Assembly: GCF_025548535.1 (NCBI RefSeq)
Contig: NZ_JAJLQW010000003.1
Location: 124,001-188,000 of the forward strand
DNA from: Undibacterium sp. Jales W-56
GTDB lineage: Bacteria; Pseudomonadota; Gammaproteobacteria; Burkholderiales; Burkholderiaceae_D
Reading direction: 5' to 3'
DNA: 64,000 nt
In this document: positions 1 through 64,000 of the stretch, in pieces
Position numbering within the stretch: the first letter of the stretch is position 1
Layout: every line of letters begins with the position of its first letter
The notes under the pieces: model-generated
What the model was told of the DNA's origin: nothing
Database searches by the model: none
What the model saw: the letters and a program-made list of their open reading frames with translations, nothing else
Made by a program: the position numbers and the translations under genes

Positions 1-1
1 G

Positions 2-1852
2 GTTGTCATGGCAATTCCCATTGATCAAAAAATTGTTGCCGATATGCGCGAGCTATCGGCAATGCAAGTGAGCTTACTCACCAGCAAAAGCGACGGCAAC
101 TGGAAACCCGGCGTATCGACCCTGAACCGCGAGCAAGTTGAACAACTGGCGCAAATAGTTCCGAGAATCAGCGATAAAAGTCAACTCATCGCCGATCTGA
201 AAATCGGCGATGAAGATTACAGTGCGCGCGTCTTAAAGCTCGCTCAAAATGCCGAGCTGATGACCGTGGCGGTGCTGCAGATTTCGGTCAGTGAAGCGAT
301 TGCACCGTATAAAAAATTACAAAGAAATCTCTTGATACTCACGGTATTGGGTGTGTTTATCGCCAGCGTCATCAGCGTACTCACGACAAAAAGAATCACC
401 GGGCCTATGCGTCAATTAGCCGATACCGCCAAACGGTTGGGCGCTGGCGACTATACCGCCGCGATCACGGTAAAGCGGAACGATGAAATCGGGGATCTGG
501 CACAAACCTTCGCAACGATGCGCGACGGCATTGCCAATCGCGAAAAAGAAATCCGACGGCTGGCCTACTGGGACACACTGACCAATTTGCCGAATCGCGC
601 TTTGTTTGTCAGCATGCTGCAAGATGCGATCAAGCAGGCACAGGCAAAAGAACAGGCCTGTTTTGTATTGATGATGGATCTGGATCGTTTTAAGCATGTG
701 AATGACGTGATGGGCCATAGTTTCGGCGACCAATTACTCAAACAGGTAGCCCTCAGGCTCAGCAACGAACTTGGTCAGGGTGCCACCAAGCCGGCACGAC
801 TGGGCGGCGACGAATTCGCTGTTTTATTACCGAATTCTTCGCTGAAAGAAGCTCAAGAGCTTGCTACAAGAATTTTACAATCATTGGAAAAACCGATATC
901 GATTGAAGATCAAACCGTTGACTTGGGCGCTGGCATCGGTATTGCCGGTTTCCCGGACAACGCCAATGACGCAGAGTCTTTGCTGAGCCGCGCTGAAGTC
1001 GCGATGTACGCCGCCAAGCATGCGAACAGCGGCGCAGTCACATATATGCCGGAGATTGACAAAACCAGCCAGCAAAGTTTGTCGCTGCTGAGTGAGTTAC
1101 GAACAGCTTTAGAACAGGAAAATTTTCGCCTGTATGTACAGCCTAAAGTAGCGCTCGACAGTGGCAAGGTGATTGCAGTCGAAGCGCTGATACGCTGGAT
1201 CCATCCTGAGCGCGGCTTTATTTACCCGGACCAGTTTATTCCTTTTGCCGAACAAACCGGCTTCATCCGGCAATTGACGCGCTGGGTATTGAACGAAGCT
1301 GCCCGGGTTTGCAGCAGCTGGATTGCCGATGGTCACCAATTGAAGATGTCGGTCAATCTCTCTACCCGCGATTTGATGGACCAGGATTTACCGAATAAGT
1401 TTGCCGATATCCTGGAACGCCATCACATCACACCTGCCGCATTTTGTCTGGAAATTACCGAGAGCGCGATTATGGATGATCCGGTGCGTGCACAAAATAC
1501 CCTGGAACGGCTGCATGCGATGGGGACAGATTTATCGATCGATGATTTCGGCACCGGCTATTCATCGCTGGCCTATCTGAAAAGTCTGCCGGTTGACGAA
1601 CTCAAAATTGACAAATCATTTGTCCTGAAAATGGAGCAGGATATTGACGACACCAAGATCGTCAAATCGACCATTGATCTTGGTCACAATATGGGACTAC
1701 GGGTCGTCGCCGAAGGGGTAGAAAACAAGGAGGTAATGAGTTTACTCAAGGAGATGGGCTGCGATCAGGCACAAGGCTACTACATCAGTAAACCTATGCC
1801 ATCGGATCAGTTCCTGACATGGTTGCACATCTGGGAATCTGCGCAAAGCTGA
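2..1852 (+). CDS. Membrane GGDEF-EAL c-di-GMP enzyme, 5' end outside window
   Basis: Bifunctional-type c-di-GMP signalling protein. The frame is open to the window edge, so the start lies upstream; the visible N-terminus (residues 1-100 from the ATG at 8) looks like the distal half of a periplasmic cache-like sensor. A membrane segment follows at about 107-127, HAMP at 128-180, GGDEF at about 185-345 with an intact GGDEF signature at 266-270, and EAL at about 358-605 with an intact EAL at 392-394 and the DDFGTGYSS loop. The RxxD inhibitory site is absent upstream of GGDEF. Both active-site signatures are present, so either synthesis or hydrolysis of c-di-GMP is possible; GGDEF domains next to EAL often only bind GTP. 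It converges with the next diguanylate cyclase gene. Confidence 0.92.
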   Translation, partial: VVMAIPIDQKIVADMRELSAMQVSLLTSKSDGNWKPGVSTLNREQVEQLAQIVPRISDKSQLIADLKIGDEDYSARVLKLAQNAELMTVAVLQISVSEAIAPYKKLQRNLLILTVLGVFIASVISVLTTKRITGPMRQLADTAKRLGAGDYTAAITVKRNDEIGDLAQTFATMRDGIANREKEIRRLAYWDTLTNLPNRALFVSMLQDAIKQAQAKEQACFVLMMDLDRFKHVNDVMGHSFGDQLLKQVALRLSNELGQGATKPARLGGDEFAVLLPNSSLKEAQELATRILQSLEKPISIEDQTVDLGAGIGIAGFPDNANDAESLLSRAEVAMYAAKHANSGAVTYMPEIDKTSQQSLSLLSELRTALEQENFRLYVQPKVALDSGKVIAVEALIRWIHPERGFIYPDQFIPFAEQTGFIRQLTRWVLNEAARVCSSWIADGHQLKMSVNLSTRDLMDQDLPNKFADILERHHITPAAFCLEITESAIMDDPVRAQNTLERLHAMGTDLSIDDFGTGYSSLAYLKSLPVDELKIDKSFVLKMEQDIDDTKIVKSTIDLGHNMGLRVVAEGVENKEVMSLLKEMGCDQAQGYYISKPMPSDQFLTWLHIWESAQS

Positions 1853-1922
1853 GCGCCGCTGGTGACAAAGTATGCGCAGATACATACACGGTAGCGCAAT
1901 GGGCAATCGAAGATAAAGGATC

Positions 1923-3653
1923 TCAGACTAAATGTATCTGCGTGGTTTTACGATCCTGCTTGCGCTTATACATACGGCTGTCAGCGATCTTAATCAGTCG
2001 CACATAATCTTCGCCATCCTCGGGATAACTGGCCCAGCCTATCGACACCCCGACGCTGACGATCACGTCGTCTAGCGCAATCGGCTCCTCTACCAGACTG
2101 GAAATTTTCTCGACCATGTTATGAATGTCAATGGAGTTCTTGGTATCTTTCAATAACAAAACAAACTCATCGCCACCGTAGCGAGCCACGGTATCGGTGT
2201 CGCGGATTGCCGCTTTCAGACGCGCTGCGATAATCACCAGGGCGCGGTCGCCGGCATCGTGACCATGATTATCGTTGATGTCTTTAAAGCGGTCGAGATC
2301 AACAAACAATAAGGTAAATACCTCTAAACCATAGGCCTTATTGATCGCATTCTTTTGCAGATAATTGATTTGCGCAAACAAAGACTCGCGGTTCGCGACC
2401 TGGGTCAATTTATCGAAACGCAGCTTGTTTTCCATTTCAATCAAGGTTTGCGCCAGGATACCGATTTCATCATCGCGTCGTATATGCAGCTCTGGCAAAG
2501 CCTGCCCATCGCCAAACTTTTCTGCAGCGCTGGTCAATTTACGGATATCGCGAATCACCCGGTCGACTATCGTCAAACCTATGGTCAGGGCAAATACGAC
2601 ACAAGCAACCGCAATCACCAGACTCTGGAAAAATCCCTGATTAATACTGCTCATAAAATCAGAGCGCGGTACCGCGACTACCGTCAACCAATTCAATCCC
2701 TGCCGGACTCCCAAAGATGAAACCGCTACATCTACCGTGCCGATCGCCAGCTGCAACTGCTGAGTAGAAGAAATGGCGTTGTTGTCCTGCAAAATCTTTC
2801 TCTGCCAGTAATCGCTTTTTTTATAAGTTTCGCTAATCAATGGCGACTTCATCTCAGACGCCAACAAGCGTTCAGGTACGCCATTTACCCGCCTCACCGC
2901 CGATTCTTCACCAGACGTAGCGACGATATAACCTTCGCTGTCGATAATATAAGCAACGCTGTTTTTACTGATGTCCAAAGTGCGCAAAAAATCGGATAAG
3001 ACTTTTAAAGTCACATCAGTCGCTACCACGCCAGCCAAGGAGCGGTCTTGCCGATGGATCGCTTTTGCCAGAGTGATCGTGGGTTCAGCAGACGTAAAGT
3101 CATTGTAAATTTTTGACCATATGGGTTGAGTTGCCTGCACAGCAGATTGATACCAAGGACGCTGGCGAGGATCATATTGATCCGTACGGAGCTTGTCGGA
3201 GCGATCGCCAGGCGCTTTTACTTTGTACACCTGACGCAAGGGAGCGTTCGGCTCATGCCAATACAATTCGACAAAATCGTTTCTGATCCTGAACACGCCA
3301 ATCATGCGGCCATCTGCACCGCCGTAATAAACATAATTGTTCACATCCATGAACAAGCCGCTGGCAGCCCATAATTTGTCTTCCAGGTTATGCAGATCGT
3401 CTGAGAAGTTTTGCGTCTGCGGTTGTTTCTTCGGATCCGGCGCAACCGATTCGAGCACAATCAATGCACTATCGAGGTGCCGTTCAGTTGCACTACTGAT
3501 ACGGTTGACCATATCAATCAATATTCTTTGAGTCAAGGTATGAACCGCATCAGTACCTGCCTTCATCGATACCCAGGCAATAGCTACAGATACGCCTATC
3601 ACCAGCACGGTAATTGGTACGACCAGCTCTCGGCGTAATGAGGACTTGCTCAT
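1923..3653 (-). CDS. Diguanylate cyclase with periplasmic dCache sensor and HAMP
   Basis: Predicted inner-membrane diguanylate cyclase making c-di-GMP from two GTP. Order: membrane helix (about 10-28), large periplasmic double-cache sensor (about 35-330), second helix, HAMP, then a C-terminal GGDEF domain with intact GGDEF at 493-497. An RxxD inhibitory site (RDTD) lies five residues upstream, so product feedback inhibition is likely. I use the ATG at 3653 (protein begins MSKSSL); a TTG ten codons upstream at 3683 is possible but has no good ribosome binding site, while the ATG has AAGGA very close to it. The cache domain suggests sensing of a small organic ligand such as an amino acid or carboxylate (family inference). 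Confidence 0.9.
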   Translation of the reverse strand: MSKSSLRRELVVPITVLVIGVSVAIAWVSMKAGTDAVHTLTQRILIDMVNRISSATERHLDSALIVLESVAPDPKKQPQTQNFSDDLHNLEDKLWAASGLFMDVNNYVYYGGADGRMIGVFRIRNDFVELYWHEPNAPLRQVYKVKAPGDRSDKLRTDQYDPRQRPWYQSAVQATQPIWSKIYNDFTSAEPTITLAKAIHRQDRSLAGVVATDVTLKVLSDFLRTLDISKNSVAYIIDSEGYIVATSGEESAVRRVNGVPERLLASEMKSPLISETYKKSDYWQRKILQDNNAISSTQQLQLAIGTVDVAVSSLGVRQGLNWLTVVAVPRSDFMSSINQGFFQSLVIAVACVVFALTIGLTIVDRVIRDIRKLTSAAEKFGDGQALPELHIRRDDEIGILAQTLIEMENKLRFDKLTQVANRESLFAQINYLQKNAINKAYGLEVFTLLFVDLDRFKDINDNHGHDAGDRALVIIAARLKAAIRDTDTVARYGGDEFVLLLKDTKNSIDIHNMVEKISSLVEEPIALDDVIVSVGVSIGWASYPEDGEDYVRLIKIADSRMYKRKQDRKTTQIHLV

Positions 3654-4301
3654 TTCCTTAGGTTCCTGGCGACGATCCGACAAGTGCGTTGAATTACCCT
3701 GCCGCTATCGGTAAAGGTCTTTCACTTTTTTTCTATTGCCCAAAAATTGAATTAGCATCGCTTCGGTCGTGAATTGCTTCAACATGACCCAGTTCGGCAA
3801 CAGCCTCATTTGATATACCTGACTTGATGCGCCAACCTGAGATAGTATCTGAATAGCGTCAAATGTATGCGCACTTAACAATATAAAGAGGCTTGCTTAA
3901 ACATGGTAGGAAATACCATCAGCATATCCAGTATTTTTTGGCAGAGCGTTGTTAAAGTAAATACCAGATGGCGGAGATTCATTTAAAATTTTTTATTGAA
4001 ATCTCATCCTTTATTTGCTTAAACTAAATTCATGTACCCGTACGTTGAGAAAATTACAAAACAAGCGATGACTCATCCCAGATTACTCTTATTCTTAAAT
4101 TGCTTATTGAGTACGGCTGTCCGGGTGCCGCATTGAATGCGGTCGCAGGCAATTTTCCGACTCCGTATCTGATTGATAGCACCGCAACGCATATCAGTCT
4201 AGGCTGACATGACGATTTTTAATCCCAAGAAACGCGGTTTGGTATATGTCACTGCAAGTCGGCAATTAAGTTGATAACTAAGTAAGTACACGGATCATGT
4301 T
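3654..4301. other. Intergenic region, about 650 bases, no gene seen
   Basis: AT-rich stretch between the cache-GGDEF gene and the truncated haemoglobin gene. A sigma-70-like promoter can be read on the plus strand: TTGAAA at 3996-4001, an 18-base spacer and TAAACT at 4020-4025, but it is about 280 bases from the haemoglobin start. A 32-codon open stretch at 4112-4207 reads like protein but has no start; it may be a decayed gene fragment. I see no tRNA or other RNA gene. Confidence 0.4.
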
Positions 4302-4766
4302 ATGCGCAATACGCCTCTATACAAAACCTTGCAGGCATTATTGATCAGCCTGCCCTTGCTCGTAGCGGCGCCGGATAATTCCGCGCAAACCGGTACCGAT
4401 GCCCTGTATCGGGCGCTCGGCAGCGAGACTGGCATCAACCTGATCGTGGACGACCTGATGGTCTTGATACTGGCCGATGCGCGCATCAAAGATTCGTTCA
4501 AAGAAACCAATATCAAGCGCCTGAGCAAATTACTTAAAGAGCAGTTTTGTGTCATCGGCGGTGGTCCGTGCAACTACACCGGCGACGATATGAAATTGGT
4601 GCACGACAAATTGGGCATCACAGTGAGTCAATTCAATGCCCTGGTCGAGGATTTACAAATCGCGATGGAAAAGCACCAGATTCCATCATCGGTGCAAAAT
4701 AAATTGCTCGCCAAATTGGCGCCGATGAAGAGAGACATTGTGGCGCCGAGAGTTGCAAAGGAGTGA
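4302..4766 (+). CDS. Exported group 1 truncated haemoglobin (paralogue 1)
   Basis: Small 2-on-2 globin, 154 aa, with an N-terminal signal peptide (about 1-29), so probably periplasmic. The globin starts at about residue 33. The proximal haem ligand is most likely His101 in a VHDKLGIT segment, matching the family pattern. The position normally occupied by the distal B10 tyrosine is Met here (VDDLMVLIL). Cys83 and Cys90 bracket the GGGP segment and are conserved in the second copy at 57077-57520, so a disulphide is possible. Role is not known from sequence: oxygen, NO or redox chemistry in the periplasm are candidates. It lies among c-di-GMP genes but is not in an obvious operon. Confidence 0.88.
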   Translation: MRNTPLYKTLQALLISLPLLVAAPDNSAQTGTDALYRALGSETGINLIVDDLMVLILADARIKDSFKETNIKRLSKLLKEQFCVIGGGPCNYTGDDMKLVHDKLGITVSQFNALVEDLQIAMEKHQIPSSVQNKLLAKLAPMKRDIVAPRVAKE

Positions 4767-5082
4767 ATCAAGGCGCATCCGAACCCGAACCCACCTTAAG
4801 CAGTCCGACGACAATACAGCGAGCTATTGCTTGTCACGATACAAACATCAACGTCGACTGTTGTTGTGTCGGCAAAAACGATGAATATGGCTTGCAAAGC
4901 AATGTAAATAGCGCAAAATGAAGCCGCATCTGCGGTTTTGGCCTGTTATTTGACGATAGCAGGTCTATATTCCAAGTAAAACGGGCAACAACAAAATACC
5001 TCCGGCAGCGCCCATCAGGCATTCGCCGGTTTTGCTTTTTAACAGCGAAGCTAAAGCACCAGCTACCAGACAGGAGCTTGTA

Positions 5083-5601
5083 ATGATGACCGTGCCCATC
5101 ATTATTGATTTTGAAGCATCAGGATTTGGTAAGGGCAGTTATCCCATCGAGGTCGGCTTCTCCGGCCGGCATGGTGAGGGCTGGTGCACCTTGATCCGTC
5201 CCGAGGATGACTGGAATCACTGGGACCTTGATGCCGCCAAGGTGCACCATATACCGCGTGAAATTCTGGTTGAGCGTGGCCGCTCTGCCATCTACGTCGC
5301 TGACCAGCTGAACTATTTTTTAAGCGGCTATACCGTTTACACGGATGGCTGGACGCAAGACTACGTCTGGATGGCACGCCTGTTCGATGCCGCTCAAAAA
5401 GTACCGCGCTTTAAATTGGCCGATCTGCGTGAAATCATCTCGAATGAGCAAGAGACGCGCTGGCATGCCACCAAAGATCGCGTTCAGGAAGAGCTGCACG
5501 TCTCACGCCATCGTGCCAGCAGCGACGCCCGCATCCTGCAGTTAACCTGGTTGCGCACCTTTGACTCCCAACTGGATGTTGACGACTGCAGAACGCAGTA
5601 A
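5083..5601 (+). CDS. DEDDh-type 3'-5' exonuclease (RNase T/DnaQ-like)
   Basis: Predicted 172-aa single-domain exonuclease. Exo I motif DFE is at residues 9-11, an acidic residue follows near 93 (QDYVW), and the Exo III histidine-aspartate pair is His143/Asp148 (HRASSD), which fits the DEDDh pattern with two metal ions. Such stand-alone proteins trim DNA or RNA 3' ends. The start is the ATG at 5083, preceded by CAGGAG at 5071-5076; a TTG at 5032 in frame gives a longer but unsupported N-terminus. Substrate is not evident, and the gene stands alone. Confidence 0.82.
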   Translation: MMTVPIIIDFEASGFGKGSYPIEVGFSGRHGEGWCTLIRPEDDWNHWDLDAAKVHHIPREILVERGRSAIYVADQLNYFLSGYTVYTDGWTQDYVWMARLFDAAQKVPRFKLADLREIISNEQETRWHATKDRVQEELHVSRHRASSDARILQLTWLRTFDSQLDVDDCRTQ

Positions 5602-5733
5602 TTCCAGGTCGCACATGCGCGCCGGGCATGCCAGAACCGCTATCGGTTTAGCACAACCATTGTGATTAGCGACAAACCAGTCATTCTCATTGCATCTACC
5701 AAGACACCCTGACTACACACTCTCAGACAAATC

Positions 5734-6855
5734 ATGCTCAAAAAAATACTTACACGTGGCACCATCGGTCTCTTCCTACTGCTGCTCGCAGTGCTTGCCT
5801 ACCTGCTGTTTGCCCCCGTGGCGATCCAGCCTGTCGCTTGGCAAGCGCCGCCCTATACCGGTTATACCGGAGCCCATGCCCGCAACCACGAACTGTCTGG
5901 CTTACAGGTCATATCCCTCGGCAACGAATCCGGCCCCGAGCATATTTTGCCCGGTCCTGACGGCAAGCTGTACGCGGCAGTGGCGTCCGGTGCGATCTTG
6001 CGTATGCAGCCCGACGGTTCACAACTTGACACCTGGATGTCGATGGGCGAACGCGTATTAGGATTTGCGTTTGACGCCAGGGGGCGCATGATCGTCGCCA
6101 TGCCGTCACGCGGCTTGCTCATGATTGATCAGGACAAAAAAGTCAGTGATCTGGTCACGCAGGTTAATCAAGTCCCAGTGCAGTTTGTGGATGCCGTAGT
6201 GGTGGCCCAAAATGGCAAAATCTATTTCACCGATGCGACACAGCGTTTTGGCGTCAATGCATTTGGCGGCGTGCTGAATGCCAGCATGCTCGATTTTTTA
6301 GAACATTCCTGTACCGGACGCGTGCTTGAATACGATCCGGCATCGGCGGGTACCCGCGTATTAGCCGATGGATTCTGTTTTTCCAATGGCATCGCGCTCA
6401 GCCAGGATGAACAGCATCTGTTCGTCAGCGAGACCGCCGGTTATCGCGTATGGAAGCTTTCAATACTGGCGGATAAGTTGCAACTCCAGAATCCTCCGAA
6501 TCCGCAACTGGCCTCAGTGGTGCTGGATAATTTGCCGGGTTTCCCGGACAACCTGATGCGCGGCACCGATGGCAAATTGTGGGTCGGCATCGTCAAACCG
6601 CGCAGCGCTGATTTCGACAAAATGTCGGTCAAGCCGTGGTTGCGCTCGCTGGTCCTGCGGCTGCCGCGCTCAATGTGGAAAGTGCCGCAAGATTACGGCC
6701 ACGTGATTGCCTTCGATGAAACCGGCAAAGTACTCAAGGATATGCAAGACCCCAGCGGCGCCTATCCAGAAACCTCCGGCGTCACCGAAACCGCCGATCG
6801 CCTGTATCTCCAGAGCCTGCGCGCCCGCAGCATCGCCTGGCTGGCAAAAAAATGA
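5734..6855 (+). CDS. Membrane-anchored SMP-30/strictosidine-synthase-like beta-propeller protein
   Basis: 373-aa protein with one N-terminal hydrophobic segment (about 8-30) and a six-bladed propeller of the SMP-30/gluconolactonase/strictosidine synthase superfamily. Characteristic stretches are GPEHILPGPDGKLYAA near 68, ADGFCFSNGIALS near 215 and GFPDNLMRGTDGKLWVG near 268. Members of this branch (similar to animal APMAP) are usually lactonases or arylesterases with a calcium ion; the substrate cannot be told. The anchor suggests the domain lies in the periplasm. It is monocistronic by spacing. Confidence 0.85.
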   Translation: MLKKILTRGTIGLFLLLLAVLAYLLFAPVAIQPVAWQAPPYTGYTGAHARNHELSGLQVISLGNESGPEHILPGPDGKLYAAVASGAILRMQPDGSQLDTWMSMGERVLGFAFDARGRMIVAMPSRGLLMIDQDKKVSDLVTQVNQVPVQFVDAVVVAQNGKIYFTDATQRFGVNAFGGVLNASMLDFLEHSCTGRVLEYDPASAGTRVLADGFCFSNGIALSQDEQHLFVSETAGYRVWKLSILADKLQLQNPPNPQLASVVLDNLPGFPDNLMRGTDGKLWVGIVKPRSADFDKMSVKPWLRSLVLRLPRSMWKVPQDYGHVIAFDETGKVLKDMQDPSGAYPETSGVTETADRLYLQSLRARSIAWLAKK

Positions 6856-7003
6856 CGCGGCAGAACAACAGGCATCACGGAATTTTCTAAAGCGCAGATT
6901 GCCTTAAGAGAACACTTTCATCTGCATTGTCGAGACAAATGCATTGCCAAAACGCGAGGCAGTGGTATTTAACTTGATGCAAAGCAAAACTTGTCAAAAA
7001 TAC

Positions 7004-7032
7004 TTGGCTTGACTATATCAAAACGCTATAAA
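7004..7032 (+). promoter_or_regulatory. Sigma-70-type promoter of the borosin locus
   Basis: TTGGCT (7004-7009), a 17-base spacer and TATAAA (7027-7032) give a near-consensus promoter. Transcription would start near 7039, leaving a leader of about 40 bases before the precursor ATG at 7081. GTGAG at 7071-7075 is the probable ribosome binding site. Confidence 0.65.
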
Positions 7033-7080
7033 ATTCTCTGCTGTAACACATTCATTCTTCCACAACTAAAGTGAGTCATT

Positions 7081-7296
7081 ATGTCTAAATTATTGGATTA
7101 CCTGAATATTCTGGATAAAGATGCAGCAGCGCGTGAAGCGCACAAAAAAGATCCGAAAGGCGCGATGAAAAAATTTGGGTTAAGTGATCATGAACAAGAA
7201 GCGTTTATTTCTGGAGATAAAAAGAGAGTTGCAAAGTTGATTGGTGTTCACGAAGATACTCTTCCTGCTATTCAAATGCCTCAATTTGCTGCTTAA
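7081..7296 (+). CDS. Split borosin RiPP precursor peptide
   Basis: 71-aa peptide. Residues 1-54 match, as I recall it, the borosin-binding leader of SonA from Shewanella oneidensis: MS.L.D at the start, DA at 14-15, a K..P pair at 22-25, Met29, GL at 33-34, and GD at 45-46. These leaders have a fold like the alpha subunit of LigAB dioxygenases and can be annotated that way. The C-terminal tail from Gly55, ending PAIQMPQFAA, is the likely core; SonA has the same total length and is N-methylated close to the equivalent of residues 63-65. Pro62 and Pro67 cannot be N-methylated. The matching methyltransferase is 1.8 kb downstream. The gene is AT-rich, unlike most of the window. Confidence 0.88.
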   Translation: MSKLLDYLNILDKDAAAREAHKKDPKGAMKKFGLSDHEQEAFISGDKKRVAKLIGVHEDTLPAIQMPQFAA

Positions 7297-7311
7297 AGAA
7301 AGCAAAATCTC

Positions 7312-9069
7312 GTGGCGAACTTAAAGTTAAATGCTAATTCTATATTTACTAATTTAATTTTTTTGATTGCCCTCCTTTTTTCATCAATTGCTGCTTCCGA
7401 CGAACCAAATTCAAATAATGAGCTACTTAATTTAGCTACTCAATATTTAGGTTCAGCTCCAGAAAAAGCATTTGATACTTTTGCTAGACTTGAAAAACTG
7501 CGACCTACCTTTACTCCCAAGCAAACTGATAGGTACTATCTTCTCAAAGCTTCATGGCTGGGCTTTAGTGGTATGCATAGAGATCGAATCGAATTGATTC
7601 AATCTTATATTGCACAAGTTTCTGATATAGATAGCAAAGTCAAATTTTTATATGAGTTATCTGACGCATATACAAATCAAGGTGAGTATGAGAACGCTTT
7701 GAGTGCAATGAATCAAAGTATATCTCTGTTACCCCAAATATCGGATATGCAAGCAAAGCTAAGTATGTTGCAATCTGCAGCTACTTTGTTTAAGTCTTTG
7801 CATGCCTATGATGATGCTATTTTGTATGCTCAACGTATGTATCTAATAGATCCAAATAGATCTAACAAATTGGCGACATGTTTAGGGAGTAGTAATGAAA
7901 TTGAAATTAACTTTTTGAGGGGATCCCGTAATTTAGCGAAAGCTGCTTTACCTATGGCGATTCAAGTTTGTCAGGAAAATGGAATTGCAGCAATTGCCCT
8001 TATGTTGAAAGCACTAGATGCCGTCGACTCAGTAAATTCTGGATTAACTGAGCAAGGTTTGAAAACAGGATTGACAGTATTAACTGAATTTGCAAAAACA
8101 AACGAAAATTCTGATTATGTAATTCAGTTAAAGGAAGGTATTGCCCGCGCATATCTGAAATTGAGCAATCTAAATCAAGCAGAACATTTTGCTGATCAAG
8201 CTTATCAACAGGCGAAATCAAGAAATCTTGTTCAATTATTAGAAAAAACTAGCAGAACCATGGCAGCAATCAAACGCGCACAAGGTCAATTCTCCAGCGC
8301 ACTCGAATACTACGACACCAGCCTCGCGCTGAAAGACAAAATTCTCGACGATCAATTGCATAAAAATCTCGCTTATCAGCGCGTCAAATACGATAGCCAG
8401 GACAAGGCAAACCAGCTGAGTTTGCTCGAACAAAAAAACAAAACCCTGGCAATTGCGCGTCAGCTGGAGAAGCGCAATAATCAAAACCTGATTTTGCTGG
8501 TGACGCTGATCTCGGTCATGTTACTGATCCTGACTGCATGGCTGATCCGCATCTGGCAGCAAAAAAATCAATTCCGTGAGACCGCGCAAATTGATGGACT
8601 GACGCAGATCAGCAATCGCGCTCACTTTATTGCCGGCGGTGTGCAGGCGATGCAGTCGAATCATGCGGCGGTTAGTGTGATCTTGTTCGATATGGATTTT
8701 TTTAAACGTATCAACGACAGCTTCGGCCATGCGGTCGGTGATTGGGTGTTGCGCACTGTGGCAGAGAAAATCAAAACGCTGCTGGGAAAAAAAGACTTGT
8801 TCGGCCGTCTCGGCGGCGAAGAATTCGTGATCTGCGCACCGGGCGCTAGTGAAGCAGAGACGGTAGCGCTGGCAGAGCGCTGCCGTGTCGCCATCATGGA
8901 GATCGATACCAATCCCAGCGGCTATCGCTTCCCGATTTCTGCAAGCTTCGGTGTCGCCACCCGCGCCGCACATGCCTCTACCAGTTTTGAAGATATGCTG
9001 GCAGCCGCTGATAAAGCGCTGTACGTATCAAAAACAGATGGACGCAATCGCGTTTCGGCTTTTCAATAA
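7312..9069 (+). CDS. TPR-sensor diguanylate cyclase inside the borosin locus
   Basis: 585-aa membrane diguanylate cyclase. It has a signal sequence (about 1-30, ending near SSIAAS), a TPR-rich periplasmic region (about 35-370), a coiled-coil-like stretch, one membrane helix (about 393-416), and a C-terminal GGDEF domain with an active GGEEF at 501-505. The RxxD inhibitory site is degenerate (GKKD). Start is GTG at 7312, 15 bases after the precursor stop, so the two genes are probably co-transcribed. Base composition changes sharply near 8255 (about residue 315): AT-rich before, GC-rich after. The sensor half therefore looks to have a different origin from the catalytic half. Ligand is unknown; the context suggests a link to the borosin peptide. 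Confidence 0.9.
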   Translation: MANLKLNANSIFTNLIFLIALLFSSIAASDEPNSNNELLNLATQYLGSAPEKAFDTFARLEKLRPTFTPKQTDRYYLLKASWLGFSGMHRDRIELIQSYIAQVSDIDSKVKFLYELSDAYTNQGEYENALSAMNQSISLLPQISDMQAKLSMLQSAATLFKSLHAYDDAILYAQRMYLIDPNRSNKLATCLGSSNEIEINFLRGSRNLAKAALPMAIQVCQENGIAAIALMLKALDAVDSVNSGLTEQGLKTGLTVLTEFAKTNENSDYVIQLKEGIARAYLKLSNLNQAEHFADQAYQQAKSRNLVQLLEKTSRTMAAIKRAQGQFSSALEYYDTSLALKDKILDDQLHKNLAYQRVKYDSQDKANQLSLLEQKNKTLAIARQLEKRNNQNLILLVTLISVMLLILTAWLIRIWQQKNQFRETAQIDGLTQISNRAHFIAGGVQAMQSNHAAVSVILFDMDFFKRINDSFGHAVGDWVLRTVAEKIKTLLGKKDLFGRLGGEEFVICAPGASEAETVALAERCRVAIMEIDTNPSGYRFPISASFGVATRAAHASTSFEDMLAAADKALYVSKTDGRNRVSAFQ

Positions 9070-9089
9070 CACCCACATCAAAGTAATCA

Positions 9090-9887
9090 ATGCCAAATAC
9101 AAAAAAAGGAAAATTAGTCTGCGTCGGCACCGGCATGCGCATGGCTGGACAATTGACGCCTATCGCCCAGAGTTATATCGAAACCTCGGATGTCGTGGTA
9201 GCGGCGGTGCCGAATATTTTCACGCGCAAATGGTTGCAGGATATCGCTAAAGAATATGTGTGCCTGCTCGGCTATTACGCCGATTGCGATGAGGCGGGTA
9301 AAGACCGGCGCGATACTTATCGCCGTATGGCGGACACCATTCTGGCCGAGCTGCGCGCGGGTAAAAACGTGTGTGCGGCATTTTATGGGCATCCCGGTAT
9401 TTTTGCCTGTATCTCGCACATGGCGATTGCCGACGCGCGGGCTGAGGGCTTCAGTGCCGAGATGGAGCCGGGGATTTCTGCGGAAGATTGCCTGGTCGCC
9501 GACCTGGGAATCGATCCGGGCAAACACGGCATGCAATCGATGGAGACGACGCAGTTCATGATCTACCAGCGCAGCATCGATCCTAGCGCCTTGCTGATCC
9601 TGTGGCAGCCGGGTATCGCCGGGGACTTGAGCCTGAAGCGTTTTGATACCAATGCCGAACGTTTGCAATTATTGGTAAATAAGCTGGCACGCGATTATCC
9701 GCTGGATCACGAAGTGATTTTGTATGAGGCGGCCACGCATCCGCTGGAACAAACCCGCATGGATCGCTTGCGCCTGGGCGACTTGCCGCAAGCCAATCTG
9801 AAGCAGATCACGACCCTGGTGATTCCGCCTGCCAGAGCGATGAAAATCGATCAGGCGATGATGGATTTGCTGAACGCGGCAGCTTAG
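9090..9887 (+). CDS. Split borosin alpha-N-methyltransferase (SonM/OphMA type)
   Basis: 265-aa S-adenosylmethionine-dependent methyltransferase with the tetrapyrrole-methylase fold. It begins VCVGTGMRMAGQ (10-21) and carries the borosin-specific segments RRDTY (73-77), FYGHPGIFAC (98-107), MEPGISAE and ADLGIDPG, which match SonM as I recall it. Arg73, Tyr77 and Tyr99 line up with catalytic residues Arg72, Tyr76 and Tyr98 described for OphMA. It should methylate backbone amides of the precursor encoded at 7081-7296. Automatic annotation would probably call it a generic SAM-dependent or precorrin methylase. It starts 20 bases after the diguanylate cyclase stop; no strong ribosome binding site is visible. 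Confidence 0.92.
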   Translation: MPNTKKGKLVCVGTGMRMAGQLTPIAQSYIETSDVVVAAVPNIFTRKWLQDIAKEYVCLLGYYADCDEAGKDRRDTYRRMADTILAELRAGKNVCAAFYGHPGIFACISHMAIADARAEGFSAEMEPGISAEDCLVADLGIDPGKHGMQSMETTQFMIYQRSIDPSALLILWQPGIAGDLSLKRFDTNAERLQLLVNKLARDYPLDHEVILYEAATHPLEQTRMDRLRLGDLPQANLKQITTLVIPPARAMKIDQAMMDLLNAAA

Positions 9888-10013
9888 GGCGCGTACAGGC
9901 ATTGGACAAAATGATGGTATAGCAAACAATTGTAAAATCCTTAGCACTCAGATGAGATTGGCTTACTATGTGGTAAAACGCCTTCCGCTTGTTGACAAAC
10001 TGGAGTACACATT

Positions 10014-11639
10014 TTGTCTCACTCTGCCGATTTGCCTCAAACTCAGTTCAATAACGCCTTGGCTATGTTGCATCAGCAGACCGATGCCATGATTGAGAGC
10101 CAGCCCGCCAGGACGATCGAGGTCTTAATGGAGGCGATCCGGACGGCGGATCGGGACGCCGACCCCAAGCTGCTGGGGGATTTGTACTGCAAAGTCGGCA
10201 ATTGCCGCATCATGCTCAACGACCCGGTCGCCGTGCGCGACTTTGAGGCCGCGCTCGAATTCGCTGAAATCAGCAACAATGCATCGTTAAAAGCCGACGT
10301 GTTTCATGGCCTGGCGCGGACTTTTGTCACCTTCGGCGATACCAACAGCGCCCTGCAATATGGTGAAAAAGCCTTGCTGATCGGGCGCGAAGTCAATAAT
10401 CCCAAAAAATTTGCCCAGATCCTGATCACGCTCGGCCTGATTTTTACTTATACCCAGCAGTTTGACCGCGGAATCGCCATGTATGCGGAGGCGCTGGAGT
10501 TATGCCAGCTGCATAACGATCAGGATGCGATGGCAAGGGTTAAAAATAATTGGGCCGATAATCTGGTCATGTATTTTGAGGCGCTGCACGAAGCCAATGC
10601 CTCGCCCAAAGTGGAGATGCTGGACGATTCGATCCGCTTTGCCCGCGAATCCCTGGTGCATGCGCAGAGCGGCTCCTTGCTCAGGACGCAGTTGCTGGCG
10701 ACCGAGACGCTCGCCCATGCTTTGGAGGCGCGCGGTTTCTATAGCGTCGCCCTGGAAGAGCTGGCAGTCGGCCTGGCCAGCGCCTCTGGACATGGTTTTG
10801 CCAAAGAAGAACTGGATATCAAAGTCCGGATCGGTGCCTTGCTATTGCATATGGGGCAGATCGCCGAGGCGATTCAGTGCATGCTGGAAGCACGCGACTC
10901 GGCTTTGCGTATCGGCAATTACTCTTACATGGGCGATCTGCTAAAGATTTTATCGACCGCTTATGAAGCCAATCAGGAATTTGCCGCGGCGCTCAAAGCG
11001 TATAAGGAATTTCATAGCGTAACGCTGAAATCGCGCGATCAGCGCGCCCAGATCAGTGCACAGATTTTTGCTGCCAAAATGGATTTGGAGCGCGCGCAAA
11101 AAGAAGCGAATGTACATAAAACGCGGGTCGATCAGCTGGAAGACTTTAACCGCACCCTGCGGGTCCAGGTACATGAAGACACCTTGACCGGATTACCGAA
11201 TCGCCGCGCCCTCGAAGAAAAAATGCATCAACACCTGACCGGCAGGGTGAGTAATATTGCGTTCGCCATGTGCGATATCGATTTCTTTAAAAAGGTCAAC
11301 GATGATTATTCGCATCTGATCGGCGACGAAGTATTGCGCGAAGTCGGTCATTTGATACAATCCTGCCTGCGCTCCGGCGATCTGGCGGCCCGCATTGGCG
11401 GTGAAGAGTTCGCGCTGGTGCTGGATAGAACGGCCAAGGCAATGGAAGCTTGCGAACGTATCCGTAAAGCGATCGAGGCGAATGACTGGCAACGTATCGC
11501 GGCCGGTTTGCATATCACGATGAGTTTTGGTGTCACGGATATTCAACAAGGGGACGACCTCAAAGCGATGATGGGTCGTGCTGACGGCGCACTGTATCGT
11601 GCTAAGCACAATGGACGTAATCGCGTAGAGAAGGTCTAG
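10014..11639 (+). CDS. Soluble TPR-GGDEF diguanylate cyclase
   Basis: 541-aa cytoplasmic protein without signal peptide or membrane helix. TPR repeats fill about 25-360, a coiled coil spans about 360-390, and the GGDEF domain has an active GGEEF at 462-466 with an RxxD inhibitory site (RSGD) five residues upstream. The start is TTG at 10014, with TGGAG at 10001-10005 as ribosome binding site. It lies 126 bases after the borosin methyltransferase on the same strand, and is the second TPR-GGDEF protein at this locus, so it may belong to the same pathway or be an old tandem relative. TPRs suggest activation by a protein partner. Confidence 0.88.
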   Translation: MSHSADLPQTQFNNALAMLHQQTDAMIESQPARTIEVLMEAIRTADRDADPKLLGDLYCKVGNCRIMLNDPVAVRDFEAALEFAEISNNASLKADVFHGLARTFVTFGDTNSALQYGEKALLIGREVNNPKKFAQILITLGLIFTYTQQFDRGIAMYAEALELCQLHNDQDAMARVKNNWADNLVMYFEALHEANASPKVEMLDDSIRFARESLVHAQSGSLLRTQLLATETLAHALEARGFYSVALEELAVGLASASGHGFAKEELDIKVRIGALLLHMGQIAEAIQCMLEARDSALRIGNYSYMGDLLKILSTAYEANQEFAAALKAYKEFHSVTLKSRDQRAQISAQIFAAKMDLERAQKEANVHKTRVDQLEDFNRTLRVQVHEDTLTGLPNRRALEEKMHQHLTGRVSNIAFAMCDIDFFKKVNDDYSHLIGDEVLREVGHLIQSCLRSGDLAARIGGEEFALVLDRTAKAMEACERIRKAIEANDWQRIAAGLHITMSFGVTDIQQGDDLKAMMGRADGALYRAKHNGRNRVEKV

Positions 11640-11643
11640 TTAC

Positions 11644-13197
11644 TTGTCAGCTTCAACGAATTTTCAGCCTGCCCCCACCACCACAATGACCTGCGATGTG
11701 CTGGTGATCGGCGGCGGCATCAATGGCGCCGGAATTGCACGCGATGCGGCCGGACGCGGCTTATCGGTGGTCTTGTGCGAGAAGGATGATCTCGCCTCGC
11801 ATACTTCATCGGCATCTTCCAAGCTGATCCACGGCGGCTTGCGCTATCTTGAGTATTACGAATTCGGATTAGTCAGAAAATCCCTGATCGAACGCGAAGT
11901 GTTGCTGCGCTCGGCACCGCATATCATCACCCCGCTGCGCTTTGTCATGCCCCATATGACAGGGCTGAGACCCGCATGGATACTGCGCGTTGGGCTATTT
12001 CTATATGACTACCTGGCACCACGCGAACTATTGCCGTCGTCATGCGCCATCCAGCTCAGGCAGCATCCGGCCGGCGTTCCGCTGCAACCGCATCTGCTCA
12101 GGGGATTCGAATATTCCGACGGCTGGGTGGACGATGCGCGTCTGGTCGTATTGAATGCGATGGATGCGGCAGAACGCGGGGCGACGATACTGACACGTAC
12201 CGCCTGCGAATCGGCACGCGAGCAAGACGGCAAATGGCATGCGCAATTGCGCAGCGCGGATGGCCAACTCACGGAAGTGCGCGCAGCCTCCTTAGTCAAC
12301 GCCAGCGGTTCCTGGGCCGCCCAATTCCAGCAAATGGTCGCGCCTGAGCAGGCCGGCAAGACGCTACGCCTGATCAAGGGCAGCCATATCGTGGTCAAGC
12401 GCTTGTTTGAACACCCCTATGCCTACATCTTCCAGCATCCCGATGGCCGCATCGTGTTTGCGATTCCTTATGAGGATCAATTTACCCTGATCGGCACCAC
12501 GGACATTGACTATCACGGCGATATCAACCAGGTCGCGATTGAACCGTCCGAGATAGATTATCTGTGCCAGCTCAGCAGCCTGTATTTCAAGCAGCCGATC
12601 AAGCCGGACGAGGTGCTGTGGTCCTACGCGGGCGTGCGTCCGCTGGTCGATGACGGCAGTGTCGATGCCAAGGCGATTACACGCGATTACCGTCTCGAAT
12701 TATCGGGCGGCGGCGCTCCTATGCTGACCGTCTTCGGCGGCAAGATAACCACCTTCCGCAAACTCGCGGAAGAGGCGGTCGATATGCTGGCACCGGTGAT
12801 CGCAGGCGAAAAATCGCGCAAAACAGCCTGGACTGCGGATGCCTGCCTGCCGGGCGGCGATATCTTTAGCAGTAAGCCAGAGAATCGTGCTGTACTGGAA
12901 TTCGATGTGTTCATGCGCGCCCTGGCCGCTGACTATCCCTGGTTGCCTGCGACACTGCTGGCGCGCTACGCCCGCGCTTACGGCACGCGTATCCACCGGC
13001 TGCTGGAGGGACGCCATTCTCTGGCTGCCATGGGACAGCAGATCGTTGCAGGCTTATACGAAGCCGAAGCCGAATATCTGTTGTCGCATGAATGGGCGCG
13101 TACGGCGCAAGACATACTGTGGCGCCGTACTAAACTCGGTTTGCATAATGGCCCGGAGGCTTTAGCTATTCTCGACCAATGGATACAACAAGCCTGA
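11644..13197 (+). CDS. glpD: Aerobic glycerol-3-phosphate dehydrogenase
   Basis: 517-aa FAD enzyme that oxidises sn-glycerol 3-phosphate to dihydroxyacetone phosphate and passes electrons to quinone at the inner membrane. The FAD dinucleotide motif GGGINGAG is near residues 21-28, followed by the family segment SSKLIHGGLRYLE and the C-terminal DAO domain. Length matches E. coli GlpD (about 500). The TTG at 11644 is favoured because GAGAAGG lies 10 bases upstream inside the preceding gene; ATG at 11686 would remove 14 residues and still give a normal enzyme. It is four bases downstream of the GGDEF gene, so read-through is likely. No glpK, glpF or glpR is nearby. Confidence 0.95.
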   Translation: MSASTNFQPAPTTTMTCDVLVIGGGINGAGIARDAAGRGLSVVLCEKDDLASHTSSASSKLIHGGLRYLEYYEFGLVRKSLIEREVLLRSAPHIITPLRFVMPHMTGLRPAWILRVGLFLYDYLAPRELLPSSCAIQLRQHPAGVPLQPHLLRGFEYSDGWVDDARLVVLNAMDAAERGATILTRTACESAREQDGKWHAQLRSADGQLTEVRAASLVNASGSWAAQFQQMVAPEQAGKTLRLIKGSHIVVKRLFEHPYAYIFQHPDGRIVFAIPYEDQFTLIGTTDIDYHGDINQVAIEPSEIDYLCQLSSLYFKQPIKPDEVLWSYAGVRPLVDDGSVDAKAITRDYRLELSGGGAPMLTVFGGKITTFRKLAEEAVDMLAPVIAGEKSRKTAWTADACLPGGDIFSSKPENRAVLEFDVFMRALAADYPWLPATLLARYARAYGTRIHRLLEGRHSLAAMGQQIVAGLYEAEAEYLLSHEWARTAQDILWRRTKLGLHNGPEALAILDQWIQQA

Positions 13198-13347
13198 GCA
13201 TCCAGCTTGTTTCTGGACGGGCATCACACCCAAAGCAAAAATTGGCTCTGGCCGCTTAGCTTTTGTTTTTAACTCCATCTAAAAATGAAGATCGCCATAG
13301 TGAGTAATATTTGGCAATTGAGATGGTGTGTTACTTAAAATTTACAA

Positions 13348-13587
13348 ATGTTCAATATCAAAAATTGCCTGCTCCTTGCTTCACTCCTTCTAATGCAGGC
13401 AGAAACATCTTTCGCTCAGGTAGATGATAAGCAAACCCAATCCGTCACCGTAACTTCGATGCGTGACCTGCAGTGGATGTCTTATCGTAAGGCGCACTAT
13501 TCTTTGTGTACAAGTTGTGACTCGATCTTACAGGATGTGCCAGATCGTGAAAGTCCGCAGTTGTGCCCAATTCGGACGGACACATGA
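13348..13587 (+). pseudogene. Short exported protein, probably truncated
   Basis: 79-aa frame with a clear signal peptide (cleavage near SFAQ-VDD, residue 24). The first 50 residues read like a normal periplasmic protein (QSVTVTSMRDLQWMSYRKA), but the rest is cysteine- and proline-rich and looks random. I infer that the 3' part was lost by rearrangement at about 13495, near the integron cassette insertion. It could also be a genuine small secreted protein. No function is recognised. Confidence 0.4.
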
Positions 13588-13910
13588 ATTTGTTGAGCGT
13601 CCGCATAGGAGCAAAGTGGCCATACCATCGAATCCAGTAGACATAGGCTTAAACCGTGCGTAAGCTATGGCGCTTGTCACACAGACAATTTTTGAGGCGA
13701 CTGAACACCTTGGCTTGTTTGGAAAATGCCGCGCAAGTGAACTGCGAGGCTTTCATGGAAGCTGTCCGCCTTTCCCGGTTATTTAGTACTGCGTATATTT
13801 GCAGTATATTGTTGAAAGCATTGCCGGGCAAAGGTTATGAAGTAACTGCCTAGCCAGGATAGACGGACGGACCGCCAGGTTAGGCGGAATTTTTTTCACC
13901 CTATTTGAAG
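13588..13910. other. Degenerate region before the cassette array
   Basis: No recognisable gene. A 65-codon frame at 13656-13853 has no family resemblance and no ribosome binding site. CGGACG and CGTCCG at about 13573 and 13599 can pair. The region ends at the G of GTTAGCC (13910), which is the recombination point of the first cassette. It could hold a decayed attI site or a secondary insertion site, but no integrase frame is present. Confidence 0.4.
13872..13896 (+). terminator. Rho-independent terminator-like hairpin
   Basis: CCGCC (13872-13876), loop AGGTTA and GGCGG (13883-13887), followed by a run of T at 13890-13896. It would stop upstream transcription just before the first integron cassette. 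Confidence 0.55.
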
Positions 13911-14507
13911 TTAGCCCTCAGAGCATGGATCTACTCCAAGAGCAATTCGAGCAAGGCGTCGGCGATCGGTTCGCTTCGTGGATCAGTGCCGCCTATGGCG
14001 ATCCATGCATATTCTTGCGAAGAGCCGATCGTGCCCCTGATCTCGTCTATTCCTATCGAGGGCGCGAGTTGTTCATCGAGATCACGGCTGCCTACTACGA
14101 CGGAAGACACGCGAAGTTCCTTTGGAAAGGCGCGAAGAATGCGCCAGATGCTCCTGCTAGTTGGTGGGGAGAGAATCCTGACAAGTCGCTTGCCTCAGCC
14201 GTCTCCACGCGAGTTGCAGAGAAGGCAAAGAAGGCCTACGGTGCGAACACGGCTCTTCTCATCGAAGTGCCGCCCGGCGTCACCTCGGCGGAGCGACTCG
14301 AAGAACTTCTGTCGACACAGGTTCTGCCCGACACCAACTTCGCAGGAATATTCGTGGTCGGAACTTTCCCTATGACCACTAGCAGCGCCGGCGGCTATAG
14401 AGTCCTTTCACTCAAGCCCTTCTTGCAGAGTAAGGGCTAACCCCATCAATCGATGGGACGTCCAACATCTGGCTTCGCCAGTTGTCGGCCGCCCCTCATG
14501 TCAAACG
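13911..14507 (+). mobile_element. Integron gene cassette 1
   Basis: Cassette of 597 bases bounded by GTT recombination points. It begins TTAGCC after the G at 13910 and ends with the G at 14507. Its attC starts with GGCTAAC (14435-14441), the exact complement of GTTAGCC at the cassette's own 5' junction. That is expected only if the circular cassette carried a matched R''/R' pair. It holds one gene whose stop codon overlaps the R'' core, a typical cassette layout. Confidence 0.82.
13925..14440 (+). CDS. Cassette-borne protein of unknown function, nuclease-fold-like
   Basis: 171-aa protein, the only gene of cassette 1. I do not recognise a named family. Residues about 36-54 (PDLVYSYRGRELFIEIT) resemble the core beta-hairpin of PD-(D/E)xK nucleases: Asp after Pro, then Glu in a beta strand. 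The usual Lys is replaced by Thr, so catalysis is uncertain. A second segment, KKAYGANTALLIEVPPG, looks like another alpha-beta unit of such a fold. The ATG at 13925 is 14 bases inside the cassette, with no strong ribosome binding site. The gene should be mobile and its base composition is that of a cassette, not of the flanks. Confidence 0.6.
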   Translation: MDLLQEQFEQGVGDRFASWISAAYGDPCIFLRRADRAPDLVYSYRGRELFIEITAAYYDGRHAKFLWKGAKNAPDAPASWWGENPDKSLASAVSTRVAEKAKKAYGANTALLIEVPPGVTSAERLEELLSTQVLPDTNFAGIFVVGTFPMTTSSAGGYRVLSLKPFLQSKG

Positions 14508-14513
14508 TTATGT
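14435..14513 (+). repeat. attC site between cassettes 1 and 2
   Basis: Integron attC of 79 bases in place. The R'' core is GGCTAAC (14435-14441), a central imperfect palindrome has TCTGGC and GCCAG around a TTC loop (14468-14481), and the R' core is GTTATGT (14507-14513). The last bases before the cut, GTCAAAC, are identical to those of the second attC. Confidence 0.8.
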
Positions 14514-15278
14514 TGCAAGAATCTAATCAACCGCCCGAAGACCGTCGTCTGCCGAACCTAGCACGAGAGTCGTATATGAAGGAATACGCTGCGGCTGCAT
14601 TGGCGCGCCAGTTTCCCACGCGCGAACAGTTCGACGCCTTTTACTCGCTGCTTACCGACGAACAGAAAGACGAGCTTCTGCGCGTCGGGTCCTATTACCT
14701 CTTTCTCGTCAAGCAGGGAGATTGGCATGTTGACGTCGATAATTCAAATCCCGTTGTCGATTACATCACAAACTCATTCAAGCTGGTTTCGCTCTTCTCA
14801 CTCATTGAATCCATGTCGGGTGAGCGACATCAGGACTTCTATGACTGGCTGCAATGCCATCCCGACAAGGTATTTCCGATCCCGGACCGGGCCGCGCTGG
14901 AGGTACTTCATGAACAATACAAGAGCACGTTTGGCTCAATTCGCCGCTGTGTCGCCTTCTTCGAGCGCCTCGCGCCTTCTCGTCAGGCGGAACTGCTAAA
15001 GGTCGTCACCTTTAATCAGCAGCCGGCGAAATCGATCAAGCACGTTGCTCAGTTCCTTTATAACCTGCGAAGCAAGTTCGTACACGAGGGCGAGTTCGTT
15101 CTCGACCTCGCCAGCTTGCCGGTAATGTCGCAGCACAAGAACGCGATAACCATGACCTCACTATCAATGGATACGCTTCTTGAGATCTTCGAGGAGGGCG
15201 TTGTGGCCCAGTTCAGGCATCCGACATAACAGGTTCTTCGACGCGCATGCGCTTCGTGTGCGCCGGTCAAGTCAAACG
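14508..15278 (+). mobile_element. Integron gene cassette 2
   Basis: Cassette of 771 bases. It begins TTATGT just after the G at 14507 and ends with the G at 15278. Its attC R'' core, ACATAAC (15224-15230), is the exact complement of GTTATGT at its own 5' junction, as in cassette 1. It carries one gene, whose TAA stop lies inside the R'' core. Confidence 0.82.
14510..15229 (+). CDS. Cassette-borne HEPN-like protein
   Basis: 239-aa, mostly helical protein that is the only gene of cassette 2. I recognise no named family, but the C-terminal part contains NLRSKFVHEGEFV near residues 184-196. Its Arg-x4-His spacing and position at the end of a long helix resemble HEPN domains of the Apea-like type, many of which are ribonucleases of toxin-antitoxin or phage-defence systems. 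This functional reading is an inference. The start is ATG at 14510, at the very beginning of the cassette; an in-frame ATG at 14576 is an alternative. No ribosome binding site is evident. Confidence 0.6.
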   Translation: MLQESNQPPEDRRLPNLARESYMKEYAAAALARQFPTREQFDAFYSLLTDEQKDELLRVGSYYLFLVKQGDWHVDVDNSNPVVDYITNSFKLVSLFSLIESMSGERHQDFYDWLQCHPDKVFPIPDRAALEVLHEQYKSTFGSIRRCVAFFERLAPSRQAELLKVVTFNQQPAKSIKHVAQFLYNLRSKFVHEGEFVLDLASLPVMSQHKNAITMTSLSMDTLLEIFEEGVVAQFRHPT

Positions 15279-15284
15279 TTAAAA
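15224..15284 (+). repeat. attC site of cassette 2
   Basis: 61-base attC: R'' ACATAAC (15224-15230), central palindrome with GCGCA and TGCGC arms around GCGCTTCG, the shared GTCAAAC, and R' GTTAAAA (15278-15284). Nothing recognisable as a third cassette follows. Confidence 0.78.
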
Positions 15285-15440
15285 CATCAAATTTTCGAGT
15301 CGTGACCATCTCTTTTCAGTCCCAACTAGACCTACGTTCGACAACCGCGAGCGACAGCAATGTGCCGATTTCAGCCGCTCTTGATCTGACACACCATGTC
15401 AGGTCAGATTGCAACTGGTAGCTATTTACATAGGCTCCAT

Positions 15441-15474
15441 GCGCTTTCTGGCGCAAAAAGCCGCCAGAAAGCGC
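15441..15474. repeat. Perfect 12-base inverted repeat
   Basis: GCGCTTTCTGGC and its exact complement are separated by ten bases. There is no T-run, so it is not a classical terminator; it could be an RNA hairpin or a recombination-end relic. Confidence 0.5.
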
Positions 15475-15610
15475 GCCAGCATTGCGGGTTTTGTTTTAAA
15501 AATCACGGCACATCAAGGTGTTTTTCTCAAGGTTTCCCCATCAAGTGCTTATTGGCCGCAGTGATCGAACCATGTGAGCTTACGATGATGAGTTTCTCAA
15601 TCAATAGCAA

Positions 15611-15646
15611 AACACGCCCGGTACAACATACCCGGGCGTGTTTTTG
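15611..15646 (-). terminator. Terminator of the OmpA-like gene
   Basis: AACACGCCCGG (15611-15621) pairs with CCGGGCGTGTT (15632-15642). T-runs flank it on both sides, so it can act in both directions. On the minus strand it lies just after the OmpA-like stop codon. Confidence 0.85.
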
Positions 15647-15664
15647 TTATCGCTTGCTTCAGTA

Positions 15665-16810
15665 TTACTTCATTACCGTACGCGTACCCACAACTTCGAT
15701 TGTGACGCGGCGATTTTTGGCGCGTCCTTCTTTGCTGCCGTTGTCGGCGATAGGTTGGGTTTTGCCTTTTCCTTCTGTGTAAATACGGGTGGCATCGATC
15801 CCTTTGGACACCAGGTAAGCTTTAACCGCTTCGGCACGGCGCAGGGATAATTTCTGGTTGTACGCGTCGGTACCCACGGAATCGGTATGGCCGACCGTTA
15901 CCATGACTTCGGTATTCATCCCCTGCAGTTTATTCAGCATGTCATCCAGACTGGCTTTGCCCTCGGGCTTCACCAGCGAGCGGTCAAAATCAAATAAGGC
16001 TTCTGCGGCAAATGTGACTTTTTCCGAACTTGGTACCGGTGCTGGCATCGGCGCTGCTGGCGGTGCCGGTTCCATCACGACGGGCGCTGGTGTCGGTGCG
16101 GCTTGCGGTGCGTAGGCAACGGGTGCGCGCGTCGCAGGTCGCCCCAGTTTGTAGACCAGATTCACAGAATAAAAATCGGCGTCTCCGCGATTGCCGACCG
16201 CATCATTGAGTCGATAACGTTCTACTTCTCCGCGCACCGCCAGGGCTTCAGACAATTTATATTCAAGTCCGATACCTAGTTTGGGATTGAGCTTACGCTC
16301 GGAGGGATTGGGATTGGTCACGGCAAATAAGCGATCGCCCCTAAAATGAGCATCGGCTCTGGCGTAATTCACACCGGCGCGGGCATACGCGGACAGGCGT
16401 TCCGAGAGCGGAATCTGACCTAGTAAATCAAGGCTGACGCCCTTAAAACCGACTTGACCGTTGAGGGTTCCCGGAGGGGTCGTGGCGGCGTTAAAACCAA
16501 ATTTCCCCAGATCAAAATAACTGGCTTCCAGCGCAAAATTTTGGTTCAGTTGCTTGCCCATAAAAAGTTTATACGCGGTATCGCGGTCATTGGAACGAAA
16601 ATCGACGCTGCTGGCGCCGTTATCCATCAGGCTGCGTATGATTCTTTTATCGTCAATGGTGGCGCGTGATTTACCGATGCCGGCACCGATATACCATGCT
16701 GAATTTGCCCACTCTGGGTTGTTAAACTCATCATCGCCGAGTGCGATCTGACTGGTCAACATAGTGCAGCCGACAAGGCCGAGAGTGCCGAATTGTTTGA
16801 GTAATTTCAT
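15665..16810 (-). CDS. OmpA-family outer membrane protein
   Basis: About 381-aa precursor with a signal peptide, an N-terminal eight-strand beta-barrel (about 30-205), a proline/alanine-rich linker (about 210-255) and a C-terminal OmpA peptidoglycan-binding domain (about 262-375). The domain is recognisable by FDFDRSLVKPEGKA, VGHTDSVGTDAYNQ and the LSLRRAEAVKAYL segment. It should tie the outer membrane to the cell wall. The start is the ATG at 16810: GGAG at 16820-16817 is correctly spaced for it, and the more upstream ATG at 16822 overlaps that site. A strong terminator follows. Confidence 0.93.
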   Translation of the reverse strand: MKLLKQFGTLGLVGCTMLTSQIALGDDEFNNPEWANSAWYIGAGIGKSRATIDDKRIIRSLMDNGASSVDFRSNDRDTAYKLFMGKQLNQNFALEASYFDLGKFGFNAATTPPGTLNGQVGFKGVSLDLLGQIPLSERLSAYARAGVNYARADAHFRGDRLFAVTNPNPSERKLNPKLGIGLEYKLSEALAVRGEVERYRLNDAVGNRGDADFYSVNLVYKLGRPATRAPVAYAPQAAPTPAPVVMEPAPPAAPMPAPVPSSEKVTFAAEALFDFDRSLVKPEGKASLDDMLNKLQGMNTEVMVTVGHTDSVGTDAYNQKLSLRRAEAVKAYLVSKGIDATRIYTEGKGKTQPIADNGSKEGRAKNRRVTIEVVGTRTVMK

Positions 16811-16876
16811 CATTTTCTCCATTCAAAGAAACCTGCTAACAGTTAAAGGTCAACAGTCGCTTTTTTTGTTTGAACA

Positions 16877-16898
16877 GGACAAGCCGTCAGGCTTGTCC
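16877..16898. repeat. Hairpin between ice-binding and OmpA-like genes
   Basis: GGACAAGCC (16877-16885), loop GTCA and GGCTTGTCC (16890-16898) form a perfect nine-base stem just after the ice-binding gene stop. On the minus strand no U-run follows directly, so it is a weak terminator or an mRNA 3' stabiliser. Confidence 0.6.
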
Positions 16899-16916
16899 AT
16901 TTGGGTGGTTAGCTAC

Positions 16917-18452
16917 TTATTTTGTTATCTTGTTATTGCGCAGAGTTGCTGCTGCGCCGGTCAATACGCGACCGTTTAGTAGCGATGCCCCATCACCTAA
17001 AGTGATCGCTGCGGCTTTGCCCATGATGGTGCCTTTGAATACACTATTCGCGCCTAAGGTTGTCGCTCCAACCGGCACCCAAAACACGCTGTCATAAGTT
17101 GCGCCATTGGTTAAGGCAACGATCGAGTTGGCAGTAGTATTCAGGGTTGAGCTGCTTCTGAATAAATACAAACCAGGTCCGCTCATGGTAAAGGTACCGG
17201 TAATGCTGATGGCACCTGCGTAGCAGTACACGCCGGGAGTGAGAGTCAAGCCGCCCAGGTCGATACCGGCTGCCGAATTGACGTCGCAAGTACGGCTATT
17301 AGCGTCCGTGATGGCGGTTTGCAGATCTGCCAGCGCATTAGTCAACACCGCACCTGATTTATAGTTGGTGAAACCGGCAGCCTGGACTGGGTCGGTGGTC
17401 TGCGATGGCGATCCCACATCACCTGTGACCAGCGTGGTGCCGCCGGCGTTATTGGTAATGGAGGTGCCGGCGAGTACGCCAAAGGTGGTAGCAGTGCCGA
17501 GATTAATGCCGCTTGCCGGTGGATTGACGGGCACAGTCACGATCAGGTTTGCGCTGCCCGATTTAGTGCCGGAAGTCGCCGAAATCATGGTTGCGCCAGC
17601 CGATACGCCGGTTGCCAGTCCGGTTGAGTTCACCGATGCAACAGCTGTATTGCCCGATGCCCAGATAGCCGACTGTGTGATGTTGACCGTCGAGTTATCC
17701 GAATAAGTGGCGGTTGCCGTGTAAGCCTGGGTAGCGCCGACCAAAATAGAAGCATTGGCTGGTGTGACTGTAATGGAGGACAGGGTCGCTGGAGGCGTAA
17801 CGGGCGCTGCCGGAACCGTGATAATCGTGGTGGCCGATTGCGTTGCATAGCTTGCCGTAATAACTGCGCTACCGCCGGACAATCCCTTGCTCATTCCGGT
17901 GGTGCTATTGACGCTCGCGATAGCCGGACTGGCAGAAACGTAGGTGCTGACGTTAGTCAGATCGGCGGTAGTCTTATCCGAATAGGTTCCGGTCACCACC
18001 AGTTGAAGCGATGCCCCGATATTGACGGTGGGGTTAACCGGTGTCAGAGCAATCGAGACTAAGGCGGGTGGCAGCACGGTGACGTTAGCCGATCCCGTTT
18101 TGCTACGGAAGCTGGCCGTCATTGCCGCAGTGCCGCTGGCGACGCCGGTAGCAAGACCCGTCATACCATTGACAGTGGCAATGCCCGGTGCCGCCGAAGT
18201 CCATACCGACACCGCGGTGATATCGCGGGTTGATCCGTCTGCAAACGTTGCCGTCGCTACTAATTGCTGGGTGTTGCCAATGGCAACTGAGCTAGTCGCC
18301 GGAGTTACGGCGACGCTGGTTAAATCTGCAGCGGGCAATCCCAGTATCGGATCCCGTCCCTGATCGCCACCGCCGCATCCTGCGAGGAGGGCTGCCAGCA
18401 GGAATCCTGCAGAATAGAAGAGGTTACTACTGTAACGTTTAAGGCCGTTCAT
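16917..18452 (-). CDS. Ice-binding lipoprotein with three Ig-like domains (DUF3494)
   Basis: 511-aa lipoprotein with lipobox LLAGC at about 22-26. Three bacterial Ig-like (BIG2) domains follow at about 45-130, 132-218 and 225-310. The C-terminal 200 residues (from GINLGTATTFGVLAG) are the DUF3494 ice-binding beta-helix, with family segments TLVTGDVGSPSQTT, LTPGVYCYAGA and GPGLYLFRSSS. Such proteins bind ice planes, inhibit recrystallisation, or attach cells to ice. The Ig-like stalk on an outer-membrane lipid anchor suggests surface display. AAGGA precedes the ATG by seven bases. Glycine/alanine/threonine-rich composition is normal for the family. Confidence 0.9.
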   Translation of the reverse strand: MNGLKRYSSNLFYSAGFLLAALLAGCGGGDQGRDPILGLPAADLTSVAVTPATSSVAIGNTQQLVATATFADGSTRDITAVSVWTSAAPGIATVNGMTGLATGVASGTAAMTASFRSKTGSANVTVLPPALVSIALTPVNPTVNIGASLQLVVTGTYSDKTTADLTNVSTYVSASPAIASVNSTTGMSKGLSGGSAVITASYATQSATTIITVPAAPVTPPATLSSITVTPANASILVGATQAYTATATYSDNSTVNITQSAIWASGNTAVASVNSTGLATGVSAGATMISATSGTKSGSANLIVTVPVNPPASGINLGTATTFGVLAGTSITNNAGGTTLVTGDVGSPSQTTDPVQAAGFTNYKSGAVLTNALADLQTAITDANSRTCDVNSAAGIDLGGLTLTPGVYCYAGAISITGTFTMSGPGLYLFRSSSTLNTTANSIVALTNGATYDSVFWVPVGATTLGANSVFKGTIMGKAAAITLGDGASLLNGRVLTGAAATLRNNKITK

Positions 18453-18470
18453 ATTATTTCCTTCAGGTGG

Positions 18471-18490
18471 TTAACACTCATTAACACTCA
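18471..18490. repeat. Tandem 10-base repeat upstream of the ice-binding gene
   Basis: TTAACACTCA occurs twice in direct tandem, followed by a partial third unit (TAACG). It lies 19-38 bases upstream of the ice-binding start, in its leader or promoter, and could be a regulator site. Confidence 0.45.
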
Positions 18491-19038
18491 TAACGAAATC
18501 GTGTTTTTCTTTTGTGATCTATGTCAGATGGTTCTATTTAAGAGCGATGAGCAAATTGCGCTATGCGTAGAACTGGCGGGTGAATGATTTGTTGGCGGTA
18601 CTTTTTCTTGACGCATCATTGACTTCGTGGCGGCTTCACATCACCTACCGGGTCGTGCACAGATCTTGATAGATTCAAAATGATTGATCGAAACAGAATT
18701 CGGCAAAGAGACTACAGACGAACTATTCGCCGATTCGGCCGCTTGATCTGTTGGCTGGCGCACATTGCGCAAAAAAAACGACAGTAAGCACGCAAGCCCG
18801 GCGCATCCATGCCCGGATCGAATGACGATCACCTGCTTCAGCGGGCACAAAATGCTGGACTGATGCTTATCTGATATTTATCCGCCCATCAAGGTTCACG
18901 ACCATCTATTCCCTGATTTCTGCGCACTGTCGCATCCCGCTGGTCTTGTCTTTTGGATTTGCTTAAAGTCAAGATAAGCAAGCCGTATCGCCTCATTCAG
19001 CTACGGCATCCATCATTACCTGATCAGGGAGACAAGCC
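18491..19038. other. Intergenic region between divergent genes
   Basis: About 550 bases separating the ice-binding gene (minus) from the DUF1700 gene (plus). I see no gene with a plausible start and no RNA gene. A small TGCGCA-CAT-TGCGCA hairpin followed by an A-run is near 18760. Confidence 0.4.
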
Positions 19039-19899
19039 ATGAACAAAGCCGACTACATGAACTCACTCAAGCAAGCTCTGCAGGGTTTGCCTGCATCGGT
19101 GATGGAAGAAACCATGTGGGATTACGAAGCGCAATTCGTCAATGCCCTGGTGGCAGGACGTACCGAAGAACAAGTCGCAGCCAGCTTGCCAGCGCCACAA
19201 TTGGTTGCGGCGCAAAAGCGCAACAAACTCCGTCTGGAGGCATTTAAACAGCAAGCCAGTCCGGCCAATCTGGCTGGCCTGTTCGTATCCCTGATCGGCG
19301 TGATGGTCTTTAACTTCTTTATGATCATCCCTGCGATGGTGTATGCCAGCATGTTATTCACCGCCTTCATCGCATCGATGACTTTCTATGTCATGGGCAT
19401 TGTCATTACCGCAGGCAGCTTGTCGGGCATTGAGCACTTCAAAGTCAATCTGCCATCGCATCATTACCACGCCACCATGAATGACGAAGACGAAGATTTA
19501 TCTATTCGGTCGCGTTCCCGCGATGGCTTCAAAGTCGATATTTCATCGTCAGGCATCGTTGTCGAGGATCAGGAAAGCGCCTCTGCAAATAGTCCCGCAA
19601 ATGCCGCTGCGAGCGCATCTGCCGCCAGTGCAACAAGCTCTGCCGAGCCTGTTGCGGTCGCCACGATGGCGGGCGTGAAGGTCGCGTCGGCCAGCATAAC
19701 GACCGCCGCTCCCGGCCGGGTTGAGGTCAATGTAGAGAATAAATTGCGGCATTACAACGCACTGCAAGGCATCGGTATTTTGCTGGGCGGCATTGCCTTG
19801 TTCCTGCTGAGTTTGCTGATGACCAGATACACGTTCGTCGGTTTTAAAAACTATTTGCAATGGAATATTTCTTTGCTGCGCTTGCCGGTCAATGCTTAA
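19039..19899 (+). CDS. DUF1700 (HAAS domain) membrane protein
   Basis: 286-aa protein. Residues 1-60 form a HAAS-type helical domain (MNKADYMNSLKQALQGLP start, EEQVAASLP near 40). Two adjacent membrane helices follow at about 78-135, then a soluble low-complexity Ala/Ser-rich region (about 180-225), and a last helix near 245-270. AGGGAGA at 19025-19031 supports the start. In other bacteria DUF1700 genes sit with a PadR-type repressor and a DUF4097/GIN-type adhesin and form an envelope-response module. Here the GIN-domain gene follows 27 bases downstream, but no PadR gene is visible. Confidence 0.82.
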   Translation: MNKADYMNSLKQALQGLPASVMEETMWDYEAQFVNALVAGRTEEQVAASLPAPQLVAAQKRNKLRLEAFKQQASPANLAGLFVSLIGVMVFNFFMIIPAMVYASMLFTAFIASMTFYVMGIVITAGSLSGIEHFKVNLPSHHYHATMNDEDEDLSIRSRSRDGFKVDISSSGIVVEDQESASANSPANAAASASAASATSSAEPVAVATMAGVKVASASITTAAPGRVEVNVENKLRHYNALQGIGILLGGIALFLLSLLMTRYTFVGFKNYLQWNISLLRLPVNA

Positions 19900-19926
19900 G
19901 CCATCCATCTGGAACAGGAGAACATC

Positions 19927-20733
19927 ATGAAAAAATTAATTAAAACCGGTCTCGGCATGTTGGTGCTGGCGATCGTCTTAATTGCGCTCAGCACCGCCGT
20001 CATGCGCGCTCATGCAGAAACCGGCGCGCCAGCTTCTGCCAGTGCTTCCGTCTCCAGGGAAACACGCACGATCGAGGCAGGTGTCGTCAATATCGTGATG
20101 AACGGCCCCATCGATCTGCTGCTCAAACAAGCGGCTGCACCGGAGCTGACGGTGCACGGCGAAACCAATATGCTGTCACGCGTGACGACCCGAATTGAAG
20201 GCCATACCTTGTACATCGGCACGCGTGGCATGTTTGTGCTGATACGTCAGCCCTTGATCGTGGAAATCGCTTTACCGGCATTGGAAAAATTGCAGATGCA
20301 GGGTAGCGGCGATGCCGGCATTAAAGGTTTTCGCGGTAAAAAAATGGATATCTCGATCCACGGTTCCGGCGACCTGCAATTCGATAGTGATTTCCAGGAA
20401 GTACAGGCCAGTGTAACCGGCAGCGGCGATATGAAGATGAATCTGGCGGCCAGCGAAAACGTGGACATCAGCATGACGGGTTCCGGCGATGTCGTGATCA
20501 AGGGGCAGGCCCGATCATTGAATGCCAGATTAACCGGTTCCGGCAATTTGGATGCCTCAGGTTTAAAGACCAGTCTGGCGAGCATCCATGCCAGCGGCTC
20601 ATCCAATGCCAAAGTAACGGTCACACAAGAAATCAAAGGCCAATTGAGCGGCAGCGGCGACCTCAGAATTTACGGAAATCCGGCTAAACGCCAGCTCAGC
20701 AAAAGCGGATCCGGGAATATTTACTGGCAGTAA
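19927..20733 (+). CDS. Head-GIN domain protein (DUF2807), exported
   Basis: 268-aa protein with an N-terminal signal or anchor (about 7-30) and a right-handed beta-helix of repeating GSGD/GSGN motifs (SGDAGIKG, GSGDLQFDS, GSGDMKM, GSGDVVIKG), the signature of the putative auto-transporter adhesin head-GIN family (DUF2807). CAGGAG ten bases before the ATG supports the start. It forms an operon with the DUF1700 gene and probably acts in the periplasm or at the surface; no enzymatic residues are evident. Confidence 0.85.
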   Translation: MKKLIKTGLGMLVLAIVLIALSTAVMRAHAETGAPASASASVSRETRTIEAGVVNIVMNGPIDLLLKQAAAPELTVHGETNMLSRVTTRIEGHTLYIGTRGMFVLIRQPLIVEIALPALEKLQMQGSGDAGIKGFRGKKMDISIHGSGDLQFDSDFQEVQASVTGSGDMKMNLAASENVDISMTGSGDVVIKGQARSLNARLTGSGNLDASGLKTSLASIHASGSSNAKVTVTQEIKGQLSGSGDLRIYGNPAKRQLSKSGSGNIYWQ

Positions 20734-21093
20734 AAGTCGGGAAAATTGAAAGGATCTCGCTACCAGATCGCAGGGCAGAGAGTGGCGCTGGGCGCTACCC
20801 GAATGAGCGGCAAATCAATGCATGGCGGCCGGGAAATGGTGTCGCGCTACAACCACTGATTTTGGCATTTACATTGGAAAATATTGCTTCGCACCAAATA
20901 TAATGTAGTAATGTTTCAGTAAAATGAAATAAAATTCGATGAGCATGACTTGGTAGTGAAACTCTATTTACTTGGGACAATTTTCTGCAATAATCGTTCC
21001 GCATTTGTAAAAAAAGTTACATACGTGGTGCGGATGTCTGCAACAACATAGCGACATGCCGGTTTTCCCTCTTAACTTGACCGACCCAGAATC
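20734..21093. other. Intergenic region, no gene seen
   Basis: 360 bases, AT-rich in its second half. A short GTGGCGC/GCGCTAC hairpin at about 20781-20797 may end the DUF1700-GIN operon. No RNA gene or repeat was recognised. Confidence 0.4.
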
Positions 21094-22200
21094 ATGACTG
21101 CTATCCAAAGTAAGTGCCTGACCGTGTTGCTTGTCGCTTTTTGTCTGATTACCGATGCCGTAGCCCAGGAAAACCCGATGCAATTCCTGAGCCGGGCGAA
21201 TGCCAAAGTAGCCAAGGCCGCCGCATTGAAGACGCGCTGGGAAGGTCCGGTCGATGGACCTAAGTTACTCAAGAAGAAAAAAATCGTCTTCATCGCCTCC
21301 GACCTGAGCGATCCAAGTATCTCCGGCTTGTTTAATGGCGTCAAAGAAGCGATTAACGGTGCCGGCTGGGAAATCCTGTATATCGATTGCCGCGGTCGAT
21401 GCAATCAGGGCGCCGCGATTGTGAGCCAGGCTCTGGATATGTCGCCGAACGGTATTATCCTGGCAGGTGTTGATGCCGCGGGGCAGGCAAAAGGACTGGC
21501 CGCCGCCGCACACGCCAAAGTCCCGGTGGTCGGCTGGCATGCCTCGATAAAGAGCGGCCCTGCCGATGGCCTGTTCACGAATATCACTTCGAATCCGAAA
21601 GAAGCCGCGCAGATCGCCGCTTTGTATGGCGTCGTCGAATCGAATAGCAAAGCGGGTATCGTGGTTTTTTCAGATACCTCGAATCCTTATTCCGTGGCTA
21701 AATCGAATGCGATTGTGGAAGTCATCAAGCAATGCGAAAGCTGCCGTTTGTTAAGCGTGGAAGATGTCCCAGTAGCGGAAGCCAACACCAAGATGCTGCA
21801 TGTGGTGGAGAATCTGACCAAAAAATTTGGCGCTAAATGGACGCACGCGATTGGCGTCAATGACGTGTATTTTGATTTGATGGAGCGTCCGGCAATTGCC
21901 GCCCTGATCTCGACCAACAAGGTATCCGGCTTGTCGGCCGGTGATGGCTCGAGCGGCGCCTTTAAACGGATTCGTGCCAGCTCATTGCAAATCGGTACGG
22001 TGCCTGAGCCTTTGCTGATGCATGGCTGGCAACTAGTCGATGAACTCAATCGCGCCTTCTCCGATGTTGCGCCTAGCGGTTACGTGACCCCCGTGCATTT
22101 GGTCACCGCACAAAATATCGCGTATGACGGCGGACCGAAAAATGTGTTTGATCCGGGTAACGACTATCGCAGCCAATACCAAAGAATCTGGGCCAAATAA
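21094..22200 (+). CDS. Orphan periplasmic sugar-type substrate-binding protein
   Basis: 368-aa protein with a signal peptide (about 1-24, DAVAQ) and a type I periplasmic-binding fold of the ribose/galactose-binding class (Peripla_BP_4). Diagnostic segments are KIVFIASDLSDPSISGLFNGVKEA, SPNGIILAGVDA and GIVVFSDTSNPYSVAKSNA. Such proteins deliver sugars or related ligands to ABC importers or chemoreceptors. No permease or ATPase gene is adjacent, so it may serve a distant transporter or a sensor. A good terminator follows 35 bases downstream. Confidence 0.85.
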   Translation: MTAIQSKCLTVLLVAFCLITDAVAQENPMQFLSRANAKVAKAAALKTRWEGPVDGPKLLKKKKIVFIASDLSDPSISGLFNGVKEAINGAGWEILYIDCRGRCNQGAAIVSQALDMSPNGIILAGVDAAGQAKGLAAAAHAKVPVVGWHASIKSGPADGLFTNITSNPKEAAQIAALYGVVESNSKAGIVVFSDTSNPYSVAKSNAIVEVIKQCESCRLLSVEDVPVAEANTKMLHVVENLTKKFGAKWTHAIGVNDVYFDLMERPAIAALISTNKVSGLSAGDGSSGAFKRIRASSLQIGTVPEPLLMHGWQLVDELNRAFSDVAPSGYVTPVHLVTAQNIAYDGGPKNVFDPGNDYRSQYQRIWAK

Positions 22201-22234
22201 GCGAAGCGCTTAATCCGTAAAGCCAGTAATTCAC

Positions 22235-22264
22235 GAAGGGCGATCAGGCAACTGGTCGCCCTTC
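22235..22264 (+). terminator. Rho-independent terminator
   Basis: GAAGGGCGA (22235-22243) and TCGCCCTTC (22256-22264) form a nine-base stem followed by a T-rich tail. It ends the substrate-binding-protein gene. Confidence 0.75.
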
Positions 22265-22334
22265 TTGCGTTGGTACGGGCCGCCGGTCATAACAACATCT
22301 AGGTTTGCCGGTGAAATAGAATTACAATGCGCGC

Positions 22335-23591
22335 ATGAAAAAAGACGGAAAAAATAGAACTGCCGAAACGCCCCGGGCCATCGTGATCGGCGGCGGTCCG
22401 GCCGGCTTGATGGCAGCCGAAACCATGGCTGATGCAGGCATCCAGGTCGACCTCTACGACGCGATGCCTTCGGTCGGCCGCAAGTTTTTATTGGCAGGGA
22501 AAGGCGGCATGAATCTCACGCATTCCGAGCCTGCAGACGCCTTCCGGGCACGCTATCGCGAACGCCAGAGCGAGTTGGCGCCGATGCTCGCCGAGTTTGG
22601 CGCACAGGAGTTACGGGCATGGGCTGATGGTTTGGGAATTGCCACCTTTATCGGCAGTTCGGGACGGGTATTTCCGGTCGATATGAAAGCCGCGCCCTTG
22701 CTGCGCGCCTGGCTGCATCGCTTGCGACAAGCGGGGGTGCGATTTCATATGCGCCATCGCTGGCTGGGCTGGGATGGCGACGATTATGTGTTTGTCACCC
22801 CGGACGGCGAACAAAGCGTAGCGGCCGCTGCCGCGGTATTGGCACTGGGCGGCGGCAGTTGGGCGCGCCTGGGGTCGGACGGCGCATGGGTGGCGCCTTT
22901 GCAGCAACGCGGCATCGCGGTTGCGCCTTTAATGCCGTCCAATTGCGGTTTCGATGTGGCCTGGTCGGATTACTTGCGACAGCGTTTTGCCGGACAGGCA
23001 TTGATGACGGTGGCCGCCCGGTTTGAACAGGACGACGGTACGCCGCTGGTGCGCCAGGGACAATTTGTGATCACGCAGAACGGCGTTGAAGGCAGCCTGA
23101 TTTACGCCTTGTCCGCCTTGTTGCGCAATCGTATTGCGAGTCGCGGAACAACGCTTCTGCATCTCGATCTGGCGCCGGGCAAGAGTGCCGAACGCGTCAC
23201 GCAAGAAGTCCTGCAGCCACGCGGATCGCGCTCGCTCTCCAGTCATCTGCAAAGTAAAGTCGGGCTCGATGCATTGAAGACGGCTTTGCTGCGGGAATGT
23301 TTAGCGCCTGAGCAATTTCAACAACCGGCTTTGCTGGCGGCGGCGATCAAAGCCCTGCCCTTAGTTTTACACGCGGCCCGGCCGATTGATGAAGCGATCA
23401 GCAGCGCAGGCGGGGTGCGTTTCGACGCGCTGGATGCCGGGCTCATGCTGCGTAATGCGCCCGGCGTTTTTTGTGCCGGTGAAATGCTGGACTGGGAAGC
23501 GCCGACGGGCGGCTATCTGCTGACCGGATGTTTTGCAACCGGCAAACGAGCGGGATCCGGCGCGATCGAATGGCTGGCACGGCAAGAATAA
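22335..23591 (+). CDS. TIGR03862-family flavoprotein (HI0933-like)
   Basis: 418-aa FAD-binding protein of the HI0933/YhiN superfamily, branch TIGR03862. The dinucleotide motif GGGPAGLMAAE is at residues 18-28. GRKFLLAGKGGMNLTHSE near 49-66 is the family hallmark, and the C-terminal CAGEMLDWEAPTGGYLLTGCFATG closes the FAD site. The reaction is unknown for the whole family. The gene is probably monocistronic, and its length is normal. Confidence 0.88.
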   Translation: MKKDGKNRTAETPRAIVIGGGPAGLMAAETMADAGIQVDLYDAMPSVGRKFLLAGKGGMNLTHSEPADAFRARYRERQSELAPMLAEFGAQELRAWADGLGIATFIGSSGRVFPVDMKAAPLLRAWLHRLRQAGVRFHMRHRWLGWDGDDYVFVTPDGEQSVAAAAAVLALGGGSWARLGSDGAWVAPLQQRGIAVAPLMPSNCGFDVAWSDYLRQRFAGQALMTVAARFEQDDGTPLVRQGQFVITQNGVEGSLIYALSALLRNRIASRGTTLLHLDLAPGKSAERVTQEVLQPRGSRSLSSHLQSKVGLDALKTALLRECLAPEQFQQPALLAAAIKALPLVLHAARPIDEAISSAGGVRFDALDAGLMLRNAPGVFCAGEMLDWEAPTGGYLLTGCFATGKRAGSGAIEWLARQE

Positions 23592-23726
23592 ATCATCTTA
23601 TGTCAGGACCTACTGCAAAGTTGGCCGCTGCTGCAGTCGGCATGGAATCATTGTCTGCAAAGCTTTCACGAGCATGGCGCTTTATGCTGTGTTATAAATG
23701 AGCTGTTCCGTTTTAATCGCCAGCTC

Positions 23727-24233
23727 ATGTCTCTATCCGAATCTACCCATTCCGTTCTTCCGGAAACGGCGCAACGCGTCGCCCGGCTGTTGCAACAACT
23801 GGCACACGACCAAAGCATCGTGATGCTGCCGGCTACCGGTAAAACTTCCGCCGAAGCCGCCGCAGGTCTCGGTTGCAGCGTCGCCGAAATCGCCAAATCC
23901 ATCGTGTTCCGCCGCTTGTCCGATAATGCCGCCGTGATGGTGGTTGCCAGCGGCAGCAATCGCGTCGACGAAGCCAAAGTCGCTGCCATTGTTGGTCCCT
24001 TGGGCAAGGCCGATGCGAAGTTCGTCAAAGAAAAAATCGGCTATGCCATCGGCGGCGTTTGTCCGATTGGCCATATCGAAAAAACCGTCATGCTGATCGA
24101 CCGGGACTTGCTGCAATATCCCGCAGTCTGGGCCGCTGCCGGCCACCCGCATGCCGTGTTTAAACTCACACCGACGCAGTTAGTCAGCATGACCGAGGCA
24201 CCGGTCGTCGATATCGCGTTGAGGGCGGCCTGA
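23727..24233 (+). CDS. YbaK/EbsC-type aminoacyl-tRNA deacylase
   Basis: 168-aa single-domain protein of the YbaK/ProX superfamily, which hydrolyses mischarged tRNAs (such as Cys-tRNAPro) in trans. The segment EIAKSIVFR contains the Lys expected to bind the tRNA 3' end, and AIGGVCPIGH is the conserved glycine-rich loop. Exact tRNA specificity cannot be inferred. Its stop overlaps the start of the DUF1289 gene (TGATG), so the two are translationally coupled. Confidence 0.88.
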   Translation: MSLSESTHSVLPETAQRVARLLQQLAHDQSIVMLPATGKTSAEAAAGLGCSVAEIAKSIVFRRLSDNAAVMVVASGSNRVDEAKVAAIVGPLGKADAKFVKEKIGYAIGGVCPIGHIEKTVMLIDRDLLQYPAVWAAAGHPHAVFKLTPTQLVSMTEAPVVDIALRAA

Positions 24234-24451
24234 TGAGCATCCTGTACGACTATGATCCTGCCGCCGCGCATGCGCCGCTGAACGATGTGCCGTCACCGTG
24301 CATAGGAATCTGCAGGATGAACAGTTCGCAGCAATGGTGCGTCGGCTGCTTCCGCACCATTGATGAGATCACACTATGGAGCCGCGCCACCAACGACGCC
24401 AAGCGCCGCATCTGGATAGAGATCAAACAGCGCATGTTTGAACCGGGCTAG
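24233..24451 (+). CDS. DUF1289 small zinc-ribbon-like protein
   Basis: 72-aa protein with the DUF1289 core: PSPCIGIC, then WCVGCFRT and EITLW. Four Cys residues probably bind metal. The function of the family is unknown. It overlaps the upstream deacylase gene by one base, so the pair forms an operon. Confidence 0.85.
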   Translation: MSILYDYDPAAAHAPLNDVPSPCIGICRMNSSQQWCVGCFRTIDEITLWSRATNDAKRRIWIEIKQRMFEPG

Positions 24452-24463
24452 TTTAACCATATT

Positions 24464-24671
24464 AGGACTGAGGCAAAACCCAAAACCGCTCACTACAGAG
24501 ACACGGAGACACAGAGAAAAGGCAAGAGGAACCGGCTTCATGCGGTGTTGATATCAAAACGAAGCCGCAAGCTGGATGCGCCTGTTGGCACGAAATGCCT
24601 CTGAAAGCCGCATCCAGCCTGCGGCTTCAATGTACATGGTGGTAAGCAGCTTGCCGTTTTGCGTAAGTCCT
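24464..24671 (+). repeat. MITE-like element, copy A
   Basis: 208-base non-coding element. The ends AGGACTGAGGCAAAA and TTTTGCGTAAGTCCT are near-perfect inverted repeats. Inside are a CACAGAGACACGGAGACACA stretch and a long hairpin whose arms contain GAAGCCGCAAGCTGGATGCG and its near complement. Copies B (32247-32452) and C (61969-62166) share the same order of parts. It lies just upstream of the MBL-fold gene and has produced a spurious N-terminal extension of its frame. Confidence 0.8.
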
Positions 24672-24701
24672 AGTAAGTCCTCAATACAAGCGATCACATT
24701 C

Positions 24702-25631
24702 ATGTCCCACGCTGAAATGCCACGAACAGAACTGCCCGCCGGCTTACAGGTATTCGAGCGTGGCTGGCTGTCGTCGAACAATATTTTATTCATCGATGCC
24801 AACTCGACTGCCTTGGTCGACAGCGGCTACATGACGCATGCCGCTCAAACGCTGGCGCTGGTACAGCATGCGCTGCAAGGCCGTCCACTTGAGCTGCTGA
24901 TCAATACCCATCTGCATTCCGACCATTGCGGCGGCAACGCGGTATTGCAGCAGGCCTATCGATGCCGCACCTTGATTCCGGTCGCCGATGTGCTAGCGGT
25001 GGCTGCCTGGGATGAAGACCTGCTGACGTTCAAGGCGACCGGACAACGCTGTCAGCGCTTTACTTTTGATGACAGCTTATCCCCAGGCCAGCAACTTCAT
25101 CTGGGCGGGCTGACATGGCAGGCGCTGGCGGCGCCGGGGCATGATCCCCACTCGTTCATGCTGTATTGCGCCAGCGAAGCCATCCTGATCTCTGCCGACG
25201 CGCTGTGGCAAAACGGTTTCGGCGTGATTTTTCCTGAGCTGGAAGGCGAGTCGGGTTTCGCCGAGCAAGCCGCCGTATTGAACCTGATTGAAGCGCTGGA
25301 TGTACGCATCGTGATCCCTGGGCATGGCGCGCCGTTTAGCGATGTTGCCGACGCATTGGAACGTGCCCGCAGCCGGCTCGATTATCTGTCGGCTGATCCC
25401 AGGCGCAATGCACGCAATGCCCTCAAGGTCATGATCGCGTTTCAATTGCTGGAATCGCAGCAACTACCGCTGCCGCAGATCAGACAGGCATTCAATCGCA
25501 ATCGCCTGATGCAAGCATCGGCAAGTCTGTTGGATGAACCGCTGGATCCATTGCTGGAATCACTGACTGCTGATCTGGTCAAATCCGGCGTCGCCCGTCT
25601 GCAAGGCGGTAGTTTAGTTAGTACGCGCTGA
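24702..25631 (+). CDS. MBL-fold metallo-hydrolase
   Basis: 309-aa metallo-beta-lactamase-fold hydrolase. The metal motif THLHSDHCGG is near residue 67, later ligands are the His of APGHDPHS, the Asp of ISADALW, and the His of IPGHGAPF. A C-terminal winged-helix-like region of about 90 residues resembles those of glyoxalase II/LACTB2-like proteins. The start is ATG at 24702 (MSHAEMP); the longer open frame upstream is repeat sequence. Likely substrates are thioesters or lactones, but the exact one is unknown. Confidence 0.85.
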   Translation: MSHAEMPRTELPAGLQVFERGWLSSNNILFIDANSTALVDSGYMTHAAQTLALVQHALQGRPLELLINTHLHSDHCGGNAVLQQAYRCRTLIPVADVLAVAAWDEDLLTFKATGQRCQRFTFDDSLSPGQQLHLGGLTWQALAAPGHDPHSFMLYCASEAILISADALWQNGFGVIFPELEGESGFAEQAAVLNLIEALDVRIVIPGHGAPFSDVADALERARSRLDYLSADPRRNARNALKVMIAFQLLESQQLPLPQIRQAFNRNRLMQASASLLDEPLDPLLESLTADLVKSGVARLQGGSLVSTR

Positions 25632-25697
25632 CGCATTTTGTTGAAACCGAAAAGACTCTCCCAGCGAATAAGATATAGAACTCATTTCGGAGGTGGC

Positions 25698-26603
25698 GTG
25701 ACAGTCTGGCTCAAAATATTACTTTCCTTTAGCGCATTGCTGATCCTGTTCGGGCTGGTTGCGGCGTGCTCACCAGTGCGGACGATTAATGCGCTGACCC
25801 CGGGTTCGGCCTATGTCAAGACGGCTGACGTCGCCTATGGCCTGGATCCCAGACAAAAACTGGATATCTACACACCTAGCAAAACCTCGCCCACCGGTAG
25901 CTGGCCGGTGGTGGTTTTTTTCTACGGCGGTACCTGGAACTCGGGCCAGCGCGCGGACTATCTGTTTGTGGCCGAGGCGCTGGCATCGCGCGGCATTCTT
26001 TGCGTGCTTGCCGATTACCGGCTGTATCCACAAGTCCGCTACCCGGCATTTTTACAGGATGGCGCCTTAGCCATGGCTTATGTCAGCAAAGAAATCCAGC
26101 ATTACGGCGGCGACCCCAAGCGCCTGTTCGTGATGGGACACAGTGCCGGTGCTTACAATGCGGCGATGCTGGCGCTCGATCCGCGCTGGCTGGCAGAGGT
26201 CGGCATGCAGCCATCGGCGTTGCGCGGCTGGATAGGCCTGGCCGGACCGTATGACTTTATTCCGATTACCAATGTCGAAGCGCGTCCGGTATTTTTTTAT
26301 CCGGACACACCAGCTGATTCACAGCCGATCAACCATGTCAGCAGCGGCGCGCCGTCGAGTTTGCTGATCGCGCCGCTGGAAGACAAGTTGGTCAACCCGG
26401 TGCGCAATACGACCGGCCTGGCGAACAAGCTGCGTGCCGCCGGTGTGCCGGTACAGGAATTTCATTTCGACAAAACCAGTCACGTCAGTCTCATCGGCAG
26501 CATGGCCTGGCCTTTGCGCAGCCTGGCACCGACCCTGGATACGGTCAGCCAGTTTGTGCTAAGCGACGCAGGCAGAAATCCAGCACCGCTGGTATCGCAC
26601 TAA
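25698..26603 (+). CDS. Lipoprotein alpha/beta-hydrolase (carboxylesterase-like)
   Basis: 301-aa esterase/lipase-type hydrolase. The N-terminal hydrophobic segment ends in a lipobox (GLVAAC, about 20-25), so it is probably a lipoprotein. The oxyanion segment FFYGGTW replaces the usual HGGxW. The nucleophile elbow is GHSAG, and the catalytic His lies in SHVSLIG near the end. The GTG start at 25698 is chosen because GGAGG lies just upstream and it places the signal correctly; an in-frame TTG at 25638 would bury it. Substrate is unknown. Confidence 0.85.
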   Translation: MTVWLKILLSFSALLILFGLVAACSPVRTINALTPGSAYVKTADVAYGLDPRQKLDIYTPSKTSPTGSWPVVVFFYGGTWNSGQRADYLFVAEALASRGILCVLADYRLYPQVRYPAFLQDGALAMAYVSKEIQHYGGDPKRLFVMGHSAGAYNAAMLALDPRWLAEVGMQPSALRGWIGLAGPYDFIPITNVEARPVFFYPDTPADSQPINHVSSGAPSSLLIAPLEDKLVNPVRNTTGLANKLRAAGVPVQEFHFDKTSHVSLIGSMAWPLRSLAPTLDTVSQFVLSDAGRNPAPLVSH

Positions 26604-26616
26604 TCCGATTTAGTCA

Positions 26617-27798
26617 TTAAGATGGATTGGTGACAGGGTTTAATTTCTTCAGCCCGATTTGTCCGTTTAAAAACCGGCCTAGCCAGGTATGACGTACCAG
26701 CAATTGATAACTGAGCAGGCACGTGGCTGTGGTCAGCACAATATTACAGCCCATCCTTCCAATGGCATTGAGCGGACTGTCGTATAGCAAAGCCCCAAAA
26801 CCGATGGTCGCCAGCAGATGTACCAGATACACCCAGTAAGAACTGTCGGCGATATACGCTAAACCACGATTCTGCTTTGGCAGGTAATGTAAAAAAAGTC
26901 CTATCAATCCAAAGCACCACAGCCAACTGACGCAGTTATACAAGAGAGCCATTCCTGCCTTGAGCGGCAGCAGTGTGTCTTGCAAAGATTCAAGGCGTTT
27001 GAAGAGCGCCAGATAGACGAATAGGACAAGGAAACCCGCCAGCATATAACGCCAGCGATAGCGCACATATAAAGCCAGCAAGTCGGACTGATGTCGATAC
27101 AGGTAACAGCCGAATAGAAAAAACATCCCGTTATGAATGAACTCGGCCGGATTCGGAATAAATGACCCGCCTGGCATCACCACGCCGCCGCGATATAAAA
27201 AACCGGTCAGGGCCAATGGCAATGCCAATACAGTGAAACCCCACCATTTTTCTGATAATGTTTTCCAAATGCTGGCAATGCGTGTTTTATGTGCTTCGGT
27301 CAGGTACTTGCTCAGGTGATGCGTTACGGCAGTAGTCAGGCAAAATAAGATCAGGTAATAGATAAACCACAGATGTGCGGTATTCACCAAGGGCTTGTCC
27401 GGTATCTTTGGAACAATCGATGCATCCAATCCGACTGTGCCATAGAGGTTCAGATGCGCGTACAAACTCACCAGCAAACCCGATGCGAGAAAGAGCACAG
27501 GCCAGAACAACATAAAAGGCAAAGCAAGGCGACGCATGCGATTGTGCAGCATCCCTTCAACACCGCGTTGATGTATCTGCAGCGTAACAAAAAACCCCGC
27601 TAATATAAAAAATACCGGCATACGAAATACATGAATCACGACCACCAGCAAATCAGCCAGCAAGGTGCTTTGATTATCATGCCACGGCAATATCCTCGGC
27701 CCTGCCGTGTAATTGACAGAAACATGCAACACGATGCCCAGCCACATCATGATTGCGCGCAGGTTGTCGAGTGAATGCAGGCGTTGTCCTTGGCTCAT
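26617..27798 (-). CDS. Acyltransferase-3 family membrane protein (OpgC-like)
   Basis: 393-aa integral membrane protein with about ten hydrophobic segments. The N-terminus (RLHSLDNLRAIMMWLGIVLHVS) has the conserved Arg and His of the acyltransferase_3 family; the segment FRMPVFFILAGFF follows. This branch resembles OpgC/MdoC, which adds succinyl groups to osmoregulated periplasmic glucans, but many relatives acylate other glycans. It converges with the hydrolase gene, with 13 bases between the stops. No glucan synthase genes are nearby. Confidence 0.85.
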   Translation of the reverse strand: MSQGQRLHSLDNLRAIMMWLGIVLHVSVNYTAGPRILPWHDNQSTLLADLLVVVIHVFRMPVFFILAGFFVTLQIHQRGVEGMLHNRMRRLALPFMLFWPVLFLASGLLVSLYAHLNLYGTVGLDASIVPKIPDKPLVNTAHLWFIYYLILFCLTTAVTHHLSKYLTEAHKTRIASIWKTLSEKWWGFTVLALPLALTGFLYRGGVVMPGGSFIPNPAEFIHNGMFFLFGCYLYRHQSDLLALYVRYRWRYMLAGFLVLFVYLALFKRLESLQDTLLPLKAGMALLYNCVSWLWCFGLIGLFLHYLPKQNRGLAYIADSSYWVYLVHLLATIGFGALLYDSPLNAIGRMGCNIVLTTATCLLSYQLLVRHTWLGRFLNGQIGLKKLNPVTNPS

Positions 27799-27863
27799 GA
27801 AATACTTTCTATGATGAATACCGGCTTCAAATCCAAATACCAGTCAGGCTATCCAAAAAAATT

Positions 27864-28715
27864 CTACAGGCGATACATCCAATCGTTTTCATTCTTCTGG
27901 ATGTCGTTCAAAATCTGCTGAGGGCTGCGCCCGGTAATTTCTTTACAGTCCCTGACCATATGCGATTGATCCGCATAACCCTGAGCGCTGGCATGCTCTG
28001 CCCAATTCAAAGGCTTACCCTGATCCAGGGTTTCTTTCAATTTGTGATGACTACGTTTAGCACGCCATAATTTAGATAAACCGAGCAAAGGCAAGCCAGT
28101 TTCACGGCGCACCCGACGTTGCGCCTGCCGCGCACCGACTCCGAGCAAGATACTGGTCACACGCAGACTAAGATTGCTGCCCAGACGTCTGAGTTTGAGC
28201 CAGGGATTGCTCTCCAAACGATGTGCGTGCGCCGCGACAAACTCTTCAATCAAAACACGTCTTTGCGTATGATCCGATGCCGCCGCGACTGCCTGTAATA
28301 AATCCCGTCCCGCTGCATTCAGGTAGTCGCACGCATCGACAAACCGATCTTGCAGCAGCGACAGGTCAACCTCAAACAAGCGATGAAACGCATCTGAAAA
28401 AAATACCGCCATAAAGCTATGTCGATCACCGATATTGATCGAGTTGCCGTAGTGACTCTGGCAACCAACCAGAGCAATACGCGGCAAGCGCTGATCACGC
28501 ACTTGTTCACCTTGCTGCAGCAAATGCACTTCACCTTCCAGCATCCAGGAGATGCAGCAAAACGGCGTTGCAGGAAAACGATTCATGCGCTCGGTCTCGC
28601 TCAATCCGCAGCCGCGCGTGTCCCGTACCACGTACATCAGGACATGCTCAGTCCAGCGCGTGCTGGCCGGCCACATGCTGGTTTGCGGACTATTTTTGAG
28701 ATTGGTCTCTGACAT
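27864..28715 (-). CDS. AraC-family transcriptional regulator
   Basis: 283-aa regulator. The C-terminal about 100 residues contain two helix-turn-helix units; WAEHASAQGYADQSHMVRDCKEITGRSPQQIL is the conserved second unit (the family motif is split here only by wording). The N-terminal domain is an AraC-type sensor with no recognised ligand. I use the ATG at 28715; a TTG at 28745 is in frame but not better supported. The nearest likely target is the acyltransferase gene downstream on the same strand (66 bases away). Confidence 0.85.
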   Translation of the reverse strand: MSETNLKNSPQTSMWPASTRWTEHVLMYVVRDTRGCGLSETERMNRFPATPFCCISWMLEGEVHLLQQGEQVRDQRLPRIALVGCQSHYGNSINIGDRHSFMAVFFSDAFHRLFEVDLSLLQDRFVDACDYLNAAGRDLLQAVAAASDHTQRRVLIEEFVAAHAHRLESNPWLKLRRLGSNLSLRVTSILLGVGARQAQRRVRRETGLPLLGLSKLWRAKRSHHKLKETLDQGKPLNWAEHASAQGYADQSHMVRDCKEITGRSPQQILNDIQKNENDWMYRL

Positions 28716-28966
28716 GGAAGAAATAGTATCCGGATGAAAGGGCAAGGTATTGAACGATTACGACATTGATGCAAGTAAATTTAAGTCAATTTTACGGCGG
28801 CGCTTCTGGAATATGATTTTTCTAAATGTACAAAATGCAAAACCTATCCGCTTATTCCATGCGCCTTCTGGAGCGATAAGCCTTGGAAAAGCGCATGGAT
28901 ATTGCGGATGCCCTCTGCAGATAGTGCTCTCATTGTGTAAAACCTGTCGCCGCAGAGGCACAGTTT

Positions 28967-31456
28967 CTACCCGCTCAACGGTGCCAGCAAAGCCTGTAAA
29001 TCCGCCGCATTAAACTTCGGTGCCAGAGCCGCATCGCTGCCCAGCACGCCTTCTGCCAGCGCTGCCTTGCGCGCTTGCAGGTCGAGGATGCGTTCTTCTA
29101 TGCTGCCCTCCACCACCAGCTTGTACACAAACACGGCCTGCTGCTGGCCGATGCGATGGGCGCGTGCTGTGGCCTGTTCTTCAACGGCCGGATTCCACCA
29201 CGGATCCATGTGGATTACGGTATCGGCGGCGGTCAGGTTGAGGCCGACGCCGCCGGCTTTCAGGCTGATCAGCATGACGGGAACGGTCTTGCTCTGGAAC
29301 TGTGCGACCACCGTGCCACGCTGCGCCGGTGGCGTTTTTCCGGTCAATGCCAGGTAGGGCAATTCCAAGATCGTCAGTTGGACGGCGATCAGATCCAGCA
29401 TTTCGGTGAACTGCGAAAACACCAGCACACGGCGGCCTTCGGCCACCAGGTTAGGCAGCATGTCGCTGAGCATTCCGAGTTTGGCGCGTTCCATGCTGTC
29501 CGGTGTTTTTGTCCCCTTCAGAAGATACGGATCGCAACAGACCTGGCGCAACTTCAGCAAGGCATCGAGGATGCTGATCTGCGCGCCGGCAAAGCCTTTG
29601 CGCTGCAGGATGCGGCGTACCTGCTCATCGGCGGCGACCCGCACGCTCTCGTACAGATCGCGCTGCTGACCAGTCAGCTTGAGGCGTTTGATGACCTCGG
29701 TCTTGGGCGGCAATTCGCTGGCGACGTCTTGTTTGCGTCGTCGCAAAATAAACGGCCGGACCCGCTGCGCCAGCAATTGCGCGCGCAGGGTTTCGCCATT
29801 CACTTCGATCGGTTTGCGCCAGAGCCGCGTGAAGTTGCGCATGTCGCCGAGAAAGCCCGGCATCAAAAAATCGAACTGCGTCCACAGTTCGCCCAGGTTA
29901 TTTTCCAGCGGGGTGCCGGTGATGCATAGCCGGTGCCGGGCACGCAAGCGCCGTACCGCATCGGCACTGCGGCTGGCCGCGTTTTTAACGGTTTGCGCTT
30001 CATCGAGTATCAGCAAATGGAAGGGCTGCGCTTCCAGCGTCGCCAGATCGCGCCACAGCAGCGGATAGGTGGTCAGCACAATATCGGCGTCTGCCATGCT
30101 GGCGAATTCATCGGCGCGTTGCGATCCCTGCAGCGCCAGCACACGCAAGCCTGGCGCCATGCGGCGGGCTTCAGCCTGCCAGTTAAACACCAGCGAGGTC
30201 GGCAGCACCACCAGCGCGGGATAATCGAGCCGTCCGGCCTGCTTTTCAAGCAGGATATGCGCGAGTGCCTGGGCGGTTTTACCCAGCCCCATATCATCAG
30301 CCAGAATGCCGGCCAGATGATTTTCCCGTAAATATTGCAGCCATGCCACGCCATGCAATTGGTACGGGCGCAGCGTGACGCCCAAACCTTCAGGCGCAAC
30401 GATGTCCCGCGGACTGCCGGCAAGCTGCAAGCGTTTCGCCAGTGCGCGTAACCCCAATTCACCCTGCAATTGCCAGCCGCCATGCGCACCGGCGCGCGCA
30501 GCCTGGCTGTTTGCCAAGCTCAGACGCAATGCTTCCAGCCTGTGGGCATCCCAGGCAGACAATTGCAAGGGACTTTGCCGCTTATCGTGCAAACGTTTTT
30601 CATCGGTCAGCAGTTCCAGCATGTGCATGACAATCGCTTTGAGCGGGGCAGCCAGTGCATCGATCCGCTTGCCGCCCGGCGCACGCAGCTGTATCACCGC
30701 CAGATCGTCAATCGCGGCAACTTGCGCCGCGCTAAGCCAGCGTGCATCGCGTTGTATCAAATTCGCGAGCATGGGCACCAGGTCAAGTACCTGCCCTTCG
30801 ATTTCCACCCCTAAACTGAGCAGCCACGATCCCTCGCGTGCAGGCAGGCCGAGCGGCACGATCGCCGGGGCATATCCGCGCAGGCGCGACGCGACTTCCT
30901 TACCCGTTATTTCGCCAGTCTGCTGATCGACGATCAGGTGCCAGGCATCGACCGGCACACTCTCATGAGCAAAGCCGGGATGGACCAGCACCGACCAGCC
31001 GAGCGCCTGTAACGCTGGTAATTGCTCGGCCCAAAAGTCGGCAAAAAAATCTTCCTGCTGCAAACTCCATAAGGGACCGAACGCAAGCGCCGCGTCTTCG
31101 CTACGCCATTGCAGACTCGCCGCCGGCACCGGCTGCAAATTCAGGTCCCAAACCTTATCCAGGGCATCCGCCTCGGCACCGAGATCGCGTAACAAGACCA
31201 CAGACTGCCCTTGCGCATCGGTCAGTGTATGGCTGGACTGCGGCCGGCGATTGAGTAAGGTAGTCGGTGCCGGAGTCTGCCAGTGGACGCCGCGCTCTGT
31301 CGTGTACAGCCAGTCGATCTGCACTACGGTCACGCTACCGCCGCGCGGGCCAAAAGTACCGGTCGGCTTCATGCCCAACAAACCATCGCCGCGATGCAGA
31401 GTCTGTAGGCTGATACGGGGACGGAATTTACCGGATAGTTCGGGCGCTCGGGTCAT
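28967..31456 (-). CDS. SNF2-family DNA-dependent ATPase/helicase
   Basis: 829-aa protein of the SWI2/SNF2 superfamily. An N-terminal region of about 350 residues has no named domain. Motif I (DDMGLGKT) is near 388, motif II is LDEAQ, motif III is ITGTPLENN, and the C-terminal helicase lobe has VFSQFTEMLDL and ARAHRIGQ. It should translocate on duplex DNA and remodel bound proteins, like RapA-type factors. No partner methylase or nuclease genes are adjacent, so a role in a defence island is not supported. The gene stands alone. Confidence 0.92.
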   Translation of the reverse strand: MTRAPELSGKFRPRISLQTLHRGDGLLGMKPTGTFGPRGGSVTVVQIDWLYTTERGVHWQTPAPTTLLNRRPQSSHTLTDAQGQSVVLLRDLGAEADALDKVWDLNLQPVPAASLQWRSEDAALAFGPLWSLQQEDFFADFWAEQLPALQALGWSVLVHPGFAHESVPVDAWHLIVDQQTGEITGKEVASRLRGYAPAIVPLGLPAREGSWLLSLGVEIEGQVLDLVPMLANLIQRDARWLSAAQVAAIDDLAVIQLRAPGGKRIDALAAPLKAIVMHMLELLTDEKRLHDKRQSPLQLSAWDAHRLEALRLSLANSQAARAGAHGGWQLQGELGLRALAKRLQLAGSPRDIVAPEGLGVTLRPYQLHGVAWLQYLRENHLAGILADDMGLGKTAQALAHILLEKQAGRLDYPALVVLPTSLVFNWQAEARRMAPGLRVLALQGSQRADEFASMADADIVLTTYPLLWRDLATLEAQPFHLLILDEAQTVKNAASRSADAVRRLRARHRLCITGTPLENNLGELWTQFDFLMPGFLGDMRNFTRLWRKPIEVNGETLRAQLLAQRVRPFILRRRKQDVASELPPKTEVIKRLKLTGQQRDLYESVRVAADEQVRRILQRKGFAGAQISILDALLKLRQVCCDPYLLKGTKTPDSMERAKLGMLSDMLPNLVAEGRRVLVFSQFTEMLDLIAVQLTILELPYLALTGKTPPAQRGTVVAQFQSKTVPVMLISLKAGGVGLNLTAADTVIHMDPWWNPAVEEQATARAHRIGQQQAVFVYKLVVEGSIEERILDLQARKAALAEGVLGSDAALAPKFNAADLQALLAPLSG

Positions 31457-31560
31457 TACAGGTTGAATGCCTTGTTATTTCTTAAGAGGGATAAGTCGGG
31501 TATTAAAGCGAGCAATGCGTCGGCAATAATGTCTGATGGTAGGTGCAGTGTAGCTAAAGT

Positions 31561-31995
31561 TTAACGTTTAAAAGCCAGCACCAGCACGCCGCCAGCGACC
31601 ATCGCGATGCCTGTCCATTCGCGCAGGGATGGCCGTTCACCCAGAAAGCTAAATGCGAAGATCGCTACCAATACCAGGCTCAGTTTATCCACCGGAGCAA
31701 CTTTCGACGCTTCTCCCAATTGGAGTGCGCGGAAATAGCAAACCCATGAAGCGCCCGTCGCCAGTGCCGACAGCGCAAGGAATAACCAGGTTTTTGGCGA
31801 CAAGGCGAAAGGATTGCTCCATTTACCGGCAAACCAGATAAAGACCGATAGAACGATCATGACAATCGCCGTTCTGACCAGCGTGGCCAGATCAGAATCG
31901 ACACCCTGGATACCGATTTTGGCAAAAATCGCCGTCATTGCAGCAAAGACAGCGGACAACATTGCCCAATAAAACCAACTGCTGGAACTGGTCAT
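31561..31995 (-). CDS. EamA-type half-size transporter
   Basis: 144-aa membrane protein with five hydrophobic segments, equal to one EamA/DMT repeat (ALSALATGASWVCYFRALQLGEASKVAPVDKLS is typical; cited here as the family landmark near residues 75-107). Single-repeat members act as homodimers or pairs and export or import small metabolites. Substrate is unknown. Confidence 0.85.
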   Translation of the reverse strand: MTSSSSWFYWAMLSAVFAAMTAIFAKIGIQGVDSDLATLVRTAIVMIVLSVFIWFAGKWSNPFALSPKTWLFLALSALATGASWVCYFRALQLGEASKVAPVDKLSLVLVAIFAFSFLGERPSLREWTGIAMVAGGVLVLAFKR

Positions 31996-32499
31996 TCTGC
32001 GGTACTCCTGATGTTGAGGCGATGGGAAAGATAGCTTAAAAATGTTGACATCTTAAAAGAACCATTCTGTTGCTCAGTGCGATTCTTGTCAGGACAGACC
32101 AGAATGGCTTGCCCCGCAGATAATGCATAAATCTGAGGACAATGTAAATGTCTTGCAATTTTTAAGCTGGCTGTGGCGATCCATTCCATCCGCCCGGTAG
32201 CGCAGCAAGGACGATGTTGATCGATGACCATCTAAACAATCAGATACGACTCAGGCACAAACCAAAACCTCTCACCACAGAGACACGGAGACACAGAGAA
32301 AAGGCAAGAGAGGGACTGGATACATGGCGTTTGCTATTAAACGAACCCGCAATCTGGATGCGCCTGTTGGCGCGAAAAGCCTCTGAAAGCCGCATCCAGC
32401 TTGCGGTGGCGATCCAAAGTGTTTAAACAGCTGGTCGTTCTGCGCAAGTCCGATAAGAGATGCCAATTGTGCCGACCGGATCACCATCGCGCGACCACA
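31996..32499. other. Intergenic region holding MITE copy B
   Basis: 504 bases with no gene. The central 206 bases are MITE-like copy B; the rest shows nothing recognisable. Confidence 0.5.
32247..32452 (+). repeat. MITE-like element, copy B
   Basis: The most diverged copy of the element at 24464-24671. Ends are CGACTCAGGCACAAA and TTCTGCGCAAGTCCG, with the same CACAGAGACACGGAGACACA stretch and central GGATGCG/CGCATCC hairpin. No target-site duplication is obvious. Confidence 0.75.
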
Positions 32500-33153
32500 T
32501 CAGGCGATTCTTTGGAACCGCATTTGCCAGTTCATTTCCCAGGTCTTGCCTTGATCTGGCGACATGGCCTGTTCCCAGCAGGCGCTATCGCGCTGGATAT
32601 CCGACCAGGTATAGCGAACCCGAATCGGCTTGCCGTCCAGTTCATCGTCGCATTCAAAGACGCCGATCCCATTCTCGAATTTGCCGACCACGGGCGGCAG
32701 CAATACGCCCGCTGCATTCAGACCCGCGCTCTGATTGTCGAGCCAATAGATACTCCATAGCCTGGTTTGTGGATTGAATAGCCGTAACGACATACCGACA
32801 AAGCCGGGACGCCAGCTGGCGGCGACGAAGTCATCATAATTACCTATCCCTGCGGGCAGCGACTGGTTGTACTGGGTGGCCTCAAAAGTTTCCCACTCGT
32901 GGTTATCTTGCAGGCGTTTGACCAGACGCCGATTTTCAACCCTCCAGTGGCCGATCAGGAAATCGAAATCGTGGATGCCGTCGTGGTTATGGTGATTGGT
33001 TTGCATGGCGCTCATTTCTATTTGGTTAGACTGCTGGAGATTCATTGATTTACAGACCGCCAGTAAGCATGAGGGATGCGCTGAAACAACGATTGCTTTC
33101 AGCGTACGCCGTCTCGCTGGGTTGCCGGTTTTTTCGAAATGATGCTGCTTCAT
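32500..33153 (-). CDS. DUF1579-like protein
   Basis: Up to 217 aa. The conserved part starts near residue 58 with DFDFLIGHWRVENRRL, which resembles small lipocalin-like proteins of the DUF1579 type, and contains RLFNPQTRLWSIYWLDN. Function is unknown. The ATG at 33153 overlaps the stop of the NIPSNAP gene (ATGA), which suggests coupling, but the first 46 residues look non-conserved; ATG at 33015 (MSAMQTN) is the alternative. Operon with the NIPSNAP gene. Confidence 0.7.
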   Translation of the reverse strand: MKQHHFEKTGNPARRRTLKAIVVSAHPSCLLAVCKSMNLQQSNQIEMSAMQTNHHNHDGIHDFDFLIGHWRVENRRLVKRLQDNHEWETFEATQYNQSLPAGIGNYDDFVAASWRPGFVGMSLRLFNPQTRLWSIYWLDNQSAGLNAAGVLLPPVVGKFENGIGVFECDDELDGKPIRVRYTWSDIQRDSACWEQAMSPDQGKTWEMNWQMRFQRIA

Positions 33154-33494
33154 GCCGACTGTGGCAGGTACCTCAAACCGTCGATGATGAATGGATCGGC
33201 CTCGATCACGACAGTTGTATAAGTATCGATGCAGGCCATGACAGCGTCACGCGGACCGTGTATCCACTCAGCACTAGCATAAAATTCATCCTGGCTCTGG
33301 CTGCGTTGCGCCAGGCTGGAATAGGCTCGAATCAGCAAATAGACATCCGGTGTATGCAGTGACGGGCGGGCGGCAACGACATCGGTGCCTGCCGCCAGCA
33401 GCATGGGCACAGATCGCTCCCCCATGACCTGTTGGAATTGTTCTGACATGCCCGCATTGAGGGTATACGTTCTTATTTCAATGAGCTGTTTCAC
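33150..33494 (-). CDS. NIPSNAP-family protein
   Basis: 114-aa ferredoxin-like alpha-beta barrel protein. The opening IEIRTYTLNAGM and the later WIHGPRDAVM region fit the NIPSNAP family (dimeric alpha-beta barrel superfamily). No catalytic role is established. It is divergent from the Lrp/AsnC regulator 122 bases away, which may control this two-gene operon. Confidence 0.8.
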   Translation of the reverse strand: MKQLIEIRTYTLNAGMSEQFQQVMGERSVPMLLAAGTDVVAARPSLHTPDVYLLIRAYSSLAQRSQSQDEFYASAEWIHGPRDAVMACIDTYTTVVIEADPFIIDGLRYLPQSA

Positions 33495-33616
33495 GTGCTT
33501 TGCTTTCTTGACAAAAAGAACTCATGATATAGTCGCCAAGTGCCAGAAACAACGTAGGATCAACGGTTTTTGCAACCAGACTACGGCAAATTTTAAGGTT
33601 TTTTGAAAGGTTTTCT

Positions 33617-34090
33617 TTGAGCTTTGTACTGGACGCTTACGACCGCAAAATTCTCGCTCTTTTACAAGGCGATGCACGACTCAGTTATTCAGAAATCGGG
33701 CGCAGGATTCATCTCACTTCACCCGCCGTCGCCGAACGGGTACACCGGCTTGAAGAGGCGCAGGTGATCGAAGGATTCACGACGCGCTTAAATTTGCGGG
33801 CACTGGGTTACAGCTTCGAGGCGTTTGTCAACATTACGGTGGATTCGCACGATGCGCTCGATGCGTGGGCGGCTTCGCATCAGGAGGTGTTGGCGCTGCA
33901 TGCAACCACGGGGACTCATTGTGCCTTGATCCGTCTCGCGGTGACGGCGCCCGAGCATCTGCAGGCACTGATCAAATCGCTAGGTGCGATCGGCAAAACG
34001 ACGACCTCCATCGTACTATCGTCGCACTTCGAAGACCGGCCGCGTTTGTGCGGTGATCAACTCCAGCTTGCCTCTTCGAAGACTTCGTGA
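33617..34090 (+). CDS. Lrp/AsnC-family transcriptional regulator
   Basis: 157-aa regulator with an N-terminal winged helix-turn-helix (LDAYDRKILALLQGDARLS start; IHLTSPAVAERVHRLEEAQVI as recognition region) and a C-terminal RAM/effector domain. It starts with TTG at 33617, supported by AAAGG at 33607-33611. Effectors are usually amino acids. It is divergent to the NIPSNAP/DUF1579-like pair. Confidence 0.85.
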   Translation: MSFVLDAYDRKILALLQGDARLSYSEIGRRIHLTSPAVAERVHRLEEAQVIEGFTTRLNLRALGYSFEAFVNITVDSHDALDAWAASHQEVLALHATTGTHCALIRLAVTAPEHLQALIKSLGAIGKTTTSIVLSSHFEDRPRLCGDQLQLASSKTS

Positions 34091-34134
34091 TGGCGGCCAG
34101 CAATCCATGAGCCTGGACTGATCGCTGCCTTCGC

Positions 34135-34989
34135 TTATTTCAGTTGATATGCTGCGTCGTCAAACGAACTCACGGGCGCCAGATCCGCATAGTGCGTTGC
34201 CCGGCCTTGCTGTTTCGCCATAAAGGCTTCCATCAGGTTGCTGCTTTGCCAGATACCGGATTGCAGCCAGCCCATTTGTTGCAAGGCGTCGTGAGTCGAG
34301 TGGTCGCGTGCGTAGTGGATGGCTTGTTTGCTGCCCCAGATGGCGACCGGTGGCTTCGTGGCGATTTCGGCGGCCATTTGCAGCGCGGCTTCTATCATTA
34401 ATTCTCGGCTGTCGAATAGCTCGTTTACCAAGCCGACCGCGAGCGCGCGTCGGGCTGGCAGGCGGCGTCCAGTGTAGGCCATTTCATGCACGATGCCTTC
34501 GGGGATCAGTTTTGGCAGGCGTTGCAAAGTGCCGAGATCGGCGGTCATGCCGATGTTGATTTCCTGGATGCAGAAAAAAGCGTCTGCGCTGGCCAGGCGG
34601 ATGTCGCTGGCGCAGATCAGATCGACGCCGCCGCCGATGCAGCCGCCATGAATCGCACTGATCACCGGCATGCGTAGTTGCTCGATCAGGTTAAACGAAC
34701 GATGCATCTCTTGCAGCACCAGGGCGATGTTGGCGCGCCCGGCCGCGCTGGCATCGTCCAGGCTGACCCCGCCGCCGGCGAAGACATCGAGCGCCATACC
34801 GGCGGTGAAGTGCTTGCCGCTCGATGAGATCACCAGGGCGCGGGCCGGAGCGTCGCGTTGCAGATCGCTCAGAATACTGACCAGCTCACGGAAAAATACC
34901 GGCTGCATGGTATTCATGCTGTCCGGACGATTGAATTGCAAATGAGCGACTTTATCCTTGATGCTGAAATCGAAACAGTGATAGGTCAT
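34135..34989 (-). CDS. Crotonase-family dienoyl-CoA isomerase-like enzyme
   Basis: 284-aa enoyl-CoA hydratase/isomerase-fold enzyme. The oxyanion segments SSGKHFTAGMAL and HGGCIGGGVDL are present. The segment IQEINIGMTADLGTLQRLPK closely follows the pattern of delta3,5-delta2,4-dienoyl-CoA isomerases, whose catalytic Glu and Asp are both kept (E of QEI, D of ADLG). So a role in degradation of unsaturated fatty acids is likely. Start is ATG at 34989 with CTGGAG five bases upstream; an in-frame ATG at 35010 lacks one. It follows the TetR gene on the same strand. Confidence 0.86.
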   Translation of the reverse strand: MTYHCFDFSIKDKVAHLQFNRPDSMNTMQPVFFRELVSILSDLQRDAPARALVISSSGKHFTAGMALDVFAGGGVSLDDASAAGRANIALVLQEMHRSFNLIEQLRMPVISAIHGGCIGGGVDLICASDIRLASADAFFCIQEINIGMTADLGTLQRLPKLIPEGIVHEMAYTGRRLPARRALAVGLVNELFDSRELMIEAALQMAAEIATKPPVAIWGSKQAIHYARDHSTHDALQQMGWLQSGIWQSSNLMEAFMAKQQGRATHYADLAPVSSFDDAAYQLK

Positions 34990-35037
34990 ACAGTCTCCAG
35001 TGATTGTCATTATTGATGCAAGCGCCGTGAGGCAAAT

Positions 35038-35700
35038 TCAATTTCCTGCATCGGGTTCGGGGTTTTTCAGCGAATGCAATACTGCCCTGACGGCAGCGCG
35101 ATACAGTTCGTCCGAATGTTCTTTTTTCAGGTAATACCCTTTGAGTTCCAGGCTGATCACGCCGTGCATCGCGGCCCATAGCAAGCGGGCCGCAGCGCTC
35201 GGACTCGACTTGGGTAAGCTGCCTTCTTGCATGCAGTGTTCGAACTCATTGATCAGCGGGGTGAAGGATTCCCAGGCGGCCACCCGCGATTCGAGCGGCG
35301 GCACAAAGCCGGCAATCGCATCGCCGAACATCACCATGTAATAGCTGGGATTGCGTCTGGCGTACTCATGGTAATTGGTCGCATACATCCAAATGCGATC
35401 GAGTCCGTGGGTCTTTTGCATGGCGGGCAAACTCGCTTCGTAACTCGCGAAATCCCGGATCAGGCGGCTGAAACCTTCCAGGTACAGGGCATTCGATAAA
35501 CCGTCCTTGCCGCCGAATAGCGAATACAGCAAGGTGGTGGAGCAATTCACCGCATCGGCGACCTTGCGCACGGTCAGCGCCGCTGCTCCTTGTTCCACCA
35601 GCAAGCGGGTGGCGGCATCCAGCATGCCTTGACGCAGGGTATTGCGCAGCTCTTCCTGACCTTGTTTGAAATCGATGACTTTGGTTTTTGGTGTTGACAT
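35038..35700 (-). CDS. TetR/AcrR-family transcriptional regulator
   Basis: 220-aa regulator with an N-terminal TetR helix-turn-helix (MLDAATRLLVEQGAAALTVRKVADAVN region, residues about 19-65, ending STTLLYSLFGGKDGL) and a ligand-binding C-terminal domain of the WHG type. It is divergent from the nitronate monooxygenase gene and upstream of the dienoyl-CoA isomerase-like gene, so it probably controls both. Palindromes at 35723-35757 are candidate operators. Confidence 0.9.
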   Translation of the reverse strand: MSTPKTKVIDFKQGQEELRNTLRQGMLDAATRLLVEQGAAALTVRKVADAVNCSTTLLYSLFGGKDGLSNALYLEGFSRLIRDFASYEASLPAMQKTHGLDRIWMYATNYHEYARRNPSYYMVMFGDAIAGFVPPLESRVAAWESFTPLINEFEHCMQEGSLPKSSPSAAARLLWAAMHGVISLELKGYYLKKEHSDELYRAAVRAVLHSLKNPEPDAGN

Positions 35701-35722
35701 GGAGGGTCCGCAAAATTCTTGT

Positions 35723-35792
35723 GAAAAACAACGTTTTTTCTGATAACATCATATCAGCCTCACTAAAAAACGCCAGCAAAAACATCGTTTCC
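35723..35792. promoter_or_regulatory. Candidate TetR operators
   Basis: A near-palindrome GAAAAACAACGTTTTTTC (35723-35740) is directly followed by CTGATA-ACATCA-TATCAG (35740-35757). A partial repeat of the first, CAAAAACATCGTTTCC, lies at 35777-35792. All sit between the divergent TetR and nitronate monooxygenase starts. Confidence 0.45.
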
Positions 35793-35874
35793 ATGTGTTT
35801 TTACCGGCGCTTGCGACACCCAGCGTCAGCGCAGTCCAGTGAGAACCATTTTAATTACGAGACCGGATCCCCTT

Positions 35875-36849
35875 ATGACGACTTCTCATTTGCCCAAAGC
35901 GTTACAGAATCTTTCCTTGCCGGTGATCGGCTCCCCTTTGTTTATCGCCAGCGGTCCCAAACTGGTCGCGGCGCAGTGCAAAGCCGGTATCGTCGGCTCC
36001 TTCCCGGCCTTGAACGCCCGCCCGGCAGAATTGCTGGATACCTGGCTGACCGAGTTGCAGGCCGAGCTGGCAGCGTTTCAGGCCGCCAATCCTGCTGCCA
36101 AGGTGGGGCCGATCGCCGTCAACCAGATCGTGCATCAATCGAATGACAGGCTGGCGCATGACGTCGAAGTCTGCGTCAAGCACCAGATCCCCATCATCAT
36201 CTCCTCGCTGCGTGCGCCGCCCAAAGAGATGCTGGATGCGATCCATAGCTACGGCGGCATCGTTTTGCATGACGTGATCTCGATCCGTCACGCCAAGAAA
36301 GCGCTGGAAGCCGGTGTCGACGGCCTGATCCTGGTCGCTGCCGGTGCGGGCGGCCATGCCGGCGGTTTGTCGCCTTTCGCACTGGTCGGCGAGGTGCGTA
36401 AATTTTTTAAAGGCCCGGTCGCCTTGTCCGGTTCGATTGCCTCCGGCGATGCGGTGCTGGCAGCGCAAGCCATGGGGGCCGACTTTGCGTATATCGGCTC
36501 ACGCTGGCTGGCCACGCAAGAATCGAATGTCGATGAGGCATACCGCCAGGCGATTATCGAATCGAGCGCCGCCGACATCGTCTACACCAACCTGTTCACC
36601 GGCGTGCATGGCAATTACCTGAAAAAATCGATAGTCGCGGCCGGACTCGATCCAGAAAACCTGCCGGTCGCCGACAAGACCGCGATGAACTTCGGTTCCG
36701 GCAGCGGCAGCAAAGCCAAAGCCTGGCGCGATATCTGGGGCGCAGGTCAGGGCGTAGGCTTGATGGAGGATGCGCCTAGCGTGGCCGAAGTGGTAGCGCG
36801 CCTGAAGGCGGAATACGACGCGGCCAAGCAGCGCGTATTGGCGAGCTGA
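35875..36849 (+). CDS. Nitronate monooxygenase-type flavoprotein
   Basis: 324-aa TIM-barrel FMN enzyme of the nitronate monooxygenase/2-nitropropane dioxygenase family. The FMN and active-site region AAGAGGHAGGLSPFALV holds the family His, followed by LSGSIASGDAVLAAQAMGADFAYIGSR (FMN phosphate site; landmark near 195-222). Members oxidise alkyl nitronates or act as enoyl-ACP-reductase-like or quinone reductases. ATG at 35875 is used; GTG at 35839 is in frame but unsupported. The TetR context with an acyl-CoA enzyme hints at lipid rather than nitroalkane metabolism. Confidence 0.87.
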   Translation: MTTSHLPKALQNLSLPVIGSPLFIASGPKLVAAQCKAGIVGSFPALNARPAELLDTWLTELQAELAAFQAANPAAKVGPIAVNQIVHQSNDRLAHDVEVCVKHQIPIIISSLRAPPKEMLDAIHSYGGIVLHDVISIRHAKKALEAGVDGLILVAAGAGGHAGGLSPFALVGEVRKFFKGPVALSGSIASGDAVLAAQAMGADFAYIGSRWLATQESNVDEAYRQAIIESSAADIVYTNLFTGVHGNYLKKSIVAAGLDPENLPVADKTAMNFGSGSGSKAKAWRDIWGAGQGVGLMEDAPSVAEVVARLKAEYDAAKQRVLAS

Positions 36850-36879
36850 ATCATCAATGGACGCCGTTTGAAAAGATAT

Positions 36880-36939
36880 CCGCAAGGACGGTCGCAGAGT
36901 AAGAAAAGAGGTTTTTTTGCGTTCTCTGCGTCTTTGCGG
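36880..36939. repeat. Imperfect palindromic repeat (CGCAGAG type)
   Basis: CCGCAAGGACGGTCGCAGAG (36880-36899) pairs imperfectly with CTCTGCGTCTTTGCGG (36924-36939). It could act as a terminator for the nitronate monooxygenase gene. It resembles the CACAGAG-rich repeats elsewhere in the window. Confidence 0.6.
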
Positions 36940-37069
36940 AAAATAGTTTTCCCGACTGCGTATAAGTTGTACCGGCTTAAACTAGACCTGACATACATGT
37001 CAGGCTTCACCGTCCGCAAACGCCCCGAAGTGGACGAAGCCCGCTGTAGCAGATCGATGCAACGGGGGG

Positions 37070-37687
37070 CTAGGCCTCACGCCCTGCCAGCGCCAAGGAG
37101 GCGCCCAGCCCCAGCATTGTGACGCCTGACACCTTGGTGAGTAGTCGTGCGCGAGCGGCGCGCGCGACGCCTGACTTGAGTAAGCGATCAGCTGCGAAAA
37201 CCGCTATGACATCGACCGTCGTGTTAAGGGTGACGCAAATACTTCCAAGTATCACCAACTGTGGGGCCAAGGGTTCGCCTGGCGAGACAAACTGAGGCAG
37301 AAACGCCAGAAAAAAAAGCGCTGTCTTGACGTTTAACGCCTCAACAATGATTCCCTCGTACAGTGATCGGCGCGCCCCCTGAGAAGTAACGGGCTCCACC
37401 GTGAGCGCCTGGTCCTTGCGCAGAAGCAGGCGAATGCCCATGTAGACGAGATAGGCAGCACCAAGGTACTTGACCAGGTTGTAGGCCACGGCGGACTGGG
37501 CAATTATCAGGGACAGGCCGAGCGCCGCCGCAAAAACGTGGAGCATTCCGCCGATTCCGGTGCCGAAGCATGAGGCCAAGCCTTCTGCGCGACCGCCAGC
37601 GACCGTACGGGCGACGACGTAAGCAATGCCCGGACCAGGGGTGATGGCAAGGACCACGGCGGCGAGTACGAAGGCAAGGAATGACAT
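37070..37687 (-). CDS. LysE/RhtB-family exporter
   Basis: 205-aa inner-membrane protein with six hydrophobic segments. The N-terminal ITPGPGIAYVVARTVAGGR is the LysE-family signature. It should export an amino acid or analogue by proton antiport. It lies 72 bases after the PaiB-like gene on the same strand, so both may answer to the divergent MocR regulator. Confidence 0.9.
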   Translation of the reverse strand: MSFLAFVLAAVVLAITPGPGIAYVVARTVAGGRAEGLASCFGTGIGGMLHVFAAALGLSLIIAQSAVAYNLVKYLGAAYLVYMGIRLLLRKDQALTVEPVTSQGARRSLYEGIIVEALNVKTALFFLAFLPQFVSPGEPLAPQLVILGSICVTLNTTVDVIAVFAADRLLKSGVARAARARLLTKVSGVTMLGLGASLALAGREA

Positions 37688-37759
37688 GGTGTTGGTGTCT
37701 TTCAGGTGAGGGTCAGCGTCGGCTGACCTGTGAGCTCTAATTACAAATAGGTAGAAAAT

Positions 37760-38398
37760 TTATGCCGACTTGGCGTCAGCACAAGCCAGCATGGCATCGC
37801 CAATCATGCGATCACCTTGGGCCTTGAGCGTTTCGCCGGCGCCGCGTATGTCGCGAACTTCCTTGTTCTGGCTCAGTTTTGACTTGCCGACAAGGCGCGT
37901 GATTTCAATCTCCAGACCCACGATGGCCTTGAGCATCGTGTCAATGTCCTCCTTGGAGCTGTCCGTCATCTTCCATGGTGCCGGCTGTGACGCTTCATGG
38001 GTTCGGGTCAGACGGGCAACCACGCCGCGCACGAAGCGCTCGTCGTCGCGGATGGTGATGCGTCCGTAGGCATGGGCCAGCATGTAATTCCAGGTGGGTA
38101 CCTGCTTGTGGAACTCATGCTTGGACGGATACCAATTGGGCGAAATATACGCATCGGCGGCCCGAAAGACCACCAGTACCTCATCGCCATCGGATACGTC
38201 CTTCCACACCGGGTTGGCGCGCGCCACATGGGCATTCAGCACACCCATCTCACCCTGCTGGGGATTGAGTTCAAAAGGAATATGGTTGGCATCCAGTCCA
38301 CTTGCGCCATGCGTGACCAGCATTCCAAAAGGATGTTGCTTGATGAGGTCATGCAGCACTTCTGTACGAGACTCATCGAAATGGTTGGGTACATACAT
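37760..38398 (-). CDS. PaiB-type FMN-binding negative regulator
   Basis: 212-aa protein of the PaiB family (split-barrel flavin fold). The beginning MYVPNHFDE and segments HPFGMLVTHG, ANPVWKDV and PSWNYM-like PTWNYMLAHAYG match the family. Members are called FMN-binding negative transcriptional regulators or detoxification proteins. Start is ATG at 38398 with GGGAGA six bases upstream; a longer in-frame start at 38500 runs into the promoter region. Divergent to the MocR gene. Confidence 0.9.
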   Translation of the reverse strand: MYVPNHFDESRTEVLHDLIKQHPFGMLVTHGASGLDANHIPFELNPQQGEMGVLNAHVARANPVWKDVSDGDEVLVVFRAADAYISPNWYPSKHEFHKQVPTWNYMLAHAYGRITIRDDERFVRGVVARLTRTHEASQPAPWKMTDSSKEDIDTMLKAIVGLEIEITRLVGKSKLSQNKEVRDIRGAGETLKAQGDRMIGDAMLACADAKSA

Positions 38399-38461
38399 CT
38401 CAGTTCTCCCGGTGTTAACCCTGATTGAAACGCTTATGCCTTTGGAGGCAGTTATCCGACG

Positions 38462-38486
38462 TGGATTATCGCCATTTTCTGGATTA
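38462..38486. promoter_or_regulatory. Candidate MocR operator (direct repeat)
   Basis: TGGATTA occurs at 38462-38468 and again at 38480-38486, an 18-base period, in the 132-base gap between paiB-like and MocR starts. MocR/PdxR-type regulators often bind spaced direct repeats. Confidence 0.4.
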
Positions 38487-38530
38487 CTATGTAGGTCCAC
38501 AATTGAACAATTTCAGCAGGCCAGAATCGT

Positions 38531-40048
38531 ATGCCACGACGTCCCCAAGCTGTGGATTTGCCGCCCATTAGCGGCCTGGACCGTAGCAGCGGGCATCTTG
38601 GCCGGCAATTGACGTACGCTCTGCGCGAGGCAATACGTAGCGGCAACTTGAAGCCTGGCGATCTTCTGCCTTCGAGCCGTCAGCTAGCCAGCGCGCTCGA
38701 TATCGCGCGCGGCACCGTCACGGAGGCGTACGAACAACTGATCGCCGAGGGATTTCTCGACGCACAACCAAGGGCGGGCACGCGAGTCGCTGCCGCGTTG
38801 ACCCAATCGCGGTCCGCTGCCAGCAGTTCGCAAAAGCCGGCGGCAAAGGCGACGTCCGCTTCACTGCCGGCGCCTGCAGCCGCCTTCGCTAAAGTCGCGG
38901 AGCAATTCAAGCCGCTGCCGCCGGTACCCTTTGCCGTTTCCGTTCCCACAGGCCCGGCAGCGCCCGATGAAGCGTGGCGACGACTCGGCAACCGCATCCG
39001 CGCCCGAGGACCAGGCGCGCCCTCGGGGTATGACGATCCTCAAGGTGTCAAGGCCCTCCGGGAAGCCGTGGCTGAGTACGTGCGGAGGTCGCGCTCGGTG
39101 CAGTGCAGTGCTGAACAAGTCATCATCACGACGGGAACCCAGCAAGGGTTGTACGTCGCCTGCCAAGTGCTGCTGGGCGCCACCGACATCGCGTGGGTGG
39201 AAGACCCCGCCTATCGGGGCATTACCGGAATTCTCGAAAGCACAGGGCGGCAGGATCGCATGGTGCGCGTTCCAGTTGACGATGCCGGCATCGACGTCGA
39301 CGCAGGCGTGGCAATGGCAAAGGATGCGCGTGCTGCATTCGTCACGCCTTCGCATCAATATCCGTTGGGAATGCCGATGAGCATGGGGCGCAGGAATGCA
39401 TTGCTGGCTTGGGCACGGAAGAACGGCGCCTGGATCGTAGAGGACGACTACGACAGCGAACTGCGCTATGCCGGCCATCCGTTTCCTTCACTGCAGGGGC
39501 TTGCACCGGATCGCGTCGTCTACCTTGGCACCTTCAGCAAGATCCTGTTTCCATCGCTGCGCCTTGGCTATGCCATCGTTCCTGACGCCTTGGTACCCGC
39601 CTTCTGCGGTGCGCGTGTACTGATGGACAGACATACGCCAAGCGCCGACCAACACGTCCTCGCCGCTTTCATCACCGAAGGTTATCTGGATCGGCATATC
39701 CGACGCATTCGCGGTGTGTACGCTGACCGGCGCAGCCAGCTGTTAGGCATGCTCGAGCGATGGATTCCCAAGGATCTTGGATGGCTGCAGCCTAGCGATC
39801 AAGGCATGCATCTGGTCCTCTGGCTAGCGGACGGTATCGACGACGTTTTGCTGGCGTCACGCGCGGTGGAGGCTGGAGTCGCTGTGCGTGCAGTGTCTCC
39901 AATGTATTCGGAGGGCAATGGTCGCTCAGGACTCGTCCTCGGTTTAGGTGGATTCAGCAACGAGCAGATGGAGGCAGCAGTTCGGATCCTTGCTGCAATC
40001 AGCATGTCGATGAGAAAGACCAAGCCGCACATACAGACTACTTCGTGA
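38531..40048 (+). CDS. MocR-family PLP-dependent transcriptional regulator
   Basis: 505-aa fusion of a GntR-type winged helix (about 20-85, with LLPSSRQLASALDIARGTVTEAYEQL as landmark) and an aminotransferase-like fold (about 135-490). The PLP lysine is in LGTFSKILFPSLRLGY. Such regulators sense PLP or an amine/amino acid. It is divergent from paiB-like and lysE-like genes, a common arrangement in which MocR activates the divergent gene. Length and domain order are normal. Confidence 0.9.
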   Translation: MPRRPQAVDLPPISGLDRSSGHLGRQLTYALREAIRSGNLKPGDLLPSSRQLASALDIARGTVTEAYEQLIAEGFLDAQPRAGTRVAAALTQSRSAASSSQKPAAKATSASLPAPAAAFAKVAEQFKPLPPVPFAVSVPTGPAAPDEAWRRLGNRIRARGPGAPSGYDDPQGVKALREAVAEYVRRSRSVQCSAEQVIITTGTQQGLYVACQVLLGATDIAWVEDPAYRGITGILESTGRQDRMVRVPVDDAGIDVDAGVAMAKDARAAFVTPSHQYPLGMPMSMGRRNALLAWARKNGAWIVEDDYDSELRYAGHPFPSLQGLAPDRVVYLGTFSKILFPSLRLGYAIVPDALVPAFCGARVLMDRHTPSADQHVLAAFITEGYLDRHIRRIRGVYADRRSQLLGMLERWIPKDLGWLQPSDQGMHLVLWLADGIDDVLLASRAVEAGVAVRAVSPMYSEGNGRSGLVLGLGGFSNEQMEAAVRILAAISMSMRKTKPHIQTTS

Positions 40049-40150
40049 AGAATCGAATAAAAATCAGCCGGAACGACCGGCCGTCATTCAAGTTTCTACG
40101 ATAGTTTGCCGTAACCAAACTATCTCCCGCCTTTTCCCCCGAAGAATCCT

Positions 40151-41242
40151 ATGATGCATCGTCTCCCGCTTGTGCTGTTTGTGTCATTGCTATGTGCTCA
40201 GGTGCAGGCGCGTGACGATGCCACGCCGTCCAAGCCGATCAAGCAAGCGTCGGCGAAAGAAGATGCCTCTGTCAAAGAGGACAGCAAGCCGCCCGGCAAA
40301 GAATCCAAAGATAAAGAATCCAAGGAAAAGCCAAGCAAAGAGAGTAAGGCGGCCGCCTTGGCACGCGCGAAAGAAGAGCAGGCGGCCGATGATATAGCGG
40401 CAAAAATTGCCGACAAACTGGCGATCATTCGCAAGGAAAAAGAAGAAGCCAAGGCCCGCTCCAATCCGAATCCACGTCCGCTGCTCAGAAATTCCTTCAT
40501 TGCGCCGGTCCGAAAGCCCGCCGCGATGGGCAATGCCAATGGCGTCAGCACAATCGCCGCCCACAGCGCCGAGCATTGGAGCTATGAAGGTGAAGGCGGG
40601 CCTTTAAGCTGGGGCAAGCTGAATCCCGCCAACGCCAAATGCGACACCGGTGAACGCCAGTCGCCGATCGATATTCGCGACGGCATCAGGGTAGAGCTAG
40701 ATCCGATCGGGTTTGATTACAAGGCGGCGAGCTTCAGCGTAGTCGATAACGGTCACACCATCCAGGTCAATCTGGGCGCCGGCAATTACATCACGGTCGG
40801 CGGGCGCAGCTACGAACTGGTGCAATTCCATTTCCATAAACCATCGGAAGAACGCGTGAATGGCAAGAGTTTTGAGATGGTCGCGCATCTGGTGCATAAA
40901 GACAGCAACGGCAAACTCGCCGTGGTCGCCGTGCTGATCGAACGCGGCAAACCGCAGCCGCTGGTGCAGATGATCTGGAACAATTTACCTTTAGAAAAAG
41001 ACGATCCGGTCAAAGCCCTGAGCACGATAGACATGAACCAGATTTTGCCCACCAAGCGCGACTACTACACCTATATGGGATCGCTGACGACGCCGCCGTG
41101 CAGCGAAGGCGTGTTGTGGCTGGTGATGAAAGAACCGATCGAAATTTCACCCGAACAACTGGCGATTTTTAACCGTTTATATCCCATGAACGCGCGACCG
41201 ATCCAAAAACTCTCGGGTCGCCTGATTAAAGAATCCAACTAA
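40151..41242 (+). CDS. Exported alpha-class carbonic anhydrase with lysine-rich linker
   Basis: 363-aa protein. A signal peptide (about 1-20, ends VQA) is followed by a charged Lys/Glu/Ser-rich, probably coiled-coil, region (about 26-105), then an alpha carbonic anhydrase domain (about 142-360). Zinc ligands are His227 and His229 (FHFH) and His246 (AHLVH), with QSPIDI near 170 and LTTPPCSEGV near 315. It interconverts CO2 and bicarbonate in the periplasm. The N-terminal insert is unusual: most bacterial alpha enzymes are 220-260 aa. It may anchor the enzyme to cell wall or polyanions (inference). A hairpin follows the stop. Confidence 0.92.
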   Translation: MMHRLPLVLFVSLLCAQVQARDDATPSKPIKQASAKEDASVKEDSKPPGKESKDKESKEKPSKESKAAALARAKEEQAADDIAAKIADKLAIIRKEKEEAKARSNPNPRPLLRNSFIAPVRKPAAMGNANGVSTIAAHSAEHWSYEGEGGPLSWGKLNPANAKCDTGERQSPIDIRDGIRVELDPIGFDYKAASFSVVDNGHTIQVNLGAGNYITVGGRSYELVQFHFHKPSEERVNGKSFEMVAHLVHKDSNGKLAVVAVLIERGKPQPLVQMIWNNLPLEKDDPVKALSTIDMNQILPTKRDYYTYMGSLTTPPCSEGVLWLVMKEPIEISPEQLAIFNRLYPMNARPIQKLSGRLIKESN

Positions 41243-41248
41243 ACATTC

Positions 41249-41280
41249 ATCGTAAAAATCCCCATGGCGATTTTTACGAT
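41249..41280 (+). terminator. Hairpin after carbonic anhydrase gene
   Basis: ATCGTAAAAATC (41249-41260) and GATTTTTACGAT (41269-41280) form a perfect 12-base stem with an eight-base loop. There is no long T-run after it, although the right arm itself contains five T. Confidence 0.6.
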
Positions 41281-41601
41281 GGCAATTTCAGCCCATCACT
41301 CAACGCTGGTCTGGGCCATATCATTTGTAGTAGCTCAGACTTGCGCTGACAGTCTCTGTCAGATGATTTGTCGGCCAGCAGCGTACATCTCGATTGGAAA
41401 TATATGGAAAGAATATTGGGCTCACCTGAATATGAACGATGTGGCGCATCGTTCACGTCGTTTTTCCCATCACTTTCTGAGCTTTGATCTATTGCCATCC
41501 TAGAGAAAAATATTTTTTGCAAGCGTGTCGATTTTGTGTGCCGTCATCCGTCGTAGGAATGAAGCACCGGTTGTCCATTCCACCTTAACCAAGGAAACGC
41601 T
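41281..41601. other. Intergenic region, no gene seen
   Basis: About 320 bases. The only structure noticed is CTGACAG-TCT-CTGTCAG at 41346-41362. AAGGAAACGCT before 41602 is the ribosome binding site of the next gene. Confidence 0.4.
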
Positions 41602-42000
41602 ATGAACAAACAGATCATCCTCAATCTGCCCGTGAAGGACCTCGACAAATCCAAGGCCTTCTTTTCCGCTCTTGGCTTTACCTTCAATCCCCGATTTAGC
41701 GGAGAGAACGCGGCGTTCATGAATATCGTCGACGGCACCATCCAGGCTATGCTGACGACCGAACCTTTCTTCAAGTCACTGATCGACAAGCCCCTCGCGA
41801 ATGCAAAGGAAGCCAATGAAGTCGTCATTTGCCTTAGTTGCGAAAGCCGGGAAGAGGTAGACAGCCTGATCGCCAAGGCCGTTGCCGCTGGTGGCCGCAC
41901 ACCGCATCCGCCCGAGGACCATGGCTTTATGTATGACCAGGGCTTCGAGGATATCGATGGCCACCTGTGGAACCTGGTCTGGACAGCGCCAGAAGCCTAG
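41602..42000 (+). CDS. VOC-family (glyoxalase-like) protein
   Basis: 132-aa vicinal-oxygen-chelate protein with two beta-alpha-beta-beta-beta modules. NLPVKDLDKSKAFFSALGF is the typical first module, and the C-terminal GFEDIDGHLWNLVW the typical end. Metal binding is not clear: the first module lacks an evident His ligand. Members include resistance proteins and glyoxalase-like enzymes; substrate is unknown. Confidence 0.87.
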   Translation: MNKQIILNLPVKDLDKSKAFFSALGFTFNPRFSGENAAFMNIVDGTIQAMLTTEPFFKSLIDKPLANAKEANEVVICLSCESREEVDSLIAKAVAAGGRTPHPPEDHGFMYDQGFEDIDGHLWNLVWTAPEA

Positions 42001-42152
42001 TGCGCTGGCGGTGGAAAAGCCCAGCAATTCCGCTAAATTCAGCTACCTTGTAGAGTGATCGACTGCCCGACTGCAAGTAAGCGACCGCCGGTTCGGCACG
42101 GGTGCCGCCGATCATGACATGAACCGTCAGACCAAGTCTGAGTTACTACATA

Positions 42153-43400
42153 TCATTCGTATTTGCGCGCATCGTCTATCACTTTGCCGTCATTCGGCAA
42201 CTGCTGATAATCGACAAAAATCACTTCACCACGTAATTTGGTGACCTCACGCAAGCTGCCGATAATCGCTGCCTTCAAGGCCGCGTCGCGTACCTCGCTC
42301 TCGCATTGCAGGGTCATCACATCATTCGCCATTTCACCGCTGACCACCAGCCGCGCTTTGCGGATTTCCGGATGACGCTTGACGACTTCGGCGACTTGCG
42401 ACGGATGGACAAACATGCCTTTAACCTTGGTGGTCTGATCGGCCCGCCCCAACCAGCCCTTGATGCGCGTATTGGTGCGGCCGCAAGGCGACATGCCCGG
42501 CAGGATCGCCGACATATCCCCGGTGCCAAAACGGATCAAGGGATAGTCGGGATTAAATGAGGTGACCACGACTTCACCGACCTCCCCGGCATCGACCAGA
42601 TCGCCGGTGCCCGGCCGGACGATTTCCAGAATCAGGTCTTCATCGAGAATCATGCCGGGATTTAAGGTTCCGTCGCTGACCGTTTCATAGGCGATATTGC
42701 CGATGTCGGCAGTCGCATACATTTGCACGACATGCGGTATGCCCTGATCTTGCAGCCATTGCCGCAGACTCGGCGGCAAGGCTTCGGCGCCAACGATCGC
42801 ATATTGCAGACTGGAGATATCCGCGTTCATCTCTGCCGCTTTTTCAATAATGATTTTTAAAAAGCTCGGGGTGCCGACATACGCATCGGGACGCAACTCG
42901 ACGATCGCCTGGACCTGCATCTCGGTTTGCCCGGTGCCTGCCGGGATCACGGCGCAACCGATTTTGGCAGCGCCGCCCTCGACCATAAAGGCGGCAGGCG
43001 TGAAGTGATACGAAAAACAGTTTTGGATAATATGTCCGGCGCGCAAGCCGACCGCATGCAATGGCCGCGCAAAACGCCACCAGTCCTGGGCCCGGCCTTC
43101 GGGATCAAAGATCGGGCCAGGCGACATAAAGATACGGCTCATCTGGCGCGCTGCGGTGGTGGTCAGAGCGCCAAACGGCAGCGCTGCTCTCTGGATGTTT
43201 TTCAGATCCGATTTTCGTGTCACTGGTAGCTGCGCCAAGGCTACGCGACTCTGGATATCAGCGGCTTGCACACCATGCAGAATGGCGGCCCAGCCCGCCG
43301 CTGTCTGTGCCTGCGCGATCAATTGCGGCAGCCGCGTCATCAATGCCTGTTCGCGGCTTTGCGGATGGCGGGTTTCCAATGCGTCCAGATATGCGCTCAT
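42153..43400 (-). CDS. PaaK-like phenylacetate-CoA ligase family protein
   Basis: 415-aa AMP-forming ligase of the phenylacetate-CoA ligase class. Landmarks are LPVTRKSDLKNIQ, a central GAEALPPSLRQWLQ, and the C-terminal RADQTTKVKGMFVHPSQVAEVV. It should activate an aromatic or other carboxylate to its CoA thioester. It is the last gene of the liv-type operon, 61 bases after LivF. Coupling a transporter to a ligase suggests vectorial uptake of the acid; the substrate is not determined. Confidence 0.85.
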   Translation of the reverse strand: MSAYLDALETRHPQSREQALMTRLPQLIAQAQTAAGWAAILHGVQAADIQSRVALAQLPVTRKSDLKNIQRAALPFGALTTTAARQMSRIFMSPGPIFDPEGRAQDWWRFARPLHAVGLRAGHIIQNCFSYHFTPAAFMVEGGAAKIGCAVIPAGTGQTEMQVQAIVELRPDAYVGTPSFLKIIIEKAAEMNADISSLQYAIVGAEALPPSLRQWLQDQGIPHVVQMYATADIGNIAYETVSDGTLNPGMILDEDLILEIVRPGTGDLVDAGEVGEVVVTSFNPDYPLIRFGTGDMSAILPGMSPCGRTNTRIKGWLGRADQTTKVKGMFVHPSQVAEVVKRHPEIRKARLVVSGEMANDVMTLQCESEVRDAALKAAIIGSLREVTKLRGEVIFVDYQQLPNDGKVIDDARKYE

Positions 43401-43461
43401 GGTGAGTAGAGATTAAGTTGATCGGTAAAAATCGGGGTAGCCATTAGTGACGCTGTGATGC

Positions 43462-44331
43462 TTACGCCAGCCAGCGCTTACGGCGACGATAGAACTTCAT
43501 ATCGCGAAAGCTCTTGCGGCCGGCACCGGAGACCCCGAGATAGAATTCTTTGACGTCTTCATTGGTCGCTAAATCTTTGGCATCACCTTCCATCACGACC
43601 CGGCCGTTTTCCAGGATGTAGCCGAAGTCGGCATAGCGTAAAGCGACATTGGTATTTTGTTCGGCCAGCAGGAAGGAGACGTTTTCCACGGTGTTGAGGC
43701 TCTTCACAATGTCAAAAATTTCCTCGACCAGTTGCGGTGCGATCCCCATCGATGGCTCGTCCAGCAAAATCATCGACGGCTTTGCCATCAAGGCGCGTCC
43801 GATCGCGCACATCTGTTGCTCGCCGCCGGAGGTGTAACCCGCCAGCGAACTACGACGCTGCCGCAAGCGCGGAAAATAGCGGTACACCATGTCCAGCGAG
43901 TCTTTTAATTCTGACCGCGAAATACTGCGTGTGTAGGCGCCGGTCAGCAGATTTTCTTCTATGCTCAGGTGCGCAAAACAATGGCGTCCTTCCATCACTT
44001 GCGACAAGCCGCGCTTGACCAGTTCATTCGGGGTCAGGTGATCGACCCGCTGGCCTTTAAAGCAAATATCGCCTTTGGTAATATCGCCGCGTTCATTGCG
44101 CAACAGCGTGGAAATCGCCTTCAGCGTGGTTGATTTGCCGGCCCCGTTAGCGCCCAGCAAAGCCACGATCTTGCCTTGCGGGACTTGCAGCGAAATTCCT
44201 TTGAGCACCAGTATCACATGATCGTAAATAACCTCGATATTGTTGACGCTCAGATAGGCCGGATTGTGTTCCATCGCGGTTGTGTTGCTCGCATTGCTGG
44301 TCGTGGGCATCGTCATGGTGTTCTCATTCAT
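43462..44331 (-). CDS. livF: Branched-chain amino acid-type ABC transporter ATPase (LivF-like)
   Basis: 289-aa ATPase. Walker A is GANGAGKST, the signature is SGGEQQMCAIGRAL, and Walker B is ILLDEPSMG. It pairs with LivG to drive import through LivH/LivM. It is longer than typical LivF (about 235), with about 35 extra residues at the N-terminus and a basic C-terminal tail (RRRKRWLA). ATG at 44331 is used; 44367 would place a strong hairpin (44337-44359) inside the gene, and 44316 is also possible. Confidence 0.9.
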   Translation of the reverse strand: MNENTMTMPTTSNASNTTAMEHNPAYLSVNNIEVIYDHVILVLKGISLQVPQGKIVALLGANGAGKSTTLKAISTLLRNERGDITKGDICFKGQRVDHLTPNELVKRGLSQVMEGRHCFAHLSIEENLLTGAYTRSISRSELKDSLDMVYRYFPRLRQRRSSLAGYTSGGEQQMCAIGRALMAKPSMILLDEPSMGIAPQLVEEIFDIVKSLNTVENVSFLLAEQNTNVALRYADFGYILENGRVVMEGDAKDLATNEDVKEFYLGVSGAGRKSFRDMKFYRRRKRWLA

Positions 44332-44336
44332 CTCAG

Positions 44337-44359
44337 GCGGGTGCGAACGGCGCACCCGC
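44337..44359. repeat. Hairpin before livF
   Basis: GCGGGTGCG (44337-44345) and CGCACCCGC (44351-44359) form a strong nine-base stem just upstream of the likely livF start. It may modulate livF translation or stabilise processed livK mRNA. Confidence 0.55.
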
Positions 44360-44428
44360 AATTGCATTGGCCAGGTATTGTTACCATCGTCTTGCTGACA
44401 TCATCTTGCTTGCGTCGCTGCAAAAGAA

Positions 44429-44474
44429 CCCGCTCCCGTGCTTCATCCGGTGTGCATGAAGACGCAGGAGCGGG
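44429..44474 (-). repeat. Intercistronic stem-loop after livK
   Basis: CCCGCTCC (44429-44436) with CTTCAT (44441-44446) pair with ATGAAG (44456-44461) and GGAGCGGG (44467-44474). There is no U-run, so it looks like a partial terminator or 3' mRNA stabiliser after the binding-protein gene, as seen in many ABC operons. Confidence 0.6.
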
Positions 44475-44509
44475 AAATCCACTAAGGAAACTCCCGCGTT
44501 ACGCCCTGC

Positions 44510-45811
44510 TTATTTCAGACAGGCAGGCGTGATTTTTTTCTCTACCGCATATTTATTCGACGACTCTTCCAGCATGGCGCGTGTCAAAGCCTTGTCGCCC
44601 GTGACCCAGTTCGGTGTGATGGCGTGCCATTTATCGCCAGTCCATTGCTGTACTTTGACGGCGCCGGAACCTTCATGGTCTTCGCACGAGGTCTTCACCG
44701 GGGGAAACATCCCCAAGGCACCCAGGGCTTTTTGCCGTGCCTCATCGACGTTCAGGTTTTCAAAACCCCAACGGATTTGTTCCGAGCTCACGGCTTTTCC
44801 CTTGCCGTATTTCTCTTGCGCTTTCAGGATCGCTTCTGCCCACAACATGGCAGCTGTCACGCCACGCATGTGATACACCGAGCCGACCCGGTTCTTGTCG
44901 CCCAGATTGCCTTTGCCTGCCGCATAGATCTTGCTGCGGATTTCATCGAGCACCGGATAATTGCCCGGGGTATTGAAGGTCATGGTGCTATAACCCTTGG
45001 CCGCGTCGCCTGCCGGGATGGTGTCTTCCTCGGAACCGGCCCACCACACGCCCAGCATCTTTTCACGCGGGAAGCCATTACGCTGCGCGGTCTTGATCGC
45101 GACGGCATTCATCACACCCCAGCCCCACAGAATCACATAGTCGGGATTGGCCTGGCGGATTTGCAGCCACTGCGATTGCTGTTCATTGCCCGGATGCGCG
45201 ACCGGGATCTTGATCAGTTCAAAACCGTATTGCTTGGCTTGCGCTTCGAGTACCGGCAGAGGCTCTTTGCCAAACGCAGAATCGTGGTACAGATGCACGA
45301 TTTTTTTACCTTTGAGCTTATCCATGCCGCCCGACTTGTCGCCGAGGTACTTGGTCATCGCGGCGGCCTGATTCCAGTAACTGGTAATCAGCGGAAAAAC
45401 ATACGGAAATACCTTGCCGTTCGCGGCATCAGAGCGGCCATAGCCGAGGGTGGTCATCGGGATTTTGTCTTCCGCCAGGCGATCTAAAATACCGTAGGCG
45501 ATCCCGGTGGACAGCGGCTCAACCAGCGAGGCGCCGCCATTCGATTTTTTCAGGCGCTCATAGCATTCGATGCCGCGCGACGCGTTGTATTCGGTTTCGC
45601 ATTCTTCCCACGCAATCTTGACGCCGTTCAAGCCGCCTTTGGCATTGATCAGGTTGAAGTAATCGATCGCGCCGCCATAAAAGCCTGACCCGCCAGCCGC
45701 ATACGGGCCGACCCGATATGACAGCAGAGGAATGAATTGTTCATCCGCCTGGGCGATGCCGACGGCACCGGCAAAGGCAGCGCCCAGCAATACTGACTTG
45801 AGTAATTTCAT
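44510..45811 (-). CDS. Branched-chain amino acid-type ABC substrate-binding protein (LivK-like)
   Basis: 433-aa periplasmic protein with signal peptide (MKLLKSVLLGAAFAGAVGIAQA, split cleavage after AQA, residue 22) and a type I periplasmic-binding fold. Landmarks are IAWEECETEYNASRGIECYERL and KKIVHLYHDSAFGKEPLPVLE, which match the large binding proteins of liv-type systems linked to acyl-CoA ligases rather than true leucine binders. Start is ATG at 45811, since GAAGGAG is eight bases upstream; the longer frame to 45862 is not supported. Substrate unknown; probably an organic or aromatic acid. Confidence 0.9.
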   Translation of the reverse strand: MKLLKSVLLGAAFAGAVGIAQADEQFIPLLSYRVGPYAAGGSGFYGGAIDYFNLINAKGGLNGVKIAWEECETEYNASRGIECYERLKKSNGGASLVEPLSTGIAYGILDRLAEDKIPMTTLGYGRSDAANGKVFPYVFPLITSYWNQAAAMTKYLGDKSGGMDKLKGKKIVHLYHDSAFGKEPLPVLEAQAKQYGFELIKIPVAHPGNEQQSQWLQIRQANPDYVILWGWGVMNAVAIKTAQRNGFPREKMLGVWWAGSEEDTIPAGDAAKGYSTMTFNTPGNYPVLDEIRSKIYAAGKGNLGDKNRVGSVYHMRGVTAAMLWAEAILKAQEKYGKGKAVSSEQIRWGFENLNVDEARQKALGALGMFPPVKTSCEDHEGSGAVKVQQWTGDKWHAITPNWVTGDKALTRAMLEESSNKYAVEKKITPACLK

Positions 45812-45972
45812 GATATCTCCTTCGTGGTTGGATAAAGGTGTTACCGGATGCTTGCTGAACACCGCAACAGTGCCATCGCATCTTCTTGAATCAGGGAATA
45901 ACCATGTTTTCCCGGTTTACAACTCAAATAACTGACTTCGTGCAAGAACAGCCATGCATCATAAGAATGACT

Positions 45973-46012
45973 CCTGTTTCTCTCCGCGTCCCTGTGCCTC
46001 GGGGTTGAGAGC
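45973..46012. repeat. Fragment of CACAGAG-type repeat
   Basis: Between livK and livM. On the minus strand it reads CCCCGAGGCACAGGGACGCG followed by GAGAGAAACAGG, clearly related to the CACAGAG stretches in the MITE-like copies and the palindrome at 48192-48290. Confidence 0.5.
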
Positions 46013-46036
46013 TTGAAGGTTTTGCGGATCGCCGTA

Positions 46037-47095
46037 TCAATATGGGAACGGCCACAAACGTAATTTCTCTTTCGCGATTTGCCACAGTCTCGCCAGGCCA
46101 TGCGGCTCCACAATCAGGAAAAAAATGATCAGTGCGCCGAACACCATCAGCTCCAGATTCGACGCCACATTGGTCGGCAGCGACAAGGCGTGCGCCATCA
46201 GGTTCAACATGATAGGCAACAGGATGATGAAGGCCGAACCCAGGAAAGAACCGAGGATGGAGCCAACGCCGCCAATGATGATCATGAACAGGATCCTGAA
46301 CGATAAGTCGAGGTTGTAGGCTTCCGGCTCGACCGTGCCGAGATACGCATACGCATACAAAGCACCGGCGACGCCGCAGTAAAACGAGGACACCGCAAAC
46401 GCCAGCAACTTGGTGCGCATCAGACGAAAACCGATCACCTCTGCCGCCACGTCCATGTCGCGCACCGCCATCCACGAGCGCCCGACATTCGAGCGCACCA
46501 TGTTTTTTGCTAACAGCGCCAGCAGGCAGACGATGCACAGCGTCAGCAGATATTTTTTGACCGGGGTGTTAAAGCTCATGCCCAAGATCACCATCTCTTG
46601 CGCCGTGATCACGCCGGACGAGCTGTAATTGGTGAACCACTGTATTTTGGTCAGACACCAGACCACGAAGAACTGGGTTGCCAGCGTCGCCGCTGCCAGA
46701 TAGAAGCCGCGGATACGCAGCGAAGGCAGCCCGAACGCAATCCCGACCAGCGCAGCGCACAGGCCGCCGAGCACAAACGCCAGCAACACCGGGATGCCGG
46801 GGATGCGCAATACAAAGTTGTACGAAGCAAAGGCGCCGACCGCCATAAACGCGGCCGAACCCAAAGACAGTTGTCCCGCATAACCGGTCAGAATATTCAG
46901 TCCCAAGGCCGCCAGAGAAAAAATCAGGAACGGGATCAGGATCGCCGAAAACGTATAGGGCGAGGCGATCAGCGGCACCACCAAAAACGCCAGCGCCAGA
47001 ATAATGGCAATGCCTATCCTGTCCTGCCTTATAGGAAAAATCTGGTTGTCGGCAGCATAGCTGGGCTTGAACTGACCTGCTTCACGATAAAACAT
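46037..47095 (-). CDS. livM: Branched-chain amino acid-type ABC permease (LivM-like)
   Basis: 352-aa inner-membrane permease with about ten hydrophobic segments. LGLNILTGYAGQLSLGSAAFMAVGAF is the LivM landmark and IIGGVGSILGSFLGSAF the late conserved loop. It forms the heteromeric channel with LivH. It lies between livH (150 bases upstream) and livK (225 bases downstream) in the operon. Confidence 0.92.
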   Translation of the reverse strand: MFYREAGQFKPSYAADNQIFPIRQDRIGIAIILALAFLVVPLIASPYTFSAILIPFLIFSLAALGLNILTGYAGQLSLGSAAFMAVGAFASYNFVLRIPGIPVLLAFVLGGLCAALVGIAFGLPSLRIRGFYLAAATLATQFFVVWCLTKIQWFTNYSSSGVITAQEMVILGMSFNTPVKKYLLTLCIVCLLALLAKNMVRSNVGRSWMAVRDMDVAAEVIGFRLMRTKLLAFAVSSFYCGVAGALYAYAYLGTVEPEAYNLDLSFRILFMIIIGGVGSILGSFLGSAFIILLPIMLNLMAHALSLPTNVASNLELMVFGALIIFFLIVEPHGLARLWQIAKEKLRLWPFPY

Positions 47096-47245
47096 GGGCT
47101 TCCTCTAGATTGATCCCGCACTATCCATGCGGGTTTTGAGCCATTTTCAGCCTGGAAGGCGCATTCCTGTTGCGCTATCCACTGCACACTTCGTTGCACT
47201 CCCTCTACCGCCGGCAGGCGAGGGGCTCGCACAAAATCTCAAAGA

Positions 47246-48148
47246 TTAAATACGCCGGATAATTTTTTCCCCGAACAATCCCTCAGGCCGCACCAGCAAG
47301 AACAGCAGCGCCAGCACATAAGGGAACCAGCCTTCGATGCCACCCCCGACCATCGGCCCGATATACACTTCGGCGAGTTTTTCCGATGCACCGATAATCA
47401 GGCCGCCGACAATTGCACCGGGGACCGAGGTAAAACCGCCGAGGATCAGCACCGGCAAGGCTTTCAGGGCGACAAAGGTAAGCGCAAACTGCACGCCATT
47501 GCGCGCGCCCCACAGCAAACCGGCGACCAGCGCAACAAAACCGGCAACGGCCCACACTACGCCCCAGATCTGTTGCAAAGGAATGCCGACCGCGAGTGCG
47601 GCCTGATGATCGTCTGCGACGGCACGCAGCGCCCGGCCGATTTTGGTCTTTGAGAATAACAAGGCCAGGCCCGTGACCAATAAGGCGCAAATCAGGGCGG
47701 CGATCACATCAAATTGCGAAACGATGATATTGAATTTTTCCATCAGGAATTCGATAGGCACATCGTCAATCGGCAGGCTCAGGCGATGCGGTTGCGAGCC
47801 CCATAATAATTGCGCCAGACCTTCGATGAAAAACGTCAGGCCAATCGTCGCCATGAACAGCGTGATCTCAGGCTGATTGACCAGCGGGCGCAAGACGATA
47901 CGTTCAATCGCCAGACCCAGCGCGACCATCACGACCATCGTCAGCGGGATCGCCAGCCATAGCGAGAGATGGAATTGTTCGGTCAGGCCGACACAAGTCA
48001 GCGCCGCAAAAAACACCATCGCGCCCTGGGCAAAATTGAACACGCCCGAAGCCTTATAAATCAGCACGAAACCCAGTGCCACCAGCGCGTACATCACGCC
48101 TGACAGCAAGCCGCCGATCAGCACTTCAAAGAAAAAATTGATATTCAT
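47246..48148 (-). CDS. livH: Branched-chain amino acid-type ABC permease (LivH-like)
   Basis: 300-aa inner-membrane permease with eight or so hydrophobic segments. LLSGVMYALVALGFVLIYKASGVFNFAQG is the family start (residues about 13-41), and LGGFTSVPGAIVGGLIIG the conserved cytoplasmic loop that contacts the ATPases. It pairs with LivM. A 99-base palindromic repeat separates it from livG. Confidence 0.92.
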   Translation of the reverse strand: MNINFFFEVLIGGLLSGVMYALVALGFVLIYKASGVFNFAQGAMVFFAALTCVGLTEQFHLSLWLAIPLTMVVMVALGLAIERIVLRPLVNQPEITLFMATIGLTFFIEGLAQLLWGSQPHRLSLPIDDVPIEFLMEKFNIIVSQFDVIAALICALLVTGLALLFSKTKIGRALRAVADDHQAALAVGIPLQQIWGVVWAVAGFVALVAGLLWGARNGVQFALTFVALKALPVLILGGFTSVPGAIVGGLIIGASEKLAEVYIGPMVGGGIEGWFPYVLALLFLLVRPEGLFGEKIIRRI

Positions 48149-48191
48149 TTCTAGCTTTCAGCTTACGTTAAGCAAACATGAATTGTTAACC

Positions 48192-48290
48192 AAGACCCCG
48201 CAACACAAAGGCACAGAGACACAGAGGAAAAACATCAGAAAATTTGGCTCTTCTCCTGCCTTTCTCTGTGCCTCTGTGGTGAAGGGTCTT
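48192..48290. repeat. Large palindromic repeat between livG and livH
   Basis: AAGACCC (48192-48198) pairs with GGGTCTT (48284-48290), and inside it GGCACAGAG pairs with CTCTGTGCC. The whole forms one long interrupted hairpin within the operon. Its inner motifs match the CACAGAG stretch of the MITE-like copies. Confidence 0.7.
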
Positions 48291-48301
48291 AAGATTGTTC
48301 A

Positions 48302-49102
48302 TTAATGCGCCACACCCAGATAGGCATTAATCACATCCTGATTCGCCAGCACTTCTGCCGGCGTGCCGTCGCCAATTTTTTTACCGTAATCGAGCACCAC
48401 TACACGGTCCGAGATATCCATCACCACCCCCATGTCGTGTTCGATCAAGACGATCGTGGTACCGAGTTGATCATTCACATCGAGAATGAAGCGGCTCATG
48501 TCCTGCTTCTCTTCCACGTTCATGCCGGCCATCGGTTCATCCAGCAAGAGGATTTCCGGCTCTGCTGCCAGCGCCCGACCCAATTCCACGCGCTTTTGCA
48601 AGCCATACGACAGGCGGCCGACCGGCGTTTTACGGATGTGCTGGATTTCCAGGAAGTCGATGATCTCTTCGGCCTTTTGGCGATGGGCGATTTCTTCTTT
48701 TTGCGCCGGTCCCCAATACAAAGCCTGCATCAGAAAATTACTTTTCATCTTCAGGTTGCGTCCCGTCATGATATTGTCGAGCACGCTCATGCCTTTAAAC
48801 AAGGCGATGTTCTGGAAGGTGCGGGCAATCCCGCTTTTGGCTGCTGCATGGGTATTCATGCCGCGCCGATGCTGGCCGCGATAAGTAATATCGCCTTCTT
48901 GCGGATGATATACGCCATTGATGACGTTCAACATCGAGCTTTTACCTGCGCCGTTCGGCCCTATGATGGCGCGGATTTCATGCTCCTTGACGTTGAAGGA
49001 AATATTCGTCAATGCCTTGACCCCGCCGAACGATAGCGAAATGCCTTGCAAATCCAGGATCACCTCGCCGATTTTCCTGCCCATGTTGTTCATCTCTGTC
49101 AT
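48302..49102 (-). CDS. livG: Branched-chain amino acid-type ABC transporter ATPase (LivG-like)
   Basis: 266-aa ATPase. Walker A is GPNGAGKSS, the signature is LSYGLQKRVELGRAL, and Walker B is ILLLDEPMAG followed by MNVEEKQDM. The C-terminal GEGTP-like GDGTPAEVLANQDVINAYLG is typical of LivG. Start is ATG at 49102 (TGAGGA four bases upstream), seven bases after the upstream ligase stop; the longer frame to 49258 runs inside the ligase gene and is rejected. Confidence 0.92.
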   Translation of the reverse strand: MTEMNNMGRKIGEVILDLQGISLSFGGVKALTNISFNVKEHEIRAIIGPNGAGKSSMLNVINGVYHPQEGDITYRGQHRRGMNTHAAAKSGIARTFQNIALFKGMSVLDNIMTGRNLKMKSNFLMQALYWGPAQKEEIAHRQKAEEIIDFLEIQHIRKTPVGRLSYGLQKRVELGRALAAEPEILLLDEPMAGMNVEEKQDMSRFILDVNDQLGTTIVLIEHDMGVVMDISDRVVVLDYGKKIGDGTPAEVLANQDVINAYLGVAH

Positions 49103-49109
49103 GCGATCC

Positions 49110-51083
49110 TCACGCTGCCTGTTGCTGTACTGGCTGACCGGCAGCGACGACTTTGACATCGCTGATATGCAGGTCGGCACTGACCGTACCCTGACGGCCG
49201 TCTTCAAACTTGACTTGCGTTTCGATATGCTGCGAACGCTTTCCCGAATACAGGGCATCGATCAGCACGGCATATTTTTGCGCGACAAAACCGCGCCGCA
49301 CTTTGCGTGTGCGGGTCAGTTCGTCGTCGTCGGGATCGAGCTCTTTATGCAGGACCAGAAAACGATGGATTTGCGTATTCGCCATCAAGGCTTCGCTGGC
49401 CAGATCGGCATTGACTTTTTCCACGCAGGACAAGATCAACTGGTAGGTTTCGGCCTTGCCCGCCAGATCGGTGTAGCCGGCATAGGCAATCCCGCGGCGC
49501 TCCGACCAGTTGCCGACTGCGTCCATATCGATATTGATGAAGGCGCAGACGGTGTCGCGGCCGTGTCCGAACGCGACCGCTTCTTTGATGAACGGGAAGA
49601 ACTTGAGTTTGTTCTCGATATAATTAGGCGCAAAGATATCGCCGTTGCTGAGTTTGCCGACGTCGGCCGCCCGGTCGATGATTTTCAGATGGCCGTCGCT
49701 ATCGAAGATGCCGGCATCGCCGGTATGGAAGTAGCCATCGGCATCGATGACTTCCGCGGTGGCGTCGGGGCGCTTGTAATACCCTTTCAGCATCGATGCC
49801 GATTTCACCAGCACTTCGCCATTGCCGGCCAGCTTGACTTCCACTCCTGGCGCGGCCAGTCCGACGCTATCGAATTTAATCTGGCCATCGGGTTGCAGAC
49901 AGACATAGGCGCAGGTCTCGGTCGATCCGTACAGTTGTTTCAGGTTGATGCCGATAGAACGGTAAAAACGGAACAGGTCTGGGCCAATCGCGGCGCCCGC
50001 AGTGTAGGCAACCCGCACGCGCGACAGGCCGAGTACATTTTTCAGCGGGCCATACACAAAGAAATTGCCGAGCGCGTAATTGAGTTTATCCAGCAGGGAT
50101 ACGGGTTTGCGATCGAGGATATCAGAACCGATTTTACGTGCGACTTCCATGTAGTGATGGAATAATCTGCGCTTGATGGCGCCCGCATCTTCCATGCGTA
50201 TCATGACCGTGGTCAGCATGTTTTCAAATACCCGCGGAGGCGCAAAATAATAGGTCGGGCCGACTTCGCGCAGATCGGTCAAGACGGTTTCGCTCGATTC
50301 GGGGCAATTCACGGTAAAGCCCGCCGCCATCGCTTGGGCGTAGGAAAACAAATGATCGCCGACCCATGCCATCGGCAGGTAAGACAAGATCTCTTCCCGT
50401 TCACTCAGGTGATCAAAACTCGCGCCGCCATTGGCGGCATGGATGAATGAGCGATGGGTCTGGCAGACGCCTTTGGGTTTGCCCGTGGTACCTGAGGTGT
50501 ACAACATCACGGCAGTGTCGTCGGTTTGCCCCAGTTCGACCTGTTGCATGAAAAAGCCGGGATGCGCCTGGTCATAGGCGCGACCGATTTCCTGCAAGCT
50601 GGCGTAGGAGGTGAGTTCCGGCTGACGGTAGTGGCGCATGCCGCGCTCATCATCGAAGGCGATATGCCGGATGCCTGCGTAGTGCTGTCCGATCTCCAGC
50701 AGCTTATCGACCTGCTCCTGATCTTCGACGATGGCGAACTCGATCTCGGCATTTTCCAGCACATACGCCATGTCGGCGGCCGGGGCATCCTGATACAGCG
50801 GCACTGCGATCCCGCCCAGACACTGCGCCGCCGCCATCGCCCAGTAAAGGCGCGGGCGGTTGTCGCCGACGATCGCGAGATTCATGCCGCGCTGAAAACC
50901 TTGCGCTGCCAGTCCGCAGGCAAGTGCACGGACTTCGGCGCTGACCTCCGCCCAATTCCAGGTTTGCCAGATGCCTAAATCTTTTTCGCGGAATGCGGGA
51001 CGTTGCGCATGCACTTGCGCATTGCGCAGCAAGAGCCTGGGGAAGGTCGCATCACTCGGGTTCGCTGTGTTCGTGTAGCTCAT
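49110..51083 (-). CDS. Long-chain acyl-CoA synthetase-like AMP-forming ligase
   Basis: 657-aa ANL-superfamily ligase. The AMP-binding P-loop TSGTTGKPKG is near residue 203, SYLPMAWVGDH follows, YGSTETCAYV is the A5 motif, and GYFHTGDAG with DRAADVGKLSNG holds later motifs. It is FadD15/FadD-like and should make acyl-CoA from a fatty or aromatic acid with ATP. First gene of the operon. ATG at 51083 is used (GGAGACA just upstream); TTG at 51095 would add four residues. The substrate is likely the one moved by the Liv-type transporter. Confidence 0.9.
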   Translation of the reverse strand: MSYTNTANPSDATFPRLLLRNAQVHAQRPAFREKDLGIWQTWNWAEVSAEVRALACGLAAQGFQRGMNLAIVGDNRPRLYWAMAAAQCLGGIAVPLYQDAPAADMAYVLENAEIEFAIVEDQEQVDKLLEIGQHYAGIRHIAFDDERGMRHYRQPELTSYASLQEIGRAYDQAHPGFFMQQVELGQTDDTAVMLYTSGTTGKPKGVCQTHRSFIHAANGGASFDHLSEREEILSYLPMAWVGDHLFSYAQAMAAGFTVNCPESSETVLTDLREVGPTYYFAPPRVFENMLTTVMIRMEDAGAIKRRLFHHYMEVARKIGSDILDRKPVSLLDKLNYALGNFFVYGPLKNVLGLSRVRVAYTAGAAIGPDLFRFYRSIGINLKQLYGSTETCAYVCLQPDGQIKFDSVGLAAPGVEVKLAGNGEVLVKSASMLKGYYKRPDATAEVIDADGYFHTGDAGIFDSDGHLKIIDRAADVGKLSNGDIFAPNYIENKLKFFPFIKEAVAFGHGRDTVCAFINIDMDAVGNWSERRGIAYAGYTDLAGKAETYQLILSCVEKVNADLASEALMANTQIHRFLVLHKELDPDDDELTRTRKVRRGFVAQKYAVLIDALYSGKRSQHIETQVKFEDGRQGTVSADLHISDVKVVAAGQPVQQQAA

Positions 51084-51108
51084 TGTCTCCGCCAACTGCT
51101 GATTATTT

Positions 51109-51164
51109 GGACTTGCGCAAAACCGGTCGGGCAGGCCTCACCGGCGGCAATTTTGCATAAGTCC
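51109..51164. repeat. Mini element with the same inverted ends as the MITE-like copies
   Basis: GGACTTGCGCAAAA (51109-51122) and TTTTGCATAAGTCC (51151-51164) are inverted repeats close to the ends of copies A and C, but only 28 bases separate them, so the interior is lost. Confidence 0.6.
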
Positions 51165-51284
51165 TGACGATGTAGGTGAGTTTCCTCACGCTCCCTTACG
51201 ACATGCTTACTGGTCTATGTGCCAGCATGCGCCATGTCATTTCGGGAGCAGGCATCTTGTAATGGCGTGGATGTTGCATCAGTG

Positions 51285-51302
51285 CACAAGATGTTCCTTG
51301 TG
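51285..51302. promoter_or_regulatory. Candidate Crp/Fnr-family operator
   Basis: CACAAG, six bases, CTTGTG: a perfect six-base dyad with the size of a Crp/Fnr half-site pair. It differs from both the CRP (TGTGA-TCACA) and FNR (TTGAT-ATCAA) consensus. Confidence 0.35.
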
Positions 51303-51514
51303 GCCGCTTTCGCTTATACAATGTCCCCGAGGCTTTCTCATTTTTTATGTGTTATCAGGATAGTAGACAGATCAAATGCGCCAGGTTGTCATTTGCCCGA
51401 CAATCTCATTTAAACGACAGACTATCGTTGGTGCAGCGCACCATCCGTGGCGCTGCCCGACAATACCGCGTGCATACTCGCACCCCAGCTCAAACAGGAA
51501 TCATAAAAACAGCC

Positions 51515-52234
51515 ATGCCGGAAAATCAGTTGGCAACCACGACGCCTATTCACTCTCTAGATAACAAATTTGCGCGGACCATCTGGGCAAGCATGCTGGC
51601 GCCCGAGCACATGCAAAAGGTCGAGGCAGAAGTCATGGAGCGGTTTATCCCTGCCGGTGCTTATGTCTGCCGCAAAGGCGATACCGTCGATTACTGGATG
51701 GGCGTGATTGAAGGTTTTTTAAAGATGAGCAGTATCTCGCCGGAAGGCAAGACAATCACTTTTAGCTGCATGCTGGCAGGCGGCTGGTTCGGCGAGGGTT
51801 CCTTGCTCAAGACCGAGTCGCGCAAATACGACGTCGTCGCTTTGCGCGACACACGGGTTGCCTACATGCCGCGCAGCACCTTTAACTGGTTGCTGGATAA
51901 CAGTATTCCGTTTAACCGTTTTTTACTGCAGCAATTGAATGAGCGCCTCGGTTTTTTTATTTCACTGGTCGAGTATGACCGTATGCTGGATATTGACACG
52001 CGCGTGGCGCGCTGCCTGGCAGCGATGTTCCATCCGTATCTGAATCCCGGCAGCAGCATGCAATTGCAAATTTCGCAGGAAGAGATCGGTTATATCTCCA
52101 GCGTCTCGCGGCAACGCGCGAATCAGGCTTTGCAGGTGCTGGAAAAGAAAAAACTACTCAGCGTCGATTATGGCGGCATCACGATACTGGATCTGGAAGG
52201 CTTGCGTAAATTTCCGGGGGAGCCGGGCAAATGA
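51515..52234 (+). CDS. Crp/Fnr-family transcriptional regulator
   Basis: 239-aa regulator: cyclic-nucleotide-binding-type beta-roll (about 35-140, with AGGWFGEGSLL), long dimerisation helix, and a C-terminal winged helix-turn-helix (QEEIGYISSVSRQRANQALQVLEKK as landmark, about 182-206). No iron-sulphur Cys cluster like FNR is present. Start is ATG at 51515; the open frame continues upstream to 51347 without support. It is divergent from the ligase-liv operon and most likely its regulator. It overlaps the next gene by four bases (ATGA). Confidence 0.88.
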   Translation: MPENQLATTTPIHSLDNKFARTIWASMLAPEHMQKVEAEVMERFIPAGAYVCRKGDTVDYWMGVIEGFLKMSSISPEGKTITFSCMLAGGWFGEGSLLKTESRKYDVVALRDTRVAYMPRSTFNWLLDNSIPFNRFLLQQLNERLGFFISLVEYDRMLDIDTRVARCLAAMFHPYLNPGSSMQLQISQEEIGYISSVSRQRANQALQVLEKKKLLSVDYGGITILDLEGLRKFPGEPGK

Positions 52235-53067
52235 ATATGCCGGATAAAAAAAACCTCAACATTATCGGCGCGGGCAAGGTCGGGCAAGTGCTTGGACACT
52301 TGTTTGCACAGCATCAGGTGTTTTCTATGCTCGATGTGTGCAATCGCTCTGCAACCAGCGCCGAACGTGCCGTCGCGCTGATAGGCGCGGGACGCGCCGT
52401 GAACGGAGCCGCTCAGTTGCGTGCTGCCGAGGTGTGGATGTTGAGTGTGCCGGACGATCAGATTGCGACGACTTGCCAGGCGCTGGTCGATGCCGGGATG
52501 ATTCAGGCCGGCAATATCCTCTTTCATTGCAGCGGCGCCAAAGCCTCGACAGCACTCAGTGCGGCCAGCGCTATCGGCGCTGCAGTGGCGAGCGTGCATC
52601 CGGTATGCAGCTTTGCCAATGTCGCGCATCTCGCCCGGAATTTTTCCGGCACGGTTTGCAGCCTTGAGGGCGATGAGATGGCGCTGGCAAGTTTATTGCC
52701 CGCAATGCAGGGCATCGGCGCCCGTACAGTCCAGATCAGCGCTGCGAATAAATTGCTGTATCACGCTGGCTCTGTGTTTGCGAGTAATTATCTGGTGAGC
52801 CTGCTGGAGCTTGCTTTGCAAGCGTATCAGGCCGCCGGTATTGCGCCTGAGCTGGCGATGGCGATGGCGCAACCGCTGGCGCAACAAAGTTTAAGCAATG
52901 TATTTCAGCTAGGACCTGCGCAAGCCCTGACTGGCCCGATTGCACGCGGCGACATGGCTACCGTGATACAACAGCAGCAGGTGGTAACGCAGTGGAATGC
53001 GCAGGCCGGCGCGCTATATCAGGCGTTTATTGCGCCGACCATCGATCTGGCTGCGAAAAAAATCTGA
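52231..53067 (+). CDS. Rossmann-fold/DUF2520 protein
   Basis: 278-aa protein. N-terminal Rossmann-like NADP-binding domain begins with NIIGAGKVGQVLGHLF; the C-terminal helical DUF2520 domain contains LLYHAGSVFASNYLVSLLELA. The layout resembles 6-phosphogluconate/ketopantoate reductase relatives, but the reaction is unknown. Translationally coupled to the Crp/Fnr-family gene. Confidence 0.87.
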   Translation: MNMPDKKNLNIIGAGKVGQVLGHLFAQHQVFSMLDVCNRSATSAERAVALIGAGRAVNGAAQLRAAEVWMLSVPDDQIATTCQALVDAGMIQAGNILFHCSGAKASTALSAASAIGAAVASVHPVCSFANVAHLARNFSGTVCSLEGDEMALASLLPAMQGIGARTVQISAANKLLYHAGSVFASNYLVSLLELALQAYQAAGIAPELAMAMAQPLAQQSLSNVFQLGPAQALTGPIARGDMATVIQQQQVVTQWNAQAGALYQAFIAPTIDLAAKKI

Positions 53068-53081
53068 CAGTTTTGCTGATG

Positions 53082-54551
53082 TTATTCAGAAAAATACACG
53101 CTGTTTCTGCCGTTTTCTTTAGCCTGGGATAGCGCCACATCGGCCCGGTCAAACACGCTGTCTTCGGTCTCATCATCCTTGCATTGGGCAACCCCCATGC
53201 TGACACTGATGCTGAGACGATTTTTCGCCAGATCGGTGGTACGTGAAAAATCATTCGCAGCGATCATGCTGCGTAAATTTTCGGCGATCGAGGTTGCTTT
53301 TTCCAGGGTGCAGTTTTTCAGCAGGATCAAGAATTCTTCACCGCCCCAGCGACAGATCACGTCGCTCTCGCGCAACGAACGTTTCGCGATCAAGGCAATT
53401 TCTTTGAGTACATGATCGCCGACCAGGCGACCGTGTTTATCATTCATTTTTTTGAAAAAATCGATATCGACCAGTACCACGCACAAAGGCTGGCGCGAGC
53501 GTTCACTGTCCAGCAAGGCTTGTTGAAATACGAAATCAAATGCCTGACGATTCAGCAGCGAGGTCAATTGATCAGTTGCCGCCGATTTGTCTATGCGCGC
53601 CTGATAACGTCGTATCGACAACGCCAGCAAGATCAATATGAGCAAGCTAATGACGGCGCTGATCGCGATGTTGATGAGGGTAATGTCCTGGAACGGTTTC
53701 AGGTCATTAGTGAGTTCCTGCTCAACCAGCAGATGCCAGCCCAGCTCGGGAATATAGCGTGAGTTGAGCAGGATATTGTCATTATCGAGCTGGTATTCCA
53801 GATGCAGGGAATCACTCTTTCTATTCGCCAGAATTTGTACGGCAATATCGCTCAGACCAGGTGTGCTTTGCAATGTGTTGCGGGATTTTTTGATGGTATT
53901 GCCGGCCAGGACGATACTACCTTTTTGGTCGGCGAAATAGATATTGCGATGAAAGCGCGCCTGATAGCTGTCGATCAAACGCTTGATGCCATCCATTGGT
54001 ATGCCGATACCGGCAGCGCCAATCAATTTGCCGCTGTCATCGAGGATACGGTAATTGATGTTGATCGTCATGCTGTCGCGGTTCGCCGTATCGACATCGA
54101 CATTGGTTTCGTAAGCCGATTTCATGGCTGCGACCCGATAAAACCATTGATCGCGCGGCTCGCCCGGACTTACCGCTTTGATGATGCCGTTCGCATGGTA
54201 ATGCTGGTGGGTGAGATTAGATACCAGAAAACTGGAAATCGCATTATTCCTGGTTTTGATGTCTTTCAGGTAGCGGGCGATTTGTTCCGGCTCTTGCTCG
54301 CCATTGATAATCCAGTCGCGCACAAAGGTGTCGTGCGCCATTTGCGAGGATACCAAGACGGGACGCAAGAGATCTTTTTGGATTTCGGCATACGCATTGT
54401 CGCCGGTGATCGGCAGGATTTGCTCCGACAAACTCTGGCGTATCGCATCGCGCGACACCAGCAATCCAGCCAAATGAATGAAACCGAAACCAGCGATCAG
54501 AATCAGCGATAGCCAGATCAACAAACTGTATTGTTTTAATATTTTTCGCAT
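53082..54551 (-). CDS. Membrane diguanylate cyclase with periplasmic sensor
   Basis: 489-aa protein: membrane helix (about 11-33), periplasmic cache-like sensor (about 35-280), second helix (about 290-310), and GGDEF domain with active GGEEF at 403-407 and RxxD inhibitory site (RESD). Domain order fits sensor diguanylate cyclases; ligand is unknown. It converges with the DUF2520 gene, 14 bases between stops. Confidence 0.92.
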   Translation of the reverse strand: MRKILKQYSLLIWLSLILIAGFGFIHLAGLLVSRDAIRQSLSEQILPITGDNAYAEIQKDLLRPVLVSSQMAHDTFVRDWIINGEQEPEQIARYLKDIKTRNNAISSFLVSNLTHQHYHANGIIKAVSPGEPRDQWFYRVAAMKSAYETNVDVDTANRDSMTININYRILDDSGKLIGAAGIGIPMDGIKRLIDSYQARFHRNIYFADQKGSIVLAGNTIKKSRNTLQSTPGLSDIAVQILANRKSDSLHLEYQLDNDNILLNSRYIPELGWHLLVEQELTNDLKPFQDITLINIAISAVISLLILILLALSIRRYQARIDKSAATDQLTSLLNRQAFDFVFQQALLDSERSRQPLCVVLVDIDFFKKMNDKHGRLVGDHVLKEIALIAKRSLRESDVICRWGGEEFLILLKNCTLEKATSIAENLRSMIAANDFSRTTDLAKNRLSISVSMGVAQCKDDETEDSVFDRADVALSQAKENGRNSVYFSE

Positions 54552-54704
54552 GTGATGGTGATCAAAACGCGGTCAATTTTTGATGCCGTGCGGTCGCAGG
54601 ACACGGATCACTGTTTGCAGTGTTGCGGCAAGATCATACTATAAACATCGCTGTTTTCTCGCTGAATTGCGAGAAATTTGATGCCACATGGAAATATTTG
54701 AGAT

Positions 54705-54737
54705 GAAAAAAATGCCGCAATTTGCGGCATTTTTTTC
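54705..54737 (-). terminator. Terminator of the glycine-zipper gene
   Basis: AATGCCGCAA and TTTGCGGCATT form a stem around 54711-54731, flanked by A-run and T-run, so it can work in both directions. It ends the minus-strand gene at 54753. Confidence 0.85.
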
Positions 54738-54752
54738 ACATTATCTGACTTG

Positions 54753-55301
54753 TTAAGGACGCGGAGTCAGCGAAACATGCAATCGCAAGCGTGAACCTGG
54801 ATCGTAAGGCATGATGCTGGTGTAAGTCCGATTGTGATATTCATAGGTTACTGCATAGCCGTTGTTGCGGGTTTCCCAGCGATCGATGTTCGCGCAACGA
54901 CGCACCGGCTGGCTTTCGTAAGTGGTTTGCGGACGGCCATAGTCATTATTGCCGTTGTTGTCAACGCGGTCACCCACGATCGCGCCGGTCAAGGCACCGG
55001 CGGCGGCGGCCGCAATACGACCATTGCCGCCACCGACCTGGCTACCCAGCAAACCACCGGCGATACCGCCGATGATAGAGCCGCCAGTGCTGCGTTCGCG
55101 TTGCGGTTGCTGACGTTGCACGTTTTCATATTCAGTACGGCATTCCTGATGCGGCATATTGATCTGCTCTACTTGCGGTACGACATTGATTACCCGGGCA
55201 AAATCTTCAAAATCTGCCGCACTTGCTGCGGACATGCCGGCCAGACCGAGTAAAGCTGTGGCAGCGGAGAGAATGGCTGTTTTTGTCAGAGTGATGCGCA
55301 T
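54753..55301 (-). CDS. Glycine-zipper 2TM-domain envelope protein
   Basis: 182-aa exported protein. Signal peptide about 1-28 (MSAASA). A glycine-zipper segment of the 2TM type spans about 70-110 (GGSIIGGIAGGLLGSQVGGG, GALTGAIVGDRV). The C-terminal part YAVTYEYHNRTYTSIMPYDPG is typical of this outer-membrane/periplasmic family (relatives of SmpA/17 kDa antigen-like proteins). Start is ATG at 55301, with GAGGT seven bases upstream. Function is structural or unknown. Confidence 0.88.
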   Translation of the reverse strand: MRITLTKTAILSAATALLGLAGMSAASAADFEDFARVINVVPQVEQINMPHQECRTEYENVQRQQPQRERSTGGSIIGGIAGGLLGSQVGGGNGRIAAAAAGALTGAIVGDRVDNNGNNDYGRPQTTYESQPVRRCANIDRWETRNNGYAVTYEYHNRTYTSIMPYDPGSRLRLHVSLTPRP

Positions 55302-55474
55302 TTTGTACCTCGTTGTATTAGTCACAGTGCTCATATAACGAGCCACGAGCAAAAAAGAAGACAGGCAAAATGTAAAAAACTGTATCAAGTATTTTCTGAT
55401 GTGCAATATGATACTTGCCGCATTGGCAGTAAAGTTATAGAAAATTTCCCCACAACCTGTTTCTGATCGGATCG

Positions 55475-55858
55475 ATGATGCAAATGCAATGGACTAGCTG
55501 GGCAACGATTGCGGCTCTGGCCGTGTATGTATGGACTGCGGCCAATGTCAGCAGAGCGCGCGCCCGTTATAAGGTCATCGCGCCTGCCGTCGATGGTCCG
55601 CCCGAGTTCTTGCGAGCCATGCGGGTGCAGATCAATACGTCGGAGCAAATCATCCTGTTTCTACCGTGTTTATGGTTGTGTACATTATGGTTCAGTGATC
55701 ATACCGCTGGTATTGGCGGTGCGATATGGGTGCTGGGCCGGATCTGGTATGCGCTAACGTATTATCGCGATGCCAGCAAGCGCGCCACGGGTTTTGTACT
55801 GGCAATGACGGCATCCTTAAGCCTGCTGCTGCTCGCTGTAGTTGGCTTGTTGCGTTAA
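55475..55858 (+). CDS. MAPEG-family membrane protein
   Basis: 127-aa protein with four hydrophobic segments. The segment FLRAMRVQINTSEQIILFLPCLWL matches the conserved MAPEG region (eicosanoid and glutathione metabolism superfamily), with the RxxxNxxE pattern kept as RVQINTSE. Bacterial members often have glutathione transferase activity; that is not shown here. Confidence 0.85.
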   Translation: MMQMQWTSWATIAALAVYVWTAANVSRARARYKVIAPAVDGPPEFLRAMRVQINTSEQIILFLPCLWLCTLWFSDHTAGIGGAIWVLGRIWYALTYYRDASKRATGFVLAMTASLSLLLLAVVGLLR

Positions 55859-56097
55859 GTTTTTTCAGGAAGGTAGGGCCTGTTACCATTCGAATCGAAA
55901 ACTCCTGGAATTTGTTCGCAGCTTGTTGCATCAGAACATCAACGAGCAGCCCTATCGTCCCCGTTTTCGGGTCATTCACTGTCTTCTGCAAAAATTCTCT
56001 ACATCCTTGCATCCGATCCCTTGTTCCTTACGTATCCTTATTGAGAAAACGCGAATAGGGCGTTGTCTTGACTAAAAAAACCAACAAGGAAATCGAC

Positions 56098-57000
56098 ATG
56101 CTTCTCAAAAAACATCTGTTGCCAACCCTGCTGCTCGGCAGTGGCCTACTTTGTTGCCATATTGCCATTGCGCAAGAATTGAAGCCGGACATGGGCAAAC
56201 TGACTGCCACTGGCGGGGTCAGTCAGCTGGAAGGCGCAGGTGGCGGCGGTCTGACGCCTTGGGCACTGATCAGCGGCTATGGCTCACGCGACAGCTATGG
56301 TGCCAATGTGCATTACACCCAGGTGAAGACGCAAGACTATGGTCTGAAAACCTACGGCGTTGCGGTCGGCATCGCAGACCGGGTGGAACTGTCGCTGGCG
56401 AAGCAAGAATTCACTGGCAGCCTGGCGCCTTTGAATGCGCTGAATATTCAGCAGGATATTCTCGGCGTCAAAGTCAAAGCCGCTGGCGACGCTGTCTACG
56501 ATCAGGATAGCTGGATGCCGCAAATCGCGGTCGGCGCCATGATCAAGCGCAATAACGGTATCGGCGGACTCGGTGCCTTGGGCGTGACCAACGTCAAACA
56601 ACTCGGCGCCAACGATGATCGCGGTATTGACTACTATGCGTCTGCAACCAAAATTTATCTGGAACAAAGCCTGCTCCTCAACGGCACCCTGCGCATGACT
56701 AAGGCGAATCAAATGGGTATCCTCGGTTTTGGCGGCGACAAGAAAAATAAATATGAACCGATGCTGGAGGCTTCTGCAGCGTATCTGCTCAATCGCAAAC
56801 TGGTGATCGGTGCCGAATACCGGATGAAGCCGCGCAATCTCGGCGTCGATAATGAAAAAGATTATTACGACGTCTTTGTCGCATATTTCCCAAGCAAGAA
56901 CTTATCACTGACCGCAGCTTACGCGACGCTGGGCGACATCACCGTATTCAACCCGGCCAATCAACGTGGCTGGTATCTATCGCTACAAGCCGGTTTCTAA
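56098..57000 (+). CDS. DUF3034-family outer membrane-type protein
   Basis: 300-aa protein with signal peptide (about 1-25, IAIAQ). The body is rich in alternating beta strands with a C-terminal aromatic residue (QAGF), so a beta-barrel is likely. GKLTATGGVSQLEGAGGGGLTPW near 32-54 is the family start (landmark). DUF3034 has no known function. Start is ATG at 56098, with AAGGAA 12 bases upstream; TTG at 56068 is in frame. It leads a cluster with a truncated haemoglobin and a cupredoxin-like protein. Confidence 0.88.
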   Translation: MLLKKHLLPTLLLGSGLLCCHIAIAQELKPDMGKLTATGGVSQLEGAGGGGLTPWALISGYGSRDSYGANVHYTQVKTQDYGLKTYGVAVGIADRVELSLAKQEFTGSLAPLNALNIQQDILGVKVKAAGDAVYDQDSWMPQIAVGAMIKRNNGIGGLGALGVTNVKQLGANDDRGIDYYASATKIYLEQSLLLNGTLRMTKANQMGILGFGGDKKNKYEPMLEASAAYLLNRKLVIGAEYRMKPRNLGVDNEKDYYDVFVAYFPSKNLSLTAAYATLGDITVFNPANQRGWYLSLQAGF

Positions 57001-57076
57001 TTCAATCGCACTTGCGATGACGCGCATTCGCTCATCGATATGAATCTACCTACTCCAATTGCAGAAGGACCTCACC

Positions 57077-57520
57077 ATGCGTACTAATTTCATCCGCCTT
57101 AGCCAACAAATTGCAGGCATATTCGCTGTCAGCCTCAGCCTCAGCGCTTTTGCCCAAAGCGCGCCAGACGCCATGTATCAGGAACTCGGTGCCAAAACCG
57201 GTATCAGCAAAATCGTTGAGGACTTTTTACCCATCGTGTTGGCCGACACACGTATTAATGCCGCGTTTAAAGACACCGATATGGAACGTCTGGCCTTAAT
57301 GTTGACCGAACAGTTTTGCGAAGTCAGCGGCGGCCCTTGCAAATACAGCGGCAAGAGCATGACCGAAGCACACAAGGAATTGAATGTCACCAATGCCCAA
57401 TTCAATGCGCTGGCAGAGGACTTGCAAATCGCCATGGAAAAAAACCATATCCCCTCATCGGTATCGAATAAATTAGTCGCGAAACTGGCACCAATGCAGC
57501 GTCCTATCGTCACTAAATAA
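57077..57520 (+). CDS. Exported group 1 truncated haemoglobin (paralogue 2)
   Basis: 147-aa 2-on-2 globin with signal peptide (about 1-27, AFAQ). The likely proximal ligand is His99 (EAHKELNVT). The B10 position is Leu (VEDFLPIVLAD), not Tyr. Cys81 and Cys88 flank the SGGP segment as in the copy at 4302-4766. Start is ATG at 57077, with AGAAGGA at 57063-57069. It is the second gene of the DUF3034/globin/cupredoxin cluster and probably periplasmic. Confidence 0.9.
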   Translation: MRTNFIRLSQQIAGIFAVSLSLSAFAQSAPDAMYQELGAKTGISKIVEDFLPIVLADTRINAAFKDTDMERLALMLTEQFCEVSGGPCKYSGKSMTEAHKELNVTNAQFNALAEDLQIAMEKNHIPSSVSNKLVAKLAPMQRPIVTK

Positions 57521-57613
57521 TTGCTGTACAGTGGAGGGTACGTCAAAATCCATGCGCTGCCGTTGAGCGCGACGGACTCATCCACCACTTACCTTTTTAT
57601 CGGAACGCCCTCC

Positions 57614-58309
57614 ATGCCTTCAACGCACCTACCCTCCTGGCTTAAGCTCTCCAAAGCGGGCTTGCTGGCGTGCGCACTCGCTACCTTGGGTACGGGTACA
57701 TGTTCCCGGGCTTGGGCGGCAACCGTGTTTGGACTGGCTATCGATAAAAACAGCGCCGTGATGTCAGATGTCGTCATGTATGCGACCCCGATAGGTGCGC
57801 CGATGCCGACGACGGCAAAAACCGACGCCGCGATCGTGGCGCAAAGCGATATGCAATTCACGCCCTATGTCATGCCGGTCCGGGTTGGTTCGCAAGTCAA
57901 GTTCCCGAATTACGACAAGATGGAGCATCACGTTAAATCGTTCTCGCCAGCCAAAGAATTTGAAATCAAAACGTATGAAAAAGGCGTAACGCCGCCGCCG
58001 GTCTTGTTTGATAAAACCGGCATCGTGGTGGTCTACTGCTTGCTGCACAACTGGATGCGAGCCTATGTACTGGTGCTGGAAACGCCTTACTTTGCGAAGA
58101 CTGATGCGAGCGGTGTCGCCAAGATAGAAAATTTGCCTGACGGTCAATATGAAATTAAAGCCTGGCACCCGAATATGGGCAGCATCAAGCCGCCGCTGGC
58201 ACAAACCGTGACCATCAACAGCCAGTCTGCCCCGTTGAAATTTCAATTTGACTTTGTACCGATCCCGAGAAAGCCTGCGCAAGTAGCAAAGCAGCATGCC
58301 GGGTATTAG
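57614..58309 (+). CDS. Cupredoxin-like (methylamine-utilisation-type) periplasmic protein
   Basis: 231-aa exported protein. After a signal sequence (about 1-39, SRAWA) comes a cupredoxin fold. The copper site candidates are the His in MEHHVKSF and the CLLHNWM segment, with Cys, His and Met in the C-x2-H-x2-M spacing of type 1 copper sites. The C-terminal part (KIENLPDGQYEIKAWHPN) resembles carboxypeptidase-regulatory/transthyretin-like domains. Annotated in many genomes as methylamine utilisation protein, but no mau genes are nearby. Start ATG at 57614 gives a sensible signal; the frame upstream is unsupported. Confidence 0.85.
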   Translation: MPSTHLPSWLKLSKAGLLACALATLGTGTCSRAWAATVFGLAIDKNSAVMSDVVMYATPIGAPMPTTAKTDAAIVAQSDMQFTPYVMPVRVGSQVKFPNYDKMEHHVKSFSPAKEFEIKTYEKGVTPPPVLFDKTGIVVVYCLLHNWMRAYVLVLETPYFAKTDASGVAKIENLPDGQYEIKAWHPNMGSIKPPLAQTVTINSQSAPLKFQFDFVPIPRKPAQVAKQHAGY

Positions 58310-58446
58310 TACGCTTTGTACAGTATCCAGTATTTGCGCTAAATCAAGATGAGCGCGCTGTACAAATTTCACCTCTAAGCTCGTCTTCACCGCTGCATTG
58401 AGGTATCCTTGCGGGCATCGATCTCACTCATTAAATAATTCAAACA

Positions 58447-60114
58447 ATGGCCAATTACGTCTACACCATGAATCGCGTCGGCAAAATCGTGCCGCCTAAA
58501 CGCCAGATTCTGAAAGATATTTCTCTCTCGTTTTTTCCAGGCGCCAAAATCGGCGTACTCGGTTTGAACGGTTCCGGCAAATCGTCGCTGCTTAAAATCA
58601 TGGCAGGTATCGATAAAGATATCCAGGGCGAAGCGGTGCCGATGCCGAATCTGAACATCGGCTACCTGCCGCAGGAGCCGCAGCTCGATCCTGAACAAAC
58701 CGTGCGCGAAGCGGTGGAATCCGCGCTTGGCGAAGTGTTCGAAGCCAAAGCCAAGTTAGAACAGGTGTATGCCGCCTACGCCGAGCCGGACGCCGATTTC
58801 GATGCGCTGGCGAATGAGCAGGCGCGACTCGAAGCCATCATCTCCACCTCCGCCGGTGACAATGTTGAATTGCAATTAGAGATGGCGGCCGATGCCCTAC
58901 GTCTGCCGCCTTGGGATGCCAGGATCGCCGTATTATCGGGCGGTGAAAAACGTCGCGTCGCACTGTGTAAATTGCTGCTATCCAAACCCGATATGCTGTT
59001 GCTCGATGAGCCTACCAACCATCTGGATGCAGAATCCGTCGATTGGCTGGAACAATTCCTGCTGCGCTTCCCCGGCACGGTAGTAGCGATCACGCATGAT
59101 CGCTACTTCCTGGATAATGCGGCGGAGTGGATACTGGAACTGGACCGCGGCGCAGGTATTCCGTGGAAAGGCAATTACTCCTCCTGGCTGGAGCAAAAAC
59201 AAGCACGCTTGAAACAGGAAGAAGCGACCGAATCCGCGCGCCAGAAAGCGCTGCAAAAAGAACTCGAATGGTCGCGCCAGAATCCCAAGGCGCGTCAGGC
59301 CAAGAGCAAGGCGCGTCTGGCGCGCTTCAATGAAATGAGCGAGCACGAATACCAGAAACGCAATGAAACGCAAGAGATTTTCATCCCGGTCGCCGAGCGC
59401 CTGGGTAATGAGGTCATCGAATTTAAAAATGTCTCCAAAGCCTTTGGCGATCGCCTGCTGATCGACAACCTGAGCTTCAAGATTCCCCCGGGCGCAATCG
59501 TCGGCATCATCGGCCCTAACGGCGCCGGCAAATCGACTTTGTTCAAAATGATCAAGGGCCTGGAACAACCGGATAGCGGCGAAGTCGTGCTGGGGCAGAC
59601 CGCGAAGATATCGCTGGTCGATCAATCGCGCGAAGACTTGGGCAATACCAAAACCGTCTTTGAAGATGTCGCCAATGGCGCTGATATTTTGAGCGTAGGA
59701 CGTTTTGAAATGCCGTCGCGCGCCTACCTCGGGCGCTTCAACTTCAAAGGCGGCGACCAGCAGAAGATCGTCGGCAATTTGTCCGGCGGTGAGCGTGGCC
59801 GCCTGCATCTGGCCAAGACCCTGCTGCAAGGCGGCAATGTCTTGCTGCTGGATGAACCATCGAACGATCTGGACGTAGAGACCTTGCGCGCGCTGGAAGA
59901 TGCCTTACTCGAATTCGCCGGCAGCGTGATGGTGATCTCGCACGATCGCTGGTTCCTCGATCGGATTGCGACGCACATTCTGGCATTTGAAGGTAATTCG
60001 CAAGTCAGCTTCTTTGACGGCAACTACCAGGAGTATGAGGCAGACAAGAAAAAACGCCTGGGTGAAGAAGGGGCGAAACCTAAACGCATACGTTATAAGC
60101 CTTTAACGACCTGA
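58447..60114 (+). CDS. ettA: Energy-dependent translational throttle protein EttA (ABC-F)
   Basis: 555-aa soluble ABC-F ATPase with two nucleotide-binding domains. Walker A motifs are GLNGSGKSS and GPNGAGKST, signatures LSGGEKRRVALC and LSGGERGRLHLA, and the linker between them has the EttA arm. Its length equals E. coli EttA. It binds the ribosomal E site and gates early elongation depending on ATP/ADP. Transcription ends at a strong terminator 54 bases downstream. Confidence 0.97.
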   Translation: MANYVYTMNRVGKIVPPKRQILKDISLSFFPGAKIGVLGLNGSGKSSLLKIMAGIDKDIQGEAVPMPNLNIGYLPQEPQLDPEQTVREAVESALGEVFEAKAKLEQVYAAYAEPDADFDALANEQARLEAIISTSAGDNVELQLEMAADALRLPPWDARIAVLSGGEKRRVALCKLLLSKPDMLLLDEPTNHLDAESVDWLEQFLLRFPGTVVAITHDRYFLDNAAEWILELDRGAGIPWKGNYSSWLEQKQARLKQEEATESARQKALQKELEWSRQNPKARQAKSKARLARFNEMSEHEYQKRNETQEIFIPVAERLGNEVIEFKNVSKAFGDRLLIDNLSFKIPPGAIVGIIGPNGAGKSTLFKMIKGLEQPDSGEVVLGQTAKISLVDQSREDLGNTKTVFEDVANGADILSVGRFEMPSRAYLGRFNFKGGDQQKIVGNLSGGERGRLHLAKTLLQGGNVLLLDEPSNDLDVETLRALEDALLEFAGSVMVISHDRWFLDRIATHILAFEGNSQVSFFDGNYQEYEADKKKRLGEEGAKPKRIRYKPLTT

Positions 60115-60135
60115 TTAGCGTCATTAGTTTCGGTT

Positions 60136-60201
60136 CGCTGCAATATACTTTGCAGCGGACGATCAGCAAAATAAAACAGCCGATCAAGGCTGTTTTATTT
60201 T
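60136..60201 (+). terminator. ettA: Terminator of ettA
   Basis: AAAATAAAACAGCC (60168-60181), loop GATCAA, GGCTGTTTTATTTT (60188-60201): a 14-base perfect stem with T-rich tail. A smaller GCTGCAA/TTGCAGC hairpin at about 60137-60156 precedes it. Confidence 0.88.
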
Positions 60202-60274
60202 GTGCTTTTTTATGTGTCCTGGCGCTCTACGGGATCATCTTCCGAAGTCGCCATATTCCGTCATCGAACGCCCT

Positions 60275-61057
60275 TTATTGCATATGCCAGCCGTGGCTGA
60301 CCGTAATTGATTGGCCAGTCAATGCATTGGTCGCAAAAGCGGCCAAGAATATCGCAGTTTGTGCGACATCCTGAACGGTCGTAAATTCACCGTCGACGGT
60401 TTCTTTGAGCATCACGTTTTTGATGACATCTGCTTCACTGATGCCTAATTCTTTGGCTTGCTCCGGAATCTGTTTATCCACCAATGGAGTGCGCACAAAT
60501 CCCGGGCAAATTACATTGGCACGGATATTATTTTTCGCGCCTTCTTTCGCGACGACTTTTGCCAGCCCAACCAAGCCATGTTTTGCCGCTACATAAGGCG
60601 CTTTCAATGGCGATGCTTCGTGCGAATGAACTGAACCCATATAAATGACCGACCCGCCTTTGCCGCTGGCGATCATCGCACGCATGCAGGCACGGGTCGT
60701 CAGGAAGGCACCATCGAGATGGATGGCGATCAGTTTTTTCCAGTTATCCAAACTCAGGTCGACGATAGGACTGATGATCTGTATGCCGGCATTGCTGATC
60801 AATACATCCACGCTGCCATAGGCGGCCACCGCATCGGCCACACCTTGATCGACTTGCGCTTCATCCGTGACGTTCATGGCGACGGCCATTGCCGTGCCGC
60901 CAGCCTGTTCGATTTCTTTGGCGGTCGCGCTCGCTGCTTCCAAGGCCATATCGGCGATCACAATCTTCGCGCCTTGCTTGGCGTATTCCATCGCGATTTC
61001 TTTACCGATACCGCTGGCAGCACCAGTGATGAGAGCGACTTTGTCTTTCAGTAACAT
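60275..61057 (-). CDS. bdhA: 3-hydroxybutyrate dehydrogenase (short-chain dehydrogenase)
   Basis: 260-aa short-chain dehydrogenase. Cofactor motif TGAASGIG is at about 11-18, NAG near 89, the catalytic Ser in [11 protein letters not shown] and the YVAAK tyrosine-lysine pair near 154. HSHEAS and the C-terminal SHGWHMQ are typical of 3-hydroxybutyrate dehydrogenases. It interconverts 3-hydroxybutyrate and acetoacetate in polyhydroxybutyrate turnover. It is ten bases downstream of the acetoacetate decarboxylase gene in one operon. Confidence 0.93.
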
Positions 61058-61067
61058 GAGATTTCCC

Positions 61068-61814
61068 TTATTTAGATGGTTGCAAATAGTCGTATGCGAC
61101 AGTGCCGTAAGGCAGCGTCAGGTCGGCCAGAATGTGGACAGCGGATAGTACTTCCAACACTGGCAACGCTGCCACTGGCGCCAATGCGTGCGGACTCAGC
61201 TCCAGAGCGCCGGGGCCGCCCCAGGCACCTTTGATGACGATGTCGGTCAGGCTGTATTGCACCAGTTCACAGATGCGTGAAGTGCCGTCAACGTGAGGAA
61301 TGATTTTAAGCAAAAAGTTGGGGGCCGCCATGGATTTTTTGACCGCCTCGGCATCGAGCTTGGTATGTTTGAAACCCATGGTACCCGTCGCTACCCGGAC
61401 ATCGCTGTAATCGAGTGTGCCAACCAGCGTGTCCTTATGCACTCTTAATTCGGGTTCGCCTAATTTTTTGGGAAAACCCCACAACTCGCGCCCGGCAGCA
61501 ATTGGCGGATGATCGTTGAGGTACATCGTGTGTACATACGCACCGGCGACACCATCCAAAGTGACAGGTATCACTTGCCCGGATTCGCAATAATGCCCGA
61601 ATCCGGTGGAGTCGGGCATGTTGATAAATTCAAATTTCACCACCGCCTCTGTCATTTTTAGCGGTGCCGGAATAATCTTTTCCAGTAATTCGGGATCGGT
61701 ACGATAGGTAATGATTAGAAATTCGCGATCGGTAAATCGATAAGGTCCTTGCGGATACGCAGAATTAACATAGGGCATGGCGAATGCGTTACGACGAATT
61801 TCATCTTCTGTCAT
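61068..61814 (-). CDS. adc: Acetoacetate decarboxylase
   Basis: 248-aa enzyme that converts acetoacetate to acetone and CO2. The active-site segment [14 protein letters not shown] holds the Schiff-base Lys and its neighbour, and [14 protein letters not shown] lines the pocket. Length equals the family norm (about 245). With bdhA it forms an operon that handles C4 ketone-body intermediates from PHB or fatty acids. Confidence 0.95.
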
Positions 61815-62325
61815 GGTACAGCACCTTATTTAGTTAAAAATTTATGCACATTAAGTAGATAGAATATTAACTGACATACAGGGTTTGAAGGGGCTTTTAC
61901 ATTGACCAGCGCCGATTAAGTATCGACGGTAAGAGATTGCTATCGTCGCTTTGGCGAAACATTGAAGGAGGACTTACGCAAAAACCTCACCGCCGAGACA
62001 CGGGACACCGAGAAAAGCAAGGGGAACTGCTTGCATGGCATGTGGCTATCAGAACGAAGCCGCAATCCGGGTGCGGCTGTTGGCACGAAATGCCTCGGAA
62101 AGCCGCATCCAGATTGCGGGTTCAATGTGAGCGGTGGTAAACAGCTTGCCGTTTTGCGTAAGTCCTATTAAGGTCAACATACACTTTGCAGATCTCGCTT
62201 CATTATTGCCGAATGGCAAGTGAGTGTGTGCCATAATGAAGTAGAAAAATTGTTGTACCTCCTAATTTTCATTCAAGTGCCAGTATCGTTGGAAGCGTCC
62301 GCTTGATAGGTGAAAGGCTGCATAT
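61815..62325. other. Intergenic region holding MITE copy C
   Basis: 511 bases between adc and the DUF1800 gene. The central 198 bases are MITE-like copy C. The rest is AT-rich and must contain both divergent promoters; none stands out. Confidence 0.5.
61969..62166 (+). repeat. MITE-like element, copy C
   Basis: 198 bases with the best inverted ends of the family: AGGACTTACGCAAAA at the left and TTTTGCGTAAGTCCT at the right are exact complements. The inside has the GAGACACGGGACACCGAG stretch and the central hairpin with GAAGCCGCAATCCGGGTGCG. It carries no gene. Confidence 0.82.
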
Positions 62326-63915
62326 ATGTCTTCTTTTTCCAAAGGTTTACCCGTCCTGTTCGTGGCTATGTTGTCGGCCTGCGGCGGCGGCAATTCCGGT
62401 ACAACGCCCACCCCTGCTTTACCGCCACCGCCTCCGCCGCCCGTCAGCGTACAAATTACCGACGCCGCAGCAATTCGTTTTCTGGAACAGGCGACATTCG
62501 GTCCGAAACCCGATGATATTGCCCACTTAAAATCGATAGGATATGACGCCTGGCTGACCGAACAATTTGCAGCGACACCCAGCAATTATCCTGATGCGAC
62601 TGACGCCACCAGGCTTGATTTTGTCCAATCGATTTTCTTTCGGAATGCGCTGACGGCACCCGATCAGCTGCGGCAACGCTTGGCCTTCGCGCTAGGGCAA
62701 ATTTTTGTGGTCAGCGATCAAAAAGTCGACAGTCGCGTCGGCATTGTCAATTTTCAGCGAATACTATTATCGGACGCGTTTGGCGGCTATAGCCAACTCC
62801 TAAAGGACGTTACCCTGTCGCCGGCGATGGGGACATACCTCGATATGGTCAATAATACCAAGGCGGATGCCGCGCTCGGCTCCAGCCCCAACGAAAATTA
62901 CGCACGCGAAATTATGCAGCTTTTTTCAATTGGTGTGATCAAGCTACAAGCTGATGGCACGCCGCTCCTGGATGCCAACGGTAAATTGGTGCCGACCTAT
63001 ACCCAGGACAATATCGAGGGCATGGCCCGCGTATTCACCGGCTGGACCTATCCCACCAAGGCGGGCAAGGTGTCGCAATTATTTAATGACAGCTACTATG
63101 TCGGCATGATGGAATCGCATGAAGATTTCCACGAGACGGGAACCAAACAACTGCTCGACGCTTTGCAGCCTGCGGGTCAGGGTGCGCCAAAGGATCTGGA
63201 TGCCGGGATTGACAGTATTGCGCGGCATAACAATGTTGGACCATTTATCGGTACGCGCCTCATTCAATCATTGGTAAAAAGCAATCCAAGTCCAGCTTAC
63301 GTACAACGCGTATCGGCGGCATTTGCCAACAACGGGCAAGGAATCCGGGGCGACATGAAAGCCGTTGTACGTGCCATACTTTTAGATCCCGAGGCGCGCG
63401 CCGGGGATGCTCAAGCCGCGGTATCGACCGATGGAAAATTACGTGAACCGGTACTGTATATGACCCGTTTGCTGCGTGCTTTTAATACCCGCAGCGATGG
63501 CATAGGCATACAAAATTATTCCCAGTTGATGCGACAGGACGTCTTCAATGCGCCCTCCGTCTTTAACTTCTACCCGCCGTCGTATAAGCCGCAAGGCTAC
63601 GCCATCGGTGGACCGGAATTCAAAATTGTGAATGCCCCGACGATCTCGGCGCGCCTTAATTTTTTGTTTGATTTGACGAATCGCGGCTTGCCGACGACCA
63701 CCCAGCCTGATTTCAGCGATTTGATTGCCGTTGCCAACGATAGCAATGCCTTAATCAACTTACTCGATACCAGGCTAATGCATGGAACCGCGCCGCGATC
63801 GCTGAAGGCGTCTGTGACGCAAGCCCTGTCATCCGTTGGTAACGATGCTAATCAACGTGCCATGCTGGCCTTGTACCTGTTTGCCGCCAGCCCTGCATTC
63901 ACTATTCAGAGGTAA
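62326..63915 (+). CDS. DUF1800-family lipoprotein
   Basis: 529-aa protein with signal and lipobox (MLSACGGG, about 15-22), then a proline-rich linker and a DUF1800 domain (about 45-525). Landmarks are RFLEQATFGPKPDDIAHL, NENYAREIMQLFSIGV and DNIEGMARVFTGWTYP. DUF1800 proteins pair with DUF1501 proteins and are exported; function is not established (some are linked to cellulose or envelope processing). The DUF1501 gene follows two bases later. Confidence 0.9.
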   Translation: MSSFSKGLPVLFVAMLSACGGGNSGTTPTPALPPPPPPPVSVQITDAAAIRFLEQATFGPKPDDIAHLKSIGYDAWLTEQFAATPSNYPDATDATRLDFVQSIFFRNALTAPDQLRQRLAFALGQIFVVSDQKVDSRVGIVNFQRILLSDAFGGYSQLLKDVTLSPAMGTYLDMVNNTKADAALGSSPNENYAREIMQLFSIGVIKLQADGTPLLDANGKLVPTYTQDNIEGMARVFTGWTYPTKAGKVSQLFNDSYYVGMMESHEDFHETGTKQLLDALQPAGQGAPKDLDAGIDSIARHNNVGPFIGTRLIQSLVKSNPSPAYVQRVSAAFANNGQGIRGDMKAVVRAILLDPEARAGDAQAAVSTDGKLREPVLYMTRLLRAFNTRSDGIGIQNYSQLMRQDVFNAPSVFNFYPPSYKPQGYAIGGPEFKIVNAPTISARLNFLFDLTNRGLPTTTQPDFSDLIAVANDSNALINLLDTRLMHGTAPRSLKASVTQALSSVGNDANQRAMLALYLFAASPAFTIQR

Positions 63916-63917
63916 TT

Positions 63918-64000
63918 ATGGATCGCCGGAATTTTCTGAAATTAGGTGCCTTCTCCGCTCTTGCGGGAGCGGGTTTCGGCTCTTTAATGGCGCGCGCGGC
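63918..64000 (+). CDS. DUF1501-family protein, N-terminal fragment at window edge
   Basis: Only the first 27 codons are inside the window. They encode a twin-arginine signal (DRRNFLKLGAFSALAGAG), as expected for DUF1501 proteins, which usually follow DUF1800 genes. The name rests on this pairing and the signal only. Confidence 0.75.
   Translation, partial: MDRRNFLKLGAFSALAGAGFGSLMARA

What the first reader, a model, noticed from the sequence alone, without database searches (positions are those of the whole stretch)
7004..9887. Split borosin RiPP locus in a betaproteobacterium
A 71-residue peptide with a SonA-like leader (7081-7296) and a SonM/OphMA-type methyltransferase (9090-9887) lie in one probable transcription unit. 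The methyltransferase keeps the catalytic Arg/Tyr set of borosin enzymes (RRDTY, FYGHPG). Borosins are peptides with N-methylated backbone amides. Established knowledge: the split form was described in Shewanella. Routine annotation would hide both genes as LigA-like and SAM-methylase proteins.
Basis: partly seen in the sequence, partly recalled or inferred. Interest (0 to 1): 0.93.

Follow-up and report, generated by a model that had tools for sequence, protein, structure and literature searches.

The report
Borosin peptide wired to c-di-GMP enzyme
This bacterium carries three adjacent genes, for a small peptide, an enzyme predicted to methylate the peptide's backbone, and a membrane enzyme predicted to make the messenger c-di-GMP; nearly all related loci examined keep the three together, so the finished peptide is likely a signal that the membrane enzyme would sense.

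Summary
The peptide (7081-7296) has a SonA-type leader; the methyltransferase (9090-9887) is 52% identical to SonM with catalytic Tyr/Arg/Tyr intact: a split borosin pair in Undibacterium. The gene between them (7312-9069) is no bystander: it encodes a signal-like segment, a TPR solenoid predicted to be periplasmic, one membrane segment and a GGEEF cyclase domain. Such a cyclase is adjacent to, or fused with, the methyltransferase in 107 of 112 loci parsed, including a locus with a 99% identical SonM; 17 are fused. The peptide gene precedes the cyclase gene wherever both were found. In Shewanella, loci with 97-99% identical methyltransferase and 98-99% identical cyclase domain differ in sensor (47-50% identity) and in peptide core, which switch together: the look of a peptide-receptor specificity cassette, though core type and sensor do not match in every lineage. 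Best reading: a methylated-peptide signal read by its own diguanylate cyclase. Methylation, export, binding and c-di-GMP output are untested. A GGDEF domain is already drawn among borosin architectures (PMC11395268, Figure 1 legend); key borosin papers were not available, so the partnership is partly known and the sensing idea may be too.

The parts
7081..7296 (+). Split-borosin precursor, 71 aa: leader (borosin binding domain, residues 1-55) plus short C-terminal stretch from residue 56 (VHEDTLPAIQMPQFAA) that holds the core
   Evidence: SonA-like leader, five predicted helices; 88 listed sequences (query included) with conserved leader and variable C-terminus
7312..9069 (+). TPR-sensor diguanylate cyclase, 585 aa, GTG start: signal-like segment 6-24, TPR solenoid 35-323, long helix 327-426 carrying the membrane segment 394-412, GGEEF domain 425-580
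7312..8250 (+). AT-rich sensor-coding part of the cyclase gene (G+C 0.38 for the whole sensor part against 0.54-0.55 for the GGDEF and methyltransferase parts)
9090..9887 (+). Borosin alpha-N-methyltransferase, SonM homologue, 265 aa

Best explanation
The three genes encode a split-borosin precursor peptide, a borosin methyltransferase and a TPR-GGDEF protein with one predicted membrane segment, and they likely work as one signalling module in which the backbone-methylated peptide would be released and sensed by the predicted periplasmic TPR domain, which would set the cyclase's output of c-di-GMP. Shown by sequence: the gene content, its conservation or fusion in 107 of 112 loci, intact catalytic motifs, the conserved layout of the cyclase, and in a set of Shewanella loci the joint switching of peptide core and sensor. 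Inferred: methylation of this core, removal of the leader, export, binding to the sensor, and a change in c-di-GMP. The leader would dock on the methyltransferase while the core would carry the receptor specificity.
Against: Core and sensor are neighbours on the DNA, so one recombination moves both even without binding. Core type does not always go with sensor type: L141, L142, L138 and L175 have NHGN-type cores like L126 but sensors only 0.33-0.38 identical to it, and second-type sensors are only 0.64-0.93 identical among themselves (between types 0.44-0.51). The leader also tracks the sensor in Shewanella (0.59). In the beta group the core-sensor term is not significant (0.14, p 0.13), though leader-sensor is (0.35, p 0.006); in the fused group it is negative (-0.28), the core tracks GGDEF instead (0.34, p 0.008) and is not variable (mean identity 0.61). 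Among 32 loci clustered, no exporter or protease family recurs at the window's kind of locus. 3 of 112 loci have the pair without a cyclase within 3 kb (L044, L046, L048). The window's I-site is lost (GKKD; RxxD is kept in 70 of 107). A TPR fold match shows no ligand. The partial correlations are not corrected for phylogeny.
Confidence: 0.57

Rival explanations
1. The cyclase regulates the pathway rather than reading its product: the sensor detects some other envelope cue, and c-di-GMP or contact with the cyclase gates methylation or export of a borosin that acts outside the cell.
For: The GGDEF-methyltransferase fusion places the enzyme next to the c-di-GMP source; in the fused group the core tracks GGDEF and not the sensor; many cyclases sense non-peptide cues (general knowledge).
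Against: Does not predict that core and sensor switch together in Shewanella while methyltransferase and GGDEF stay constant.
Confidence: 0.21
2. The peptide is an antagonistic (bacteriocin-like) product and the sensor part is its matched immunity or detection partner; cassette exchange reflects a toxin-immunity arms race.
For: A variable core with a variable partner and AT-rich exchanged DNA also fit such systems.
Against: 102 of 107 partner proteins keep a GG[DE]EF motif by pattern search, which immunity would not need; no further gene family recurs in the window's kind of neighbourhood among the 32 loci clustered.
Confidence: 0.1
3. The core-sensor association is physical linkage only: recombination inside the operon swaps neighbouring sequence, without ligand-receptor matching.
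For: The core starts within about 60 bp of the cyclase start (coordinates); the leader tracks the sensor too; core type and sensor type do not match in L138, L141, L142, L175.
Against: The exchanged segments differ far more than the flanks and recur as types across two methyltransferase clades; 14 other orthologous cyclases of the same two genomes show no such island.
Confidence: 0.12

Closest known systems
Type IV split borosin SonM-SonA of Shewanella oneidensis (PMC8429565)
   Same: Methyltransferase 52% identical with catalytic Tyr/Arg/Tyr kept; precursor with five-helix leader and short C-terminal core. A Shewanella locus with a 99% identical SonM also has the cyclase just after the precursor (L126).
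   Different: In the window the cyclase gene lies between precursor and methyltransferase. The main text of PMC8429565 does not hold the words GGDEF, diguanylate, cyclase or TPR; its supplements could not be read.
Borosin architecture with a GGDEF domain, as drawn in Figure 1 of PMC11395268
   Same: The legend defines 'GGDEF, GGDEF-sequence-containing domain' among borosin architectures, so a GGDEF-bearing borosin is already on record; it probably corresponds to the fused form seen here.
   Different: Only the legend, outline, introduction, discussion and word passages of that paper were seen, not the figure: which type it is, and whether the TPR sensor or separate cyclase genes are noted, I cannot tell. 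That text does not hold the words diguanylate, c-di-GMP or signal.
Rap/PlcR-type (RRNPP) TPR pheromone receptors
   Different: Those receptors are cytoplasmic and bind unmodified peptides taken up by the cell (recalled); this one is predicted to be periplasmic and coupled to GGDEF.
ComX/ComP- and agr-type polymorphic peptide-receptor loci (recalled, not searched)
   Same: Peptide and the sensing part of a membrane receptor vary together between conserved flanks.
   Different: Their receptors are histidine kinases of Gram-positive bacteria; here the output domain is a diguanylate cyclase and the peptide is a predicted borosin.
Fungal fused borosins (OphMA)
   Same: Related methyltransferase (145-166 bits).
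   Different: In fungi the precursor is fused to the methyltransferase; here the partner fused in 17 loci is the cyclase.

Membership tests
Type IV (split) borosin | Discrete methyltransferase related to SonM/OphMA | tested here: met
   SonM E 2e-85, fungal borosin enzymes E 1e-47 to 3e-41
Type IV (split) borosin | Catalytic residues Y58, R67, Y71 (SonM numbering; passage of PMC8429565 seen) | tested here: met
   Y63, R73, Y77 in the window; 111 of 111 aligned sequences (window and SonM included)
Type IV (split) borosin | Separate precursor with five-helix borosin binding domain | tested here: met
   SonA E 4.7e-5; five helices 3-54; Foldseek rows 1-29 all SonA (E 0.045 to 0.45)
Type IV (split) borosin | Alpha-N-methylation of the core | not testable with these tools
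   Needs co-expression and mass spectrometry
Precorrin/tetrapyrrole methylase (as function) | Reaches a curated precorrin-methylase cut-off | tested here: not met
   22.6 and 22.1 bits against cut-offs 163.25 and 391
LigAB dioxygenase LigA subunit | Reaches the Pfam LigA cut-off | tested here: not met
   21.2 bits against 25.3
Diguanylate cyclase | GGDEF domain with intact GG[DE]EF motif | tested here: met
   PF00990 135 bits, GGEEF; motif found in 102 of 107 related proteins
Diguanylate cyclase | Makes c-di-GMP | not testable with these tools
   Biochemical assay needed
Polymorphic peptide signal-receptor pair | Peptide core and sensing domain adjacent and varying together while other parts stay constant | tested here: inconclusive
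   Met in Shewanella as a group and in two clades, with exceptions L138, L141, L142, L175; beta group not significant for the core (p 0.13), leader p 0.006; fused group not met
Polymorphic peptide signal-receptor pair | Peptide secreted and bound by the sensor | not testable with these tools
   No binding or secretion data; no recurrent exporter found in the clustering

The most novel reading that the evidence does not exclude
Proteobacterial split borosins are backbone-methylated peptide pheromones: each operon carries its own transmembrane TPR-GGDEF receptor, core and sensor are exchanged together as pherotype cassettes, and the signal enters the cell directly as c-di-GMP; this would give the function of the founding SonM-SonA system as well.
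Probability: 0.46. Interest if true: 0.95.

Novelty: new variant of a known kind. Interest (0 to 1): 0.78.

Why it matters
Split borosins have been studied mainly as methylation chemistry; in 2021 none of the type IV pathways was tied to a final natural product (PMC8429565, passage), and by its title a 2023 paper (Crone et al., seen only as a reference) reports a first bacterial one. A conserved, sometimes fused diguanylate cyclase, and sensor types that switch with the peptide core, give these peptides a concrete, testable role: a ribosomal, backbone-methylated signal feeding straight into c-di-GMP. If true it would be a new class of peptide communication in Gram-negative bacteria, with a ready laboratory model (Shewanella oneidensis) and natural specificity types to compare.

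Tried and rejected
Rejected: precorrin methylase and LigA subunit. Rejected: the GGDEF gene as a chance neighbour. Promoter and terminator scans gave fewer sites than shuffles and settle nothing. Neighbour-gene clustering of 32 loci, families in at least 3 genera: besides the cyclase/methyltransferase group, a GNAT gene (8 loci, 7 genera) and an aspartyl-protease gene (3 loci) recur, both in gammaproteobacterial loci; other recurring families are an antisense frame and unrelated neighbours. The Foldseek list shown for the cyclase (50 rows) held no TPR-only structure; the TPR matches came from the second look.

Literature: a claim of mine changed on checking. Text searches had listed no paper joining borosins with GGDEF, but ranks papers without borosin first and shows 15 of 2,382, so it shows no absence. 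Looking inside PMC11395268 I found GGDEF in its Figure 1 legend on borosin architectures. So the GGDEF link, at least as an architecture, is in print; I lowered the interest score for that, and the odds slightly for the exceptions. In the main texts of PMC8429565, PMC11285071, PMC10885120, PMC9505594 and PMC12710340 the words GGDEF and diguanylate do not occur; the other papers's list were not looked into. Not held: a DOI guessed for Imani 2022, and by the identifiers found later Crone 2023, Lee 2024, Imani 2022, Cho 2022. Seen: passages and one section of PMC8429565, passages of PMC11285071, outline, introduction, discussion, legends and passages of PMC11395268, passages of PMC10885120, PMC9505594, PMC12710340; of all others listings or starts of abstracts.

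Shewanella: 43 stretches fetched from the 77 match rows, chosen by methyltransferase match. One search used 73 of the 90 loci with precursor and cyclase (22 beta, 36 Shewanella, 15 fused); left out: 7 duplicates, L146 (broken), L174 and L183 (short cyclase frames), L027 and L034, four Ferrimonas loci and L029 (no group). The 17 loci without a detected SonA-like precursor were not in these tests. In one search the Shewanella core boundary was set too early; one search is the corrected version and is quoted for the correlations. In one search the pattern search missed the motif of L028, which one search shows. The control keeps the 14 of 19 compared pairs with GGDEF identity above 0.8; that uses 29 rows = 28 genes of the 40 stretches fetched, those with a long enough N-terminal part.
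Full report
Observation. The window holds a 71-aa ORF at 7081-7296 and a 265-aa ORF at 9090-9887, as described. The second is a borosin methyltransferase: SonM 289 bits (E 2e-85), fungal borosin enzymes 145-166 bits, 52% identity to SonM over 251 residues with the catalytic Tyr, Arg and Tyr in place. Precorrin methylase models stay far below their cut-offs. The first has a SonA leader (E 4.7e-5), a five-helix predicted fold with a low-confidence tail, and SonA chains as Foldseek rows 1-29, at E 0.045 to 0.45 because the domain is small. The 88 sequences listed for it (query included) share the leader and differ in the last residues. Each gene occurs once in the own genome. The own genus is Undibacterium, because a genome told as 'same genus' holds a contig of the same length as the named U. 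pigrum contig.

Conservation. Of 52 loci (window plus 51 found by methyltransferase in GTDB representative genomes), 30 have a GGDEF gene adjacent on the same strand and 17 have it fused to the methyltransferase. With 60 more stretches from Undibacterium and Shewanella genomes, 107 of 112 loci have it; the rest are two contig ends and three loci with a precursor but no cyclase within 3 kb. Seven of the 112 are repeats, so 100 of 105. The fused form is seen in Luteimonas, Thermomonas, Dokdonella, other Lysobacterales records and bins with other labels; 16 of the 17 frames are 801-888 aa and L027 is 662 aa. Pfam on three of them gives TPR, GGDEF, TP_methylase in that order, the TPR match being under its cut-off in two. 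The locus with a 99% identical SonM has methyltransferase, precursor, TPR-GGDEF, with the cyclase frame starting 6 bp after the precursor. So the founding split-borosin type has the same partner. Within Undibacterium the methyltransferase is patchy (20 of 43 genomes, two of these with a partial match only), and in the order sample only the own genome and one other of the same genus gave a strong match among 399; two weak matches of 20-21 bits are not counted.

Order. Wherever a precursor and a cyclase were both detected (90 of 112 loci), a precursor comes just before the cyclase in gene order, although the methyltransferase may lie on either side. The gap is -20 to 60 bp in 75 of 90; the exceptions are overlaps up to 106 bp that hang on the start codon (10), gaps of 72 and 106 bp (2) and three loci with short or broken cyclase frames (L027, L183, L146). 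In the 17 loci without a detected SonA-like precursor, 16 have another small ORF before or overlapping the cyclase start, about half of them starting like MSNIIQLLERMGQDASLQ, many with a later hydrophobic-PAE or PAD motif; L020 showed none. Some gammaproteobacterial loci also carry a GNAT acetyltransferase (8 of 32 loci clustered) or a pepsin-like protease (3 of 32). From recall, a pepsin homologue (shewasin A) has been reported to process a borosin precursor; I could not check this.

Specificity cassette. In part of Shewanella the gene parts evolve in blocks. L126 and L127 have methyltransferases 99% and GGDEF domains 98% identical, but sensors 47% identical and cores QAFLLVNHGNN against QSYLIISCGIGD. 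L129 and L130 repeat this (97%, 99%, 50%; QTFILVNHGNN against QSYLVISHGNGE). Across the two methyltransferase clades, L126 and L129 share sensor (91%) and core type although their methyltransferases are 90% identical. Sensors are 0.90-0.99 identical within the first type (4 loci), 0.64-0.93 within the second (5 loci) and 0.44-0.51 between them. By blastn the flanks of the island are 91-96% identical; it begins at the leader/core junction in L129/L130 and a few residues into the core in L126/L127, and sensor identity recovers near the end of the TPR region. L127 and L131 also keep an upstream precursor with an LLVNHGN core, which looks like a relic of the other type. Exceptions matter: L138, L141, L142 and L175 carry NHGN-type cores with sensors only 0.33-0.38 identical to L126's. 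As a control, 14 orthologous cyclases from the genomes of L126 and L127 have sensors nearly as conserved as their GGDEF domains (mean difference -0.039, sd 0.073, minimum -0.143; the borosin cyclase -0.499). Over 36 Shewanella loci the core tracks the sensor after GGDEF, methyltransferase and leader are taken out (0.46, p 0.001), and does not track GGDEF (0.03) or methyltransferase (-0.08); the leader tracks methyltransferase (0.43) and sensor (0.59).

The window's allele. The precursor and sensor-coding part are AT-rich (0.38) against 0.54-0.55 for GGDEF and methyltransferase. Among cyclases of the own genome the window's is the extreme: -0.162 against -0.012 +/- 0.027, minimum -0.069, over 29 rows that are 28 genes. 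A similar drop is seen in Ferrimonas, Neiella, Rheinheimera and some Shewanella (not L019), and hardly in the fused group. It is consistent with imported or fast-evolving specificity DNA. In the beta group single pairs show the block pattern (L154/L157 GGDEF 0.99, sensor 0.63; L154/L161 sensor 0.85, core 0.94, GGDEF 0.84), but the group-wide core-sensor term is not significant (0.14, p 0.13).

Against. Physical linkage can carry core and sensor together without binding. The fused group shows no core-sensor signal (-0.28), little core variation, and a core-GGDEF term instead (0.34, p 0.008). No exporter family recurs in the clustering. The partial correlations treat loci as exchangeable and are not corrected for phylogeny. 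All biochemical steps are inferred.

Mechanism. Most likely the leader docks the precursor on the methyltransferase, the core is backbone-methylated, the leader is removed by an unlinked or, in some gammaproteobacteria, perhaps a linked protease, the product leaves the cytoplasm, and the cyclase's TPR domain binds it and changes c-di-GMP synthesis. The window's lost I-site would remove product inhibition of that cyclase.

Novelty. The pair is a new member of a known family. A GGDEF domain is already drawn in a published figure of borosin architectures (legend seen, PMC11395268), so the association is not new as such. The wider partnership with separate TPR-cyclase genes, the constant place of the precursor before the sensor, and the joint switching of core and sensor were not met in the texts that I could search or read, but Imani 2022, Cho 2022, Crone 2023 and Lee 2024 are not held, so I make no claim of priority.

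Noticed in passing
window 10014-11639: A second TPR-GGDEF gene follows the methyltransferase; it has no AT-rich sensor part (0.54 against 0.53) and is not the conserved partner.
   Followed up: partly
window 8-1852 and 1923-3683: Two more GGDEF genes close by; 43 GGDEF places in the own genome.
   Followed up: no
L127 and L131, upstream precursor: A second precursor with the other core type and a longer tail, apparently a relic of an earlier allele.
   Followed up: partly
L021-L026, L037, L052, L143-L145, L163-L165: Other small ORFs in front of the cyclase, about half starting like MSNIIQLLERMGQDASLQ, with a hydrophobic-PAE/PAD motif; some gammaproteobacterial loci also have a GNAT or a pepsin-like aspartyl protease gene.
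   Followed up: partly
L141, L142: The cyclase motif is degenerate (GGQQF, GGAEF) while precursor and methyltransferase remain.
   Followed up: no
L146: The module is fragmented in this Undibacterium genome (cyclase frame of 103 aa, shortened precursor frame).
   Followed up: no
L044, L046, L048: Borosin-type pairs without a GGDEF gene within 3 kb; L046 has two methyltransferases in a row.
   Followed up: no
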